Source: Haloquadratum walsbyi J07HQW1
GTDB lineage: Archaea; Halobacteriota; Halobacteria; Halobacteriales; Haloferacaceae
Direction of reading: 5' to 3'
Length of the DNA: 64,000 bases
Assembly: GCA_000415965.1 (NCBI GenBank)
Contig: KE356560.1
Span: 2,318,983 to 2,382,982, forward strand
Shown here: one piece after another, positions 1 through 64,000 of the stretch
How positions within the stretch are numbered: position 1 is the stretch's first letter
How the letters are laid out: each line of letters opens with the position of its first letter
Translations under genes and position numbers: made by a program
The notes under the pieces: model-generated
Told to the model about the DNA's origin: nothing
Databases searched by the model: none
The model's input: only the letters and a program-made list of their open reading frames with translations

Positions 1-816
1 CTTTCGGCACGCTTCACTTGCCCGCGCGTAGATCACTCGGTTTCGGTCGCATCCACGCGACTCCCCGCATGTAAGTACGGTGACCCTGGTCATGAGTAGT
101 TCATGACTGCGGTCATATCGGTTTCCCTGCGTCTGCCTGGGTGGACCAGTTAGACTTGCCGTGTGGATGCACTCCCTGGGTCGTTTTTCAAAACGTACGA
201 CGCGACATCGGCTTCCCACTCGTTCTACAGTGAGATTGCTCTCAGGTCGTTTGGAGTGGGACCTTGTATGCCTCGTCGTTCGATCACTGACTGAGTTCAG
301 GCCCTATTGCACCGCCCTGTTCGGGGTGCTTTGCAGCGTTCGCTCACGCTACTTGTTCGCTATCGGTCTCGAGGAGTGTGTAGTCTTCGCAGTTGATGTC
401 TGCGGAATTAACAAGGGATAGCCAACCCTTGTGACTCTGGAGTCAACGCGGGATCGCGTGAGGACGATACGGGACTGTCACCCTGTGTCGTACTCCGTTC
501 CAGGAGATTTTTCGTCGTCGTGCGGTCCGTGATTGTTGGTCCGAAACACCACATTTCCTTGCGGATTCGGTTTGGACTTGGTCGTGTTCACTCGCGGTTA
601 CTAACGATATCGCGGTTGCTTTCTGTTCCTGCCCCTACTAAGATGTTTCAATTCGGGGCGTTCCCGATTACGAGAGGACTCGTAATCGCAATGGGGATTC
701 CCATTCGGAGATCCTGAGTTCTGAGCCTCCGTGCGGCTTCCTCAGGCTTTTCGCAGCTTGGCACGTCCGTCATCGGCTCTCGAGCCGAGCCATTCACCAG
801 CCAGTACAGTAGCCAG
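1..816 (-). rRNA. 23S ribosomal RNA, 5' part (runs off the window start)
   Basis: Read on the minus strand, this begins CTGGCTACTGTACTGGCTGG near 816 and continues with the archaeal 23S domain I sequence (GGCTCGGCTCGAGAGCCGATGA, then GACGTGCCAAGCTGCG). At the window edge it reads through the segment ending GAAGCGTGCCGAAAG, which lies roughly 700-800 bases into the haloarchaeal molecule. The 5' end is set by similarity to the known Haloarcula 23S start and may be off by a few bases. Short ORFs inside it are not real. It is the third gene of the 16S - tRNA-Ala - 23S operon. Confidence 0.93.
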
Positions 817-1212
817 TATAGTATAATATGATATAGTATCGTATAATATCGTCTAAGACAGTATACGGTGTAAATCTCTCAGACACTAGAGTCGTCTGTC
901 ATGTGACAAGACGGTGTTGTGTCAGATTGATTTGTGTCGTTGTGACGTTATGGTTGTGTTGAGTTACGTTGTGTTGTGTGTTGACGTCCACGATGGAGCC
1001 CGTGTGAACGGGTTCAGTGGGCGTCTGGATTACACGCGTACATACGGTTGTCATGGAACGGTCAGATTTGAGTGTAGTGTATTGACGCGTTCATCGAACC
1101 CTTCCCAGTCGCGCTTTCACGAAATGGTGCATCAGTTCGGAACGCCATGACAACTGTCTCGACTGAGAATCTGGTGTGAGTGTCATGTCAGTGTCAGTGT
1201 CTGTGGCTGAAA
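817..1212 (-). other. spacer between tRNA-Ala and 23S rRNA
   Basis: This is transcribed spacer of the rRNA operon. The part next to 23S is a run of TATAATATGATATAGTATCG-like AT-rich sequence (817-860). The 870-930 part contains GTC/GAC-rich inverted segments that are probably one arm of the 23S processing stem; the other arm would lie outside the window. Near 1183-1206 there is an imperfect GTCAGT hexamer repeat. No gene is seen. Confidence 0.6.
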
Positions 1213-1284
1213 TGGACCCACTGGGATTCGAACCCAGGGCATCCTCCTTGCAAAGGAGGCACTCTCCCGCTGAGCTATGGGCCC
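1213..1284 (-). tRNA. tRNA-Ala (anticodon TGC)
   Basis: The reverse complement folds as a complete cloverleaf: acceptor GGGCCCA pairs with TGGGTCC, discriminator base A, anticodon stem CTCCT/AGGAG around loop TTTGCAA, and T arm CTGGG-TTCGAAT-CCCAG. The acceptor has the G3:U70 pair that identifies alanine tRNA. CCA is not encoded. Its place in the 16S-23S spacer is standard for haloarchaea, so it is processed from the rRNA precursor. Confidence 0.97.
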
Positions 1285-1597
1285 GGTTTAGCTTTGGTGG
1301 TTCTAAGGTGCCTGTCTGGCGTCTCTGTTTGTCTTGTCTGTTCTGTTAGAATACATAAGCAGAGACAGAGGTACCGATCACTCGGACAATGCCATGTTAC
1401 ATGTCGTGATATATCATCTTGTCTGTAATGTGTGATTGGAACTGAAACTGAAATTGAAACTGAGTGTGAATTTCGATCAGTGTTCAATCCAATCGAATCA
1501 TGTGAATCACGGTCGCAGTTGCAGTTACAGTTGCAATCGTAATTGCTCGCAATCGCAATTGTGGTGGGCTAGATGCGTCGATCTAGTCCCGGTCAGT
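1285..1597 (-). other. 16S to tRNA-Ala spacer with hexamer repeats
   Basis: This is transcribed spacer. It holds the 3' arm of the 16S processing stem (1502-1511) and two clusters of imperfect hexamers: GAAACT/GAAATT units at 1438-1470 and GTTGCA/GTTACA/GCAATC units at about 1507-1560. No gene is present; apparent ORFs here come from the repeats. Confidence 0.6.
1502..1511 (-). promoter_or_regulatory. 16S precursor processing stem, 3' arm
   Basis: GTGAATCACG at 1502-1511 is the exact reverse complement of CGTGATTCAC at 3079-3088 on the other side of the 16S gene. In the precursor the two arms form a perfect 10-base-pair helix closing the 16S loop. In Archaea such stems carry the bulge-helix-bulge cut by the splicing endonuclease. 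The pairing is seen; the cleavage is inferred. Confidence 0.6.
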
Positions 1598-3069
<1,472 letters not shown>

Positions 3070-3078
3070 GGGATTCCT

Positions 3079-3088
3079 CGTGATTCAC
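3079..3088 (-). promoter_or_regulatory. 16S precursor processing stem, 5' arm
   Basis: CGTGATTCAC on the plus strand pairs perfectly with GTGAATCACG at 1502-1511 to enclose 16S rRNA in the primary transcript. See the 3' arm entry. Confidence 0.6.
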
Positions 3089-3472
3089 ACGAGTATGGGT
3101 GTGAGTCATGAGGAGGGTGGCGGAATTCGTGGTACCGAATCACGCATGTGACGTGGATACGTATCCTATTGTATCTGTATGAGTGTCACGGGGTGAGTGT
3201 CAGTCTGGGTTTTGCTTTCTGTTGAGCAAGGACCCAGAGTGACGAGAACGGTTACACACGAGGTGTCACGTTATGTGATGTTATATTATGCGATAGTCTG
3301 AGAGTATGTCAGATATCACATATCACATATGACATTGCATGGTCCGAGTGGTTCGGAGACACCAGACAGGTATCACCGAACCACCAAAGCTAACATCAGA
3401 TTCCGTCTGTACGGCGGACCGCAGTGATGGAATCCTCATTTTGTTTCCAACCAAACGAAATTGCCGTACGGG

Positions 3473-3479
3473 TATAAAT
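3473..3479 (-). promoter_or_regulatory. rRNA operon promoter candidate P2 (TATA box)
   Basis: The minus strand reads GATTTATACC here, a good haloarchaeal TATA box. A transcript would start near 3448, about 380 bases before 16S. Haloarchaeal rRNA operons usually have several tandem promoters. The box is seen; its use is inferred. Confidence 0.45.
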
Positions 3480-3580
3480 CCATTGAACCAGTACGACGGT
3501 TAGGTTGGCAATCGGTGAGTGCGATCGGAATTGAACCGTTCGCAGTCATGCGTTCTTCGCATTACATTGAATGGGAGGGT

Positions 3581-3590
3581 TGTATATAAG
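3581..3590 (-). promoter_or_regulatory. rRNA operon promoter candidate P1 (TATA box)
   Basis: The minus strand reads CTTATATACA, followed about 30 bases downstream by AATGCGAAGAACGCATGACTG and TGCGAACGGTTC, which resemble start-site and repeated elements of haloarchaeal rRNA promoters. A start near 3556 is expected. A weaker AT-rich box lies at 3281-3289. Confidence 0.45.
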
Positions 3591-3599
3591 TTCGTTGAT

Positions 3600-4140
3600 G
3601 TGGGGACTAATTGAGAGGCACTGACATGATATATACTGGTCATTCATTAGTTCATCGGATATACTTTAGAATGTTTAGATATGGATACTCCAGCAGTACC
3701 GATACTTATTTTACTGACACCGATATGCGTGTTCGAAGTCGGTGGCAATTTGAGCAGTGTTTCCCTCTGAACCCACGTTCGGACTCAATTCAGCTGGAAC
3801 GCCTGTGTGGGCGTTTGGCTTCACATTCGAATAACGAAATCGGATTACCAATAATCGGTAACGTGGGGGAAACGGTTGAATAAAAAAAGCGAGAAAAACA
3901 ATATTTATGACGGCAGTATTAACAGAATAATTATAGGAAATATCATTCGCTTGCGAGCACCGTACAATCATAAGATGGTGAATCCTCGAAGCGTTTCGGT
4001 TATGTTCAACAGGACTTCACGGGCAGGCTGTCAGGGCGTCTGTATTGTGTGGAGTTGAGATGCAGATATCATCTTTCGATAACACAGTGGTTATGTATTC
4101 AACTAGAGAATTTTATATCAGATGTATTATCAGTAAGTAC
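3600..4140. other. gene-free stretch between rRNA promoters and tbp
   Basis: Only short low-quality ORFs occur here on either strand, with no recognisable domain and little acidic bias. The stretch carries the upstream regions of two divergent highly expressed units (rRNA operon and tbp). I see no RNA gene or repeat. Confidence 0.5.
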
Positions 4141-4157
4141 GTGGTTTATAATGGGTC

Positions 4158-4165
4158 TTTATAAG
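4158..4165 (+). promoter_or_regulatory. tbp promoter (TATA box TTTATAAG)
   Basis: TTTATAAG lies 27 bases before the tbp ATG, so transcription should begin at or within a base or two of the start codon (leaderless mRNA). A second TTTATAA at 4145-4151 is a possible alternative box. Confidence 0.6.
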
Positions 4166-4191
4166 GATACGGAGCGTCACTCTGACAACGT

Positions 4192-4752
4192 ATGAGTGCA
4201 CCGGCAGACTCAATCGAGATTCAGAATGTGGTCGCATCGACTGGGATTGGACAGGAACTCGACCTTGAAGCACTCGCTGAGGACCTTCCGGGGGCGGATT
4301 TCAATCCTGATAACTTTCCTGGATTAGTGTATCGGACACAGGAACCAAAGGCAGCAGCACTTATTTTTCGTTCAGGAAAAATCGTCTGCACAGGAGCAAA
4401 GAGTATCAATGATGTACATGATGCGCTTGGGATTATCTTCGAGAAGCTTCGTGGACTCAGTATTCCTGTCGATGAGGATCCGGAGATAACCGTTCAAAAC
4501 ATCGTTTCAAGTGCAGATCTTGGGCATACACTCAATCTGAACGCACTGGCAATCGGGCTCGGGTTAGAGGATGTCGAGTATGAACCTGAGCAGTTTCCTG
4601 GACTTGTGTATCGAATGGACCAACCAGAGGTAGTCATTTTGTTGTTTGGGTCCGGAAAAATCGTTATCACCGGCGGAAAGCAAACGAATGATGCCGCAGC
4701 GGCGGTTGAAGAAATTGTCGAGCGAATTGAGGATCTCGGTCTATTAAATTAA
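4192..4752 (+). CDS. tbp: TATA-box-binding protein (TBP)
   Basis: This 186-residue protein is the general transcription factor that binds the TATA box and recruits TFB and RNA polymerase. It shows the two-fold repeat of the family: IQNVVAS...FPGLVYR...GKIVCTGAKS in the first half and VQNIVSS...FPGLVYRMDQP...GKIVITGGKQ in the second. These stirrup and saddle motifs and the length are normal for an archaeal TBP, and the acidic composition is halophilic. The start follows a TATA box by 27 bases, so the message is probably leaderless. The gene lies upstream of, and divergent from, the rRNA operon. Haloarchaea often have several TBP paralogs; this copy is full length. Confidence 0.96.
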   Translation: MSAPADSIEIQNVVASTGIGQELDLEALAEDLPGADFNPDNFPGLVYRTQEPKAAALIFRSGKIVCTGAKSINDVHDALGIIFEKLRGLSIPVDEDPEITVQNIVSSADLGHTLNLNALAIGLGLEDVEYEPEQFPGLVYRMDQPEVVILLFGSGKIVITGGKQTNDAAAAVEEIVERIEDLGLLN

Positions 4753-4964
4753 TCTGAGCATGATCGCTGTGTCATAATATTGAATTGTCCGCTGTTCATA
4801 TTCGCTCAGGCTCAGCTTCGAGTGAATTTTGCACATATGGTATAATGTGTATGTCCGGTTTGCGCGTAGTAACACGGGGAGGGGTATTGACGACAATATA
4901 AGGATTGAGAGCAAAGAAGGGGAAATGTCGCAAGTGGTTTTCCTGTTGCAACGTAGTGTCGATA

Positions 4965-7900
4965 ATGAGCGAAGAGTCTGAATCTGATGGATCTGCGGAA
5001 TCTGCAGAATCTGCAGAGTCAATAGATGTGCAGACCGGACCAACGGCTGAGACGGATGATCACACACAGTCGGGTGAAGCAGGGACAACAAATACGCTTT
5101 CAACAGATCAGCTATATAACGTATTTGAGACTGCTGGGCGACCTGTTATTACCGCTTCGACGATTGCGCGTCATTTCTCGGAAAGTCAAGCGACGATAAC
5201 AGAACAGTTGTCGACACTAATCGATACTGGGGTAGTTGATCGGATTGCGGTTGATGATGACCCGGTTGTATATTATCCGACATCGCTTTCGGAGATGACG
5301 ACACGTGAGCGGATTGTTGTGTTTCCAGATCGCCGGGAAATTGTCGTTGATAATCCGACACAGTATACGCGTGCACAACTCACTCAGTTCGCGTATCTTG
5401 CCGATACCACTGGTAAGCGACAACCGATAGAGCAACGCGGACCACAGGTGGGTGAGGAGACGGCTGATCGAAGTGGTACCAATGTGAGTAATCCTGGGGA
5501 GACAACGGTCAGTGAGAACGTAGATTCAGATACAGATGCAGATACTGGGGTAAACACCTATACCCCACGGCAGTCTCAATCGCGTGGGTATCTCTATCGT
5601 GTGCGTCAGGAAGATATCTGGCAAGCACCGTTTGATGATCTCGGGACGCTCATTTCAGTGATTCGGTCAACACTTCCGCGGCGCGTTCCGGAATTAGAAT
5701 CTTGGGTTGAGACACAATGGAAACGAGCGAATCGGTTTCGACTCTTTACACATGATGATGGGTATGTGGTGCTCGAAGCCGCCTCAGAGAGCCTCATGGG
5801 GAATGTCGCACGACAGAAACTTTCAGAGGACCAGCTTCGAGCGCCAGTGTCGGATACTGAAAGTTGGGTCAACAGCGACGAGGTCGCTAGCGTAAAGCGC
5901 GTGTTGTACGAGGCGGGGTATCCAGTTGTCGACGAGCGTGACCTTGATACAGGCGACCCAATTGATGTCGATCTCACAGCCACACTTCGGGAGTACCAAC
6001 AGTCGTGGGTCGACACCTTCCTCGACCAGCAGGCGGGAGTGTATGTCGGTCCACCAGGTAGCGGAAAGACAATCGCCGCGACTGCGACTATCGCTGCAGT
6101 CGGTGGCGAAACCCTAATTTTGGTTCCAAGCCGAGAACTTGCCGCACAGTGGCGCAAATCGTTGACCGGTGAGTCGACACTGACCGACGACCAGATTGGA
6201 GAGTATCACGGCGGCGAAAAAAATATTCGGTCAGTGACAATTGCGACCTACCAGACTGCTGGGATGGACCGTCACCGACAGCTATTCGATTCCCGGAAGT
6301 GGGGTCTGATCGTCTACGACGAGGTCCAGCACATTCCAAGCGATGTGTTCCGCCGAAGTGCTGATCTGCAGACTTCTCATCGGTTGGGACTCTCCGTTCA
6401 CGGAGAGACAATTATTCCGGTCAAGCGCGGAGATACCGTGTCAGTTGAACCAATAGAAGAGTTTGTTTCAGACTATCTTGATGAGAAGTCAGGAATCAGC
6501 AGCGTGTCCGAAGTCGAGACGATTGGAGTAACTAAGCAAGGGAAGGTTGTTTGGACACCGGTCACTGCAGCGATGCGACATCGAAATACAGCAGATCTAT
6601 ACACGGTTCAAGCAGATAATGGGCAGAAAGTGACGGTCACCGAAGATCATTCGCTTCTTGTGTACGATTCGGAGGAGCGTGCTATCGTTGAACGAACACC
6701 AACCGAACTCGAAGAAGGAGAGTATCTACTACAGCCGACCACGGTTCCAGAAATTAACGACGAGCAATCCCGGATTGATGTACTGTCGTTATTGGATGAG
6801 GGATACATCCTCCTCAACGACGAGATTCCCGAGAGTGCGTTCGAGCCACTATACGACCAACAAACCGGAACGATCAACAATCGATATAACTGGAGATCTG
6901 GGGGATCACTTCCGATATCAGTCGCACGGGAGATAGAACTCGACCGAAGCTATATCGATGGAGTATACAAACAAGATAAACAGTATCAGATACCGCCATC
7001 AGTCGACATGGTCGATTTTGCTCGGCTTGCTGGGTTGTTCGTGGCAGATGGAGCGATGAGTGAGCGGTACGTCGAGTTCTATGCCACCGACTCGGCGGAG
7101 GGATCCGAAATAGAGGCTTTCGAGTCTGTTATTCGGGCTGTTGTTCCCGACGCAGAGCCGAATCGTATGCAGAGTGGACAAAACTGCACGACACTATGTG
7201 TCGGTGGTCCACTCATAGACGTACTCAAGCAGCTTGCTATTGACGATGGAGTCCGTCAGAAGTCTATCCCACCGTTCATCTTCTCAACCGAGAGCGCCCG
7301 AGAAGGGTTCATACAGGGAATCGAACTCGGAGACGGCTATCATCAACAGAGGTCTCAAGACAGAGAGTGCGCGACGATTTCGATGTCGAGTGAGGAATTG
7401 ACACAGGGTCTCAATCTCGTCCTGGCTGCAGGTGGGTGTGTCGGTGGTAACTATCGGCGAGCAGAGGATATTACTGCTCAAGATAGAAAACCCGATATCG
7501 TTGAAGACAGTCTTGTGCAGCTCAATCCGAAGAACCGATTCAAAACGCCGCGAAATGCGATAATTCCGTTTTCGGGTCAACTGCGCAAAGCCTACGGCTC
7601 GATAGGTAGGACTCCGAATCACAATAATGAACGTCAACGAACAAGGGTTGGTCCAACTCTCAAAAAGGGACTGATAGGACGTCAGCGGATTACCGCCGAC
7701 GAAATTGAACTTCTCGGTGAACACGGTGACATACCAGACGGAAGACGTCTTTTTGAAGCAGATGTCGCGATGTTGTCCATCGACAGTGTCACTCCTAGTT
7801 CCGACACCGAATACGTCTACGATCTGTCAACCGAAACCGAGAATTTCCTCGGGAATCATCTGTTCTGTCATAACTCGGCGACACCGGTCAGAGAGGATGA

Positions 7901-8531
7901 TAAAGAGTCAGAGATATTCACGCTGATTGGACCGCCAATCGGGACTGACTGGGCCGAACTGTTTGACGCTGGGTTCGTCGCCGAACCGGAGGTCGAAATT
8001 CGGTATGTGCCGTGGCGCGACGAAATGGCCCGAAACGAGTACGCGAGTGCAGACGGCCGCGAGCGGTATCAGTTGGCCGCGACAAACCCCGCGAAAATCG
8101 CCGAAATTCGGTATCTATGTAAGACCCACCCCAATTCGAAGACACTGATATTCGTTGACTATCTCGAGCAGGGAAAAGAAATCGCTGAGGCGTTAGATAC
8201 TCCCTTTATTAGTGGTGAAACACGCCACTACGATCGCCAACAGCAGTTCGAGGCATTCCGGAACGGCGAGCTACAGACACTGGTTGTCTCACGGATTGCC
8301 GATGAGGGGATCGATCTCCCTAATGCCGAGTTGGCGATTGTCGCCTCAGGGTTGGGTGGCTCGCGTCGGCAGGGTACCCAACGGGCTGGGCGGACGATGC
8401 GACCGGTCGGCAGCGCAATTATGTACGTGTTGGCAACTCGCGGAACGCGAGAGGAGGATTTCGCCCAACAGCAGATGCGACACCTTGCAGGCAAGGGAGT
8501 CCGGATTCAGGAAACGAACGTGAGCGAATAG
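4965..8531 (+). CDS. rad25: Rad25/XPB-type DNA repair helicase containing an intein
   Basis: This encodes a superfamily 2 DNA helicase of the XPB/Rad25 type, 1188 residues before and about 694 after protein splicing. After a Ser/Glu/Ala-rich N-terminus come a winged-helix-like segment (about residues 40-110), an acidic linker, and the helicase core: LREYQQSWVDTF, Walker A GPPGSGKT (about 363), motif II YDEVQH (about 448), and motif III RLGL-SATP, interrupted by the intein. The C-terminal lobe has KTLIFVDY, SRIADEGIDLP and motif VI QRAGRTMRP. ATG 4965 is chosen over an upstream TTG at 4905 because MSEESESDG is a typical acidic haloarchaeal start and the TATA-like AATATAAG at about 4895-4902 fits it. 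Known relatives act in nucleotide excision repair; the role here is inferred from the family. Confidence 0.92.
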   Translation: MSEESESDGSAESAESAESIDVQTGPTAETDDHTQSGEAGTTNTLSTDQLYNVFETAGRPVITASTIARHFSESQATITEQLSTLIDTGVVDRIAVDDDPVVYYPTSLSEMTTRERIVVFPDRREIVVDNPTQYTRAQLTQFAYLADTTGKRQPIEQRGPQVGEETADRSGTNVSNPGETTVSENVDSDTDADTGVNTYTPRQSQSRGYLYRVRQEDIWQAPFDDLGTLISVIRSTLPRRVPELESWVETQWKRANRFRLFTHDDGYVVLEAASESLMGNVARQKLSEDQLRAPVSDTESWVNSDEVASVKRVLYEAGYPVVDERDLDTGDPIDVDLTATLREYQQSWVDTFLDQQAGVYVGPPGSGKTIAATATIAAVGGETLILVPSRELAAQWRKSLTGESTLTDDQIGEYHGGEKNIRSVTIATYQTAGMDRHRQLFDSRKWGLIVYDEVQHIPSDVFRRSADLQTSHRLGLSVHGETIIPVKRGDTVSVEPIEEFVSDYLDEKSGISSVSEVETIGVTKQGKVVWTPVTAAMRHRNTADLYTVQADNGQKVTVTEDHSLLVYDSEERAIVERTPTELEEGEYLLQPTTVPEINDEQSRIDVLSLLDEGYILLNDEIPESAFEPLYDQQTGTINNRYNWRSGGSLPISVAREIELDRSYIDGVYKQDKQYQIPPSVDMVDFARLAGLFVADGAMSERYVEFYATDSAEGSEIEAFESVIRAVVPDAEPNRMQSGQNCTTLCVGGPLIDVLKQLAIDDGVRQKSIPPFIFSTESAREGFIQGIELGDGYHQQRSQDRECATISMSSEELTQGLNLVLAAGGCVGGNYRRAEDITAQDRKPDIVEDSLVQLNPKNRFKTPRNAIIPFSGQLRKAYGSIGRTPNHNNERQRTRVGPTLKKGLIGRQRITADEIELLGEHGDIPDGRRLFEADVAMLSIDSVTPSSDTEYVYDLSTETENFLGNHLFCHNSATPVREDDKESEIFTLIGPPIGTDWAELFDAGFVAEPEVEIRYVPWRDEMARNEYASADGRERYQLAATNPAKIAEIRYLCKTHPNSKTLIFVDYLEQGKEIAEALDTPFISGETRHYDRQQQFEAFRNGELQTLVVSRIADEGIDLPNAELAIVASGLGGSRRQGTQRAGRTMRPVGSAIMYVLATRGTREEDFAQQQMRHLAGKGVRIQETNVSE
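6393..7874 (+). mobile_element. intein with LAGLIDADG homing endonuclease in helicase motif III
   Basis: The segment encodes 494 residues in frame, from Ser (in RLGL/SVHGET) to the terminal His-Asn (FCHN/SATPVRE). Removing it restores the helicase motif RLGLSATPVRE perfectly. Splicing features seen: Ser at position 1, block B VTEDHS with its His, C-terminal HN, and Ser as the +1 residue. Two endonuclease motifs are present, LAGLFVADGA (about residue 685 of the precursor) and FIQGIELGDG (about 780), with acidic residues at both catalytic positions. It is therefore predicted to be able to splice and possibly to home. Insertion at the SAT motif, a catalytic hot spot, is typical of inteins. Confidence 0.92.
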
Positions 8532-9020
8532 CAATCTTATCCGGGAGACCAGCGCAATCTCCATTGCGTCCATCACGCGGTCAATGGTTTCAATATCTGG
8601 ATCGTACCACATATGCAAAACGCGGAAACTATTCTTTGTCAGGTCACCGAGACTCGTTGCGAGGACAATGTCATGTTTTCTGACGCGTTATTGAATCGCC
8701 TATGGCTCGCCAAGAGATGTAGAATCCAGTGACTGTCGAGGAGTCCCAGGCAAATTCAAGCTTGATTCCGAGTTTAGCGCCCCACCGTCGACAGTGTGTA
8801 GCGGTGTGTTGAGGATAGGCCGATTTGACGCCCTTATTAACTAACCGCGAGACGGCGGTATTCAACACGACGACATTCGCGCGGCGTACACGGAACTCCC
8901 GTCAGAGACGTCTTGCAACGGCAGCAGGGTCGTATATAGCGAGTTCGACACATGATTTTCAATGACCTCCGACGCCTAGTCACTGACCGCAGCGGTCTCA
9001 CCACATTGTGGTGCTGAAAC
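8532..9020 (-). pseudogene. remnant of a class V aminotransferase C-terminus
   Basis: No intact ORF is present. Joining minus-strand frames gives a string that looks like the C-terminal end of PLP enzymes of the class V/cysteine desulfurase family: YAARMSS...LNTAVSRLVNKGV near 8830-8930, then DIVLATSLGDLTKNSFRVLH and WYDPDIETIDRVMDAME near 8550-8670. The pieces are in different frames with stops between them, and the catalytic lysine domain is absent. I infer a decayed gene fragment; the family assignment is a pattern judgement. Confidence 0.4.
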
Positions 9021-9131
9021 ACTTCGGGGAGGATTCCAGACAGATGTCGAGTCGATCAGTCGGGACCGGTGTGTCGTCAACCAAGGAAACAGGATCGACC
9101 AGGTAATAACACACCGTACGTATCCGGTTTC

Positions 9132-9580
9132 TTAGCTCGGAGTGGTCCAGCGTGGCGGCGACAGACTGCTCGCCGACTCGGCTTCGGTAGGTGTGGTTTC
9201 GACTGCATTGAGGTCGTATATTGTCGAGATGGGCGTCGACTCGCCGTCGTAGTCATTGATGAGACCCGAAAACCGTTGCCGTAGGGTCCGTCTGAAATAC
9301 ACAGCACCCGGTTGTCCGACGCGACCAGCGAAGCAATTGCGGTAGCTCTGTCCCCACCAGGGACGATAACGTCGTGATCGGCGTCATAGACCGACTGGAA
9401 CTGCTCGTATTGGTTATAGAACTTGTCGTCGACGTTGAGATTCGGCTGCTGGTAGACCACTGTCTCCGGTGCTTTGGGTGAGACCGCAGTTGCTCTCGGC
9501 GTGAGTAACATACAGTACATGCGTGGTCGACTCATCAGCAGGGTGTAGTCTGGTGGCTCACCACGAGTCTCCGGCGTCAT
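9132..9580 (-). pseudogene. frameshifted hypothetical protein
   Basis: The minus strand reads a protein-like segment (about 9290-9480: VYQQPNLNVDDKFYNQYEQF, then DADHDVIVPGGDRATAIASL and ISDGPYGNG). At about 9268 the sensible reading jumps to another frame (FSGLINDYDGESTPISTIYD, then LNAVETTPTEAESASS) and stops at 9132. Halophile-style acidic composition continues across the join, so this is one gene broken by a single frameshift. I do not recognise the family. The first 30 residues of the longest ORF look random, so the true start is uncertain. Confidence 0.45.
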
Positions 9581-10553
9581 ACAAGCTGAGAGACCGTCAT
9601 ATGTCTAAGTGAACGCCCGGGCAAACTGGCTCTCGTGAATGATATGGAATCACAGGTCTCTGCGCAGTGGTACTGTTTTGCCGACCAATCCTCTCACTGT
9701 CGCTATCACTGTCAGAAGCTAGCTCACTGTTCGGCGAGTGTCTGCTAGTTGATTTCATCGGGGTGATGCCGCTTTTGCTCAACATCGACTGTTTTGATTG
9801 CATGATTATTTTGTCCCCACTAAAGTCGGATTGTACTCAGCATCATACTTACTCGCTGTCACCGGGCGCTCTGGTCGTTTTTGCCGTTTGGGTCAGCTCG
9901 CACCACGGTTTTTGAAAAATTGAGAAACCGTTTGCCACGACCGAAACAGGAGTCCTCGGCGGTGTGACCATCCGAGATGGGATTAAACTTGCCGCCGGGT
10001 TCAAAATCACCAGCGGCGAAGTCGACCGCAGACTTCTCACCATTACTTTTAGTTTCAACCCGTAGCAACTTTGTGAACGCACTCGTCGGCATCGGCGTTG
10101 ACCGACTCGAGTGGAAAAAGTGTGTGAGCAGCGACGAGAGCAGCGCGAATGACACAGAGTCAACTTTTCTAACTCGTCTCCTCTCAGTGGTCGGTCGTCA
10201 GTTCCTCGTAGCACTCGATGGCGAGTGCAACTTCGTGAACACTCGGGGGTTCTCGACCACATAGAGGTTGAGTCGGTCCCGGAGGTTCCAGACGATCCAT
10301 GCAGCGACTTCCTCATCGGATCGGCGAGTGACCTTCTGGAGATGGCGTGGCGGTTGTAGCCGCCGTTTCGGTGGTCTCCTTGGGGTCGCCGACGTGATTC
10401 CGGTCGCTTCCGAAGGTCGCATATCGTGGCTCCCCGTTCATACTGGGTGTGTGGTGGAGTTTAAACGTCGACGGTTCGGACTATGAGAGGGCGTGGCGAT
10501 GGACGGAAGAATGAGAATTCTTAAACATGAGTGAATGCCTAATACATAATGAA
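9581..10553. other. decayed intergenic region without an intact gene
   Basis: Several overlapping short ORFs lie on the minus strand between 9859 and 10422. One reads RRSDEEVAAWIVWNLRDRLN near 10310-10260, and an adjacent frame continues SVHEVALAIECYEELTTTER near 10240-10190. This suggests another frameshifted small gene of unknown family. The plus strand shows nothing convincing. A TATA-like ATTCTTAAACA near 10517-10527 may drive the following tRNA gene. Confidence 0.4.
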
Positions 10554-10627
10554 CCGCCCTTAGCTCAGCCTGGTAGAGCAGTCGACTGTAGATCGACTTG
10601 TCCCCCGTTCAAATCGGGGAGGGCGGA
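10554..10627 (+). tRNA. tRNA-Tyr (anticodon GTA)
   Basis: The sequence folds as a full cloverleaf: acceptor CCGCCCT with AGGGCGG, discriminator A, anticodon stem GTCGA/TCGAC around loop CTGTAGA, and T arm CCCCG-TTCAAAT-CGGGG. C1:G72 is the archaeal tyrosine identity pair. No intron is present and CCA is not encoded. Confidence 0.96.
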
Positions 10628-11009
10628 CTTCTTCGCCGAGTAATTGAGGGTCAATCGAGACAGCACAGTCGTGTGACCTTATCTCGACGTGTTTGGGTCG
10701 AACAGACCACTTGACCCGGGTAACTGCCGTCATACATTCGCGCACAGGTGAGTGTGCCTGATGATAAATAGAAGCTTTCGCCCGAAGTTGAGGATTGCCG
10801 TCAGTCGTTCGCGTAGCCCTTGTTTGGCGTCATGTTTTAGGAGCGCGTCAAACTTGACCCACGGAAGTAGGTCATCTCGACTTCAAGAATCTCCCTGCTC
10901 TACAACCAGCCATATGGGTCGGTGGTCTACAAGAAATTTCACCGAGGAGAACCTGTATCTTGGAAGCAACCCGATGAGTCATAGCCTGTGTCGTCTCCTT
11001 CCAGCAAGT
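10628..11009. other. gene-free stretch after tRNA-Tyr
   Basis: No ORF here resembles a real protein. Sequence near 10830-10900 (CAAACTTGACCC, ATCTCGACTTC) gives no recognisable motif on either strand. It lies inside the decayed zone between tRNA-Tyr and the acetyltransferase remnant. Confidence 0.4.
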
Positions 11010-11530
11010 TCACGATTGATTCGTTCGCCAGTCTTCTTCCAGTAGCCCGTAGTGGTGCAAGTCGAGATACCTCCTCTCGTGAAAGACGTTGCTCCGAAGG
11101 ATGCCCTCGTAAACAAATCTGAGTTTCTCGACCAGCCCACGTGAAGGCTGATTGGAATCCAAGCATTCGAGCCGTGATTTCGTTAATCGGCAGGTAGTCG
11201 AATCCGTGTTCAACCACCAAACAGCACGCTTCAGTAACCTTGTTGTTGGGATTCCGGAGTGGAGCCACGTAGCAGGTGAGTTCAGCATTTCCTCAGTTCT
11301 CATCAATGTCTACGAGTCGAACTCGGTCCTCCGCTTCTTACTCACGGCAGATAGGGAGCGCTACTCCCGTATTCTGCTCCTCGAACCGATTTTTCCCTCT
11401 GTTTATTCGAGGCCCTGGCGCAGCAAATCGTTGCCATAGAGCCGAGTTGTTAATCATCTTGTGGGGGAAGTCAATGTCCTCCTCGATTGTGTAGGGTAAT
11501 GGACTCTCCCCGCAAATACACAGACCCGAG
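11010..11530 (-). pseudogene. broken RimJ/RimL-type GNAT acetyltransferase
   Basis: Pieces of one GNAT N-acetyltransferase lie in successive minus-strand frames. The N-terminus is YTIEEDIDFPHKMINNSALW near 11490-11430. The middle is RNPNNKVTEACCLVVEHGFD and YLPINEITARM near 11250-11170, matching the acetyl-CoA-binding region and following helix of RimJ-like enzymes. The C-terminus is SRGLVEKLRFVYEGILRSN, then ERRYLDLHHYGLLEEDW near 11130-11025. At least two frameshifts separate the parts. The intact family acetylates protein N-termini or small amines; this copy cannot make a whole enzyme. Confidence 0.7.
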
Positions 11531-11584
11531 TATACCCTACTACTTTCAATAACAGAGCAAATACATTTGGATGTACCCACCGAA

Positions 11585-11977
11585 ATGAGTACAACTGTCC
11601 CTTGTGAAGAACTCTCTCCAAGCCAACTCTACATCAGCGGGCACAAAATGCGGGAGGTTATGGAGTGGTTCGATTTCGATAATCCTACGTATGATCCGTT
11701 TCCCGTCTATATTCTTGGTGGAAACTTGACTCTCTTGGACGGACACACTCGTGCGTTCGTCGCATACCTCGGTGGTGTGGACACACTGCGAGTTCGAGAA
11801 TTGGACGGCTGCGATGTAGAAGAGCTGAATCTTGAGTTGTACCGAGAGTGTCTTGACTGGTGCCAAGATGAAGGAGTAACCGACCTTTCGGACTTCATAC
11901 GCCGAGTGGTAAGCCACACGACTTATAAAGAAAAATGGGTTGATAGATGCCACTCGTCGCCACATTATAATGACTGA
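11585..11977 (+). CDS. ParB-like domain hypothetical protein
   Basis: This 130-residue ORF has a ParB/sulfiredoxin-like fold signature: LYISGHKMREVMEWF, then FPVYILGGNLTLLDGHTRAF, where DGHTR resembles the conserved D-G-x-x-R/H segment of ParB N-terminal domains. A second half (LELYRECLDWCQDEGVTDLS...VVSHTTYKEKWVDRC) resembles small standalone proteins often placed beside acetyltransferases. ATG 11585 is preferred to a TTG at 11567. It is divergent from the broken GNAT gene immediately upstream. It appears intact although both flanks are decayed. The biochemical function is not known. Confidence 0.6.
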   Translation: MSTTVPCEELSPSQLYISGHKMREVMEWFDFDNPTYDPFPVYILGGNLTLLDGHTRAFVAYLGGVDTLRVRELDGCDVEELNLELYRECLDWCQDEGVTDLSDFIRRVVSHTTYKEKWVDRCHSSPHYND

Positions 11978-12397
11978 GGTGCAAGTACCGAATCTGTGTG
12001 GTGACCAGACTACTATATCCGTGGCTCCACCCGATTGTCATAGAATTAAATAGAGGACTTCTCCGAGAGACCTCCCGTATGGGAAACACCCCGTGAACCT
12101 TGCTCAATGATCAGCAGGATAGCACAACTGGGGGAGGGACACGACACTATTGAACAGCCCCTGCTCATTGAGTACCGTCTTCCAAACGTGTCACTGTTCG
12201 TCTGACACACCTTGCTGATAGTCATCTGCACATATGTTTGGTCGCCGCGTGGCTTGTCTCACTTCTGGTACATCCGAGCAGAGATACATAATACATCTCG
12301 TTATTTTGTGTGACGTGAGTAGGTTATGCGAACGGAGAAATACACTCAATGAGATGTGAGCATCATATCTTTATTTTGAGCATCATAATATATACAT
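11978..12397. other. gene-free stretch
   Basis: No convincing gene is seen. The last 50 bases (ATATCTTTATTTTGAGCATC, then ATAATATATACAT) are AT-rich and carry the probable promoter of the next small ORF. Confidence 0.4.
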
Positions 12398-12577
12398 ATG
12401 TCTGAGTGTGACATCTGTGGGAAACCCTATACCAACCAAGACGTGTTTTTCCCGTCTGACGTGAAGAAAATAACCGAGAAAGAAATTACAGAGAAGAATG
12501 TATGTATCAGTTGTTTATCAGAGATATATGACAAAGAGCCGATGACAATTGATGATATCCTAACGCCAAAATTATGA
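12398..12577 (+). CDS. small CxxC zinc-binding protein (59 residues)
   Basis: This short ORF runs from ATG 12398 to TGA 12575-12577. It has two CxxC pairs, C4-D-I-C7 and C36-I-S-C39, spaced as in a single zinc ribbon, and an acidic, Lys/Glu-rich middle with a compact C-terminal tail (MTIDDILTPKL). AT-rich TATA-like sequence sits just before the start. Haloarchaeal genomes hold many zinc-finger micro-proteins of this size, several of which affect growth or stress responses in Haloferax. No specific function can be assigned. I regard it as real because the cysteine pattern and amino-acid bias stand out in an otherwise decayed region. Confidence 0.6.
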   Translation: MSECDICGKPYTNQDVFFPSDVKKITEKEITEKNVCISCLSEIYDKEPMTIDDILTPKL

Positions 12578-12998
12578 TCACGATCACCGCCTGTCACGCA
12601 GAAACCGGAGTTGACTTTCCCTTCAATTCAATCGGTGTATGAAATATACACGAGTTCTCGGGTCTGACAGAGGGCGTGGACGGGCTCACTACCCTGATCT
12701 CATGTCTGATATTAGCAGTGTGTTATACCTGGAATTCAATCTATACACTGATGAGTGTGTCAAAAGATCTTGAGGAAAGTGGCGCGAGATATGAGCTTGA
12801 GCAGTTATGTGTGACGACGTCTCCCCAAGATCCATTTGATTATTCATCATTATTGATAATGTGCTTTGTGGTTTCACGTTTATCATACCAAGGGATGTCT
12901 CAGTAGTAAACAGTTAAGAGATTATTCTCATCAGCAAGCAGGATTGACTGGCAACTACTATTCAGCGTCGTCGCCACGGTGAGTTTTCATCACGCCAG
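12578..12998. other. gene-poor stretch
   Basis: A 76-codon plus-strand ORF (12676-12906) begins MDGLTTLISCLILAVCYTWN, which could be one hydrophobic segment, but composition and context do not support a gene. The right edge is the hairpin end of the following tnpB remnant. Confidence 0.3.
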
Positions 12999-13400
12999 TT
13001 TGACATCCTCCCCGGGCTAAAGTGCGAGGATCCCCGAGCGTTGAGATATTAAGCTTCGCAACCCGCGCCTATTCGCTCGGTGCGAAACGCCCCGGAGGTT
13101 TGGTTGAACAGGTAGGCTACTGACCGTGCCAAACGACCGTTACTCATATGCCCCGTTGGAGGATTCTGAGTTATCTTTCTGCGAATGTTCATCGCACGAT
13201 TCACAGACGTACAAGCCACGCTCCACACGGTTCGCGTCACGCTTCCAACCACAACACGAACACGTCTTGCTCGTATCCCGCTCGCTCTTTCGGTAAACGA
13301 GGATACCGTGCTCCTCAGCCTTGTACTCAAGCAACGTGGTGAAACGGTCGAACTCCCACCCGTGGAGTTTCTTATAGAAATTACGAGGCGAAAACTCACG
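12999..13400 (-). mobile_element. IS200/IS605-type tnpB remnant with right-end hairpin
   Basis: The minus strand encodes the C-terminal part of an IS1341-type TnpB/OrfB in two frames. NFYKKLHGWEFDRFTTLLEY is followed by KAEEHGILVYRKSERDTSKT and the zinc ribbon CSCCGWKRDANRVERGLYVC-ESC. These are the RuvC-III/zinc-finger end of the RNA-guided nuclease family. On the left the element ends at TTTGACATCCTCCCCGGGCT, then AAAGTGCGAGGATCC, the hairpin right end of such elements. The N-terminal two thirds is missing, so the copy is inactive. Confidence 0.75.
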
Positions 13401-13519
13401 GGTTTAGCCCTGTCTTTTACCCACAGGTGCTAATAGAAGGGTTAATCAACCAAGGTCGGTAGGGGCGTCGTTCACGCAGTTGGAAGCCAGAACTCGATGA
13501 AGATGGACAGCTGTGCGAC

Positions 13520-14260
13520 ATGGATGTTTCGGGATGGATTCAAACGAAGTTTCGATCAGCCGAGTTTGGAGACAAGCGCCTGACTGACCGACTAGTCCAA
13601 CTTGGGGGTGAACTCGGCATCGGCAGCTCGCCTGCCAAGTCCATCCGTGCTGCCTGCAGAGACTGAGCGTCCACAAAAGCTAGGTACCGTTTTTGCAATA
13701 ATGAGAGTGTGGATCCCAACAAGATTCTCTCTGCTCACAACCAGCAACAGTAATTAAGAGTGAGTCGGTCAGACGGACTCTTGATTATCTCCGATACCAC
13801 CGAACTCGTGTCGTGTTTCCGAGACATCCCTCCAAGGAGGGTCTCGGTGATATTGACAACTCTGAGATGGATCTCGAAGGTATCAAGCTTCACTCCACAA
13901 TCGGAATCAATCCACGGACCCATCGAATGACTGGGATCATCGATCAGCAACCGCTGATCGAAGACCACCAGGTCGATGAGAAGTACGATGCCAACAGCAG
14001 AGCAGAGCCGATTCAACTTGACAGTGAACATGAGAAGTGGAGCCGTAGCGTAGATTCAGTCGTGTTTTATGAGGAAGTCACCGGAGAGATGGAAAGTGCT
14101 GGCTTCATTATCCGAGCGAATCAAAACCGACGGATTTAGACTGATGATGATAAACCTGAAAAGTTTTTGACTGGATCAGCGACCTTGCTGAGCAAGGTCC
14201 CAAAACAATCGAGAATTGATCTTTTGACGCAGTTTCATCGAGACTTCTGTTATCTTGGGC
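13520..14260 (+). pseudogene. decayed IS4-type transposase
   Basis: Plus-strand frames together read as a Tn5/IS4-like transposase. MDVSGWIQTKFRSAEFGDKR-LTDRLVQLGGELG is followed by in-frame stops, the remnant ARYRFCNNESVDPNKILSAH, then DTTEL (first catalytic Asp region). A frame change follows, then LGDIDNSEMDLEGIKLHSTI-GINPRTHRMTGIIDQQ, and finally DKPEKF..DWISDLAEQGPK in another frame. Multiple stops and shifts make it non-functional. Inverted repeats could not be identified. Confidence 0.65.
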
Positions 14261-14391
14261 AGATACTGATGGAAATTTGACTGATTTCTTCTTCTTATGC
14301 CTGATTTGCTTGAACTTACGCTCTAGTATTGAGTTATGGGTAAGAAACAGCCCTGAAGCGGCGGGGTTTTACTCTTGTAACTTTCATAAAT

Positions 14392-14751
14392 TTACTTCTC
14401 TTGTTGATGATCGGAATCAATCAATTCAGGAGAACCCTTCTCGGCTGGTGGTTGGAATTCAATCGTATGATTAGTGTGGCGAGCGTGAGTTTTCGCCCAA
14501 CGGCGAGCTGGTCGTTTCTCAAGATATCTATCGCCGTCTGGGCACTGCTGACAATTGACGATCCATGGTGTTATGTCATCGGGAAAGTGACCGGTATGTC
14601 GTTCGTGATCAAGTGCGAACTGTTCGACAGCTCGATTTCCAGCGTATAATTCCTCAAGTTCGTAGTGAAGCGTCCACTCACGATTGCATCGTGAACATGT
14701 GACGGTTGGTGCATCACCGTCATGTTGGTCAACAGTCGAGTCTTTTTCCAT
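14392..14751 (-). CDS. zinc-finger-like conserved haloarchaeal protein
   Basis: This 119-residue acidic protein has two Cys pairs (C19-S-R-C22 near the start, and NCQQCPDG) and His-rich segments (DHERHTGHFPDD and THARHTNH), suggesting one or two zinc sites of CCHH type. The repeated pattern Cys pair...RxW/Rxxx...H(x2-3)H hints at an internal duplication. I chose the ATG at 14751 (MEKDST); a start eight codons upstream (MSPEKYSR) is possible. It stands alone, with decayed sequence on one side and 1 kb of empty sequence on the other. The function is unknown. Confidence 0.65.
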   Translation of the reverse strand: MEKDSTVDQHDGDAPTVTCSRCNREWTLHYELEELYAGNRAVEQFALDHERHTGHFPDDITPWIVNCQQCPDGDRYLEKRPARRWAKTHARHTNHTIEFQPPAEKGSPELIDSDHQQEK

Positions 14752-14775
14752 ACGTGAGTATTTCTCCGGACTCAC

Positions 14776-15757
14776 TTTTGTTCTTATCTTCGTTTGCTTC
14801 TTCGTTATCGAATAGACTGATAGAAATAGGAATAGGAGCGCTACATATCCATCTTAGGAAGTTATTCGGGAGAGTGCAACGAACGCAGTGTCTAACATCT
14901 GTCTGTAGATTACTGCGGAGATGATACTTGATCCATCCACATTAGTTCAATGCAAAAAATGAGGACATATGTTACTCACTGAATGGTGGAGTGAGATGAC
15001 CATGAGATATGAGTGATCACTATCGAAATCACACTCATATCTGTGAATATTATATGACTCTCGAAACCTGAGACATATTCGAAATAAGCTGTTCAGACAT
15101 GCTTAACTGTCGATAATACTTGCTGGGGATTTTCTTTCTTCAAATATGCAGCGGAACGCCCACACAGGTGTCCTAGGTGACATGAGTGTGGGTTCGAATA
15201 TAAATATTAGTTGTATTGCCACGACTCGTAAGACCTCTTTCTAGAATGGGGCAGGGATTGAGCCTGCGAGATATTGAGATAGGATCATTCAACATCTCGG
15301 ATACGGTTCGAATCACTATTTTCGCACCGATCAGACCAAGATTACCGTCGGTCGCGCAGGGCAGACATGTCCGGCGAGGATGGTACCCCAGCTCAGATTC
15401 CAGCAACGACGTGTGACATGGTTGATACGACCGAGGCAGCAATCAGTATACCGCAGCGGTAGTTCATACATGGATATTCGGAGATTCCGAGCCGCGAGCA
15501 ACTAGGGAGATGACTACAGTAGCCGCTGCCCAGAACTATGTCGCTGCAGGATTCCGTGATTCTCTTTACGCCTCCGCAGATCTGTTTAAGAGACCTGAGT
15601 GTATGGTCGATATCTTCCATCTGTGATATTTCTGGAGAACGATATTGTTGATTCTCTGAATAAACAATTATGCTGTGTGAACTATCTCAGGGCACGTCCC
15701 AGCCCCAAGCTTCAATATACACCTTATTCCTTTTCAGTCTAAAATCGCCTGTATTGA
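14776..15757. other. long gene-free stretch (about 1 kb)
   Basis: Short minus-strand ORFs at 15173-15442 and 15393-15620 partly overlap, and their compositions are mixed; they could be a decayed gene but I recognise nothing. GGGGCAGGGATTGAGCCTGC near 15246-15265 resembles a tRNA T-arm read on the minus strand, but no acceptor or anticodon arm could be placed around it. I see no repeat or IS end. Confidence 0.4.
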
Positions 15758-16552
15758 TTATATCACGTTGATAAGTTCGCGGACGCGATCCTCGTCAACC
15801 GGTGCAGTTGTTTCACCGTCGATTTTCAGATCAGTCCCAACGATAGCTCCATCTGCACGTTCGAGTATGTCTGCGATTGTCTCCCGAGTGACGCCGCTGC
15901 CAACAAAGACGGGAATATCGGTCTCAAGGTCGTCTCTGGCATCAACAACTGCATTGAGATGATCACGGTCAATCTCGCGTCCAGTCTCGACACCAGTTGC
16001 GATGATTCCATCAGCATGCCCTCGCTTGATACTATCTGTAACTGTCTCAGTGAGTGGGCGTTCAGCAACTGGTGCAGAGTGCTTTACACTGATATCTGCA
16101 AGAATCTCAACATCAGTGCGGAGATGCTCTCGCAGTCGAAGAGTCTCAGCAGCGTGTCCGGTCACAATTCCTTGGTCAGTCACACGAGTGCCGACATGGA
16201 CATTCACTCTGATAAATGACGCAGCCGTCGCAGCAGCAATCGATAACGCGGCTTTGGCATCATTGCGAAGTACATTCACGCCAACCGGCACATCGACCAC
16301 TCGCTGGATATCCTCAACGAGCGCACTCATTGTCGCGACTGTGTGCTTTGGAACATCATCGGCGTGGAACGGTGTGTTTCCAAAGTTTTCAACGAGTATT
16401 GCATCGACGCCACCAGCCACTAATCGCTTTGCATCCCGACGCATCGCGTCACGAATTGCTGATCTGTTGTCATTGAACCCGGGCGAACCGGGAAGTGCAT
16501 CCAGATGAACCATTCCGATAACCGGCTGAGTGAAATCAGTGATAGAACTCAT
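15758..16552 (-). CDS. btpA: BtpA/SgcQ family protein
   Basis: This 264-residue protein of TIM-barrel character belongs to the BtpA family: the N-terminal block IGMVHLDALPGSPGF, the strand ending GVDAILVENFGNTPF, and the C-terminal VFVGSGVTRETIADILERAD...IVGTDLKIDGETTAPVDEDRV are family hallmarks. In cyanobacteria BtpA is needed for stable photosystem I. In Archaea the role is unknown, although such barrels resemble nucleoside or sugar-phosphate processing enzymes. The length is normal and the gene intact. It is monocistronic here. Confidence 0.88.
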   Translation of the reverse strand: MSSITDFTQPVIGMVHLDALPGSPGFNDNRSAIRDAMRRDAKRLVAGGVDAILVENFGNTPFHADDVPKHTVATMSALVEDIQRVVDVPVGVNVLRNDAKAALSIAAATAASFIRVNVHVGTRVTDQGIVTGHAAETLRLREHLRTDVEILADISVKHSAPVAERPLTETVTDSIKRGHADGIIATGVETGREIDRDHLNAVVDARDDLETDIPVFVGSGVTRETIADILERADGAIVGTDLKIDGETTAPVDEDRVRELINVI

Positions 16553-16982
16553 TCATTGACGCTCCGTCAGAAAATGTGGGTTGCACACTGTTCATAATGG
16601 TTGTATCAATTATATTCTTCTTATGATACTCGACATGGGTAATATATTCTTGTCATACTCACTTTGAAATCATCTCGATTCCTGCTGTGAGCTAAAGCTG
16701 TCAATCAATTATTATTTTGTTTATGCTGTCGATCAACTGCACCCACATCTTAGCTGGGTTCAGGCGCTCACTCCCCGTTCTCAAGAAGCGAACCGCGTCA
16801 GCGGTGAGCAAGTAGGGTGGGGTAGCTCACACAGGTTTTATCCAGCAATTATCATCTCCTCAGCGAGAAGTTCAGTAGGGATGATCGAACTCCAAAGGTT
16901 ATTTTTGATCCTGAATGAGAATAGAGGAGGTATATCAGGTGACAGGAAATGTATCGATGGGGTCTGAATCTCACAATCTTCG
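16553..16982. other. intergenic region with an insertion-sequence-end-like hairpin
   Basis: No gene is seen. At about 16750-16835 a GC-rich segment (CTCAAGAAGCGAACCGCGTC, then AGCGGTGAGCAAGTAGGGTG, GGG) differs from its AT-rich surroundings and resembles terminal regions of haloarchaeal IS200/IS605 elements. It may be a solo element end. That identity is inference. Confidence 0.35.
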
Positions 16983-17615
16983 TCAGACAATCGCAAGTAG
17001 ATCCATGAATTGCCAACCCATATACAGTGCCACAATCCACACAACAATGGCTGAGATGCCGTTGAGATATTGCATCCACAGATTGGCATTTGTCGATTCG
17101 CCGAGTGCCCAGCCTGTCATAGCTAACCCAGTAAACCATCCCCACGATACGAGTAGGCACCCTGCAGTGAACACCCACCGACCCGGACTTGAGTACGCTA
17201 ATGCATTGGTTCCGATCACTCCAACGGTGTCTAAGATTGCATGCGGATTCAACAGCGAAACGGATGCAGTGAATCCAACTTGTTCACGAGCACTAAGAAA
17301 CTCTTCTGCGTGTGTATTTATCTCAACCGCGGGAGCGGTATAAATCGTCCAGCCAATATACACCAACATCACGAATCCAGCTCCAAACAAAGTGGTTTGT
17401 AACCACGCGAATTCAATTACGACAGCTGAAACGCCAAGCACCCCAAGCAAAATAAGCAGTGTATCAGCCAGTCCCGCAGTGAGTACAGTCGGGACCGCTC
17501 GACTGATATCAGGTTGAATTGCACCCTGCTGGAATACAAAAACGTTCTGAGGACCAAGTGCAAGAATAAGCCCAACAGCGAGCGCAACTCCATGTGTGAA
17601 TGCAGTGACAAACAT
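16983..17615 (-). CDS. LysE/ArgO family amino-acid exporter
   Basis: This membrane protein of 210 residues has about six hydrophobic segments. The first contains the family signature GVALAVGLILALGPQNVFVF, directly followed by QQGAIQPD; a later segment has SLLNPHAILDTVGVIG, also typical of LysE. The family exports lysine, arginine or related amino acids. I chose ATG 17615 because the protein then starts MFVTAFTHGV, as relatives do; a GTG at 17651 would add 12 residues. Downstream is a 430-base gap before btpA. The specific substrate cannot be told from the sequence. Confidence 0.88.
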   Translation of the reverse strand: MFVTAFTHGVALAVGLILALGPQNVFVFQQGAIQPDISRAVPTVLTAGLADTLLILLGVLGVSAVVIEFAWLQTTLFGAGFVMLVYIGWTIYTAPAVEINTHAEEFLSAREQVGFTASVSLLNPHAILDTVGVIGTNALAYSSPGRWVFTAGCLLVSWGWFTGLAMTGWALGESTNANLWMQYLNGISAIVVWIVALYMGWQFMDLLAIV

Positions 17616-17873
17616 AGCTATCGATTCACTGATCTGAAAGAACTCAAACACTCACCGCACTGATGTAGCTAAATACATGCATTCAGCGTTTTTTTGCTGT
17701 GAAGAAACGAGCAAGATGCGTGAACACGCCGGGATTGTCTCGCTGAATGAACAAAGTAATACAGGTATGTGATGTCAAATAAGTAGACACTGCCTTTGGA
17801 ATAATCTTCCGCCCACCGCACCCTGTCAGTGTCCAGCAAAGCCGGTATATCTGCTGAGCGCTCACAACCACAT

Positions 17874-18968
17874 ATGAGCATTCGAACGCTCAATCAGCGA
17901 AATCCAGATTCATTGCAGTTCCGCGTTGACCGCATTATTCCCTCGACAATGCCAGGGGGTGATAAGATGAAGACACTATACTGCACAGACAGTGAACGAA
18001 CACAAACACGAATTGCGATTACCAACCCATCATCAGAGGATGATTCATTCGAGTGCCAGCAAGGACAGTGGTATGAGTTCGATGAAATAACGCGGATTCA
18101 CAAAGTTCAGACAGCAGGGACCCCAGCATTTCGCATACCATCAGCTCACAAGCACTGTGAGTCCATTGAACCTCCAGCAATGAACGACCCATCTAACTCT
18201 AACTCTGAGGAATCTAGAACGAGTGAAATGTCAGTTCCGAAGCTTAGCGAACAGTCCGACCGCATTGGATTGATGATCACTGTTGTTCCAACGAGCGGTG
18301 AGCGAGCCATCTCTCCAGACGCTCCTGATGAGTATGAAATAACGGCAGTTTGTATTGACTCGTTCGATACATCGACAGACCCTCCGGTCTATCATCGAGC
18401 AGCCGCTGATAATCATGACGAGCGGATATTACTTGAACACGTTGTTGAGGACCTGAGACAGACAAACGCAGAAACAATCATCACCTGGAGTGATAGCTCC
18501 GACCCAATTGAGTTGCTCGCATCTCGGCATCAACAACTCAGAGATGGGGATATATTGTATCGAGAAAGCGATAATCTGTTTAGTGAATTTTATTATGCGG
18601 ATTTATCACGGCTTGGGGTTCGTCACGGATATACTGACAGTATCGAAATGGCGCAATCACTCGATGGTGATGTAGCGGCTGAGTATCCACGATTCGATAC
18701 AGACACAATTGAGAGCGACCCAACGGAGTGGCGATCGGAATGGGACCTGACAGAGACACCATTGACAGATCGAGCTGACACACGATTAATTAAACGAGAT
18801 TATCGAACGCTTCTCAAATCACACTTCGCTGGCGACAGCACTACTCCTGATGCGTTAGCAACGTGTCTCCAGTCATTTGTGAGTGCTCAACGAGAGCCCC
18901 TTCAGTTTATCAGTACCCACGATATCGCAACACATCTCGGTTGCCCGCGACTCACAACTGCAAGCTGA
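17874..18968 (+). CDS. OB-fold / 3'-5' exonuclease-like haloarchaeal protein
   Basis: This encodes 364 residues. The N-terminal 100 residues (MSIRTLNQRN...RVDRIIPSTM...RTQTRIAITNPSSEDDSFEC-QQGQWYEFDEITRIHKV) look like a nucleic-acid-binding OB fold. A Ser/Glu-rich linker follows, then a region (about 160-290) arranged like the RNase H-type exonuclease domain of family B DNA polymerases: EITAVCIDSF, LLEHVVEDLRQTNAETIITW and YYADLSRLGVRHGYTDSIEM. The acidic catalytic residues expected in the exonuclease motifs are not clearly kept, so it may bind rather than cut. ATG 17874 is preferred to GTG 17829. The family is inferred; the function is unknown. Confidence 0.6.
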   Translation: MSIRTLNQRNPDSLQFRVDRIIPSTMPGGDKMKTLYCTDSERTQTRIAITNPSSEDDSFECQQGQWYEFDEITRIHKVQTAGTPAFRIPSAHKHCESIEPPAMNDPSNSNSEESRTSEMSVPKLSEQSDRIGLMITVVPTSGERAISPDAPDEYEITAVCIDSFDTSTDPPVYHRAAADNHDERILLEHVVEDLRQTNAETIITWSDSSDPIELLASRHQQLRDGDILYRESDNLFSEFYYADLSRLGVRHGYTDSIEMAQSLDGDVAAEYPRFDTDTIESDPTEWRSEWDLTETPLTDRADTRLIKRDYRTLLKSHFAGDSTTPDALATCLQSFVSAQREPLQFISTHDIATHLGCPRLTTAS

Positions 18969-18984
18969 TTATAGAGGACAAAAA

Positions 18985-19023
18985 TAATACCCGCGTCTTC
19001 AGGCGCCGGAGGATGTCAATTCT
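18985..19023 (+). repeat. tnpB-type element right-end-like hairpin (plus orientation)
   Basis: AATACCCGCGTCTTCAGGCG, then CCGGAGGATGTCAA matches, in inverted orientation, the TTGACATCCTCC ends of the tnpB-derived elements in this window. It faces the left end of element copy A 50 bases away. Confidence 0.5.
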
Positions 19024-19073
19024 CATTGATCTCTCATCGAGAAAAATGATATCACTGTGCTGCAGGACTCAGT

Positions 19074-19658
19074 TTGACATCCTCCTCCGCGTAACCGCGG
19101 AGGAATCCTGAGCGTGAGCGGGAGTGTAAGCGGTAGATATTTCAGGTTTGCAGTTCCGCCAAACCCCGGCACGGTGAGAATCCGTGTGGGGTTCACGGAC
19201 TGTGGCGAGTCGGGTGGGACTGCTGGGAATGCCACATCTCAGCTTCCGCCCCCGGTACTCTTCTCCTCGGTCATGTTCGGACTCCCACAGTTGGTTTTTG
19301 CCTTGGGGAGTCCAGCAGACTTCAATGGACTCGGAATTAGTTTGTGTGGTGTTTGCAAGCAGTCGGGCACTGCATCTGCAATCTGCATCGACTCATGATA
19401 CTGAGAGGAACCGACTGTTCACCTGAGTGGTTCAGATTATTGTCTGATTGCTTGGGGCGGACAGACCGCCATCGTCGGACTGGCGGGAATCGCTCCGTTC
19501 TTAGCCTGATTCCTACCGATATGTAGAGTTGCCTGTCACTTTAACTGACGGATTGTCAAGTATTAAAATGGCTCTCGCAGCGTAGGCGTAGATCGACTCC
19601 GAGTTGTCGGATTCATCCTGCGGCTGAACCCGCAGGGATTCTCCTTGATTCTGTATAA
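19074..19658 (-). mobile_element. tnpB-derived short element, copy A
   Basis: This is one of three closely similar elements of about 600 bases (others at 31002 and 48716). The left end is TTGACATCCTCCTCCGCG and forms a hairpin with CGCGGAGGAATCC; the right end contains CATCCTGCGGCTGAACCCGC, then AGGGATTCTCC, and closes with TTGATTCTGTATAA. Between them long blocks are nearly identical among the copies (GGGGCGGACAGACCGCCATC, GACGGATTGTCAAGTATTAA). No intact ORF exists; read on the minus strand it resembles the 3' tail of an IS1341-type tnpB gene. It lies just beyond the 3' ends of the OB-fold gene and of the arylsulfotransferase-like gene. Confidence 0.75.
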
Positions 19659-19693
19659 CTGTTGATGTGATGTTACTCCCAGGGTTATGATAA

Positions 19694-21034
19694 TTAATCA
19701 TCCTCTCTGATAATTGGCGTTTGAAACCGGTATCGACTCCGTTTCAGTGATAAACCGATGAGAATACCGCTTGTGAGTATAATTGAAATAACTGCGCCGA
19801 CTGACTGTGGCGACATCCAAGAAGGCAGAACAATTAACGCTGCATTGATGACTTTTGCTGGCAGGAGAGATCTGAGGAATTTCTTTATTTCAGTCACAAT
19901 CGATTGAACCCGTGAGGATTGTTCACTACGCTGTCCTTGTGAAATGAGATTAAGCGTTGCTGCCGAGGATCCACCACTACTCTCGTCCCCCGTCCCTAAT
20001 CGTTCAGCCTCGTAGTTTGACACACCGGTTATCTGCCAGACAATGTCGCCTGACTTGTTAATTTCAAGAATCCGACCTGAATTTGAATCCGCAATCAGTG
20101 TGTGGCCGTTTGGAAGTCTATCAGCATCACGTGGCCACTGCATCTCTGCATCCGACCACTGCCAACTTTGTTGCCAACTTCCATCTGTGCGTTGGTATTC
20201 AACGACTCGATTGTTTTGGGAATCTGCGACAATAATCGCTGGACCACCCTGCTCCTCTGGAATATAATCTGGATTATGCTGTTCATAAAGCGTTGTATAG
20301 TTATCTTCTGCACCCAGTGTCCAATCCTCAATCAACCCCTTACCAGGTCGGATGAATATGACCTGATCCTGATTTCGAAGACTCACCATAATTCGACCAT
20401 CAGCGAGCGCTTCGACATCGTTGAGATGAGTCCAATCAGATGGCCATGGTCCACCACCGTCAAGAGGATAATCGTCTTGTACGTGCCATTCATATACACG
20501 TTCTTCGGTCGTTGTATTGACAATAAACACCGAATCTCGATAGATATCAGCAACAACCAATCTATCAGGTCCAAGGCGGTCAACATCATGCCATCGATGA
20601 GGACCGCCAGTTCGCGGCACAATATGCGTATATTTCATCTCTGAGTGTCCTGTTGTTAGATTAATCCGCTGAACAAACTGACGAGTCGTATCCAAATCAA
20701 GATATTCAACGCCAACAACTTCGACCGTGTTTGAACCGTTTGAGACTGGGTCAACATCGTAATATCGATCAAATGTATCAGTATAATACAGCAGGCGCCC
20801 ATCGGGTGCAAATGCAATTAACCGATCGCCGGGATGGTCGCTAATGACAGTAACATTCTCATTCGGCTGAATGAGTTGCGTGCGCTCAGAGAATGGAAGT
20901 TGTGATTGCTGTTGTAATGTCGTGTCTGCTGTTTGTTCATTGGTTGACCCGCCAGCAAAGTCGAAATAAAGTACACCTGTAGAAAGTATGATAATAAAAA
21001 TACAAAAATATATGAAATATTGTTCTCGTGTCAC
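19694..21034 (-). CDS. arylsulfotransferase-family membrane-anchored beta-propeller protein
   Basis: This 446-residue protein has an N-terminal membrane segment (YFIYFCIFIIILSTGVLYFD), a large extracytoplasmic beta-propeller, and a C-terminal membrane segment (AVISIILTSGILIGLSL). The propeller shows repeated blades with the ASST-like core: HDVDRLGPDRLVVADIYRDS, HLNDVEALADGRIMVSLRNQ, IIVADSQNNRVVEYQR, and WPRDADRLPNGHTLIADSNS followed by GRILEINKSGDIVW. Arylsulfotransferases move sulfate between phenols, but many archaeal members lack proof of activity, and a binding or surface role is equally possible. Potential N-glycosylation sites (NLT, NTT, NYT) fit a surface protein. It has no operon partner. 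Confidence 0.75.
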   Translation of the reverse strand: MTREQYFIYFCIFIIILSTGVLYFDFAGGSTNEQTADTTLQQQSQLPFSERTQLIQPNENVTVISDHPGDRLIAFAPDGRLLYYTDTFDRYYDVDPVSNGSNTVEVVGVEYLDLDTTRQFVQRINLTTGHSEMKYTHIVPRTGGPHRWHDVDRLGPDRLVVADIYRDSVFIVNTTTEERVYEWHVQDDYPLDGGGPWPSDWTHLNDVEALADGRIMVSLRNQDQVIFIRPGKGLIEDWTLGAEDNYTTLYEQHNPDYIPEEQGGPAIIVADSQNNRVVEYQRTDGSWQQSWQWSDAEMQWPRDADRLPNGHTLIADSNSGRILEINKSGDIVWQITGVSNYEAERLGTGDESSGGSSAATLNLISQGQRSEQSSRVQSIVTEIKKFLRSLLPAKVINAALIVLPSWMSPQSVGAVISIILTSGILIGLSLKRSRYRFQTPIIREDD

Positions 21035-21099
21035 CGTATGAGTCCATGATTACTCAATATATAAAACTGCAATACTACAGTATGATTGATACAGTGCTG

Positions 21100-21769
21100 T
21101 CCACTATGACGACGAAGCCGATGAGTTCCACCTCCAGGCGGCGATGGAGCGGGAGATAGACGCGAGTGGTCCTGAGAAAGCCAAGGATTCGAAAGTTCTC
21201 GATGGACTGAAACATCAACGACTACATCGTCTACCTCAACAGGAGTGTTCATCGGCGATGCTGGCTCTTTGACTCACCAGCGTTGGGAGTTCGAGAAACA
21301 CCGTACCAGTCTCCAACAGACTGGGCTAAAAAAAGCTCACTGGACGTTCCGGCGTATCGGAGGCAAGTTCGGACGGTGGAGTGAGGACTATCTTCAGTAG
21401 TGTTCGAAAGAACTGGTTGTTGAAGCCCAGCGACACGGCTGTACGTATGTCGCTTCGCGGACTTGGAGCAGATACGAAAGCGTATCAGCGACGGCAAGAA
21501 GTTCCAATAGTGGGCGTTCAACGAACTCTAAAACCAGATCAAGTACAAGACCGACTCTGTCAGGATTGTAGTTGAGAAGGTAGAGCCACAGTGAACCTGC
21601 TTTTGGGCTTGACCCCGGAGGCAGTCGCCTTGACAATCTGTATACGAGTCAGCAGTGTTCGAAGTGTGATTGCACACTCAAAGAGAATCGTGACGGGCAA
21701 CACGCTGAGTGTCTGGATTGCTTGTATACGGTGAGTGCAGATTATAACGCCGTGGCTTCGCGACGGTGA
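21100..21769 (+). pseudogene. IS1341-type tnpB pseudogene
   Basis: Plus-strand frames contain most of a TnpB/OrfB body with stops and shifts: AAMEREIDASGPEKAKDSKV, NDYIVYLNRSVFIGDAGSLT, HRTSLQQTGLKKAHWTFRRI followed by GGKFGRWSEDYLQ, then stop, CSKELVVEAQRHGCTYVAS, the WAFNELQNQIKYKTDS segment, and the zinc ribbon QQCSKCDCTLKENRDGQHAE-CLDC. Residues TVSADYNAVA just before the final stop match the D-x-N-A end of the RuvC domain. The element is inactive and its ends are not recognisable. Confidence 0.75.
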
Positions 21770-21849
21770 AAATATTGCTTGAAAATGGCGGTGAAGCATT
21801 TGTGTATACACATCCCCGATTCAGATTGCTGAGGTTATCATCTCGGATC

Positions 21850-22311
21850 TCAGTGACTGTTGTCTGTGTCACTGGGATATATACTATCAGTGACTTCGGA
21901 TTTGTTTTTGCGACCACCCCAGAGTAATTTTTCAGGAAGTAATTGTACAGTCAGGGGCTCATTAATAGTTATTTGACACGATAATCGTGGATATCCAAAC
22001 CGAACCGCAAGGCGGTCATGCCAGTGGTTTGGGCTCGGTCCAGAGTCAGGGTGCGTGAGACCACTGACGTCGGGTGGACTCTGGGTGTCAGAGGTATTCT
22101 CCTGTTGATTATCATGGACACGCACTCGAACACCACAGGTCGCACAGAGACCCCGACCCCCACAGTTGAGCGTTTCACTCAGGCGTCCATACGGGGAGAA
22201 TCCATGATTACGGAGAGCATCGCGAAGGATTGTACCATTTCTGACAGTGATTTCGGTTCTGGTACCATCATGAAGAACGATTACCCGAATATTGTCGACA
22301 TCGTCTGACAT
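21850..22311 (-). CDS. 2Fe-2S ferredoxin domain protein
   Basis: This 153-residue protein has an adrenodoxin/plant-type 2Fe-2S fold: an N-terminal beta region (IRVIVLHDGTRTEITVRNGT), ILRDALRNHGFSPYGRLSET, then the cluster loop C50-GGRGL-C56-AT-C59 and the fourth Cys in RLSCQI about 50 residues on. A Thr/Ser/Pro-rich insertion lies between the third and fourth ligands, and the C-terminal tail is polar. It should carry electrons for an unidentified reductase or oxygenase. ATG 22311 is chosen over GTG 22317. The gene stands alone between a dead tnpB and a decayed region. Confidence 0.85.
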   Translation of the reverse strand: MSDDVDNIRVIVLHDGTRTEITVRNGTILRDALRNHGFSPYGRLSETLNCGGRGLCATCGVRVRVHDNQQENTSDTQSPPDVSGLTHPDSGPSPNHWHDRLAVRFGYPRLSCQITINEPLTVQLLPEKLLWGGRKNKSEVTDSIYPSDTDNSH

Positions 22312-22479
22312 AATCACCAGCAGACGGCTCTAGGCAAAAAACGTGTATCTATCAGCATAGCAGTTGTTGCTAATACGATTTCTTTATTCAGCAGCACCGC
22401 TGTAATTATCTCACCTGATTCTCCCTAGTTTTGATGTTGTATTGGTAGCTTGGTAGTTGTTACTTATGTGCGTCTTGAT

Positions 22480-23070
22480 ACTGTTCAGCGAGAGGCTTCA
22501 GCCGCAGTTCACCGAAGCCGTCTTGGGAGTAAGTGCCGACCCGTGTGGAGTCCGTTCTTCGCGGTCTCCACTGGACGGTCACCAAGGTACTTCATGACCT
22601 GTCCATGGTCCACCGTCTCCAACCAGAATACCTCACGCTGTTCGAGGATTTTCTTCTAGCGAAGCCGTGGTTCGTCGTGGTTTTCAACCCCACCACCACG
22701 GGACCGTCTGGCCGTTGACATCTGGATATTCGGTCTTCAACACAAACGGAGTCACCAACTCGATGAGGGACATCTCTGTGCCTTCGAGTCGCGAGTAATC
22801 CAGTTCGGGTTCGTTGAGGTCCACCATCTGCGTGTTCTTCAGCTTGACCTCGCCGTAACCGTAGCCGTAGTTGCGCTTGCCGCCAAACTAGAGATCCTCC
22901 AGCACATCCTCACCGAGCGGGAGTACTGCCGGGTGATCAGCGTGGAGATAGGCGTGGACGTACCACTTCGTCGTCTGCTGTTGCTTCGGCTGGTCTTCTC
23001 AACGACCCATGATGATATCGTGGGCGAGCGTTGGATGGTCGCCGTGGACGCGGAGATTGTATATCATAGG
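22480..23070 (-). pseudogene. decayed conserved hypothetical gene, probably foreign
   Basis: The minus strand shows fragments of one protein in shifting frames: EDQPKQQQTTKWYVHAYLHA, DHPAVLPLGEDVLEDL, FGGKRNYGYGYGEVKLKNTQ followed by MVDLNEPELDYSRLEGTEMS and LIELVTPFVLKTEYP, then VNGQTVPWWW. The strings are protein-like, but stops and shifts break them. The segment is richer in GC than its surroundings, which suggests arrival from a GC-rich haloarchaeon, plasmid or virus. I cannot name the family. Confidence 0.5.
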
Positions 23071-23163
23071 AATAATTACCATTCTTATCAACTGTTATAT
23101 TTTTTCATGTCAAGACTGAATCAGAACCAAGGAATGAGATCCTCACCCACATGGAACAGAGTA

Positions 23164-23643
23164 TCACTCGAGTCGTTGTTTTGTCGTCCGATGTCGACCA
23201 CGAAACATTGGTTCGAATCCGATAACACCAAATGTTGAGAGTATCTCTCCAATGGCTCCGCCTGGGAACTCATATTTTACTTCATCACGGAGAATCGTCG
23301 TTTTTCCATCAGCAAAAAATCGGTGTGTATGCACCCACGTCGAGAACGGACCACCACGCATTTCATCACGAAACATCGCGGTCCCATCGCCTGCTTCTCT
23401 GGCAGTGATTGCTGATGTCCATTGTTGTCGTGGCGTAATACCAAGTGGCTGCATCGACATTTCAATTGTTGACCCTGCAACGAGCACATCCGGGTTGGCA
23501 GTGCCATCAGGTCCCGTAACAGATTCTATGTCGAGATTCATCCAAGAAGGTGTCAATGCCTCTAGTCCTGATATCTGTGAATGAAACTCCCAGACTGACT
23601 CAAGTGACGCATCAATCCGGGTTTGCCGCGAGTACGTTGGCAT
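23164..23643 (-). CDS. SRPBCC (START/polyketide-cyclase-like) family protein
   Basis: This 159-residue protein has the hallmarks of the SRPBCC ligand-binding fold: YSRQTRIDASLESVWEFHSQ at the N-terminus, the PLGITPRQQWTSAITAREAG beta strands, FRDEMRGGPFSTWVHTHRFF, and ILRDEVKYEFPGGAIGEILS followed by the terminal helix MFRGRHRTTKQRLE. Such proteins bind small hydrophobic ligands; in haloarchaea the same subfamily is often annotated as cyclase/dehydrase or cell-division inhibitor-like. ATG 23643 is chosen over the longer ORF because the fold begins there. It follows the GH15 gene in the same direction after an 80-base gap, but a shared transcript is uncertain. Confidence 0.8.
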   Translation of the reverse strand: MPTYSRQTRIDASLESVWEFHSQISGLEALTPSWMNLDIESVTGPDGTANPDVLVAGSTIEMSMQPLGITPRQQWTSAITAREAGDGTAMFRDEMRGGPFSTWVHTHRFFADGKTTILRDEVKYEFPGGAIGEILSTFGVIGFEPMFRGRHRTTKQRLE

Positions 23644-23724
23644 ATATATTACATCCGCCTTCTCAGGAAAAAAGACGCGGGCAGACACAACGATGAATCT
23701 TCACGATTTTTGATAGTCGGGATT

Positions 23725-26700
23725 CTAAATACGGAACCGAGTCACAGATGTTCCGGCAGCCTCAAGATCGGTATCCGTCGCTGCGGCGACAAGAAGCTGG
23801 TTTTCTGCGTGTTCAGCTGGGAGCGCAAGTTCAAATGATTCGTCCTCAGAGTCTGGATGAATGATTGCCGTTTCTGTTCCCGTTTTTACCGCGATAATCG
23901 CCGCATCGGTTCGCCCGGATACAATCACATCATCACCAGCGAACCGAGTGCTTACCTGCAGGAGTGGTCCCTCTGGTCGGTCGGTTTCAACATATCTGTT
24001 CCGAACAACAGCAGGCATCTCGATCGGCTCACCAGCATCGATACCGTGTGCAAGTCGGACATACTGCGCCATCGACCATGCAAGTGGTGTTGCTGCGCCA
24101 GTGCCCTCGCCGAAAATCCAATTATACTCGGTCCCGTGCTCACGATCCCATACCTGCTCAGCTATCATTCGTCCGGAGTTCGCGAATCCAGCCATCGTTT
24201 CAAGAAGATTTTGCGGCGTAAGCTCACCGCTTTCGGTGCCATGCATCAATTCATATTCGCCACGCTCACCGGTAAAGATGGGCCACAATCGCCCTTTACC
24301 CTTCGATTCAACGGACCACGGGGCACCCTCATCTTCGACGGCGCGCTCGCCATATCCATCACCATTATATCGATAAAACGCTGGACCCTGCGGCGTATCA
24401 ACACGAATCGTGCTGTCGACCTCGGCAATCGAGTTACGAATTGTTTCATCGGTTGCAGGCTTAATTCCAAGCCGGACTAATTCAAGAAATCCAGCATCGA
24501 TAATTTCTCGCTCATCAAGCGTCGGTCCGTTATTCGCAAGCGTCCGGAGTTGTCCTGCATCTGGGTTCCCATCGCGGGTGACACGGACATAATATGGAGT
24601 GTTTGGGTGTCGGTCAGTCCCGGTATCCGTTGCGGTCCAGGTTTCGACATTTTGTGTCCACTCATCTGCAAGTGCCAGCCAAGTAAGTGCGTCTGCGGTG
24701 TGTCCCTCTTCGATAGCGATATCGCCTGCACAGGCTAACCCAGCGATTTCAGCTGCGATTGACGATGGTGAATAGCCCGATTCCTCTTCCCATCGCTCCT
24801 GCGCGGTTGGTGGTCCGTTGCGAGCAACATAATCCGCAGAGCGTTTGATATTCTGATACCCATATTCAACATTATCGAATGTGACGCCATGTTGACGGAG
24901 TGTCCACGCCATTACCTGTGGGAATGAGATATTATCCATCTGCTCACCACCCCACCGTGTCCGACCATTGAGGTAGGTGTTTTGTGGAATAAACCCACGG
25001 TCATCTTGTTGATATTGATAGATATACTGCAACGCTTCTGTTGCCGTGTCAACATCACCAACCGCATCAAAGACGGTAAACACCTGATAGAGATCTCGTG
25101 ACCACACGAAATTATATCCATATCCCTTTGCTTCATCAGCAGCAACAGCCTCACCCCATGGGACAGACGGTGAGGCAATCCCAGCGCCAAGGAATGTTTT
25201 ATCTTCGACAGCCCTGAGTGTCATCAGACTGACTCGGTACTGTGAGGCAAGCGTTGGGCTCTCTGCGACAGAATCTGGGAGCGGTTTATCAGCAAGAAAT
25301 GTGTTCCATGAATCAATATATGAACTGCGAACGGTTTCATATCCACGAGTCAACGCCCCCGCTGCCTCTCCAAGTGCACCAGCCGTATCAGCATCCTCAG
25401 CAAAGCCGAATGCAAGTGTCTCTGTCACTGCTGGACCGTTCCCAACTCGCCCAACGAGCACGACATTTTCATCATCAACCTCTGTAATTTGCTCTGGGAC
25501 CGTTCCTTTACTAAATAGCTTTGAGAGATATGCAGACCCAGCAACACTGACCGTCGCCCAGTCAAATCGACTTGTCGAGGTGATGGCGGCCGCAACACTA
25601 TATTCTTGCCCGTGCTCGTCGATAAGAAGTGGCTTTGTTTCACCAGTCTGATCATATGCCTCTGTATCGCGGGCGACGAGTTGGTATTGGTCACTCCCAA
25701 GTCGAATCCCACGGTCTGTTGCTCCTGAATTTGTCAGTGCTGTATTCGCAATCACATAGACTTCATACTCATTGTCGTCATGAGCGTTGAATGTGACGTT
25801 AGCGAGAAGCGCATCATGCGCTGGGTCACTCGCGTACTCAACGGTTAAATTCCACTGATGCCCACGCCCATCGCCTGTCTCTGTGATAACATGGCGGAAG
25901 AGCAATGATTCATCATCAATCGCCTCTGCACGTCGTTCGATTGTGTCCGTTTGATCATCTCGTCGTGTTTCGTTATGTGTCCGTGCTGTGTACTCACTAT
26001 CATCAGCAGCACTCGTGATGAGAAAATCAATCGTTCGAAAGTTCATTAAGTCGACACGCGGATACCGAAGTTCGGTCAGTGATCCCTCGGTGAGTGTAAA
26101 CCAAACACGTGATGAGTCAGATGCGGTATGATCAGCAACAGTCCCAACCCCGTACTTTTCACCGGTTGTCCATCGTGGTTGCCGACCAGGACCAGACGGC
26201 GCTGATTTGGGCGCAGGCAAGGCATCATGCTCCTCAAGAACAGCTGTTGAGTATAATCGAAGTGCGTGTGACCACCCTATCGGAGTTGCACTATCGATGT
26301 CTCCGTTATCGAACACCTGCTCAGCGAAGTATCCCATCTCAGATGTCAATGGTCCATCAGGACGAAGGATCTTATAGAGGTCTGTTGCCCATTCAAACAG
26401 CGTCTCCGCGACATCAGGTCGGTCGTGTGCTTCGAACAGTACTGCTGCCTCAGCCGCGGCGCTGGTTCCCCATCCAGTTGCAACCGACCACACTTTTTCA
26501 GTATCTTGATCCCCACTTCGCCAGGAGTCACCACTGAATCGAATGAGTCCAGCAACACTCTCGGTTTCTGAGCTTGTTCGATAGAGTGCACGCAGCGTTG
26601 TTTGAAGATGTAACTCGAGTCGATCAAGCCCTGTCTCATCAAGCCCAGTAAGTTTGTCATACTCGGTCAATGCTTTCACAAGCGCAAATGACCCAGAGTC

Positions 26701-28272
26701 AGCTCGAACGTCACGTTCACCATTAGTAAGTCTCAGTGCATACTGCTCATCGCGTTGACTCCACAACGCATCTAATCCCTGATAGACCGTCATTGCCTGG
26801 CCTGTTGCGTGTTTACACAATGATGGGTCGAGTGGTGTGTTTGCAACAGTTGCGTATGCCTCAAGGAATGTTGCAGCCGTATGAACGAATCGACCGACCA
26901 TATTTTCCCATGCATTTTGACATGGCTCCGGAAGCCCATCAGCTGCGAGTGAGTCATCAAGCGCCTCGACACCGTCAGCAATGGCTGATTGGATTCGTTC
27001 ACGCTCACTCTGAGTAAACACATCGCGGTGTTCATCAAGAACACTTGCAAGATAAGTGACCACACTTGCGGTTTGATCGGCTTGATATTCGGGTTTGTCA
27101 GAGTTTTCAACACGTGCATTTGCCCAGCCTGGAGCAAGTGATCCATCGACAGCCCACGCTCGGTGTGGCCACGACCCATCCGAGAGTTGCGTCTCACAGA
27201 AAAAGGCTGCAACAGTCCTCAGCTGTGATCGAACATCAATATCAAGCATCGACCCCGCATCTAGGAGATACCGCGATATTTCTGCTTCATCACGGAACCA
27301 GGTGTATCCATATCCACCAGAGTGCGCATAGAAGGGGTCAAACTCAGGACCAGCAATATGCGATCCAGCGGGTGCTTGCAGAAGCGATAGCGCTCGAAGG
27401 TCCGCACGAACGGTCTGCTGTCGCGGGATGTGATTTGACACGGAAATTTCTGCGCGTTCTCTCGCTGCTGTTCGAATATCATCCGCACTCTCATGTTCGA
27501 GCGCACAATTACGAAGATCAGCGAGTGCTTCCTCGCGAGAGACTTCCTGATGGTCTGATAATTGTGTGACGAGCGTTGTTTGGACAGCTCGACCATCACG
27601 CTCGAGTGGTGCTGAAACAACGATATCACTGCTGAGATGTGTATCCTCATACTGCTCAAGGACTGCCTCACGGGGGAATGTGAATGTCTCAGACGAGAGC
27701 ATCTCATCAAATCGCTCAGGAATTTGCCCTCGAACATCACTGAGACCGGTTGACGCAGTAATGTAATCGTGCTCATTGCGATGATATACCTCAACAGCGT
27801 GGGTATTCCCCGGACCCGCATCCTCATGAATAAGTCTCCCAACCCGCGTCTCACGACCTTCTGGGGCAAGTGTGACGAATGCGGTGAGGTGGGCGTCTGT
27901 TGGGATGGCTCCCTGTAATTCGACGTGTGTGAGATGTGCACGTCCGATTGTCAAATCAAATTGATGGATCGTGTATCCGCCAGCATCGAACTCGGTTTCA
28001 ACGAGACTTGTCTCTCGATAATAATGCTGACGGACAAGTTCAAGATCATCAAACCATCGTATATCGCCATCTGCCTCGATTGCAAACCGCGAACGGTCAA
28101 TACCATAAAGCCCAGAGAGCGCCGCAGAATAATCGCGAATTGCTCCGTCGCGACCGACGTGGACAAGCCGGTCTCCATGTCCCGAGAATGCACCAGCCGT
28201 CGTCGGGGACTCCTCAGGAAATTGCCGCGCGCGGTCGCGCTTGTATTCATTCAGCGCGGTCCGAAGTCTCAT
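23725..28272 (-). CDS. giant tandem glycoside hydrolase family 15 (glucoamylase-like) protein
   Basis: This 1515-residue protein contains two GH15 units in tandem. The first (about 1-680) has a beta-sandwich start (GDRLVHVGRDGAIRDYSAAL), then an alpha-toroid with GGYGYTWFRDEAE, FFCETQLSDGSWPHRAW, YQADQTASVVTYLASVL and GYFAEQVFDNGDIDSATPIG. The second (about 695-1400) has a glucodextranase-like N-domain (KYGVGTVADHTASDSSRVWF), then GYGYNFVWSRDLYQVF, WGGEQMDNISFPQVMAWTL, the TPYYVRVTRDGNPDAG loop and WIFGEGTGAATPLAWSMAQY; a further beta domain ends the protein. GH15 enzymes release glucose from alpha-glucans, or cut trehalose. No signal peptide is evident, so cytoplasmic glucan turnover is likely. 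The ATG at 28272 starts MRLRTALNEY. It is divergent from a GH13 gene. Confidence 0.9.
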   Translation of the reverse strand: MRLRTALNEYKRDRARQFPEESPTTAGAFSGHGDRLVHVGRDGAIRDYSAALSGLYGIDRSRFAIEADGDIRWFDDLELVRQHYYRETSLVETEFDAGGYTIHQFDLTIGRAHLTHVELQGAIPTDAHLTAFVTLAPEGRETRVGRLIHEDAGPGNTHAVEVYHRNEHDYITASTGLSDVRGQIPERFDEMLSSETFTFPREAVLEQYEDTHLSSDIVVSAPLERDGRAVQTTLVTQLSDHQEVSREEALADLRNCALEHESADDIRTAARERAEISVSNHIPRQQTVRADLRALSLLQAPAGSHIAGPEFDPFYAHSGGYGYTWFRDEAEISRYLLDAGSMLDIDVRSQLRTVAAFFCETQLSDGSWPHRAWAVDGSLAPGWANARVENSDKPEYQADQTASVVTYLASVLDEHRDVFTQSERERIQSAIADGVEALDDSLAADGLPEPCQNAWENMVGRFVHTAATFLEAYATVANTPLDPSLCKHATGQAMTVYQGLDALWSQRDEQYALRLTNGERDVRADSGSFALVKALTEYDKLTGLDETGLDRLELHLQTTLRALYRTSSETESVAGLIRFSGDSWRSGDQDTEKVWSVATGWGTSAAAEAAVLFEAHDRPDVAETLFEWATDLYKILRPDGPLTSEMGYFAEQVFDNGDIDSATPIGWSHALRLYSTAVLEEHDALPAPKSAPSGPGRQPRWTTGEKYGVGTVADHTASDSSRVWFTLTEGSLTELRYPRVDLMNFRTIDFLITSAADDSEYTARTHNETRRDDQTDTIERRAEAIDDESLLFRHVITETGDGRGHQWNLTVEYASDPAHDALLANVTFNAHDDNEYEVYVIANTALTNSGATDRGIRLGSDQYQLVARDTEAYDQTGETKPLLIDEHGQEYSVAAAITSTSRFDWATVSVAGSAYLSKLFSKGTVPEQITEVDDENVVLVGRVGNGPAVTETLAFGFAEDADTAGALGEAAGALTRGYETVRSSYIDSWNTFLADKPLPDSVAESPTLASQYRVSLMTLRAVEDKTFLGAGIASPSVPWGEAVAADEAKGYGYNFVWSRDLYQVFTVFDAVGDVDTATEALQYIYQYQQDDRGFIPQNTYLNGRTRWGGEQMDNISFPQVMAWTLRQHGVTFDNVEYGYQNIKRSADYVARNGPPTAQERWEEESGYSPSSIAAEIAGLACAGDIAIEEGHTADALTWLALADEWTQNVETWTATDTGTDRHPNTPYYVRVTRDGNPDAGQLRTLANNGPTLDEREIIDAGFLELVRLGIKPATDETIRNSIAEVDSTIRVDTPQGPAFYRYNGDGYGERAVEDEGAPWSVESKGKGRLWPIFTGERGEYELMHGTESGELTPQNLLETMAGFANSGRMIAEQVWDREHGTEYNWIFGEGTGAATPLAWSMAQYVRLAHGIDAGEPIEMPAVVRNRYVETDRPEGPLLQVSTRFAGDDVIVSGRTDAAIIAVKTGTETAIIHPDSEDESFELALPAEHAENQLLVAAATDTDLEAAGTSVTRFRI

Positions 28273-28365
28273 ACACACGAATGAGTGGATGCCAACATAA
28301 GTATTCGTAGGTCATAACAAGAATACAGAGTAAAGACAAAGACACTTGCCTGCGTTAGTGGGTAT
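28273..28365. promoter_or_regulatory. shared divergent promoter region of GH15 and GH13 genes
   Basis: Only 93 bases separate the two divergent carbohydrate genes, so both promoters must lie here or overlap the coding starts. The region is AT-rich (TAAGTATTCGTAGGTCATAA, CAAGAATACAGAGTAAAGAC). No clear operator palindrome is seen. Confidence 0.4.
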
Positions 28366-30534
28366 ATGCAGCATCCAGGTCCACCACGATTCATCGCAGT
28401 CGGGGAGTCACTACAGTTATCCCCCCGTGACCCAGATCCTGAAGTATCTTATCAGTGGCATGTTGAGCGTGCACCGGAATCAAGCACAGTTGAATTGCCC
28501 TCAGAAGATCCGGTCGTCGAGTTTACGCCTGATACACCTGGAACGTTCCAGGTAGGTGTTGAGACACCAGCGAACAACTATTCACTCACCATCCGTGTTT
28601 TTCCTGGGTCGCTCGCACCGGTCACAGCACCCGGTAGCGAAAGCGGCTCTGGCGGTGTAAGTGGTCATCAAAGCGGTTCGGCTCGACCAGTCGCAAGGAG
28701 TGCTGGGGTCTCAGGGTCAGGGTCTGGGATACGCGATGACACGGTCGAACGCGGACGACCGCGGATTCAGCTTCAGGGAGATATTGAAGAAGATGAACTC
28801 GTGATTAAAGCAAATCCACAGACACAGCCGGATGGTGAGACGGCTCACTCAGATATTGAGGTTGAGTTCCTTATCGATGACCGTGATGACGTGAGCCCAG
28901 ATGTCGTCAGTACCACAGACCGCGAAATGCGGATTCCAATCGAGGCTGTCGGGCGACGTGTTCGGGTTCATGCTGTTGCTGTGACCGATGTATACAGCGT
29001 CCCAGATAGTGTTGAGTTCAACAGGGATCCACAACCTGACGGAGGGGAGGCAATTGTTGACACAACGACTCCGAGTACTGATACCGATATTGACACACAG
29101 CCAGACACGTGTGAGGATGATGATGGACAAACAGGGACTCACAATCATGCAATTAATATTCGCCGCCTAAACGAGCCCCCAGAGTGGGCAACAGACGTTA
29201 CCGTATATGAGATTTATGTTCGAGGATTTGTCGACGAGGCTGAGGCAGACACAGACACCGACACCGACACCGACTCAACGTTCGCTGCACTCACTGAACG
29301 TCTTGATTATCTTGCAGATCTTGGCGTTGATTGTTTATGGCTCACACCAGTGTTACAGAACGACCATGCGCCGCATGGATACAATATCACCGACTTCTTT
29401 CACATTGCATCCGATCTCGGCGATAGCGAGGCGTACGAGAGCTTTGTTGATGCAGCCCACGACCGCGGGATGACAGTATTATTTGATCTTGTACTGAATC
29501 ACTCTGCGCGTGATCATCCATTCTATCAGGACGCCGTTGGAAACCCAGACTCACCGTATCACGACTGGTATGCCTGGCGTAGTGAGAGTGAGCCAGAGAC
29601 GTATTTCGAATGGGAGTATATTGCTAATTGGAACTTCCAGAATTTGGAAGTTCGTCGTCACTTACTTGATGTGGTAGATAAGTGGATGGCAGTGGCTGAT
29701 GGGTTTCGATGCGATATGGCATGGGCAGTTCCGAACAGCTTCTGGCGAGAACTTCGTGATCGAGTAAAGACACGTGATCCAGAGTTTCTTCTCTTAGACG
29801 AAACGATTCCATATATCGCGGACTTCCATGGCGGGATGTTCGATATGCACTTCGATACAACGCTGTATTCCACACTTCGCGAGGTTGGTCGGGGACACGC
29901 CGACGCGACAGAAATTCTTGATGCGATTGATCAACGGAAAGCAGTCGGATTCCCACCGCATGCCGCATTCATGTTATATGCAGAAAATCACGACGAAACC
30001 CGGTATATTGTCGAATGCGGCGAAAATGCTGCAATGGCTGTCGCTGGGGCGTTATTCACGCTCCCGGGCGTTCCGATGCTCTATGGTGGTCAGGAGATGG
30101 GACAGCGAGGACGACGTGATGCACTTGCATGGGATGATGCTCGTGAGGAAATATATACACAGTATCAACGACTGATTACGCTTCGCAATGACATATCAGC
30201 GCTTGGTGTTGATGGGTCAATTCATTCTCTGAATCACACCGTTGTGGACAACGAAGAGACGTCAGTTGATTCTGAACGCGTTGTTGCGTATGAACGACGA
30301 GCAGATAATGAAAGCTATGTCTGTATCCTCAACTTTGGAGAGACACCGGCTACTGTTACAATCACAGAGACGAACACGACCACTCATGAAGATGCGGCTG
30401 AGAGCAGTGAACCGACCACCGTCAATGTCAATCCAGAAAATCTCGTGACGGGCGAATCAGCCGCGAGCGCTGAAGGACTTGTTGTCGATAATGTTGGGGT
30501 CTTCGCAGTCACCACTGAGTCGAATCATAACTGA
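28366..30534 (+). CDS. alpha-amylase family (GH13) glycoside hydrolase
   Basis: This 722-residue enzyme has an N-terminal beta-sandwich (about 1-90) ending in a Gly/Ser linker, a second small beta domain (about 125-220), an acidic Asp-Thr repeat around residues 295-305, and a GH13 (beta/alpha)8 barrel. Barrel motifs seen: VTVYEIYVRGFVDE at the start, MTVLFDLVLNHSARDHPFY, DGFRCDMAWAVP (nucleophile Asp about 446), LLDETIPY (acid/base Glu about 478) and AENHDETR (third Asp about 543). GVPMLYGGQEMGQRG closes the barrel before a beta C-domain. It should act on alpha-1,4-glucans. No signal peptide is seen. It is divergent from the tandem GH15 gene, so the two probably cooperate in intracellular glucan breakdown. 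Confidence 0.92.
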   Translation: MQHPGPPRFIAVGESLQLSPRDPDPEVSYQWHVERAPESSTVELPSEDPVVEFTPDTPGTFQVGVETPANNYSLTIRVFPGSLAPVTAPGSESGSGGVSGHQSGSARPVARSAGVSGSGSGIRDDTVERGRPRIQLQGDIEEDELVIKANPQTQPDGETAHSDIEVEFLIDDRDDVSPDVVSTTDREMRIPIEAVGRRVRVHAVAVTDVYSVPDSVEFNRDPQPDGGEAIVDTTTPSTDTDIDTQPDTCEDDDGQTGTHNHAINIRRLNEPPEWATDVTVYEIYVRGFVDEAEADTDTDTDTDSTFAALTERLDYLADLGVDCLWLTPVLQNDHAPHGYNITDFFHIASDLGDSEAYESFVDAAHDRGMTVLFDLVLNHSARDHPFYQDAVGNPDSPYHDWYAWRSESEPETYFEWEYIANWNFQNLEVRRHLLDVVDKWMAVADGFRCDMAWAVPNSFWRELRDRVKTRDPEFLLLDETIPYIADFHGGMFDMHFDTTLYSTLREVGRGHADATEILDAIDQRKAVGFPPHAAFMLYAENHDETRYIVECGENAAMAVAGALFTLPGVPMLYGGQEMGQRGRRDALAWDDAREEIYTQYQRLITLRNDISALGVDGSIHSLNHTVVDNEETSVDSERVVAYERRADNESYVCILNFGETPATVTITETNTTTHEDAAESSEPTTVNVNPENLVTGESAASAEGLVVDNVGVFAVTTESNHN

Positions 30535-30709
30535 GGTGCATGTCATTCTATAATGGGGAGGTTGAGTTCCTCTCGCGAGCGAAGTCGTGAGCTTCCGCTG
30601 CCTAACTGTCAGTCACTCGGTAAGAATCATGCTCATGTCTCGAGAATTCTTGATGCGTATTCTTACTCATCCCATACATTCGAGTTACTGTGGCACGTAT
30701 TAACTGATA

Positions 30710-30967
30710 GTGACAGAGTCGTATATTTGCCCGCAGTGTGGGCACACGGAGGATCGACCATATCGAGTTCGTCTTATTATCTTAACATGTCCGGTGTGCG
30801 AAGAGAATGGGCAGTTCCTCCATACATCATTTCGTGATCGTCTTAAAACAATTCCAGAGGATGCACGCCCTGCTGGGTGGGAGGAGATGCCCCTTGATGA
30901 GCAGATGGAATATGCAATTCGTGAGGGACTGATTGAAATTGACCTTACTGGTCCGATGGAGGAATGA
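30710..30967 (+). CDS. small zinc-ribbon protein
   Basis: This 85-residue protein starts at GTG 30710 (MTESYICPQCGHTED) and carries CxxC pairs at C7/C10 and C27/C30, a classic zinc ribbon. The second half is acidic and helical (LKTIPEDARPAGWEEMPLDE-QMEYAIREGLIEIDL). Similar stand-alone ribbons are widespread in haloarchaea without known function. Downstream is element copy B, only about 34 bases after the stop. Confidence 0.7.
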   Translation: MTESYICPQCGHTEDRPYRVRLIILTCPVCEENGQFLHTSFRDRLKTIPEDARPAGWEEMPLDEQMEYAIREGLIEIDLTGPMEE

Positions 30968-31001
30968 ACACAGAATACCGCGGTTAAGAACAAGAATAAT
31001 G

Positions 31002-31591
31002 TTGACATCCTCCTCCGCGTAAACACAGAGGAATCCTGAGCGTGAGCGGGAGTGTAAGCGGTGGAGATTGCAGGTTTGCAGTCCCACCGAACCCCGGCAT
31101 GGTGAGAATCCATGTAGGGTTCACGGACTGTCGCGGGGAGAGTGAAGTGGGAGTGCTGGTGCCCGGGAGTGCCACATCTCAGCCCCCGGGACTCCTCTCG
31201 TCCGTCGTGTTCGGACTCCCAACGTTGGTTTTTGCCTTGGGGAGTCCGGCAGAGTTCAATGGACTCGGAATTACTTTCTGTGCTGGTTTCAAGCAGTCGG
31301 GCACTGCATCTGCAACTGCAACTGCATCGATTCATGAGACTGAGAGGAACCGACCGTTCACCTGACTGGGTCCGATTATCGTCTGATTGCTTGGGGCGGA
31401 CAGACCGCCATCGTCGGACTGGCGGGAACCGCTCCGTTCTCAGCCTGATTCCTACCTACGTGTGGAACCGCCTGTCGCTTTAACTGACGGATTGTCAAGT
31501 ATTAAAATGGCTCTCGTAGCGGAGATTGACTCCGAGTTGTCGGATTCATCCTGCGCCCAAACCCGCAGGGATTCTCCTTGATTCTGTATAA
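31002..31591 (-). mobile_element. tnpB-derived short element, copy B
   Basis: This is the second of the three related elements. The left end TTGACATCCTCCTCCGCGTA, then AACACAGAGGAATCCTGAGC is nearly that of copies A and C; the right end closes with GATTCTCCTTGATTCTGTAT, then AA. One arm change in the left hairpin (ACACAGAGG instead of CACGGAGG) weakens pairing slightly. It includes the CTGCAACTGCAACTGCATC hexamer repeat. There is no intact ORF. It sits between the 3' ends of the zinc-ribbon gene and the glycosyltransferase gene. Confidence 0.75.
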
Positions 31592-31656
31592 CGACAACGA
31601 CAGCCTTGGTCGTATAATAGCGAGAAAAATTCCGACGTTGCGACGACTAACTAAAC

Positions 31657-34089
31657 TCATTGGGTGGCTCCGGGCAGATATGCAGATGAGCGATTAGCGT
31701 GTGAGTAACCTGTCGCTGATGTATTGATTGAGACTCCAGGGAGTGTCTCAGATGTCGGTCCAACCCACATCCCCTCATGACCACAACTGGTTGTGAGCCG
31801 GCAGACGTGAGTCTTTGGCGGCCAAATCGCTCGAATTGATGACCGTGTGTCGTCCTCGGCCTTGGGAGACACTGTGACATTCATTGTCTCAACAGGGACA
31901 TGTTGTCGATATGTTATGCTTGCACCGCCTGCACCGACGAATGTTACCACAAGATCAACCTCTGATGGGTCCGATGGAAGTGTCAACGCAGTCTGTGTTG
32001 CTGGCGGTGGTGTATCTATCGTTGCATTTGCATATGTATTCGTGGTTGTATTGATGACGTCGCTGCGTGAGGTTTTCGATTGATTCGCATCGGGGGCAGG
32101 TGATGTGGTGAGTGATAAATTATGTGTCGTTGTATGATTCAGTTGTATGGTTGGTCCGCCAGTCGATGCAGTTGGGAGATTCCGAACCCAAATACCATCT
32201 GGACTGATTGACCACCGCACTGTTACCGTCTCTTGAGTGTGTGTGTGAATAATCCGTTCCCCCCGATATCGCGCGTATCCATCATCAGTTTCAATCCGGA
32301 CACTCATTGATTGAACGTTCTGTGGTTTTCCAACAGTCGTCTGGATCTGTATGACTGCTCCCTGTCGGAGTGAAAGTTGCTGCACCATTGGATTAATCGG
32401 GTCTACTGCGCCTGTCCAGACGCCACGATATGTGAACCGATACGGCGTTCGATTTGTTGCATCAATAATAGCCATATTACGGTCTGCTGGACCGTCCGTT
32501 GCATACACAACAGGTCCATCAAGAGTCGGCTTTGATCGGAGATACTGAAACGGGTGTGCCTGCCAATCGCCATACGTATCTGGGGTAAAAACGACGGCAT
32601 TATTGAATGAGTGCTCCTCAATCGGTTGATACGTCGCCGTAAGAGACTCACTTCGTTCATTATTCGCCGCAATTGGATCCATAAGAACAGACCCTCCGGT
32701 GACTCCAATCACAGCCAGAGTCAGACTGAGGATAATAATGGTTCCAATATCTGCCCGGCGCTCGGTCATATATGCGGTGAGTGCTGTGTTGAGACGACGA
32801 AAGAGAGTGACAAATCCAGCAGCAGCAAAGATTGCAATTGGAATGAGAGTATCAAAATGATAAAACGGTCCTAAAAGATCAATAAGACCATTTTGTAATC
32901 CGTTGTACGTTCCCCAAAAATACGCTTCGCCAATCACAACAGCAGGAATAATTGATAACAGAAGCAGCGAGAGAGTCGAACCGGGGAGTGATGGCCCATC
33001 AGACTCTGTTGAGCCGGTGATGACACGATAGATAACAGTACCACTTCCAAGTATCGTCAATCCAGTTCCAATAACTCCTGCGGCGACCCACTCGGTGGCG
33101 AGTGATCGGAGAACGGTTACTGTTGTTGTCAATGCCATTTCAGGCGTGTATGTCGCCTCATATGAGAGTAACTTGTGGGGACCAAATCCAAGTCCATCAG
33201 CCGGAGCAAAAGCAGCATATGGAAAGACGAGCGGATCGCCGGTCACAATTGTATTATACCAGAGTGCAATCGCAACGATGACGCATCCAGCGGTTGCTGT
33301 GAGCAACGCACGAATCACTGTGATGCGTGTTTGCGGGTCTGAGTATCCAGTGTCTCGGAACTGACGACAAACAGTAACGAGTGTATGAATTATAAATGGA
33401 ATGGCAAATAATAACGCCGTGTACGGTCGGGCAAAAAATGCTATCCCAGTCGCAAAGCCCGCAACAATAGCCCATCCCCATGTGCGTGAATGCTGATCAT
33501 GCGAACGAAATGAATTAACATATGCAAGAGCAAAAATAACATTTAATAGAGTTGTTGGAGCGTATGATAGAAATGTTGCTGAGGTGAGTAAGAACATCGG
33601 AGACCCCGCAAGGACAACAATCGCACACACACCAATCGTTCGATCGAAAGCCCGCGTGGCAAGTAAATAGACGCCACCAGCAGTTCCTGCTGCAATGAGT
33701 GCAAGTCCAACTGTCCACGTCCCAAAACCAAGGCGATACCCCAGTGCGAAAATGGCTGGAACAACAGGAGTATATTTACTGTATAGTTGAGTCCCTCCAG
33801 CGGTGTCGTCACTGATAAAAAACCACGGGCGGATTGCCTCTGGAGGATATGGTGCTGGGTCAATGAAGAATGCTCCATCAAGCAGTAACGCCGCCTGTGT
33901 GAGGTATACTGCCTCATCATCATTCACTGAATGGTACGGAAATACTTCGATGGCAATAACCCCAACAAGTAATCCGGTTCCGATAGCTAATATCCATGCG
34001 ATGACCGTCTGGGGAGAAAAACGCGGATGTGTCTGAAGACGAGTTTTAATGAGACTTAGTATCCATCTAGATTGCGCCAAGATAGACAT
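31657..34089 (-). CDS. GT39-like membrane glycosyltransferase (PMT/ArnT superfamily)
   Basis: This 810-residue polytopic membrane protein of the GT-C fold has about 12 hydrophobic segments in its first 560 residues and a long extracytoplasmic tail. The first loop has the catalytic acidic motif NDDEAVYLTQAALLL (about residue 55), as in dolichyl-phosphate-mannose protein mannosyltransferases and ArnT. The tail (from about 590) is beta-rich. Such enzymes move a lipid-linked sugar to protein or glycolipid outside the membrane. The gene begins 29 bases after the iron-transport ATPase gene on the same strand, so it may be the last gene of that operon. Donor and acceptor are unknown. Confidence 0.85.
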   Translation of the reverse strand: MSILAQSRWILSLIKTRLQTHPRFSPQTVIAWILAIGTGLLVGVIAIEVFPYHSVNDDEAVYLTQAALLLDGAFFIDPAPYPPEAIRPWFFISDDTAGGTQLYSKYTPVVPAIFALGYRLGFGTWTVGLALIAAGTAGGVYLLATRAFDRTIGVCAIVVLAGSPMFLLTSATFLSYAPTTLLNVIFALAYVNSFRSHDQHSRTWGWAIVAGFATGIAFFARPYTALLFAIPFIIHTLVTVCRQFRDTGYSDPQTRITVIRALLTATAGCVIVAIALWYNTIVTGDPLVFPYAAFAPADGLGFGPHKLLSYEATYTPEMALTTTVTVLRSLATEWVAAGVIGTGLTILGSGTVIYRVITGSTESDGPSLPGSTLSLLLLSIIPAVVIGEAYFWGTYNGLQNGLIDLLGPFYHFDTLIPIAIFAAAGFVTLFRRLNTALTAYMTERRADIGTIIILSLTLAVIGVTGGSVLMDPIAANNERSESLTATYQPIEEHSFNNAVVFTPDTYGDWQAHPFQYLRSKPTLDGPVVYATDGPADRNMAIIDATNRTPYRFTYRGVWTGAVDPINPMVQQLSLRQGAVIQIQTTVGKPQNVQSMSVRIETDDGYARYRGERIIHTHTQETVTVRWSISPDGIWVRNLPTASTGGPTIQLNHTTTHNLSLTTSPAPDANQSKTSRSDVINTTTNTYANATIDTPPPATQTALTLPSDPSEVDLVVTFVGAGGASITYRQHVPVETMNVTVSPKAEDDTRSSIRAIWPPKTHVCRLTTSCGHEGMWVGPTSETLPGVSINTSATGYSHANRSSAYLPGATQ

Positions 34090-34118
34090 ACTAAGCAGAA
34101 TTCCCGCGGAAGATATGC

Positions 34119-35516
34119 TCAGATACCACGTGGGTATCGTTCATCTGTTTCATCTGGTCGCTGCTCGCGAGGGAACCACGCAAGTTCATGATCAGCGTTG
34201 ATTTCGATATCAACGACCCCGCTCTCAGGGATGTTCTCATCATGGTTATGCATACACTGGACGGACTCACCGGTTTCAAGTTCAACCTCGTATAAGAACG
34301 TCGGACCAAGATACCGACGGGCGACGACCTCTCCACACCCATACCCAGACTCATCGGTCTGCGCGGTGGCGGATTCAGTATCTGTTATTCCTGTCTCAGT
34401 CTCAGTTTTACTCTCAGTCCCAGAGTCGATAGGGTCGGTTACAGTTGTGGGTGCGTCTGTGAACTGTGCATGAGTGCTGGCAGCGTCAGTCTGCATGCGT
34501 CTGTGGTCCTCAGATTGTGTTTCACGCTCGTCGGGATGACTCTGACAGACGCTTACATCGTCTGGACGGACAAGAAGATCAATATGCGTTTGGTTATATT
34601 CTGAGGCAAGTCCATGAATCTGCTCGCGTGGGACCGTTCCGACTTCAGTCTGTACCACATCACCGGAGACATATCCTGGAATAAAGCTTGCATATCCAAG
34701 GAAGCTCGCGACAAAACGCGATTTTGGATGCTGGAATACTGCCTCTGGTTTACCAACCTGCTCAATCTGCCCATCACTCATTACTGCAACGCGGTCAGAA
34801 ATAGAAAGCGCCTCCTCTTGATCGTGTGTCACAGAAATCGCTGTGACTCCTGCTTGTTTCAGAATTCGGCGCACCTCCTCGCGCATAGCAACACGTAAGT
34901 CGACATCAAGATTTGAGAATGGTTCATCGAGCAATAAAATATCGGGCTCAGGAGCGAGTGAACGGGCAAGTGCGACACGCTGTTGTTGCCCACCTGAGAG
35001 TTCATCAGGATAACTCTCACCTTGATCTGGTAGGTCAACTAATTCAAGAAGTTCATCAACACGATTGTCAGTCTCAGCTGAAGAATGATCTGTTAATCCA
35101 AAAGCAACGTTCTCGCGTGCAGTGAGGTGTGGAAAGAGTGCGAATTCCTGAAACACAACGCCAACACCGCGTTGCTCTGGCGGAACAAATGAGGACCCAC
35201 TAACAGTGTCACCATTGAGGCGTACGGTGCCACCGTCGACAGCCTCAAGACCGGCAATTAATCTTAGTGTTGTCGTCTTCCCACATCCTGACGGTCCTAG
35301 AAGTGTCAAAATCTCACCAGCGTTTACTGATAGTGAGAGATTATTAACGATGGGTTCTGTCCCATACTGCTTTTGAACATTATACAACTTGAGAACCTCT
35401 GCACTATCATCGCTATCGCTTACGGATGAGCGACGTGTTTTCCGGGTTGTTTTCCCACGATTCGTCTGTTCGTCTGAATGCGAGTTTGTGTGTGATTGTG
35501 CACTATTTGACATCAT
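34119..35516 (-). CDS. fbpC: Fe(III) ABC transporter ATP-binding protein
   Basis: This 465-residue ATPase has Walker A GPSGCGKTTTLRLIAGLE, the Q-loop region VVFQEFALFPHLTARENVAF, signature LSGGQQQRVALARSLAPEPD, Walker B ILLLDEPFSNLD and the switch His in SVTHDQEEAL. It fits the FbpC/PotA type with C-terminal TOBE regions. The TOBE part is interrupted by a low-complexity Thr/Glu/Asp insert (about residues 335-400, with TESKTETETGITDTE). ATG 35516 overlaps the end of the permease gene by 14 bases, so translation is probably coupled. It energises import of ferric iron through the partner permease. The substrate is inferred from the binding protein and the operators. Confidence 0.9.
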   Translation of the reverse strand: MMSNSAQSHTNSHSDEQTNRGKTTRKTRRSSVSDSDDSAEVLKLYNVQKQYGTEPIVNNLSLSVNAGEILTLLGPSGCGKTTTLRLIAGLEAVDGGTVRLNGDTVSGSSFVPPEQRGVGVVFQEFALFPHLTARENVAFGLTDHSSAETDNRVDELLELVDLPDQGESYPDELSGGQQQRVALARSLAPEPDILLLDEPFSNLDVDLRVAMREEVRRILKQAGVTAISVTHDQEEALSISDRVAVMSDGQIEQVGKPEAVFQHPKSRFVASFLGYASFIPGYVSGDVVQTEVGTVPREQIHGLASEYNQTHIDLLVRPDDVSVCQSHPDERETQSEDHRRMQTDAASTHAQFTDAPTTVTDPIDSGTESKTETETGITDTESATAQTDESGYGCGEVVARRYLGPTFLYEVELETGESVQCMHNHDENIPESGVVDIEINADHELAWFPREQRPDETDERYPRGI

Positions 35517-37122
35517 ATCCCTCCTGTCTGAGGATGACAAGCATTGAGATTCCTGATACTACTAAGAGTACGAGCGCTGGGACAGCCGCCTGTCCAAAGT
35601 ACCCAGATTTATAAGCTGCCCATATATGTGTCACAAGCGTTGTAAATCCTGCTGGTCGTAATAATAGCGTTGCTGGAAGTTCCTTCATCGTTGTTAAAAA
35701 GACCAATGCTGCACCACCGAGAAGTCCAGGTGCCACCAGCGGGAGCGTGACATATCGGAAGGCGCCAACAGAAGACTGTCCAAGTGTTCGCGCTGCCTCG
35801 GGAAGCGAAGGGTCAACAGCAAGGAACGACGCCCGCAGTGACCCGACTGATTGCGGGAGAAATCGAACAACATATGCAAAAATAAGTAGATAAAGTGTCT
35901 GATAAATCGGAGCGGCATATGAAGTTCCAAAGTAAACGAGCGCGAGTCCAATGACGACGCCTGGGACAGCATATCCAACGTATGTAAAGCGCTCAAACGC
36001 TGCTGGAAGAAAGCCGTCATGACGAGCTGAAAGATATGCAACTGGAATGCCACCGATAACGGCAACACCAGCAGTCGCGGTAGCAACCGCCACTGAGTTA
36101 CCAATGTATGTCCATTGAAACGCGAGTGATTCGCTCACTGTCGGTGAGGCTGTCCCAAGCCATGAAATAAGAATAATAATAGGGACAGCGAGAGCAAGTG
36201 TGGCGACACCAGCTGGTAATATCACTGCGGGAAGTCGCCAGCGCCCAAGTGAGACAATATCACGAGATCGTCCGCCCGCAGAAGTTCGTTCCTCACCACG
36301 GACCCATGATTCGAGCCAGAGAATAAACAGCGTCACTGCAACTAATTGCAATGATAACAGCGTTGCTGTGTCACGACCGAATGCCCCAAACTCAACGTAT
36401 ATAACACGAGTGAATACATCATACCGCATGATTGAGGGCGTTCCAAAGTCCGAAAGTACATATAACGACGAGAGGAGTGCCCCAGCAGCGACTGCCGGTC
36501 GGATTTGTGGGACGGTAACTCGGCGAAATGTTGCCCACCGTCCATGATCGAGCGTCCGAGCGGCATCAACCAGCGTTGTATCCATTGATTTAAGCGATGC
36601 TCGTGTCGTAATGTACACATACGGATACGTATATAAACTAAGAACCAGCACCGTTCCGGCAAGTCCATATATCTCTGGGATTTTCTCAATTCCAACTGGT
36701 GAAAGGAGTCGTTGAAACCCACCACGGGGACCAAATGCTGATACAAAGGCGAACGCACCAACATAACTTGGAATGACGAGTGGTAATGACACCACAACAG
36801 TCCAGACACGACTCAAGGGAATATCTGTCCGAACAGTCAGATATGCCAATGGAACTCCAAGAAGAACACAGACAGTCGTTGTCAAAACAACCAAGACGGC
36901 ACTATTAACAAATATTTGTAGAGTCGTTGGTCGCGTAAGAAGCTCAATGGCATTTTTAACACCGACATCACTGCCCGTTCGAATAAGCCAAATAAACGGA
37001 ATTATAACCGCAGCGGCGACTGCACCCGCTGCGACGGTAAGCCCAAGAGGGAGTGATGACTCATCATCAGCAGCGTCAGGACCAGCATCGGTATCAGCAC
37101 CGGTTTGATATTCAGTTGCCAT
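35503..37122 (-). CDS. fbpB: Fe(III) ABC transporter permease
   Basis: This 539-residue fused permease has about 12 membrane segments and two copies of the binding-protein-dependent transport module. EAA-type loops that dock on the ATPase are seen: DAARTLDHGRWATFRRVTVP in the first half and EAARTLGQSSVGAFRYVTLP in the second. This arrangement is typical of FbpB/ThiP-like permeases. It lies between the binding-protein and ATPase genes on the minus strand, separated by 103 bases from the former and overlapping the latter. Confidence 0.92.
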   Translation of the reverse strand: MATEYQTGADTDAGPDAADDESSLPLGLTVAAGAVAAAVIIPFIWLIRTGSDVGVKNAIELLTRPTTLQIFVNSAVLVVLTTTVCVLLGVPLAYLTVRTDIPLSRVWTVVVSLPLVIPSYVGAFAFVSAFGPRGGFQRLLSPVGIEKIPEIYGLAGTVLVLSLYTYPYVYITTRASLKSMDTTLVDAARTLDHGRWATFRRVTVPQIRPAVAAGALLSSLYVLSDFGTPSIMRYDVFTRVIYVEFGAFGRDTATLLSLQLVAVTLFILWLESWVRGEERTSAGGRSRDIVSLGRWRLPAVILPAGVATLALAVPIIILISWLGTASPTVSESLAFQWTYIGNSVAVATATAGVAVIGGIPVAYLSARHDGFLPAAFERFTYVGYAVPGVVIGLALVYFGTSYAAPIYQTLYLLIFAYVVRFLPQSVGSLRASFLAVDPSLPEAARTLGQSSVGAFRYVTLPLVAPGLLGGAALVFLTTMKELPATLLLRPAGFTTLVTHIWAAYKSGYFGQAAVPALVLLVVSGISMLVILRQEGYDVK

Positions 37123-37225
37123 TGTATCTTGAATCGTGAAATATATGATATCTTAAATAACGGTCTCAGGTATCTTCACTGTCAGTGGCTGAGCCTCGCT
37201 GTTATATTGATGAAGCAATTCCGCA

Positions 37226-38431
37226 TTAAAGTACACCTGTTGCTCGGAGCAGCGTGATCGTGCTCTCTAGGTTCGACAGTTGTGTTAAATCAATCCGTTC
37301 TGGGGGGTTTAACGAGTCAATTGATGGAAGTTGTCCAATCGGTTCGATTTCAGGGACGAGAGGATATTCAAAGGTTGTCCGGGCAAAGTAGTCTTGTGCT
37401 TCCGCAGAAAGAAGGTGTCGTATGAAATTTGAGGCGAGAGTTGTGTCGCTCGCTGTATCAAGCAGACAGGCACCAGCGACATTGAATATTGCACCAGCGT
37501 CATTTTGAGTAAACGTTGTTCGAAGCGGCGAATCGGCTGTCCGACGGGCAAGAACGCGTTGAATATAATAATGATTTGTGAGACCAACAGCAATCTCACC
37601 GTCAGCAACTGCTCGGGCAATTTGGAGCTCATCAGCGTACGATTGAGCGTTTAGTTCTTGCATGCCACGAAGCCATTCCCGCGTCTCAGATTCTCCTTCG
37701 AGGAGTCGCATCGCTGTAATAAATGCTTGAAATGATGAGTACGTTGGTGCCCAGCCAAACTGCCCATCAAATTCGGATGTCCCTGGGAATGACATAATAC
37801 TCGTTGGGATTGACGACTCAGCGAGCGCGTTTGTATTATATGGGACAGCCCGCGCACGCCCAGATGTGCCAACCCATGATCCATCTGGTGACTGGAATGT
37901 CTCAGGGACAAATGATAATATTTCATTTGCAAGCGGTTGTGTCCGCCCACGGGTCGCGAGTGCACCCAGTGAGCCGGCATTCACCGAATAAAATACATCC
38001 CCTGGACTATTCTGCCCCTCGGTAATAATTTGATTAACAAGCTCACTCGCTGAGTTGTATAGCGGGCGAATAGTCAGTTCGGGATATCTCTCCTCAATAA
38101 AACTGAGTAACTCCCCGACGAGTGCTTCGCCACGACCCGAGTACACCGTCAATTCGCCAGCAAGGTCTGGCATCTCCGACATCGAGACACCGTCAGAAAT
38201 ATCACGCTCACCGAAGGGAGAACGCCCAGATCCAATCTGTTCACTGTCTGATGTCCCCACAGGTGATGATACCTCAGTTTCTGTTGGTGTGGCTGTCCCA
38301 TTATCACCGGCACTACCACAACCGGCGACAGACCCAATCCCAGCAACTGCTGCGACCTGCAGAAACCGTCTTCGTGTGCGAGAGTGTGTGCCAACGTTTA
38401 CTCGTTCGTCGGTCCGGCTGGTATCTCCCAT
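37226..38431 (-). CDS. fbpA: Fe(III) ABC transporter substrate-binding lipoprotein
   Basis: This 401-residue protein has a Tat signal (RRRFLQ at residues 20-25) and lipobox VAGC with Cys 38, so it is exported folded and lipid-anchored outside the cell, as usual in haloarchaea. The mature part is an FbpA/Idi-like periplasmic-binding fold: LTVYSGRGEALVGELLSFIE, YNSASELVNQIITEGQNSPG, and GLTNHYYIQR with adjacent tyrosines typical of ferric-iron ligands. The gene heads the operon. A TATA box and a DtxR-type palindrome lie between 38438 and 38462, directly before the ATG, which argues for iron-dependent repression. Confidence 0.92.
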   Translation of the reverse strand: MGDTSRTDERVNVGTHSRTRRRFLQVAAVAGIGSVAGCGSAGDNGTATPTETEVSSPVGTSDSEQIGSGRSPFGERDISDGVSMSEMPDLAGELTVYSGRGEALVGELLSFIEERYPELTIRPLYNSASELVNQIITEGQNSPGDVFYSVNAGSLGALATRGRTQPLANEILSFVPETFQSPDGSWVGTSGRARAVPYNTNALAESSIPTSIMSFPGTSEFDGQFGWAPTYSSFQAFITAMRLLEGESETREWLRGMQELNAQSYADELQIARAVADGEIAVGLTNHYYIQRVLARRTADSPLRTTFTQNDAGAIFNVAGACLLDTASDTTLASNFIRHLLSAEAQDYFARTTFEYPLVPEIEPIGQLPSIDSLNPPERIDLTQLSNLESTITLLRATGVL

Positions 38432-38437
38432 GTCTGT

Positions 38438-38453
38438 TTTAGGTCCGCCTAAA
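38438..38453 (-). promoter_or_regulatory. DtxR/SirR-type operator before fbpA
   Basis: TTTAGGTCCGCCTAAA is an inverted repeat with 6-base arms and a 4-base centre. It sits 6 bases before the fbpA ATG, between TATA box and start codon, so a bound repressor would block initiation. The arms match the TTAGG/CCTAA half-sites of metal-dependent DtxR-family regulators. The regulator identity is inference. Confidence 0.75.
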
Positions 38454-38454
38454 T

Positions 38455-38462
38455 CTTATATA
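38455..38462 (-). promoter_or_regulatory. fbpA promoter (TATA box TATATAAG)
   Basis: The minus strand reads GGTATATAAGATTTAGG; the box is 24 bases from the ATG at 38431, predicting a leaderless transcript and placing the operator at the start site. Confidence 0.7.
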
Positions 38463-38576
38463 CCTTGCGATTCCGCGGGCAGAAAGGGAACCTTCCCAAC
38501 GGAGTGATGACGGGGATCAGCTTGGAGCGTCATTTATTCGTCACTGCCAGATTATGATATTAACTGAATGTTGGTT

Positions 38577-39761
38577 TCAATCGCCAACCTGCGCGGTATC
38601 AGCACGCGGTGTATGCTCAATCGGTGCTGTCGTCTCAGAAAGTTTCTCAAGACAACAAAGCCAGTCAAGCCAGTATTCGCCGCAGTGGTTCAAAAATGCA
38701 CCATTTGTGAGTGCTTCGAAATTACCCTCAGATAATGTATTCGCCATCGCTGTTGCTGCCTCAGTCCATGTCGTTGCGTCTGTGCCGACATCGTCAATAA
38801 TACTCCAGACATGTTCATTGAGTTCAAGTCCCGGTGCCTCGTTCATTAGATCATCAAACGTTGAGCGGGCGGCCTTTTCATGAACACAGAGTGGATACCC
38901 GTTGATCAGTTCCTTTCCAAGGATATCTGCAGCACGCTTGAGAAAAATACCCGACCAGATATCATCGAACCGTCCAACATCCCACCTGTTATCGTCCATT
39001 GGAAGTTGATAGAATGCCGGAATCACCTCTCGTTCAAATGCAAGGTTCATCGAACAAACAGTGAGGTACTGTCCCGGGGCTGCAATGAAGTCCCCATCAA
39101 AATGTGATTGTTTCGTTCGCGTTTGTGCCTGTCCATGAAGATCACCGTCCATAAGAATGCGGACAGCATCAAGATCAGGAACATCTGTCCAGAGCCCCTG
39201 TGAGGCAACAACATCGCTTAGTTGGTGTTGATTCGTTTCGATGGTCTCATGCATCGCTGAGTATGGGTACCCTCGTGGATATAACCCGTGATTATCAGCG
39301 TCTTGATACAATACATTTACCCACTGTTCATCCGAACGAACAGACTCAATGGTGTCAGTTCGATCAAGATTATACAGGTGTCGGGTAAAAAAATCCCATG
39401 CTGAGTGTGGTCGGGTATCATCATCAATGAATAAACCCCGCGTGAACTGCTCATTCGCCCAGAGATACAAGAGACCAAAGCTTGTCTGTGCGTGCGATTT
39501 CGATGGAATGAGATGTGTGTATTGACCGAGTTCATGAGCATCAAACCATGCCTCACGGCGGGTCTCATCGTATACTGCCCCATCAACACCTGCCGTGTCA
39601 AGCATCCGTTTCATTCCAGTAATATCACAGTCATCTTCGGTGACGAGAAGAACAAACAGTCGGTCAAGATCAAATCCGTGATTCCGTGCGTTTTCGAAGT
39701 ATGACTCCATCCGATCATATGTGCGGATGGTGGGAACAATGACGCAAATATCTGAGCGCAT
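38577..39761 (-). CDS. reversibly glycosylated polypeptide (UDP-arabinopyranose mutase-like) family protein
   Basis: This 394-residue cytosolic protein with a GT-A-like start (ICVIVPTIRTYDRMESYFEN) shows the acidic metal-binding motif FIDDDTRP (about residue 110) and, further on, WDVGRFDDIWSGIFLKRAAD (about 258-277). Together with the closing VHEKA region these resemble the RGP/UPTG family (PF03214), known in plants as UDP-arabinopyranose mutases or autoglycosylated proteins. It is not a standard secreted glycosyltransferase: there are no membrane segments. A perfect TTTAGGCAAGCCTAAA palindrome lies 12 bases before the start, the same operator type as before fbpA, which makes iron regulation likely. 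Substrate unknown. Confidence 0.72.
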   Translation of the reverse strand: MRSDICVIVPTIRTYDRMESYFENARNHGFDLDRLFVLLVTEDDCDITGMKRMLDTAGVDGAVYDETRREAWFDAHELGQYTHLIPSKSHAQTSFGLLYLWANEQFTRGLFIDDDTRPHSAWDFFTRHLYNLDRTDTIESVRSDEQWVNVLYQDADNHGLYPRGYPYSAMHETIETNQHQLSDVVASQGLWTDVPDLDAVRILMDGDLHGQAQTRTKQSHFDGDFIAAPGQYLTVCSMNLAFEREVIPAFYQLPMDDNRWDVGRFDDIWSGIFLKRAADILGKELINGYPLCVHEKAARSTFDDLMNEAPGLELNEHVWSIIDDVGTDATTWTEAATAMANTLSEGNFEALTNGAFLNHCGEYWLDWLCCLEKLSETTAPIEHTPRADTAQVGD

Positions 39762-39772
39762 TGTCTCTAATG

Positions 39773-39788
39773 TTTAGGCAAGCCTAAA
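39773..39788 (-). promoter_or_regulatory. DtxR/SirR-type operator before the RGP-like gene
   Basis: TTTAGGCAAGCCTAAA has perfect 7-base arms around AA, 12 bases before the ATG at 39761. It shares both half-sites (TTTAGG, CCTAAA) and total length with the operator at 38438-38453. Confidence 0.75.
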
Positions 39789-39908
39789 ATTACTGTCGAA
39801 ACAGACTGTCGGGACAATTGTCGTGATAGACGTTATCAACATATAATCACTAAATCGAAACCGCGACACACCCAGCATCGTTTTGCGTCTTAGGAGATTA
39901 GAGTACGT

Positions 39909-40331
39909 ATGGATGAGTATGATTCGGTATTGATATATGACGGTGAGTGTCCATACTGCTCAATCGCCGCAAAAGCACTTGAGCGTCTTGATACAGTCGG
40001 TGCAATCTCATGGTATGATGAGACAGCACAACGATTTCTCGAAGCCCAGTTCGATGAAACACCGTTTGCGATGTTTCTCGTCGACAGCCGTCGAAAGCAG
40101 GTGTACGCAGGACGAGCGGCTGCTGAAGAAATAGCTCAACGAGCGAGTATGCCAAATATCGTCAGTCAGCTAGTCCGGAAAAACTACGATCAGATTGCGA
40201 GCCTTGTCGGGACTGCAACTGGGCGAGGTCGTGAACCGGCTGATTATCATGAGATATATCCCCTCGAAAAAACAGCAGCCTCAGCGTTTCAATCGCTTGC
40301 TGCGTCCTCAACGACACAGGCATCCGCGTGA
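39909..40331 (+). CDS. DCC family thiol-disulfide oxidoreductase-like protein (DUF393)
   Basis: This 140-residue thioredoxin-fold protein carries the family motif Y-D-G-E-C14-P-Y-C17 at the N-terminus, followed by ISWYDETAQRFLEAQF. The middle has FAMFLVDSRRKQVYAGRAAA, which matches DCC proteins, where a D-x-x-C-x-x-C active site is expected to exchange disulfides. It is divergent from the RGP-like gene, and no shared operator is evident on this side. The physiological partner is unknown. Confidence 0.85.
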   Translation: MDEYDSVLIYDGECPYCSIAAKALERLDTVGAISWYDETAQRFLEAQFDETPFAMFLVDSRRKQVYAGRAAAEEIAQRASMPNIVSQLVRKNYDQIASLVGTATGRGREPADYHEIYPLEKTAASAFQSLAASSTTQASA

Positions 40332-40424
40332 TTCTGATGCTGGCTGATCCTCTTAGAATAACTGAATTGTCTGAATCGAATAATATAACCAAACAGATGC
40401 GAGCGCATACTTTATCTGATCAAA

Positions 40425-40931
40425 GTGAATCCGACCATCATCACTCCAGCAGCCATCGCAGCGGAGACTGACTCGCTTGGAATTGGAGCAGGGACCGCTC
40501 CGCCAGGAACTTATTTGCTGTGTATAACTGTGGATGATCCGACGTCATTGACCGTTGGTGCTCATGAAACGACAGTATTCCCCGCAGGTGGGTACGCATA
40601 CGTTGGGAGTGCTTTCGGGTCGAATGGACTCGGGCGTGTCGATCGACATCGGCGTGTGGCTATGGGAATGCACGATGTCACACATTGGCATGTTGATTAC
40701 CTCATCAGTCATCAGGACGTATCGCTCACAGCCGTCATCGCTGTCCCCACAGCTGACATTGAATGTGATCTTGCATCATCATTACTTAATCGGATAAAAC
40801 AATCACCATTGGATGGGTTTGGTTCATCTGATTGTGCCTGTACAACACACCTGTTTCGATCAGCCTCCGTCACACGCATACGCAATCAATGCGTCAGTGC
40901 TATCCGGGAGTTGACTATCTCCGACGGTTGA
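40425..40931 (+). CDS. DUF123 (GIY-YIG-related) protein
   Basis: This 168-residue protein has the DUF123 signature: [70 protein letters not shown], and a Cys-containing [11 protein letters not shown] near the end. The Y-V-G-S and R-x-x-R-H features recall GIY-YIG nucleases. DUF123 units are also fused to endonuclease III in some archaea, so a DNA-repair link is plausible but unproven. The start is GTG 40425; the gene lies 93 bases after the DCC gene on the same strand and may share a transcript. Confidence 0.8.
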
Positions 40932-41460
40932 ACCCGCTTGCTCCTGCTCGACTCCCTAGCTTGAATATTCACATTATGTGCTTTTCAGTGGCTTGGACAC
41001 GTTGTCATCGAGCGTATTGAAGTCGACACGTGGTCAGGTGGCTATTGAAATTGACGCATATTGCGGATTCAATCCAGCACTGAATTGCTATTTCGGTAAT
41101 GCTGTAAATCATCCATCGACGCTCACAACTGGTGAGAGTATTATCAAAGAATATCTTATCGACATGAGAGTGTGTCTCATCGAAATCATATGAGGATGAG
41201 ATTACCAGTAGCATACACATCATCGCGTCGGTTCGGGCAAATCCGTCGTCAACGATAGTATGCTGTGTGAGAATCCCTCATATGAATGCCGGTCGTCAGA
41301 GGCACCCCGGCAAGTACTATAGGGGGTGATTCCATTTATACTCATTCAACGACACAATGAGTCACATCGTGAGCGATTCTTCAAGCGGTGAGCAACTCGG
41401 CTGGACAACGAGAGTGTATTTACTTGATTATCAGCAATTAGTGTCTATCAGCTAATACGG
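40932..41460. other. gene-free stretch
   Basis: Nothing coding is recognised on either strand between the DUF123 gene and the end of dld. ORFs of 60-72 codons here lack protein-like composition. GGCACCCCGGCAAGTACTAT, then AGGGGGTG near 41301-41328 is a short GC-rich patch of unknown meaning. Confidence 0.4.
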
Positions 41461-44400
41461 CTATTTACTAACCGCTTCGGCAAGTAACTCAACAGGGTGT
41501 GGTGGATCGTCTCCATCTGGTCGGTCACCGATCTGTGATCGACATGATGCTCCGGGTGCAATCACAACATCCCCATTACTGTCATCAATCTGGTCGAATA
41601 AGATCTGTCCAATAGCTTGTGACATTGAATAATGCTCTGTCTCATACCCGAAACTACCTGACATTCCACAACAGGTTGAGTCAAGTGGGTCTACCTCGTA
41701 CCCAGCACGGCGGAGTACACCGACAGTATGGTGGTCTTTCTTTGTTGATTTTTGATGACAGTGACCATGATACGTCAGTGATGGGGCTGTTGCACTTACA
41801 CTATCAGTGTGTCCTGTCTCAGCAAGTAACCGAAACGTATCGATATACTCCATTACCCCATATGTATTCTCTGCAACACGTTCAACATCTGATCCTGCAA
41901 GGAGATCAAGATAATCACGCTGGAACATAACAGCATCAGATGGCTCAACAACAACGACATCCCACCCATCAGCAATACGTGGTGAAAGGGCATCGACATT
42001 CGTCTGTGCTCTCTGTCTTGCTTTGTCAAGAAATCCTTTCGAGTGTGGTGGTCGTCCAGACCCAGTCACATCATCTGGGATTTGGACATGAACCCCGAGT
42101 GATTCAAGTGTATGAACTGCTGCTTGACCTGCCTCAGGATGATTATAATTTGTATATGTATCTGGGAATAATAAGACCCGCTGAGTTGCTTCATCTGCGG
42201 GAATAGCTGCGCCACCGCGTTGCTCAAACCAATCAACGAAACTTTGCCGATGGAATGGTGGGAGCGTCCGTTCACGCGCGATTCCTAATAGTTTCTCCTG
42301 AAGAATGCCACTGCCAGGTACCTGCTGGGCAAGATTCGAAAGAGGAGCGAATTTTGACCCGAGTTTGAGGACTGTAGTAACATTCGCGAATAACTTATCA
42401 CGAAAGCTTGATCCATTTCGTTGGTGATATTGATGCGTAATCTCTGCTTTCATCTTTGCCATATCGACGCCACTTGGGCAGTCTTTTGCACACCCCTTAC
42501 ACCCGATACAAAGATCCAATACTTCCTCGACAAATTCATCCTCAAACAGCTCATCTTCGTCGAGACCCCCACTCATTGCCTGTCGAAGCATGTTCGCTCG
42601 ACCACGGGTGCTTTGGATCTCCTCTTCGGCTGCCCGATACGTTGGACACATAACACCACCTGTCGTCTCCTGTGGACCACGACACCCGCCACATCCATGA
42701 CAGAGTTCAGCCATTCCTTCAAATCCGTTGTCGACCTCCCAGTTCATCGTCGGCTCAAATCCGGCATCAAATTCGTATTCGGGGTCAAACCGGAGGTTTG
42801 CAGTCGAGGCGTGTTCTCCACAAATATTTCCTGGGTTCAACAGCCACTGGGGGTCGAATGCAGACTTCAGTTCACGGAAAACATCCCATAGTTCGTCACC
42901 GTAGAGTTTTCGATTCCACTGCGTTCGTGCACGACCATCGCCGTGCTCGCCTGAAACAGACCCACCATATTTTACCACGAGATCAGTCACTGCATCAGCA
43001 ATTGATTCGAACGTCTCGACCCCCTCAGCAGTTTTTGTATTAATTAACGGTCGGATATGAAGTACGCCTGGACCAGCATGTGCATAGTACGATGCAAATG
43101 TATCGTGGTCGTCGAGAATATCCTGGAAGTCAGAAATATACGCCGGAAGGTTTTCTGCTGGAATCGCTGTATCTTCGATATACGCAATATGTTTTTCATC
43201 ACTCGTCCGTGAAAGGAGAATCGGAAGTCCAGATTTCCGCATCTTCCAAAATTTCTCACGGGTTTCAGCATCATGTGCCTCCATTGATTGAACGGCGGTT
43301 TGGTCTGCAGTCGTGATTGATGACGCTCCAGGGCTCGGTTCAGCTTCTGTTTCATCACCGGGGACACGATCAGCAACAAGATCAGCAACCTGTTGACGCC
43401 CATGTTCATCGTTGTCAGCATAAAACTCGACGAGGAGAACAGCGTCAGTTCCGTCTGGAAGAAGCCCAACAACATCTTCGAATTCAGCAGTCTCTCGGGC
43501 AAGGTCTAAAAGAACATCATCCATTACCTCAACAGCGGCAGGATCATGTTCAAGTATCGGTGCGACATCTTCCATTGCACCCAATACGTCATCATATGTG
43601 AGTAATGCAACTGCTTTCGTTTCTGGGATCGACTCTAATGAGACAGTCGCCTGTGTGACTGTTGCAAGTGTTCCTTCCGACCCAGCGAGAAGACGAGCAA
43701 GGTTAACTGAACCAGGTTCACTCTCTGGGTCAATGGCAGAATTATCGGGGAGACGGCGTTGTCCACGAAGTTCATCCACGAGCATATCAAGATTATATCC
43801 TGAAACGTTTCGTTTGAGATCCGGATATTGACGGGCGATTTCATCAGCATGATTGCTCAGGGTCTGCGCGACTGTTGCATATATCTGTGCTTCAAGATCG
43901 CCGTCAGGATCACCGCGTTCACGAAGCGTGTCCATGGTGACTTCGCCAAACGTTGTCACAGTTCCATCCGCAAGAACGACCTCAACCGTCTCAAGATAAT
44001 AATCGGTCTTCCCGTACTGTAATGAGTGTGCACCGGTTGAGTTATTTCCAATCGCTCCACCTAACACCGATTTATCTCCCCACGCAGGATCAGGTGCAAA
44101 TTTAAGTCCATATGGTTCAACTGCCGCATTCAAATCACCAAGTCGAACACCGGCTTGTGCAGTTGCTGTTTCATTATCTGTATCGATTGTTTCGACATCA
44201 TCCATATATCGCGCGAGGTCAATGACAACAGCCTCATTTACTGTTTGTCCAGCGAGGCTTGTGCCGCCACCGCGGGGAAGAACAGGGATTTGCTGCTCCG
44301 CGCAGTACTCCATTACCGTAGAAACATCACCGGTATGTGTTGGCATTACGACTCCAATCGGTGTTTGTTCATATGCAGATGCATCAGTGGCATATAATTG

Positions 44401-44571
44401 TCGCGAATACGTATCAAAGCGAACATCACCGTCAACGCGAGCGTCGAGATCTTCCATTAATCCCGGTCGTTCGATGTCATCACTGACATAATCATATGTG
44501 CCCTCGCCAGCAGGATCAGACTCGTTGCCCAGTGAGTGCTCATCAATCGTGGATGGCGTATTTGTTGCCAT
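41461..44571 (-). CDS. dld: FAD-linked D-lactate dehydrogenase fused to iron-sulfur/CCG module
   Basis: This 1036-residue fusion enzyme probably oxidises D-lactate (or a related 2-hydroxy acid) and passes electrons to the chain. The N-terminal half is a GlcD-like FAD oxidase: VLPRGGGTSLAGQTVNEAVV, FAPDPAWGDKSVLGGAIGNN-STGAHSLQYG, a long cap domain, and GGSVSGEHGDGRARTQWNRK. The second half holds Fe-S clusters (CHGCGGCRGPQETTGGVMCP; LDLCIGCKGCAKDCPSGVDM) and CCG-type motifs (YHGHCHQKSTKKDHHT; DSTCCGMSGSFGYETEHYSM), like GlpC/LutA. It lies divergent from the lactate permease gene, which supports lactate as substrate. A TATA-like CTTTTATGA is about 30 bases before the start. Confidence 0.92.
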   Translation of the reverse strand: MATNTPSTIDEHSLGNESDPAGEGTYDYVSDDIERPGLMEDLDARVDGDVRFDTYSRQLYATDASAYEQTPIGVVMPTHTGDVSTVMEYCAEQQIPVLPRGGGTSLAGQTVNEAVVIDLARYMDDVETIDTDNETATAQAGVRLGDLNAAVEPYGLKFAPDPAWGDKSVLGGAIGNNSTGAHSLQYGKTDYYLETVEVVLADGTVTTFGEVTMDTLRERGDPDGDLEAQIYATVAQTLSNHADEIARQYPDLKRNVSGYNLDMLVDELRGQRRLPDNSAIDPESEPGSVNLARLLAGSEGTLATVTQATVSLESIPETKAVALLTYDDVLGAMEDVAPILEHDPAAVEVMDDVLLDLARETAEFEDVVGLLPDGTDAVLLVEFYADNDEHGRQQVADLVADRVPGDETEAEPSPGASSITTADQTAVQSMEAHDAETREKFWKMRKSGLPILLSRTSDEKHIAYIEDTAIPAENLPAYISDFQDILDDHDTFASYYAHAGPGVLHIRPLINTKTAEGVETFESIADAVTDLVVKYGGSVSGEHGDGRARTQWNRKLYGDELWDVFRELKSAFDPQWLLNPGNICGEHASTANLRFDPEYEFDAGFEPTMNWEVDNGFEGMAELCHGCGGCRGPQETTGGVMCPTYRAAEEEIQSTRGRANMLRQAMSGGLDEDELFEDEFVEEVLDLCIGCKGCAKDCPSGVDMAKMKAEITHQYHQRNGSSFRDKLFANVTTVLKLGSKFAPLSNLAQQVPGSGILQEKLLGIARERTLPPFHRQSFVDWFEQRGGAAIPADEATQRVLLFPDTYTNYNHPEAGQAAVHTLESLGVHVQIPDDVTGSGRPPHSKGFLDKARQRAQTNVDALSPRIADGWDVVVVEPSDAVMFQRDYLDLLAGSDVERVAENTYGVMEYIDTFRLLAETGHTDSVSATAPSLTYHGHCHQKSTKKDHHTVGVLRRAGYEVDPLDSTCCGMSGSFGYETEHYSMSQAIGQILFDQIDDSNGDVVIAPGASCRSQIGDRPDGDDPPHPVELLAEAVSK

Positions 44572-44908
44572 TGTTTATGCGAAATATGTTATCTCCGTTC
44601 ATAAAAGCCTCCGTTATACACTTCGATGTCAACTGATAGTTGTCCCATCTCTGATTGTGGGTTTCATCGGGGTGAGTGTACCCATTACGTGTTATCCGAC
44701 TTTTACATGATATTTGATAACAAACCACTGAGTAGATAAAGTCAGTTAAGTATAAATAATAGTGTAAGAACGCAAAAATATAGGCTGAGGGTTAATCAGC
44801 ATCAATACACATCGTTGTCTGCTGATTATCAGCCGATATATTGAATCGAACCTGAGCACATATGATAATGAAACCAACTGTATCAAATAACGCAAGACCG
44901 GTGTACGT
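44572..44908. promoter_or_regulatory. divergent promoter region of dld and lctP
   Basis: On the minus strand GGCTTTTATGAACGG lies about 30 bases before the dld ATG. On the plus strand AT-rich sequence (GATATATTGAATCG, CATATGATAATG) precedes lctP by 40-75 bases. A central run GATAAAGTCAGTTAAGTATA, then AATAATAG may also contribute. No clear operator is seen and no gene fits. Confidence 0.45.
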
Positions 44909-46699
44909 ATGGTAGAAATAACACTCGCTGCTTTGGCAATACTGCCGCTGATAACGATTGCTGTTTTGATGGTAGGGCTGTATCAACCGGCAACGAGGAC
45001 GATGCCCGTCGCATGGCTGATTGCTGCAGGTGTTGCATACGTTGGATGGGAGATGACTCCAACGTTGATTGCTGCTGCATCCATTCGTGGAGCGATGACG
45101 GCAACTCGGATCCTCATTATTGTGTTTGGTGCGATTTTACTCTTATACACATTGAGGCAATCCGGCGCGTTTGACGTGATTAACGCTGGATTCTCATCAA
45201 TCAGTGATGATCGACGTGTGCAGGTTGTCTTATTGGTTTTCCTCATGGGATCATTTATCGAGGGTGCTGCTGGGTTCGGAACACCGGCAGCGATTGTTGG
45301 TCCACTACTCGTCGGACTTGGGTTCCCGCCATTAGCTGCTGTTGTTGTTGCCTTAACAGGCAACATTCTCGCAATCACATTCGGTGCTGTTGGAACTCCA
45401 TTGATTATTGGTCTCCGTGATGTTGTCTTTGCAGAGGGAACAAATGCAGCACAGCAAATCGTTGCATCCGGTGCATATGAAAGCACTGGAGCGTATGTTG
45501 CCCAAATCGGGGTCTGGGCGGCTCTTATCCACTCAATTGTCGGAATTGCGATTCCGTTCATTGGCGTTGCGATGATGACACGATTCTTTGGCGAAGAGCG
45601 ATCAATTAGACCGGCGATTGAGGTGCTACCGCTGACGCTGTTTGCATGGGTATCGTTTATTATTCCGTATAATTTGACAGCAATCTATCTTGGTCCAACG
45701 TTCCCTGCATTGCTTGGGGCGATGGTTGGATTAATCATTGTCACAACAACACTTCGAGCTGGATACTTCATCCCTGATAAGACGTGGGACTTTGGACCGC
45801 GGTCAGGGTGGCCTGACCATTGGGTCGGATCAATTGAACCTGGACAAGGCGTTGGGTCGCAGTCGCAGTCGCAGTCGGAAAGTGATAGAACGGTCGCTGC
45901 TGATGGTGGGACTGCATCAGCATCACCTGCTGATTTACAGACGAAGGACATGTCACTGCTGACAGCATGGACACCGTATGTTCTTGTCGCAGCACTGCTC
46001 ATCGCAACGCGCGTTATTGGATCGGTGCAATCATTCTTAGCCTCGACGGGTGTTCTCACATGGAATAATATTCTTGGAACGCCGTTCTCAGAGGGTATCG
46101 AACTGCTGTATCTTCCAGGGTCGTTGTTTATCCTTGTATCTGTATTGACATACGCAATCCACGGCATGGATACCAATGAGATCAAAGCATCATGGAGTGA
46201 GGCATTCCGGAATATCGCTCCGGCAGTGATTGCACTTTGGTTTGCTGTTGCAACAGTCATGATTATGCAACGATCAGGAAGTAGTGTTGTTCTCGAAAAC
46301 GCCGCCGTTTCTGCTGGAATGCTTGGGCTACTATCGGAGTTGACGGCTGATGTGACAGGTGCTGCATTCCCATTCTTCTCAGGATTTATTGGTGCGTTCG
46401 GCGCATTCATCGCAGGATCAAATACCGTGAGCGATATTCTATTTGGACTCTTCCAGTTCCAGGCCGCACAGGATGTCGGGGCACCAACGGTAATCGTGGT
46501 TGCTGCACAGGCTGTCGGTGGTGCGATTGGGAATCTGATTGCAATTCATAATGTTGTTGCCGCGCTCACCGTTGTTGGGCTCATCGGCGAAGAAGGTCGT
46601 GTGATCAGACTTGAATTAATTCCAGTGCTGTACTATGGTGTCGCGACTGGACTATTGACGCTGCTGTTCGCATACGTTATCGTTCCAGGGACATTCTGA
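44909..46699 (+). CDS. lctP: L-lactate permease family transporter
   Basis: This 596-residue membrane protein has about 13-14 hydrophobic segments. The signature LMGSFIEGAAGFGTPAAIVG, followed by LVALGFPPLA-like sequence, is diagnostic of the LctP family, as are GNILAITFGAVGTPLIIGL and FFSGFIGAFGAFIAGSNTVS-DILFGLFQ. An insert of low-complexity SQSQSQSES/ADGG residues (about 310-335) lies in a loop and comes from a CAGTCG hexamer repeat. Family members carry lactate or glycolate with protons. It is divergent from the dehydrogenase gene, forming a lactate uptake and oxidation pair. Confidence 0.93.
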   Translation: MVEITLAALAILPLITIAVLMVGLYQPATRTMPVAWLIAAGVAYVGWEMTPTLIAAASIRGAMTATRILIIVFGAILLLYTLRQSGAFDVINAGFSSISDDRRVQVVLLVFLMGSFIEGAAGFGTPAAIVGPLLVGLGFPPLAAVVVALTGNILAITFGAVGTPLIIGLRDVVFAEGTNAAQQIVASGAYESTGAYVAQIGVWAALIHSIVGIAIPFIGVAMMTRFFGEERSIRPAIEVLPLTLFAWVSFIIPYNLTAIYLGPTFPALLGAMVGLIIVTTTLRAGYFIPDKTWDFGPRSGWPDHWVGSIEPGQGVGSQSQSQSESDRTVAADGGTASASPADLQTKDMSLLTAWTPYVLVAALLIATRVIGSVQSFLASTGVLTWNNILGTPFSEGIELLYLPGSLFILVSVLTYAIHGMDTNEIKASWSEAFRNIAPAVIALWFAVATVMIMQRSGSSVVLENAAVSAGMLGLLSELTADVTGAAFPFFSGFIGAFGAFIAGSNTVSDILFGLFQFQAAQDVGAPTVIVVAAQAVGGAIGNLIAIHNVVAALTVVGLIGEEGRVIRLELIPVLYYGVATGLLTLLFAYVIVPGTF

Positions 46700-47012
46700 C
46701 GGTCACACACATTTGCGGTTCAATATCAGAATTGATATCAATTGACTTTGATATCCGAATAAATAATCATTTTATGATGCCAACACAAAATCAGTATCCT
46801 GATTGCACAAACAAGTGTAAATAACAAATTATAGAGAGCACGGAGAATCTCGGCGTCCACAGGCGGAGGAGGATGTCAGTTGTGAGCGTATTCACAATTT
46901 ATCAATATCTCGATAAATCAGAGATAGCATAATACTGGTATACTCAGACACATTCCGATTCGGTTAGTCTGATTTGTCCCCCACAATCCACTTACTAGTT
47001 GGGGGCGTATCG
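46700..47012. other. intergenic region with an element-end hairpin
   Basis: No gene is seen. At 46845-46883 AATCTCGGCGTCCACAGGCG, then GAGGAGGATGTCAG resembles the inverted TTGACATCCTCC end of the tnpB-type elements, here in plus orientation; it is a solo end or a highly deleted copy. Confidence 0.45.
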
Positions 47013-48079
47013 ATGATAATGAATGAGAGGCTTTTGACCGCCGGAATCGATCGGTGTCATCGCGCCGGTTTGGTGACTTCGCGGTCAAGTGATGCGGCGA
47101 CACCACCGGTAATCGCCCACACAGCCAGTAATAACACAGCGGTGTCGCCTGCTGAATCGGGGAATCGCGATGAGCGTCCGGTGATGGATGCTCGCGTATC
47201 AGAACCGCCAACGCCAGAGACGCTGTTATCTTCAGGGTGGTCGATTGCAATCGAGACAGTCCGCGAAGTTGATCCAACGGTCGTGCTCTCGCGCATATGG
47301 AACAATCAATCTCATAACCGAGCGACGCTGTTCGTGACGTCAAATCAACAGACAACAGCACAGATTACGAATATTCTAACCTCACCGGTTGGAGTTGCAG
47401 AGAGCACCAATGATGAGCGACAGTTCTACGCTGGACCGGACCGGATCCCACTTGCTGAGGGAGGATATGCCGCTGTTCCAACGTCAGAACCTCTTTTATG
47501 GATTGAATCCCGAACTCCATCAGGACAGCCCGGTCTGGTTGCGACAGTCTCAGATGACACTCCGGCAGTCACATCAGATGAGGACCCAAGAGAAATAACC
47601 GGACAGAGTGATACTGATATCGGACCAGGAAAAACAGAAAATTCGGAGGTGACAGATGAGACAACGTCGATAGAATCACCCACAAATGAGCATACGACTG
47701 AAGAAAATGCGACTGATCTGAATCCACTAACAGAGACAGAAGCAGAAGCAGAACAGGAACAGGAACGAAAGCGAATATTGATACCGAAACGAACAGACCA
47801 TGGATCGAACTCCGTGCTAATGACGAGGTTCTTGTGCGACTCGATAATGTTGACGCGCTTGCGTGTCCGCCTCGGGAACGATTTCCATACGCGTACCATC
47901 GGGATGACGACAAGCAGATTCGCGTGCTTGATTTCGCTGGGCGACCGGTGGAGCGATACAGCGGGATTGCCGACATGCGTCATAATGGGTTCCAACCGGT
48001 GCCAGCACCAATAGTGCCAGAGCATATGTTTGATGAATCAATAACTGGATGGTGGAGCGTCCTGACCGCTCAACAGTGA
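47013..48079 (+). pseudogene. haloarchaeal acidic protein gene split by a frameshift
   Basis: The first frame (from ATG 47013, MIMNERLLTAGIDRCHRAGL) stays protein-like to about 47745: GWSIAIETVREVDPTVVLSR, ATLFVTSNQQTTAQITN, QFYAGPDRIPLAEGGYAAVP. An acidic low-complexity stretch (ETEAEAEQEQE) follows. After it the good frame is the neighbouring one: ANIDTETNRPWIELRANDEV, LVRLDNVDALACPPRERFPY, VLDFAGRPVERYSGIADMRH, ending 48079. The switch lies in the GAAGCA/GAACAG hexamer repeat at about 47735-47775, so the gene needs one frame change to be read through. It overlaps the next gene by 31 bases. Family unknown; possibly a sequence error rather than a true break. Confidence 0.6.
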
Positions 48080-48696
48080 CTGACAAAAAGAGCGGTTTAC
48101 ACTCGGAGATAGATAATGTGACCTCTGATAATCGGAATCCAGATTCGACAAATAATACCGAGGGTGATGCAGCGTTGGGGTCGGCATCTGAATCTCAGAC
48201 AGAAAGCCAACTAGGATCAAATAGCAGTTCGCGCGCCCGGTGGCAAACAATTGCTCGGGTATTTATTGCACCGATTGTGCTTCCACATGAACTTGCTCAC
48301 GCTGCTGTTGCGGTATTGGTTGGACTTAATCCTGTAATCCGTATTCTTCCGCAGTGGTCAGGGACGACGGTACCACTGGGACAGTTTGATGCTGAAATCG
48401 ATACATCAACGCCGACATGGGCAATACAAGCGGTTGCAGCAGCGCCACTAGCGGTGTATCTTACTGTTGCTGCACTTGTCGGGACATTCATCTCAATAAA
48501 CACAGCGGTAGTGCTTCCGATTATCCTCCTTTTGAGTTTTTCTGCAAGCTTATCAACTGGCGATATTGCAATTATCAGTAATCCAGCCGAAGCTCGTCAA
48601 GCCGGGGCGTTCGTTGTGCAGGGTTCGACATGGCAGAATATCACAATTATCACAACGCCAGTGACGACTGCAGTCGTGGCAATATTATTGATATAG
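48049..48696 (+). CDS. membrane metalloprotease-like protein (HELAH motif)
   Basis: This 215-residue protein has a polar, Ser/Thr/Asn-rich N-terminus of about 65 residues and then three or four membrane segments. The first holds H80-E-L-A-H84 (VLPHELAHAAVAVLVGLNPV), the HExxH zinc motif of M50-like or DUF3267-type membrane proteases. A later ISNPAEARQAGAF may supply further polar residues, though a clear third ligand is not seen. Its start lies 31 bases inside the preceding frameshifted gene, so the two are likely co-translated. Substrate unknown. Confidence 0.7.
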   Translation: MVERPDRSTVTDKKSGLHSEIDNVTSDNRNPDSTNNTEGDAALGSASESQTESQLGSNSSSRARWQTIARVFIAPIVLPHELAHAAVAVLVGLNPVIRILPQWSGTTVPLGQFDAEIDTSTPTWAIQAVAAAPLAVYLTVAALVGTFISINTAVVLPIILLLSFSASLSTGDIAIISNPAEARQAGAFVVQGSTWQNITIITTPVTTAVVAILLI

Positions 48697-48715
48697 ATGA
48701 ACTAAGACGCCAAGT

Positions 48716-49341
48716 TTGATATCCTCCTCCGCGTAAACACGGAGGAATCCTGAGCGTGAGCGTGAGCGTGAGCGTAAGCGTGAGCGGTGGAGATTGCAGG
48801 TTTGCAGCTCCACCGAACCCCGGCATGGTGAGAATCCGTGTGGGGTTCATGGACTGTCGCGAGTCGAGTGAAGTAAGGACTGCTGGTGCCGAGAGTGCCA
48901 CATCTCAGCCCCAGCCCCAGCTCCCGCCCCCGGGACTCCTCTCCTCGGTCATGTTCGGACTCCCACAGTTGTTTTTGCCCTAGGGAGTCCGGCAGACTTC
49001 GGTGGACTCAGAGTTACTTTGTGTGGTGTTTGTAAGCAGTCGGGCACTGCATCTGCAACTGCAACTGCAACTGCATCGATTCATGATACTGAGAGGGACC
49101 GACCATTCACCTGACTGGTTCAGATTATTGTCTGATTGCTTGGGGCGGACAGACCGCCATCGTCGGACTGGCGGGAACCGCTCCGTCCCCAAGCCTAATT
49201 CCTACCCATATGTGGAACCGCCTGTCGCTTTAACCGACGGATTGTCAAATATCAGAGTGGCTCTCGTAGCGGAGATTGACTTCGAGTTGTCGGATTCATC
49301 CTGCGGCTGAACCCGCAGGGATTCTCCTTGATTCTGTATAA
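48716..49341 (-). mobile_element. tnpB-derived short element, copy C
   Basis: This is the third and longest of the related elements. The left end TTGATATCCTCCTCCGCGTA, then AACACGGAGGAATCCTGAGC forms an 8-base-pair hairpin; the right end is CATCCTGCGGCTGAACCCGC followed by AGGGATTCTCCTTGATTCTG and TATAA. Extra length over copies A and B comes mainly from hexamer expansion (GAGCGTGAGCGTGAGCGTAA at 48755-48785; CCCCAGCCCCAGCTCCCGCC near 48910; GCAACT units at 49051-49075). There is no intact ORF. It starts about 20 bases after the metalloprotease-like gene. Confidence 0.75.
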
Positions 49342-49711
49342 TAACCGTTGTAAGGTTCCCCATCACCTGGGTTTAGGTCTCATGTCTATGTCCGTGGTTA
49401 TCTCGCAGTCATCGTCTCCGCTTGTGTATGAAATCGTTTGATTTCCGTCTTCGACGATCATTGCGAACTGCAGCAAACAGATATCTCATATGATATCTGC
49501 AGAGAAACTAAGGCAGGTGCTTCCGGGCTTTGATATTGATGATGATGTGACCCCGAGACAGTTCACTATCACTCCAATCCGACCCTGTGCTCACTGGATA
49601 GTTGGAGTTTGTCTCATAATGTGACTCAATTATATTACTCAGATTGCATATCGGGCTCTCTGCTGTTGTGACCGACAACCCAATACAGATGTAGAACAGA
49701 ATGTGCATGCT
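49342..49711. other. gene-poor stretch before a small acidic gene
   Basis: A short minus-strand reading at 49365-49475 (FAMIVEDGNQTISYTSGDDD, then CEITTDIDMRPKPR) looks protein-like but begins right after a stop, so it may be the tail of a decayed gene. TTATATTA near 49630 is a weak promoter candidate for the next gene. Confidence 0.35.
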
Positions 49712-49894
49712 ATGGCAGACGAAGCCTATGAAATTACGTTAGCCGAACCGCATGAGATTACAGATGGTGATCAGAGGACACTCACCGTTTCAGGGTATGA
49801 GGACGTTGGGAGTATGTTTATGCTGGAGTTAACCGACGGTGGGACCCGCTCTATCGGAAAGCAACTAATCGAAGATGTAACTCCGATTGAGTAG
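49712..49894 (+). CDS. small acidic haloarchaeal protein
   Basis: This 60-residue protein (MADEAYEITLAEPHEITDGD...LTVSGYEDVGSMFMLELTDG-GTRSIGKQLIEDVTPIE) is beta-rich and acidic. ATG 49712 is preferred to a GTG three codons upstream. The short beta pattern suggests a compact fold, but I do not recognise a named family. Confidence 0.55.
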   Translation: MADEAYEITLAEPHEITDGDQRTLTVSGYEDVGSMFMLELTDGGTRSIGKQLIEDVTPIE

Positions 49895-50004
49895 GGTATC
49901 TGTATTTACCGACTACACCAATTCGACTCTGTGTCGCGGTCCTCTTAAGATATCCACTCATTGTATGGCAAACATTCGTTTGTCTGCGGTGAGTATCTGT
50001 GGTG

Positions 50005-50469
50005 ATGACAGCTGATCAATACGACACCGAGACGATAACACAGCAGGGCGTTGATCCGAGTACTGTCTCCGCGATTAGTGGATTTGTTGGGACAATTACA
50101 GGGTTAAAACGAGGCGGTCCTAGCGGAGCAATCATTGGCGGGCTCGTCGGTGGGACGATTGGATATGTCGTTGGCGCAGGCACAGCAGCACAGTCTGAAT
50201 CGGACATGGATACAAACACAGACACAGACACAGACACAGACACAGATGTAGAGACGGAGACGAGTGCCGAATCTGACTCTGGGTTTGACGAGACACCGTC
50301 CGACACAAGCACCGGTCCAGTCGATATTACGATTGATAAGACTGATGAGACATCAGCGGAGCGGACGCCAGACGACAAAAATAACAACAAGTCCGAAGAT
50401 GACGAGGGCGGACATGAAAAGAGCGATTCACCAGGGAAATCACAGGAGACGGCAGACGATACTGAGTGA
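50005..50469 (+). CDS. glycine-zipper protein with an Asp-Thr repeat tail
   Basis: This 154-residue protein has a folded-looking N-terminus (MTADQYDTETITQQGVDPST) and then a membrane-type glycine zipper (GGPSGAIIGGLVGGTIGYVV-GAGTAAQ). A highly acidic tail follows that starts with an NTDTDTDTDTDVET run encoded by GACACA hexamers (about 50210-50255). The tail is rich in Asp, Glu, Ser and Lys and probably disordered. Glycine-zipper proteins often associate with membranes. ATG 50005 is preferred to GTG 49999 or 50002. No neighbour suggests a role. Confidence 0.6.
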   Translation: MTADQYDTETITQQGVDPSTVSAISGFVGTITGLKRGGPSGAIIGGLVGGTIGYVVGAGTAAQSESDMDTNTDTDTDTDTDVETETSAESDSGFDETPSDTSTGPVDITIDKTDETSAERTPDDKNNNKSEDDEGGHEKSDSPGKSQETADDTE

Positions 50470-50659
50470 GCTTCGGCGTGATGATTCCAAGGGACTGGCA
50501 ATAGATTTCTGACAGTTGAGACGATGTCCAGCAGTGGACAGGGTATCATATTTTTCCGAAAGAGTGCTTATCAAGAGTAATATGTATATATCAATTGACA
50601 TTTTTTGGGTCTGGAGACGCAGAAATCCCGACCGCATCCAAAACGCTGGGATACTATGA

Positions 50660-51040
50660 TTTGCGCGTCATCCGGCGGTTGCTCTCGATTGGAACCCACG
50701 AGTACAGTTGAATTGAATGACGCGAGACCAGAGCAAGTTGCCGTTACCGCGACCTCTCAACGGGAGTCATAGGGAGCGTTTGCTGTCTGATATTATATGC
50801 TTCGTTCATGTTGCCGGGCGACCACATCACAGCGGTCACAGTTCCTAGTCCACGCTCAACGCGACTTTCATCGTCCTCATGATCACGTGCCACCTTCGTC
50901 CGGGATTTCCAACTTCGATGCTACATTCACGGGCTTTGTATTCGATGATGTTCATTAGCCGCTTGGACGCCCAGTTGTCGAGACGTTCGTTGCCGCGTCT
51001 GCTCCGGTTATCCTCATCGACACCACCGAGCTCGCTCACA
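50660..51040 (-). mobile_element. tnpB fragment of a second IS1341-type subfamily
   Basis: The minus strand reads RRGNERLDNWASKRLMNIIE followed by YKARECSIEVGNPGRRW, matching the TnpB segment GN-RL-NWAFRRL...YKARERGI...VNP before the zinc ribbon. A degraded zinc-ribbon region (HEDDESRVERGL and CDRCDVVARQHERS in other frames) follows. The 5' two thirds is missing and several frames are needed, so the copy is dead. Confidence 0.6.
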
Positions 51041-51236
51041 GTAATAGTTCCAAGCTGAGGTTTTTACCAAATGATTGTCAGGTGGTCACAACCGAATACA
51101 GAAACGGGAAAGAGATCAGAATAGAGTGGTTCTGCCTCATTCTCCGATTCCAATTCCGGTCTGCCCGCCCTCAATGATTATGCAATAATCGAACCTAGTC
51201 GATGACCGCCCGGTTCTCACGGAATCGGTCGCGGAG

Positions 51237-51927
51237 TTGACTGTTGAAAGCAGACACAAAGTAACTCCGAGTTTTCGGTCAGTTTGGGCGAGGATAGGAG
51301 TCCCGGCTGGTTGGCACAGCCCGGAGTCTACCTCTAGACTTGTCCAGCGGATTCCACCCGCAGAGGACCATGCCAGTCGCGTCGTAGGCGATCTTACACC
51401 ATATCTCGATGATGGGCGTGATATTATGCTAATTGAGCCATCAGATCTAGCAATGTTCGATCGAGGGTACGAGCGGTTCCTCCCACAGTCCTCATATGAG
51501 CGCCTTTCGACGAACGCATGTGAGATAATGGAATATGTGTATGGATTGGATCGAAAATGGCGCTGATATCAGTGGACTGAGTGGATCAGGAAATGATACT
51601 GATAGGGTTGCATATCACAACCATTGCCAGCAACGGACGCTGGGTGTTGACCGTCATACTGAGGCAGTCCTGGACCACTTGGGATATGATGTGCTAACAT
51701 CTGATGTTGAATGCTGTGGCATGGCTGGGTCCTTTGGGTACAAGTCCGAATATTATGAATTAAGCGTTGCAGTCGGGAATGAACTCGTGGATCAGTTTAC
51801 AACACCCGATGCTCGTGACCGGACTGTCGTTGCCTCTGGAACGTCCTGTCTTGACCAACTCGATTCGCTTTTAGGTCGATCAAGTACGCATCCGATTGAA
51901 CTTATTGTGCCACAATCGTCATTGTAG
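51237..51927 (+). pseudogene. remnant of a second Dld/GlpC-like CCG domain
   Basis: The plus strand encodes the C-terminal CCG-type module of a dehydrogenase like the Dld at 41461, without the FAD domain or the Fe-S ferredoxin part. The first frame has RDIMLIEPSDLAMFDRGYER and ACEIMEYVYGLDR, then a +1 frameshift at about 51555 leads to RVAYHNHCQQRTLGVDRHTE, VLTSDVECCGMAGSFGYKSE and VVASGTSCLDQLDSL. Residues align with Dld (YHGHCHQK, STCCGMSGSFGYETE). It is clearly homologous but divergent, so it derives from a paralog rather than a recent copy. It is probably non-functional. Confidence 0.75.
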
Positions 51928-52060
51928 TCATAATCGTAATCAGTATCATAATTATGATTATATCGCCTGATAAACATACGGCGTCCAGGTTGTCTCAACC
52001 GCACTCAATTGAGGATCAATACCTGGATACTCTGATATAATAAGTTGACGATGCCGACCC

Positions 52061-53221
52061 TCATTCGTGATTCTCACCTGGATCATCAAACAGTCCAGTT
52101 GACATATACCGTTCTCCGCTGTCCCAGAAGACCGTAATAACCAGTGGGCAGTTCGAACGTGTATTGGCTTCCTCAGAAGAAGAAGAGGCTATCCCGGCTT
52201 CATGTTCATACTCTGTTGTTGTATTCGTGGGCTCAGCAGTGTCAACAGTATCAGTATCAGTGTCAGTGTCAGTGTCAGCCTCACGGTTACGATTACCGTT
52301 CTCATTAGTCGAGAGAGATGAAGTTGTCACAGCAGATCCTGAGTTGGGTGCATCTTCAATGATATATCCCGGTTTGCGCTCATTGCAAGGCTGCGTGGGG
52401 TCGGCAAGTTGTGTCGCAATACGTTTTGCGGCGATATTTGACGCTGCGGATGACTGTCCGACAAGAATTCCCTCCTCTCGTGCGAGGCGTCGACATTCCG
52501 CTTCAGCTGCATCGATTGTGACAGTCTCAACACCGTCAATCAATTCCGTATCAAGATTCGGGCTGATAAATCCTGGACCCATACCCTGAAAATCATCATT
52601 GCCAGGTTCTGAGCCGGAGATGACCGCATTTTCAGCTGGCTCAACAGCAATAACGGACATGGCTGGAAACTCTTCGCGAAGACGTCGTCCAATGCCGGAG
52701 ATTGTTCCACCAGTGCCAACGCCAGCAACAAGTGCATCAACAGTTCGTCCCTCGATTTGGTCAAGAATCTCCTCGGCGGTTGTCTGATAGTGAGCATCAG
52801 GATTAGCCGCATTCTCAAACTGTCGCAGCTGTGTCATTCCGCTATCTTCCAGGTCATCAGCACGATCCTTTGCATCGCTGATTGTGCCATCAATCAACTC
52901 GATTTTAGCACCATACGCTCGCATCAACTCGCGCCGTTCTGGTGACTGTGAAGCGGGCATCACTACTGTGAGATCATACCCTTTCGCGGCAGCAACAACG
53001 GACAATCCAATGCCAGTGTTTCCACTTGTCGGCTCAACAAGCGCATCACCCGGCTCGATATCACCGGCGCGTTCAGCACGCTCAACCATCGCAAGTGCTG
53101 GTCGGTCCTTTGCAGAGCCACCAGGGTTTTTCGACTCAATCTTTGCAGCGATTGTCGCACCCGGCGGAGAATCAACGCGGACGAGCGGTGATCCAATTGT
53201 TTCCAAAACGTTCGCGTCCAT
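52061..53221 (-). CDS. cysK: cysteine synthase (O-acetylserine sulfhydrylase)
   Basis: This 386-residue PLP enzyme makes cysteine from O-acetylserine and sulfide. It shows SKNPGGSAKDRPA-type sequence with PLP lysine K38, the phosphate loop EPTSGNTGIGLSVVAAAKGY, GVGTGGTISGIGRRLREEFP, and the C-terminal PLP-contact and active-site region ending with VFWDSGERYMSTGLFDD. Compared with usual CysK (about 310 residues) there is an acidic insertion of about 70 residues (roughly 290-360), with DTDTDTDTVDT encoded by a GACACT hexamer repeat, just before the last strand. ATG 53221 is chosen; a longer reading from 53293 lacks homology-like sequence. Confidence 0.92.
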   Translation of the reverse strand: MDANVLETIGSPLVRVDSPPGATIAAKIESKNPGGSAKDRPALAMVERAERAGDIEPGDALVEPTSGNTGIGLSVVAAAKGYDLTVVMPASQSPERRELMRAYGAKIELIDGTISDAKDRADDLEDSGMTQLRQFENAANPDAHYQTTAEEILDQIEGRTVDALVAGVGTGGTISGIGRRLREEFPAMSVIAVEPAENAVISGSEPGNDDFQGMGPGFISPNLDTELIDGVETVTIDAAEAECRRLAREEGILVGQSSAASNIAAKRIATQLADPTQPCNERKPGYIIEDAPNSGSAVTTSSLSTNENGNRNREADTDTDTDTDTVDTAEPTNTTTEYEHEAGIASSSSEEANTRSNCPLVITVFWDSGERYMSTGLFDDPGENHE

Positions 53222-53403
53222 CAGAACAAATATTCGTCGGTGATGGGTAAGACGGTAACGACCAAAATGAAGAGGAATCGCTATCTGAAACACTCATTGT
53301 AGCAATGCAACTCAATTGAGAATCGAATGTAACGAATATCGAGAGCTATCGATCATGCTGTGTATATCCGCACATTTAGGATAGCTCGTGATAACTGCTA
53401 GAT

Positions 53404-53793
53404 ATGGCTGAGACAGATACTGAAAGAACGCTTGAGACAATGAAACCAAATCCGGTATGGGATGCTGATTCATGGTCGGATGTTGTAGCCGTCTTCAGTG
53501 ATGATAATCTCACAGTCCGAGTATGGGGCGGCGATTGGTGTAATGACTGCCGAAGACAGCTGCCCGACTTTGCAGCCGCAATGAGTGCTGCTGACATACT
53601 AGGTGAGCAAGTGCATGAATACCCCGTTGAGAAAAATGCTCATGGAGAGAAACATGGACCGCGTGTCGAGGAATACGGAATCAATCGGATTCCAACAGTT
53701 GTTGTCGAGCGCGAAAACGAGGAGGTTGCACGATTTGTTGAAACTGAATCGGTTCCTATCGCGGTCTCTCTTGCCGGGCAGCTCACCGAGTGA
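53404..53793 (+). CDS. thioredoxin-family protein
   Basis: This 129-residue thioredoxin-fold protein has the active site W-C46-N-D-C49 within LTVRVWGGDWCNDCRRQLPD, and the cis-proline segment NRIPTVVVERENEEVARFVE. The CxxC spacing is normal although the intervening N-D is unusual for classical thioredoxins, which have G-P. It probably acts as a thiol reductase or oxidoreductase in the cytosol. It is divergent from cysK (183 bases apart), a sensible sulfur-metabolism neighbour. Confidence 0.82.
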   Translation: MAETDTERTLETMKPNPVWDADSWSDVVAVFSDDNLTVRVWGGDWCNDCRRQLPDFAAAMSAADILGEQVHEYPVEKNAHGEKHGPRVEEYGINRIPTVVVERENEEVARFVETESVPIAVSLAGQLTE

Positions 53794-53904
53794 TTGTCTG
53801 AGTTACCTGTCGTGTACCATTATACACGTATTACCAGTATATATTCAGAGTGTTCGTATTATAACAAGGGACTTATGTACGGTTTTCATAACACACTGTA
53901 GAAG

Positions 53905-54081
53905 ATGCTCAGATCAATCCGCGTCAGTGAACGACTCTCGCCACACCGCTGGGGCGGGCAGGTATTTGAGGTCGAACGTGAGTGTGAGTTATGTCTCGAG
54001 ACAACGCTGTGTACGGAGTCACATAATCTCCTTGCTTGCTCAGAGTGTCAGGCTGAACTGCTTCCACGAAAAGGTGTATGA
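53905..54081 (+). CDS. small Cys-rich zinc protein (58 residues)
   Basis: This short ORF runs from ATG 53905 to TGA 54079-54081. Cysteines C27/C30, C36 and C45/C48 form CxxC pairs (ECELC and CSEC), typical of a small zinc ribbon. The N-terminus is basic (MLRSIRVSERLSPHRWGGQV) and the C-terminus ends LLPRKGV. It lies 111 bases after the thioredoxin gene on the same strand. Such zinc micro-proteins are common in haloarchaea; the function is unknown. Confidence 0.65.
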   Translation: MLRSIRVSERLSPHRWGGQVFEVERECELCLETTLCTESHNLLACSECQAELLPRKGV

Positions 54082-54131
54082 TCGTGTATTTATTCCCCCT
54101 GTTGCTGGAAGATATCTGAGGGTAGTTCACG

Positions 54132-54318
54132 TTTGACATCCTCCCCGCGCTGAAGCGCGAGGCTTTCTCCTCGATTCTCCGTAACCATGCGATCTTGTCA
54201 TTAAGTAAAGTACCATGGGGTAGGTGACCCGTAGCGCTCGCAGAGGTGCATCACGCATGGGACTAGTCGGCAACACGTACGAATTTTTTGTTTCCCCTCG
54301 CGGCTTCACGATGGTCGC
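54132..54318. mobile_element. IS1341-type terminal hairpin and flanking element remnant
   Basis: TTTGACATCCTCCCCGCGCT, then GAAGCGCGAGGCTTTCTCCT is a right-end hairpin (GCGC-TGAA-GCGC stem) of an IS200/IS605-type element, related to that at 12999. The following 130 bases are GC-rich and non-coding and probably belong to the same deleted element. No transposase ORF remains. Confidence 0.5.
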
Positions 54319-54540
54319 ATGAAAACAATAACGCCCAAACACCTGCATTATGTCCGTGAAGATCAGTCCCTACAGGTGGACTCGACACCACCAGTTTCAG
54401 TACGTCTTATGATATTTTCACTACGTGAGCTTGAAGCGGTTGTTACTGGTGAATTCCTGTCTGATTCGCCGAGTGCCGAAATAATCAAACTGTGGATTGT
54501 CGCTAACGACGTACGCGATTCGACCACCGGTATTGGTTAG
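54319..54540 (+). CDS. short hypothetical ORF at the element edge
   Basis: This is a 73-codon ORF, MKTITPKHLHYVREDQSLQV...IFSLRELEAVVTGEFLSDSP, directly after the element remnant. Composition is moderately protein-like, but the start lies at the GC-rich element border, so this may be a gene truncated at its 5' side by the insertion. It is not recognised. Confidence 0.3.
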   Translation: MKTITPKHLHYVREDQSLQVDSTPPVSVRLMIFSLRELEAVVTGEFLSDSPSAEIIKLWIVANDVRDSTTGIG

Positions 54541-54737
54541 ATCACTCGTTGCACTCTCACTGTGCGCGTTAGATTGTCTATTTTGACTGTTCTGACAAAA
54601 TATCTAAGATATGGTTTAGGTTTATATTGTATAGAACGGATAAGAGTCCTCAATCATCAGGTGACCGGCCGGAGTGCGCAGAGAGAAAGAGACACCTGAT
54701 AAGAATGAGATGCATATATGCCCTCGTTACGAGGGGA

Positions 54738-57075
54738 TTAATCGTCGGAATTATTTGTCTCCTCACCCAGGTTGACTCCGTCAACCGCATCGACATCGAC
54801 TCCATCGGTGTCGGTATCACCGCGACTGGTGGAATCTGAGTGAGCGGTATTGATACTCGCATTCATATCTGCATCAAACCATTCGAGAGCATCTGTGAGT
54901 GAATGAGTCGGTGGTGAGCAGGCTTGCCCAGAGCATGCATAGATAGTCGCTTTATTATTTCGTTGATGACGTCCTGCCCAAATCGCTGGTGTTGAGTCAA
55001 GTCCTAACTCATCAATCCAGGATTCAAGCGCTGATTCGGTCGCAGGACGCTGTGAAAGAGGAACTCCCGGAAGATACGTTGATGCGATATCAGAGCGAAT
55101 CGATTCTGAGAGCTCGGTATCGATGTCACGGGCGATGACAACCTCATCATGTCCGCGAGCGCGAGAATCAGCAGCCATTGCTAATGAGATGTGCTCAAGC
55201 GGTCGACTCCGAATCTCATCAGCGTGTGTATCAACAACAGCACTTGCGATACCTGAGAGGTCAGTTGATGTAAACGGGTCAATCGCATTGAGTATCTGTA
55301 CTGCAACCCCAGCACTCGATGGCGTCGACTGATCGCGAAGGTCCTGTGGTCGAGCAACGAGTGATTCAGCATCTGCAGGCGTCAGATATAGCGTCTCACC
55401 CGCAGGGTCATAAAATAGTCTCACGATTGTTTCAGCGAGCGTGACTGCAAAACGAAGATGCTCAACGGCACCCGTGGTTTGATACAGGTCAAAGACACCG
55501 CGCGCAAGGAATGCATAATCATCAAGATATCCTGTCTCATCCACATCACCGTCCTTATACCGCCGAGAGAGCCTTTCGGCATCGCTATCCCACAGGTGCG
55601 TGCGAATAAATGAGAGAGCATCATGTGCCAACTGTGTGTACCGTTCGGTCTCTAAGATCAATCCACCGCGAGCGAGACTGGAGATGGCAAGCCCATTCCA
55701 TGCGGTCAGAATCTTTTCATCTCGATGAGGACGCTCACGGTCTGTGCGAGCCTCAAAAAGCGAATCACGTGCATCCGAAAGTCGTGAGACGATTTCATCA
55801 GTCGTGAGTGAGTATTTCGTAGCGAGTTGTGAGATTGAAGCGGTAACGGTGAGAACAGTCGACCCTTCAAAGTTCCCGCTTTCTGTCACACCAAATCGAT
55901 CAATCGCGATATCTGCTGTTTGTGAGTCAGCAATTGCATCACGGATTGTTTCCGGCGTCCAAACATAGAACCGTCCCTCTTCGCCCTCACTTTGTGCATC
56001 AAGCGTGCTGTAGAATCCACCCTCAGGATGTTGAAGTTCACGTGAGAGAAATGTAAATGTCTCATGAGCGATTCTTGCATATCGGTCGCGCCCGGTATGT
56101 TGGTATGCAGATAAGTAGACCCGAGGGAGTTCAGCATTGTCATACAGCATCTTCTCAAAGTGCGGAACCGTCCATTCGCGATCTGTTGCATAGCGGTGGA
56201 ATCCACCTCCGACATGATCATACACACCACCCGCAGCCATCGAATCAAGTGTCGCTGTTGCCGCATCAAGTGCAGTCTCTCTATCGATTTCCGCATGCGC
56301 ACGGAGCAATGCCTCGATTCGTCCTGGTTGTGGGAATTTCGGTCCGCGTGAGCCAAAGCCACCGTACTCATTATCGGTCGCACGGATTGCAGCTGTGGAT
56401 ACTGACGTGAGAAGATCCATCTTGGAATCGTCATCGGAGTTCTGAATTTGAATCTGAATCTGAATCTGTCTGAGATGACGCAACATCAGCAGCGGGAACA
56501 TCACCGTCAGCACCAATGTCAGTGTCAGTATCAGCGTTCGTGTCGACCTCAAGCCGATCTTGAAGTGCGTCTGCCCACTGATCCGCACGGGATTCGAGTT
56601 CCGACCGGTCATTCTCCCACGCAGTCGCAAACGATTGACAGATCTCTAAGAATCCAGGAGTATCGCCACGATCGGGTCGCTCCGTCTTTGGAAAGTATGT
56701 GCCAACATAGAATGGCTTGCCCTCTGGTGTGAGCCAGACAGATAATGGCCACCCACCGCCACCGGTAACGAGCTGGCAGATTGTCTGATAGATACGATCG
56801 AGATCTGGTCGTTCCTCACGATCGACCTTGATTGGGACAAATGAATCATTGAGGATATTCGCAACAGTATCGTCCTCAAAACTTTCCTCAGCCATGACAT
56901 GACACCAATGACACGCAGCATATCCAACAGAGAGAAAAATCGGTTTGTCCGCCGATTCCGCATACTCAAGTGCACGGTCATCCCACGGCTGCCAATTAAC
57001 GGGATTCTCGGCGTGCTGTGTGAGATAAGGGCTTGCCTCATTGTCAAGTCGATTCCGCACTGGTGTATCCGACAT
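54738..57075 (-). pseudogene. DUF255/YyaL thioredoxin-domain protein gene, split by a frameshift
   Basis: This is one large gene of the YyaL/SSP411 family in two frames. Part 1 (57075 to about 56440): NRLDNEASPYLTQHAENPVN, thioredoxin site ACHWCHVMAEESFED (C55/C58), LVTGGGGWPLSVWLTPEGKP, then the acidic repeat DTNADTDTDIGADG...SDSDSNS and stop. Part 2 (about 56460 to 54738): an alpha-toroid region with GGVYDHVGGGFHRYATDREW, VPHFEKMLYDNAELPRVYLS, DEKILTAWNGLAISSLARGG and SLTDALEWF. The frame change falls inside GATTCA hexamers near 56440-56470. Intact homologs are about 700 residues. It is either truly broken, expressed by frameshifting, or a sequencing error in the repeat. Confidence 0.8.
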
Positions 57076-57305
57076 ATATACTATTAGTCATGCCGGGGCA
57101 AAAGCCGTGTGAAGAAAATTGAAAAGTGCTGAATGAGCAGATTCATGCTCCTTATATCCGATAAAGAGAGCCAACTCCTGTTAGTGGATACAAATATCAC
57201 TGAGTGATAGCATATAGATGGTGCATGATACGATAACCATAGATAGAGACCGAATCTGTACAGCAAAAAGCAAGCTTTACACACTCGTATAGACCCACTC
57301 GGCGT

Positions 57306-58610
57306 ATGGGCAACACTGAGTCGGTCCTCCTTATCGGTGGTGGTGGTCGTGAACACGCTATCGCTCAAGCATTAACCGCAGATGCAAGATGCAGGTTATA
57401 CGCCTGTGCAGAGAATCGAAATCCAGGCATCGCTGCTCTCAGTGCTGATTTTAACTCAATATCAGCAACGAGTGTCGATGCAATTGTTGAATACGCAACA
57501 ACTGATCCGGTTGATGCAGACCTCGCCATTATTGGACCTGAATCAGCACTCGAAGCAGGAGTTGCAGATGCGCTTGACGCAGCCGGTGTGTATACATTTG
57601 GACCAACAGCAGAGACCGCACGGATCGAGACAGACAAAGCGTTTCAGCGGCAGTTCATGCAATCAGAGTCTATTCCTGGATGTCCAGACTTTGCTGTCTT
57701 TGAAGAGATTGAAGCTGCCTGTGCATATATTGATGAGACTGAACATGACCTTGCAGTCAAGCCTGCGGGATTGACAGGGGGCAAAGGAGTCCGGGTGATT
57801 GGTGATCAAGTGACTGAGAGTGAGGCAAAGTCGTATCTCCGCGAAAGCGAGTATGAACAGATTGTTCTCGAAGAGCGACTCGTTGGTGAAGAGTTTACCG
57901 TGCAAGCGTTCGTTGCGAACGGTGAACTTCGAATAACTCCAGCAATTCAAGACCACAAGCGTGCATATGAAGGCGACACTGGACCGAACACTGGTGGTAT
58001 GGGAAGTTACAGCGATACAACACAAACACTCCCATTCATGAGTGCTGAGGAGTATACAGATGCAGTCGCAATCTTAGAGGCGACTGTCGAAGCATTGCCA
58101 GCATATAAAGGAGTCTTGTATGGGCAGTTTATGCTCACAAGCGATGGTCCACGGGTGATTGAATTCAATGCTCGATTCGGTGATCCAGAAGCGATGAATA
58201 CGCTCCCGATATTAGAGACATCACTTCTTGACATTATGCGCGCAGCACAGCATGATGAGTCACTCCCAGCGCTCAGTTTCAGTAATCAAGCGACTGTGTG
58301 CAAGTATGCCGTTCCAGAGGGATATCCAACAGACCCACACAGTGGGACAAAAATTACTGTCGATGAGGAGTCCGCAGAGAGTGTAAGGGTATACTATGCG
58401 AGCGTTGATTCCCGCGAAGATGGGTTATATACCACGACATCACGTGCCTTCGCGGTTGTCGGAATTGCAGACTCAATTGCAACAGCTGAATCACAGGCTG
58501 AAACAGCACTTTCCACTGTCGCTGATGGACTTCGTGTGCGACATGATGTCGGAACACCATCGCTTCTTCAGCGTCGGATTGAGCATATGGATGCAATTCG
58601 TGAGGAGTAG
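57306..58610 (+). CDS. purD: phosphoribosylamine-glycine ligase (GAR synthetase)
   Basis: This 434-residue enzyme performs the second step of purine synthesis, joining glycine to phosphoribosylamine with ATP. Seen: the N-terminal VLLIGGGGREHAIAQAL, ENRNPGIAALS, IGPESALEAGVADALDAAGV, the ATP-grasp part (LAVKPAGLTGGKGVRVIGDQ; VLEERLVGEEFTVQAFV; DHKRAYEGDTGPNTGGMGSY) and VIEFNARFGDPEAM. All hallmark motifs are present and the length is normal. A TATA-like CTTTACA about 31 bases before the ATG suggests a nearly leaderless transcript. It is monocistronic. Confidence 0.96.
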   Translation: MGNTESVLLIGGGGREHAIAQALTADARCRLYACAENRNPGIAALSADFNSISATSVDAIVEYATTDPVDADLAIIGPESALEAGVADALDAAGVYTFGPTAETARIETDKAFQRQFMQSESIPGCPDFAVFEEIEAACAYIDETEHDLAVKPAGLTGGKGVRVIGDQVTESEAKSYLRESEYEQIVLEERLVGEEFTVQAFVANGELRITPAIQDHKRAYEGDTGPNTGGMGSYSDTTQTLPFMSAEEYTDAVAILEATVEALPAYKGVLYGQFMLTSDGPRVIEFNARFGDPEAMNTLPILETSLLDIMRAAQHDESLPALSFSNQATVCKYAVPEGYPTDPHSGTKITVDEESAESVRVYYASVDSREDGLYTTTSRAFAVVGIADSIATAESQAETALSTVADGLRVRHDVGTPSLLQRRIEHMDAIREE

Positions 58611-58835
58611 TGCGTCAAGGTGTTTCACAGGCTCCAAGCAGATAGTCGCGTACTCAACGGGACGGTGGGTTGGATGATGGTGAGGATGGTGTCGAACACA
58701 CAGAGGGATCACCCTGCACAGTAGCTCATATCACGTCAGCTCTGAGCAGAAATTCCGTAATTATCATCACTGCAGTCCCCACACAACGCTTAGTGATCAG
58801 ACAGCATAGGACAAAAAGAGATAAAATACTATACT

Positions 58836-59354
58836 ATGACTGATAGACATCATCGATTAACCAGGAACGCAACACCAGGTCCGGCGAATTCATTGTGGGA
58901 GTGGACAGACGCAAAGCCCGTCTGGGTTGTTGTGAGTAATTATATACTTATTATGATCGCTCGGCTGATCCCATCACTTCGGGCGCGAAACTGGGCACTC
59001 CGTCGACTTGGAGCACATATCGGAACGGGCGTCTCATGGGGACTTGAAGCAACACCGGACGTGTTTTGGCCGGAATTGATTACAATCAAGGATGATGCAA
59101 TCATTGGATATGACGCTGTGTTGCTTTGTCATGAGTTTCTTCAAGATGAATATCGAACAGGTGAAATTGTAATCGGCAAGGAGGCAATGATTGGAGCAAA
59201 AGCAGTGATACTACCAGGCGTCCATATCGGTGAGGAGGCACAGGTCGCAGCGAATTCTCTTGTCACACGAGATGTTCCTCCAGAGACAACTGTTGGTGGT
59301 GTTCCTGCGGAGCAGATGACCAATCAAGCCGGGTCAGACGCTGCTGGTTCATAG
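58836..59354 (+). CDS. hexapeptide-repeat acyltransferase (left-handed beta helix)
   Basis: This 172-residue LbetaH protein follows an N-terminal amphipathic/membrane-proximal part (VSNYILIMIARLIPSLRARN). Hexapeptide turns are seen in LGAHIGTGVSWGLEATPDVF, DDAIIGYDAVLLCHEFLQDE, VIGKEAMIGAKAVILPGVHI-GEEAQVAANSLVTRDVPPET and TVGGVPAEQM, the typical ending of galactoside/maltose O-acetyltransferases. The His in LLCHEF is a good catalytic candidate. The acyl acceptor is unknown. It is followed by a convergent gene. Confidence 0.85.
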   Translation: MTDRHHRLTRNATPGPANSLWEWTDAKPVWVVVSNYILIMIARLIPSLRARNWALRRLGAHIGTGVSWGLEATPDVFWPELITIKDDAIIGYDAVLLCHEFLQDEYRTGEIVIGKEAMIGAKAVILPGVHIGEEAQVAANSLVTRDVPPETTVGGVPAEQMTNQAGSDAAGS

Positions 59355-59477
59355 ACAGATGCAGCGAATAGTAATTCAAAATGAGTAATCAGCTATATTG
59401 TACCTCCCCTTGATTCATAGGACTAAACGCAGTTGATGACAATGAGAGTCCATTTTGATTGTAAACTGGCTCTGATA

Positions 59478-60272
59478 TTATCGAACACGAACAATACCGC
59501 GTTTAAAAACAAGCGTATTCGGAATAATAAGCTCCTCATTTTCGTTTTCGACATGCGTCACAAATAGATCGATCTCCTGTACGATGCCACGAGTATCACC
59601 TATCTCAACCTCATCACCGATTGCATATGGCTGGTGTAACAGAAGATATGTGCCGACTGCTGCTGATTTTAATAAATCAACAAAGGCAACAGCGGCGAAA
59701 GCAACGACAGCAAAGAGATACACAGCGAGTAAGACTACCAGTGCAAGCGTAGCGACTCCCAACTGTGAAAGTGCAACGAGTGCAGCAATATAGAATGTAG
59801 TGAACTTCGCGAGTCGGGAAATAATAGTTATCTCGGGAAGCTTGATTTGTCGTAGTCGCTCATCGACAAACAGCTCAACTTTATCACCGATGAGAATACC
59901 GGTAACAACGACAAGCAGTGCAACGAACACACGGGGGAGAAATTGAACGGCTTCCTGCCAGAGTGCGGTTCCATACTGTAGATCAGTGAGCGAGAGCGAC
60001 CCGACAGCTCCGACGGTGATAATAAAGTACCTAACAAGTCCGCTGATGAGATTAACAGTTGATGTTCCGAATTCTTGTGCTGTCCGTTCAAAAGCTGTTC
60101 CTTCGATAACAGCTGGGATATTGAGTTGTAACAGAAGACGTGTCGTTATCCTGCCAGTAATAATAGCAGCAACCGCGCTAGCGATGAAGACGAGAGTCGC
60201 AATCCATATCGCCTGTGGGACAGCAGTAATGAACTCACGTACCACAGGCGGGAACGATTGTAATACCCACAT
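59478..60272 (-). CDS. MscS-type mechanosensitive channel-like membrane protein
   Basis: This 264-residue protein has about four or five membrane segments followed by an MscS-type beta domain: VDLLKSAAVGTYLLLHQPYA, IGDEVEIGDTRGIVQEIDLF, VTHVENENEELIIPNTLVFK and a short end. The C-terminal vestibule of classical MscS is truncated. It begins 11 bases after the stop of dacZ on the same strand, so the two are likely one operon. The same dacZ-channel order is known in Haloferax. A role in osmotic adjustment under c-di-AMP control is a reasonable inference. Confidence 0.85.
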   Translation of the reverse strand: MWVLQSFPPVVREFITAVPQAIWIATLVFIASAVAAIITGRITTRLLLQLNIPAVIEGTAFERTAQEFGTSTVNLISGLVRYFIITVGAVGSLSLTDLQYGTALWQEAVQFLPRVFVALLVVVTGILIGDKVELFVDERLRQIKLPEITIISRLAKFTTFYIAALVALSQLGVATLALVVLLAVYLFAVVAFAAVAFVDLLKSAAVGTYLLLHQPYAIGDEVEIGDTRGIVQEIDLFVTHVENENEELIIPNTLVFKRGIVRVR

Positions 60273-60283
60273 GACACTGACCG

Positions 60284-61099
60284 TTAGTATACCTCAGGAT
60301 CGACCTCAAAAATGAGTTCTCCACCTTTGAACGCGCGGACAAGTCCATCGGACTCAGATAACACGATTGTCGTCGAATTCGTCTCACGCGTGATTGCCGC
60401 ACCAGCCATGTGTCGTGCGCCAAGTCCCTTCGGGATATCAACCCCCTCAGCCCCCGGTTCTAAATACCGGTATGCACTGACGATCTTCCCTGAATCCGAA
60501 ACAATGAATGCACCATCAAGTCGTGAAAATTCCTTAAGCATGACCTTCACAATAGGGTCACCGACATGAACGTGTGATTTCTCGAACGGATTGTAACTGA
60601 GCGGGCGTGATTTATTCATTACTTTCCCTGCATCACCAACAACGAATAGCGCCCCGACTGGTTTGCCTTTCTGACCCTTTTTTCCAAGCTCGATAGCAAC
60701 ATTAAATACATCCCGAATCACACTCGAATCAGCTCGGGAATTTACAAATAGATCATAGATACCTGATCGGAGCGATTCGCCAACGCGAACGCGCACGAGA
60801 GAGTTGAGGCCATCTTCGAAAATGCCGAGATTACAAACAACGGCATCTCCTTCTGTAACGATCCCAGATTCGATTGCTCCCTCGATGCCAAAGCGAATTC
60901 GGTCGCGAGCATCATCAAATTTGATTGGTAACTCAATATATGTGGCGGCATTGACATCATTTTCAGGAGCAACAACGATGATCGGATACTCAAGATCTGC
61001 ATTGATGAAGCGCTCATATCGTGAGCCAGTTGGTGAAAACATCACAAGACCTTGGATATCAGCTATAATATCATCTACCAGGTCAGAGAGCACCGCCAT
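60284..61099 (-). CDS. dacZ: diadenylate cyclase DacZ
   Basis: This 271-residue enzyme should make cyclic di-AMP from two ATP. Its C-terminal DAC (DisA_N) domain holds the motifs RLDGAFIVSDSGKIVSAYRY and KGLGARHMAGAAITRETNST followed by TIVLSESDGLVRAFKGGEL; the DGA and RH residues are catalytic in this family. The N-terminal half (VDDIIADIQGLVMFSPTGSR; VAPENDVNAATYIELPIKF) resembles the pyruvate-kinase-like domain of archaeal DacZ. A TATA box at 61121-61128 lies 22 bases before the ATG, so the mRNA is likely leaderless. In Haloferax c-di-AMP levels matter for osmoregulation, consistent with the adjacent channel gene. Confidence 0.94.
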   Translation of the reverse strand: MAVLSDLVDDIIADIQGLVMFSPTGSRYERFINADLEYPIIVVAPENDVNAATYIELPIKFDDARDRIRFGIEGAIESGIVTEGDAVVCNLGIFEDGLNSLVRVRVGESLRSGIYDLFVNSRADSSVIRDVFNVAIELGKKGQKGKPVGALFVVGDAGKVMNKSRPLSYNPFEKSHVHVGDPIVKVMLKEFSRLDGAFIVSDSGKIVSAYRYLEPGAEGVDIPKGLGARHMAGAAITRETNSTTIVLSESDGLVRAFKGGELIFEVDPEVY

Positions 61100-61120
61100 A
61101 TGGTACTTCTATGTAATGTA

Positions 61121-61128
61121 TTTATAAA
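61121..61128 (-). promoter_or_regulatory. dacZ promoter (TATA box)
   Basis: The minus strand reads CATTTATAAATACATT; the box is 22 bases upstream of the ATG at 61099 and fits leaderless initiation of the dacZ-mscS unit. Confidence 0.65.
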
Positions 61129-61204
61129 TGGTTATGGGTATAACGCGGCGGCTTTAGCTAGGTTAGATTTCTGTGGTACTCAAAACGTATATCAGCTATC
61201 GGAG

Positions 61205-61287
61205 TGCGCGGGACAGGATTCGAACCTGCGGACCTCTATAGGACAGCGTCCTAAGCGCTGCGCCTTTGACCGCTTGGCTACCCGCGC
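61205..61287 (-). tRNA. tRNA-Leu (anticodon TAG)
   Basis: The reverse complement folds as a class II tRNA: acceptor GCGCGGG with CCCGCGC, discriminator A, anticodon loop CTTAGGA between GCGCT-like stems, an extended variable arm (GTCCTATAGAGGT region), and T arm GCAGG-TTCGAAT-CCTGT. The 83-base length with long variable arm and the discriminator A support leucine. CCA is not encoded and no intron is seen. Confidence 0.94.
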
Positions 61288-61475
61288 ACGATTAATAGTT
61301 AATTAGCGTCCAAATCAAACTGTCGTTATTATCATTTTATGTAATATAACCGTCAGTATCATAATATATCCATCTGAAGCGGTCTTACTCTTCATGATAG
61401 TGCAAATCTGATTGTGGTCGGTCCAGTGCTCTGTCATACCGGACCAGTATGGCAGACAGTATAGATATTTTATTC

Positions 61476-61535
61476 TTGACATCCTCCTCCGCGTGAACGT
61501 GGAGGAATCCCACGGCTGCGACGGCGCGTATCCAC
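61476..61535 (-). mobile_element. deleted tnpB-type element end (copy D)
   Basis: TTGACATCCTCCTCCGCGTG, then AACGTGGAGGAATCCCACGG is the left hairpin of the element family. It is joined directly to CTGCGACGGCGCGTATCCAC, which in copy E lies near the opposite end (63464-63480). D is therefore an internally deleted version of an element like E, broken at the shared CCCAC/CGG sequence. Confidence 0.6.
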
Positions 61536-61566
61536 GGTCTGAAGGTCGTAGTATTTCACCTGTATC

Positions 61567-62157
61567 ATGATAACAGTAGTTGAAAACACGCCTATTCTAT
61601 TTAGTAGTGCTTCCAAGCTCTGGCTTTTAAGAGGGCTCCCCCCTCGGTGGAGGCTCTCGAAGCACGCTAACCCCCACAAAATCATAATTGAAGACATCGA
61701 CCGCGACGTGTTCGTGCGGATTCAGACTGACCCACTGGTGGTCGGAGACAGCATCATGACCGACCGATATCACGCCAGCAACGGGTGCGTGATTTTCGAT
61801 CTCTTTGGAGGCTTCGGGAACCGCCCCAGGAAGGTGATGGGTTGCCCGATCAAGTGTCCGTTCGAGCGTGGACGACACTCGCGGGCAGCCAGAGGGTCAC
61901 TACCGGCGGCTGAACCGGAATGTTGTCTCCCGGAACGAGGAAGACAACCGGGAACCGCTCCGGGACGCCGAACTGGACGCTGTGGCGAATCTGGAGGCTG
62001 CTGGCACCTCTCTTTCCGGGAGGCGAAACCCGAGTTCGTCGCGCTGCTCGTTGAGGCCATTGACTACCTAGACGCGCATAAGACCGACTTCATACACCAA
62101 CTCGGCGGGGCGCGGAGCTTCGGTGGCGGGATTGTGGACTGCGAACTGTGAATCCGC
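61567..62157 (+). pseudogene. GC-rich decayed ORF block with a RAMP-like Gly-rich motif
   Basis: The plus strand carries a protein-like reading that changes frame several times: HKIIIEDIDRDVFVRIQTDP followed by LVVGDSIMTDRYHASNGCVI, then YRRLNRNVVSRNEEDNREPL with LRDAELDAVANLEAAGTSL in a second frame. It returns to SFREAKPEFVALLVEAIDYL, then HKTDFIHQLGGARSFGGGIV and DCEL. The LGGARSFGGG string resembles the glycine-rich loop of RAMP-fold proteins (Cas5/6/7 types), but that is only a motif likeness. The region is clearly richer in GC than the host genes, implying foreign origin. Confidence 0.5.
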
Positions 62158-62869
62158 TCTACAACAAGACCGAACTCCGTCGCATCTTCGACCGCGGGAA
62201 GGGCAACACGAACAAGATGGACGACAAAGACGCCGAATGGAGCGAGAAGTACCTCCCAGAACATAAGGGGGAACTCACCGCTCGCGTGGAGGCTGAGTCG
62301 TGACCGACGCGATACCTGCCGCCTTTCGGCACGACGCCCACAAGTTCACCGGTGAGAGTCACGGTGATGCCCGCGAGAAGTTCGCTGGCGTTCGCGTGAA
62401 CCAGTCGGTGCACAAGGGCGCAAACGGTGATGCGGCGGCGCTCTCGCAGCCTCAGCAGACACAAGAGCAGACCACCACCGGGTGTTCCTGCTCACCGACG
62501 AGACTGCCCGCGACCTGGGCGAGTTCTCCCGGGCGACCACCGAAAGCGAGGTGTCGGACCTCATCAGCATCGAGGACGCGTAGACGGCTCACAAGCGCTG
62601 TGGTCACCGCGTTCAACGAATCGGTCTACCACCCTGACACCTCGCTAAAGTACCACACGATGCTCGTTGTGGCGCTGCTGGACAACTACCGGACCGGGAA
62701 CGAGTTCCCCGATCTCCGACTCATCGTTGACTCAACGGGCAAGGTCGTCCCGTTTCGCACCGTCTTCGACGGCGAGGAGCTCACACTCCGAGACGGCTTC
62801 GGCTTCGGAGAACTGCGGTTGAAGCCCCTCGGCGAACAGTGCCAAGATGCAGAGAAAAAAGAGTGATTA
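62149..62869 (+). pseudogene. GC-rich decayed continuation, two broken ORFs
   Basis: A GTG at 62150 opens a 51-codon ORF (VNPLYNKTELRRIFDRGKGN, TNKMDDKDAEWSEKYLPEHK, ending at 62302) that reads as the natural continuation of the preceding block. A second ORF follows from 62300 (TDAIPAAFRHDAHKFTGESH, EKFAGVRVNQSVHKGANGD). It then needs a frame change (VFLLTDETARDLGEFSRATT), a stop, and returns to VVTAFNESVYHPDTSLKYHT, MLVVALLDNYRTGNEFPDLR and LIVDSTGKVVPFRTVFDGEE. The protein-like strings suggest two genes of one foreign operon, both broken. The family is not recognised with certainty. Confidence 0.5.
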
Positions 62870-62932
62870 CGCTCGTGAATCAATCCAGAAATCACGGTGA
62901 GTCGCCCGATAAAAATTCACGCGGTAAGCTGA

Positions 62933-63520
62933 TTGACATCCTCCTCCACGTGAACGCGGAGGAATCCCACGGCACCGCACCGCTGGGTTGGGATATTACG
63001 GTTTGGGTTGACAGACTCCCAATACCAAGCCAACACACCGTTCGAATCGGTGAGTGGGGCCGGTCGTGGGCAGTCTCTTGGGAGTGCCACATCTCAGCTC
63101 TAGCTTCTAGCTTCCGCCCCCGGGACTCCTCTCGTTTGTCAGAGTCGGACGCCCACGCCCACGCCCAGAGTTGGTTGTGCCTCGGGGCCTCCGACACCGA
63201 CAGACTCAGACTTCAGCGGACACGGACTCGGAGTTACTTTCACTGCGAGCTTCGCCCGGTGCCCGGTGGTTGTTGTTTGCACAGAGGGCACACCCTGTTT
63301 CCAAAGTGGGCGGACACTCACAGTTACACTCATACTCATACTCATACTCGAACCGCCAGTTTCGGGCGCTCGGCGACACTGGGGTCGTAACCACTGGGCC
63401 GACAGTGACATTCACATATACATATGCGCTGTTTGTGGAGAAAACTGTGTGGAATTCCCACTGTGACGGCGCGTATCCACAGCCTCAGTGGGATTGCGCC
63501 TGCTCCGCGTATAATATATC
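62933..63520 (-). mobile_element. tnpB-derived element, divergent copy E
   Basis: The left hairpin TTGACATCCTCCTCCACGTG, then AACGCGGAGGAATCCCACGG belongs to the same family as copies A-D. The right part carries a palindrome CCCACTG (63457-63463) / CAGTGGG (63486-63492). The interior is GC-rich. Read on the minus strand it resembles the Cys-containing tail of an IS1341-type TnpB (CNCECPPTLETGCALCANNN, SESNSESVSAEV). It contains a TCATAC hexamer repeat near 63328-63348. No intact ORF. Confidence 0.6.
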
Positions 63521-63601
63521 ACTCCTACCGTGTGGTACTTATTCTCACAAGTTGTCCGGAGAGTCCCTAGTATTAGTATTAGCTGCTGTTCAGTGCTCCT
63601 G

Positions 63602-63910
63602 TCACCACGATGGTGGCTGAAATCCAGCCGTCTTAAGAACTCCTTTCCAGTGTTTTTGTACACTGAGTCTTGTCACGCTCATCGCGTCTGCAACTGCACT
63701 TTGAGACCGTTCAGAACCTGTAATAAGTGCTCCAGCATACAGACTCGCAGCGGCAATCACCCGTTTTGACCGATCATTATCTGGAGTCTGTGAAAGAAAC
63801 AGATCTTCAGCAACAGTTTGTGTTTCTGTACTGAGATTAAGCGCTGCTGCAGCGGTTCGGATTTCTTCAAGCCATGACTGATTCTCGACTTGGTCGCGAG
63901 CACTGTACAT
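63602..63910 (-). CDS. minimal TFB-like (cyclin-fold) transcription factor protein
   Basis: This 102-residue protein resembles one cyclin-fold repeat of TFIIB/TFB: MYSARDQVENQSWLEEIRTA, AAALNLSTETQTVAEDLFLS, SKRVIAAASLYAGALITGSE, and a C-terminal helix-turn-helix SQSAVADAMSVTRLSVQKHW followed by KGVLKTAGF. The zinc ribbon, B-finger and second repeat of a full TFB are absent. ATG 63910 (MYSARDQ) is preferred to a longer reading from 63979. Such short TFB-related proteins recur in haloarchaea; they may bind DNA or TBP, or modulate full TFBs. The role is inference. The protein appears intact. Confidence 0.75.
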   Translation of the reverse strand: MYSARDQVENQSWLEEIRTAAAALNLSTETQTVAEDLFLSQTPDNDRSKRVIAAASLYAGALITGSERSQSAVADAMSVTRLSVQKHWKGVLKTAGFQPPSW

Positions 63911-64000
63911 GTCTCTGAGGCTATATTGTGCATCAAGCAATAAGAATAACTCGTGGCAACCACTGGTTTTCCTCGTCAAAGAGGAGTCCTTGCTCTCACA

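Follow-up and report, generated by a model that had tools for sequence, protein, structure and literature searches.

A predicted self-splicing LAGLIDADG intein before motif III of a Haloquadratum walsbyi XPB helicase lies in a tract with nearest kin in another genus

The window analysed here is a stretch of 64,000 nucleotides from Haloquadratum walsbyi J07HQW1. It contains a gene for an XPB/Rad25 helicase that carries what is very probably a full-length, bifunctional LAGLIDADG intein, inserted at a recurrent haloarchaeal XPB site that immediately precedes the motif III Ser. The intein is predicted to be self-splicing and is probably mobile. It lies within a tract, reaching from XPB codon ~280 to a tRNA-Tyr gene, whose import is shown by trees, informative sites and identity profiles and whose nearest kin is another genus (g11). 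On the cause of this import the evidence is divided. The features are listed in Table 1.

Table 1. Positions of the XPB gene, its intein and the imported tract in the window
Feature	Position	Strand	Basis
TATA-binding protein gene, left synteny anchor	4192..4752	+	ORF, synteny
XPB/Rad25 helicase precursor, 1188 aa (694 aa without intein)	4965..8531	+	ORF, profile and structure-database matches
N-extein, codons 1-476, ends HRLGL	4965..6392	+	translation
Left recombination breakpoint zone in XPB, codons 279-287	5801..5823	.	informative sites, half-trees, identity profile
Foreign tract (genus g11-like), ~4.7 kb, intein inside	5823..10554	.	identity profile, sites, GC3, trees; right end by blastn
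Intein, 494 aa, with LAGLIDADG endonuclease	6393..7874	+	translation, profile search, alignment, fold
Ser1 of intein (codon TCC)	6393..6395	+	translation, alignment
Block B TEDH, intein residues 83-86	6639..6650	+	position worked out from translation and alignment
LAGLIDADG motif 1, LAGLFVADG, intein residues 212-220	7026..7052	+	Asp219 invariant in 9/9
LAGLIDADG motif 2, IQGIELGDG, intein residues 307-315	7311..7337	+	Asp314 invariant in 9/9
C-terminal His493-Asn494 of intein	7869..7874	+	alignment
C-extein, starts SATPVRED (+1 Ser, motif III, then RED)	7875..8531	+	translation
Decayed passenger gene, putatively aminotransferase-like, frame changes and stops	8550..9535	-	tblastn of the open G173 gene
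Decayed remnant of 258-aa passenger ORF	9748..10341	-	tblastn
tRNA-Tyr(gta), right synteny anchor	10554..10628	+	synteny

The host gene is a single open frame from an ATG at 4965 to a stop at 8531. After excision of the intein the joint reads HRLGL-SATPVREDDK, as in the empty allele of the g11 genome G173, and the computed product has the length given in Table 1. The spliced core matches the solved structures of human XPB (E = 3.3e-46) and A. fulgidus XPB (2fwr, E = 2.4e-42), and its VREDDK segment aligns with human XPB just after motif III; the RED directly following motif III we take to be the motif of that name. The Pfam family ERCC3_RAD25_C is matched with 91.8 bits (cutoff 27). The unspliced protein stays below the cutoffs of the NCBIfam models NF045503 (352.2 bits of 610) and TIGR00603 (159.7 bits of 328.7), each match being broken into two stretches. 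An earlier sequence-only reading had placed the intein at motif III of a Rad25/XPB helicase and had its excision restore RLGLSATPVRE, and both statements hold. Its further statement that the insertion splits the SAT motif is incorrect: the intein lies between Leu and Ser (LGL/SATP), and the SAT triplet is whole. The further hosts of this allele and the mosaic origin of the gene lay beyond what such a reading can show. Because the intein immediately precedes it, the Ser of SAT is the +1 nucleophile. The same genome encodes a second helicase of XPB type, which is a weak match (36% over part of the core); the assembly, 89.62% complete, yielded no other full-length XPB.

The intein comprises residues 477-970 of the precursor and its translation runs from SVHGET to LFCHN, with exactly the boundaries proposed before. 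Its profile matches include Pfam Intein_splicing (E = 1.7e-21, 77.1 bits, cutoff 35.8), Pfam LAGLIDADG_3 (E = 1.2e-5, 25.9 bits, cutoff 22.5), which covers the second LAGLIDADG motif, and NCBIfam intein_Nterm (43.3 bits, cutoff 24.5); NCBIfam intein_Cterm is reached with 13.0 bits, below its cutoff of 15.6. In the nine complete copies that were aligned, Ser1, Thr83, His86, Asp219, Asp314, His493 and Asn494 are invariant, and the +1 Ser is present in all nine full-length hosts of this site. The intactness claimed for splicing residues (Ser1, block B His, terminal His-Asn, +1 Ser) and for both endonuclease motifs is thereby borne out. An AlphaFold model of the intein has a mean pLDDT of 64, with a poor last third. 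The Foldseek comparison of this model with the PDB returns two endonuclease-bearing inteins, PI-PkoII (2cw7, E = 1.8e-15) and the TliVMA intein (7qss, E = 1e-10), both as local matches with TM-scores of 0.31-0.35 and an rmsd of 15.7; the same two are again on top when a sequence profile is compared with PDB chains. Two mini-inteins, 5o9i and 5o9j, are matched at E < 1e-5, with low overall TM-scores and moderate model confidence.

Judged by Ser1, the block B TxxH, the His-Asn end, the +1 Ser and the Hint fold match, the intein is of class 1 type, and from residues and fold we infer both splicing and cleavage. Following the class 1 mechanism established for other inteins, an N-to-O acyl shift at Ser1 would start splicing, the C-extein Ser (the S of SAT) would attack, Asn494 would cyclise with the assistance of His493, and the exteins would close to form the 694-residue helicase. 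The endonuclease would cut empty XPB alleles at the site coding for RLGLSATP, and gene conversion would then copy the intein into the cut allele.

Full-length SAT-site XPB inteins are found in 9 of 392 genomes of the order, the window genome included, and the other eight are 47-52% identical to the window intein. Matches at E 1e-8 occur in 71 of the 392 genomes, only nine of them over all 494 residues; the remaining matches listed are partial, with 23-38% identity. All nine full-length inteins reside in XPB at the same place, before SAT or SAS. A tenth host (G707) contributes intein residues 1-70 only, at a contig end. A phylum-wide sample (392 genomes, overlapping the order sample) yields two genomes at E 1e-30, the window genome and G140, and a family sample 3 of 170 genomes at E 1e-20, one of them represented by fragments in J07HQW2. 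Scoring in these searches was restricted to the few best candidates of each genome. The XPB helicase core is found in 364 of the 392 genomes and the SAT site appears to be usually empty, since among the matches listed XPB mostly runs unbroken there. Interrupted XPBs were picked by hand from the matches listed (several matches or a weak best E). The 23 genomes re-searched, with the window's among them, comprise nine with the SAT-site intein, nine with an intein in motif II (G313 having both) and six with neither; two weak single matches, G096 and G176, lie outside this set. Because candidates were hand-picked from the best matches listed, the XPB intein count is a lower bound. A peptide scan of IMG/VR contigs with this protein only found no close relative, and phages gave a single weak, partial match (16% of the query). 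Plasmid carriage is seen in 1 of 72,556 records, a 342-kb replicon of Halorussus salilacus. The XPB with SAT intein on that plasmid (L096, NZ_CP099994.1 11127-14408) carries no annotation beyond DEAD/DEAH box helicase family protein.

The second XPB intein site is located in motif II (DE/CHH). It holds Cys1 inteins of 475-482 aa with the motif LRGLFDAEG (L071-L076, L078, L088, L009), and the one that was scanned with Pfam (L071) has an HTH_3 domain too. First residue, motif and extra domain set this family apart from the SAT-site intein. The XPB of G313 (L009) contains both inteins at a spacing of 23 codons; that of the congeneric G250 has only the SAT-site one. Three SAT-intein hosts (L007, L011, L012) have RGD in place of RED, which is found in the other six.

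Recent lateral movement of the intein is shown by the divergence between the congeneric species G129 and G170. The dS of their inteins is 0.027, compared to 0.33 and 0.37 for the exteins (Fisher p = 7e-13 and 2e-18, with site numbers worked back from dS). The differences amount to 23 in 1485 nt of the intein, 36 in 432 nt upstream and 55 in 654 nt downstream; outside the intein, the nearest ones lie 9 nt before its start and 3 nt behind its end. Since dS is far lower in the intein than in the exteins, these sequences have the intein transferred between the two lineages, or converted, long after their split. For the pair G313/G250 an endonuclease omega of 0.071 (codons 201-400) argues for endonuclease function having been kept; the corresponding value for G129/G170, 1.22, is derived from 2 synonymous and 7 other changes, a number too small to carry weight. 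The hosts are scattered on the extein tree (29 rows), which forces at least 3 changes. G313/G250 group with G129/G170 in the intein tree (100/98) and with G310 in the extein tree (94/85). A switch of the +1 Ser codon from AGC to TCN was considered as a mark of homing and discarded, TCN being usual in XPBs with an empty SAT site (39 of 44 rows). In G310 (L007), the stretch of 15 codons that follows the site is closer to G129 (0.87) than to members of G310's own genus (0.47-0.73), which may be a footprint of short co-conversion.

The XPB gene of the window has a mosaic structure: from codon 1 up to codon ~280 it is Haloquadratum-like, and the remainder, together with the intein, is g11-like. The helicase core is 94% identical to that of G173 and 69% identical to that of G060; for PurD, G060 is nearest at 88% (11 other genomes searched) and g11 reaches 67-68%. 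In trees of 18 rows, the left half groups with the Haloquadratum pair (100/99), and its grouping with g11 is rejected (p-AU 2e-5), whereas the right half groups with g11 (98/95), and its grouping with Haloquadratum is rejected (p-AU 4e-102). The breakpoint is drawn from 658 informative sites, with support of 235/280 on the left and 304/378 on the right. GC3 is 0.41 left of the switch as against 0.58 and 0.62 right of it, and 0.48 in the intein. The downstream DNA continues to match g11 up to tRNA-Tyr, where G060 has a short XPB-tRNA spacer only. Both passenger genes in this part are open in G173 and decayed in the window, while XPB and intein are still open; the assignment of the first passenger as aminotransferase-like comes from a reading of the G173 gene sequence. 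The TBP gene upstream and PurD, ~50 kb downstream, keep their places as in G060; the imported DNA has thus taken the position of the native allele. As the nearest kin of the tract is another genus, the native half of the helicase was replaced by homologous recombination. Of the informative sites in codons 477-488, which follow the intein, only 3 of 9 are g11-like (3 of 11 when J07HQW2 is taken as the second parent), and at least one further step in the history is therefore needed. Directly behind the site there is an excess of changes from G173, which is ordinary for this gene (23 of 207 windows are as high, this one included), and a co-conversion footprint in these codons is only suggestive.

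A mosaic of this kind could be produced by an assembly chimera, given that the genome is a single contig, 89.62% complete and by inference metagenomic. We regard this as very improbable. A stretch of a J07HQW2 scaffold between N runs spans the left junction (window 4860-7232) with 99.07% identity, and a second assembled contig across this junction speaks against a chimera there; in addition, the frame is open across the left junction and the imported passengers have decayed. The right end of the tract is spanned by no contig seen except the window's own. The J07HQW2 record contains two fragments (L034, L035), bounded by N runs and 99% identical to the window XPB locus. They hold intein residues 1-280 and 440-494, respectively, ~228 kb apart, an arrangement that might be taken for a naturally split intein. 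The chance of this is negligible and the candidate was rejected: both pieces end in N runs, at scaffold gaps, and a whole native XPB is present in the same record. For these reasons the two contigs are likely misplaced between Lake Tyrrell assemblies.

Two accounts of the import itself have to be weighed. Tentatively, a break made by the homing endonuclease and repaired from a mating partner of another genus may have replaced the 4.7 kb and created a hybrid repair helicase. Alternatively, with about an even chance, the endonuclease had no role, and the tract stems from ordinary recombination between genera in which the donor XPB already contained the intein. The donor is in either case near genus g11 and absent from the genomes searched; either its allele already bore the intein, or the intein's own break would have driven the replacement. 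No intein-bearing donor was seen, XPB being empty in all four g11 genomes. In favour of ordinary recombination, the exteins of six other hosts (G074, G310, G140, G250, G129, G170) match their own genus or family best along the whole gene, except for the 15 codons of G310, and differences between G129 and G170 return within a few nucleotides of the intein. A foreign tract on the scale of kilobases was found in none of these six testable hosts (33 of 35 rows compared, without G175 and G002; G019 had no same-family reference and G313 was left out), which indicates that long co-conversion is not a habit of the SAT-site XPB intein. Ordinary recombination is opposed by the presence of the cut site within the tract and by the DNA identity of only 64% between the XPB part of the tract and G060—a level at which break-free recombination is rare.

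The sequence-only reading had also made repair capacity dependent on splicing. This is overstated, lacks support and is made doubtful by published deletions of rad25/XPB. According to a study of Haloferax volcanii (PMC11276520), a quadruple rad25 deletion has no growth defect and is impaired in gene conversion, as are 3 of the 4 single deletions. XPB/XPD mutants of two other archaea, S. islandicus among them, are described as only slightly sensitive. A related proposal, which we consider improbable, is that the intein acts as a regulatory switch, with an inactive XPB precursor whose splicing is triggered by salt or stress. An insertion within a catalytic motif would be expected to leave the precursor inactive, and conditional splicing has been attributed to other haloarchaeal inteins; no report of it for haloarchaeal inteins was found in the open-access literature. 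Against a switch, the distribution is patchy (9/392 genomes), XPB is empty in the nearest kin and the intein has moved between species, which together form the pattern of a selfish element; moreover, the four rad25 genes are described as jointly deletable in Haloferax (PMC11276520).

With regard to known systems, the intein adds a new allele and a new host to a well-known kind. It shares with archaeal LAGLIDADG inteins (MCM/CDC21, PolB, RFC, RNA polymerase A'', VMA) the Hint fold, the block motifs, two LAGLIDADG motifs and a conserved host motif, and its profile and fold matches are to the PI-PkoII and TliVMA/PhoVMA inteins. It differs from them in having Ser1 and a +1 Ser. To the other inteins listed it is similar over parts only, at the 23-38% identity given above, as opposed to the level seen among its allele mates. 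MCM is an AAA+ helicase and XPB belongs to SF2. The haloarchaeal MCM inteins likewise occupy more than one of several closely spaced positions in a helicase, and for them homing has been measured and co-conversion of the +1 residue described; MCM, however, is reported as essential, and the two intein sites of XPB are 23 codons apart. The 2014 survey of halobacterial inteins comprises 13 host genes and 24 sites, and its Table 1 (PMC4071816) includes neither XPB/Rad25 nor the site before the motif III Ser, in line with the earlier remark that XPB is a less familiar host. The helicase-b allele of the same survey (PMC4071816) is similar in that it, too, sits in an ATP-dependent helicase and has a single halobacterial member; the non-halobacterial members listed are two Bacillus and a nanoarchaeon, and it seems unlikely to be the same as XPB. 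Among the matches listed, and InBase aside, no report of an XPB intein was found in the open-access literature.

Haloarchaeal inteins thus gain XPB as a host, and the family of ten carriers (nine with a complete copy, one with a fragment) is available for comparison. Within this family G129 and G170 provide a clear case of recent intein movement, and the window provides an intein lying within a gene replacement across genera whose ends are mapped. The flanking DNA dragged along by homing would then range from almost none in G129/G170 to kilobases here, if homing was the cause. XPB, as a member of a family described as acting in Haloferax gene conversion (PMC11276520), is a host in which splicing, repair and homing could be studied together. 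If the import was driven by homing, the element would reside within a component of its own copying machinery, because Rad25 proteins act in that gene conversion, and homing would offer inteins a way to remodel helicases across genus boundaries.
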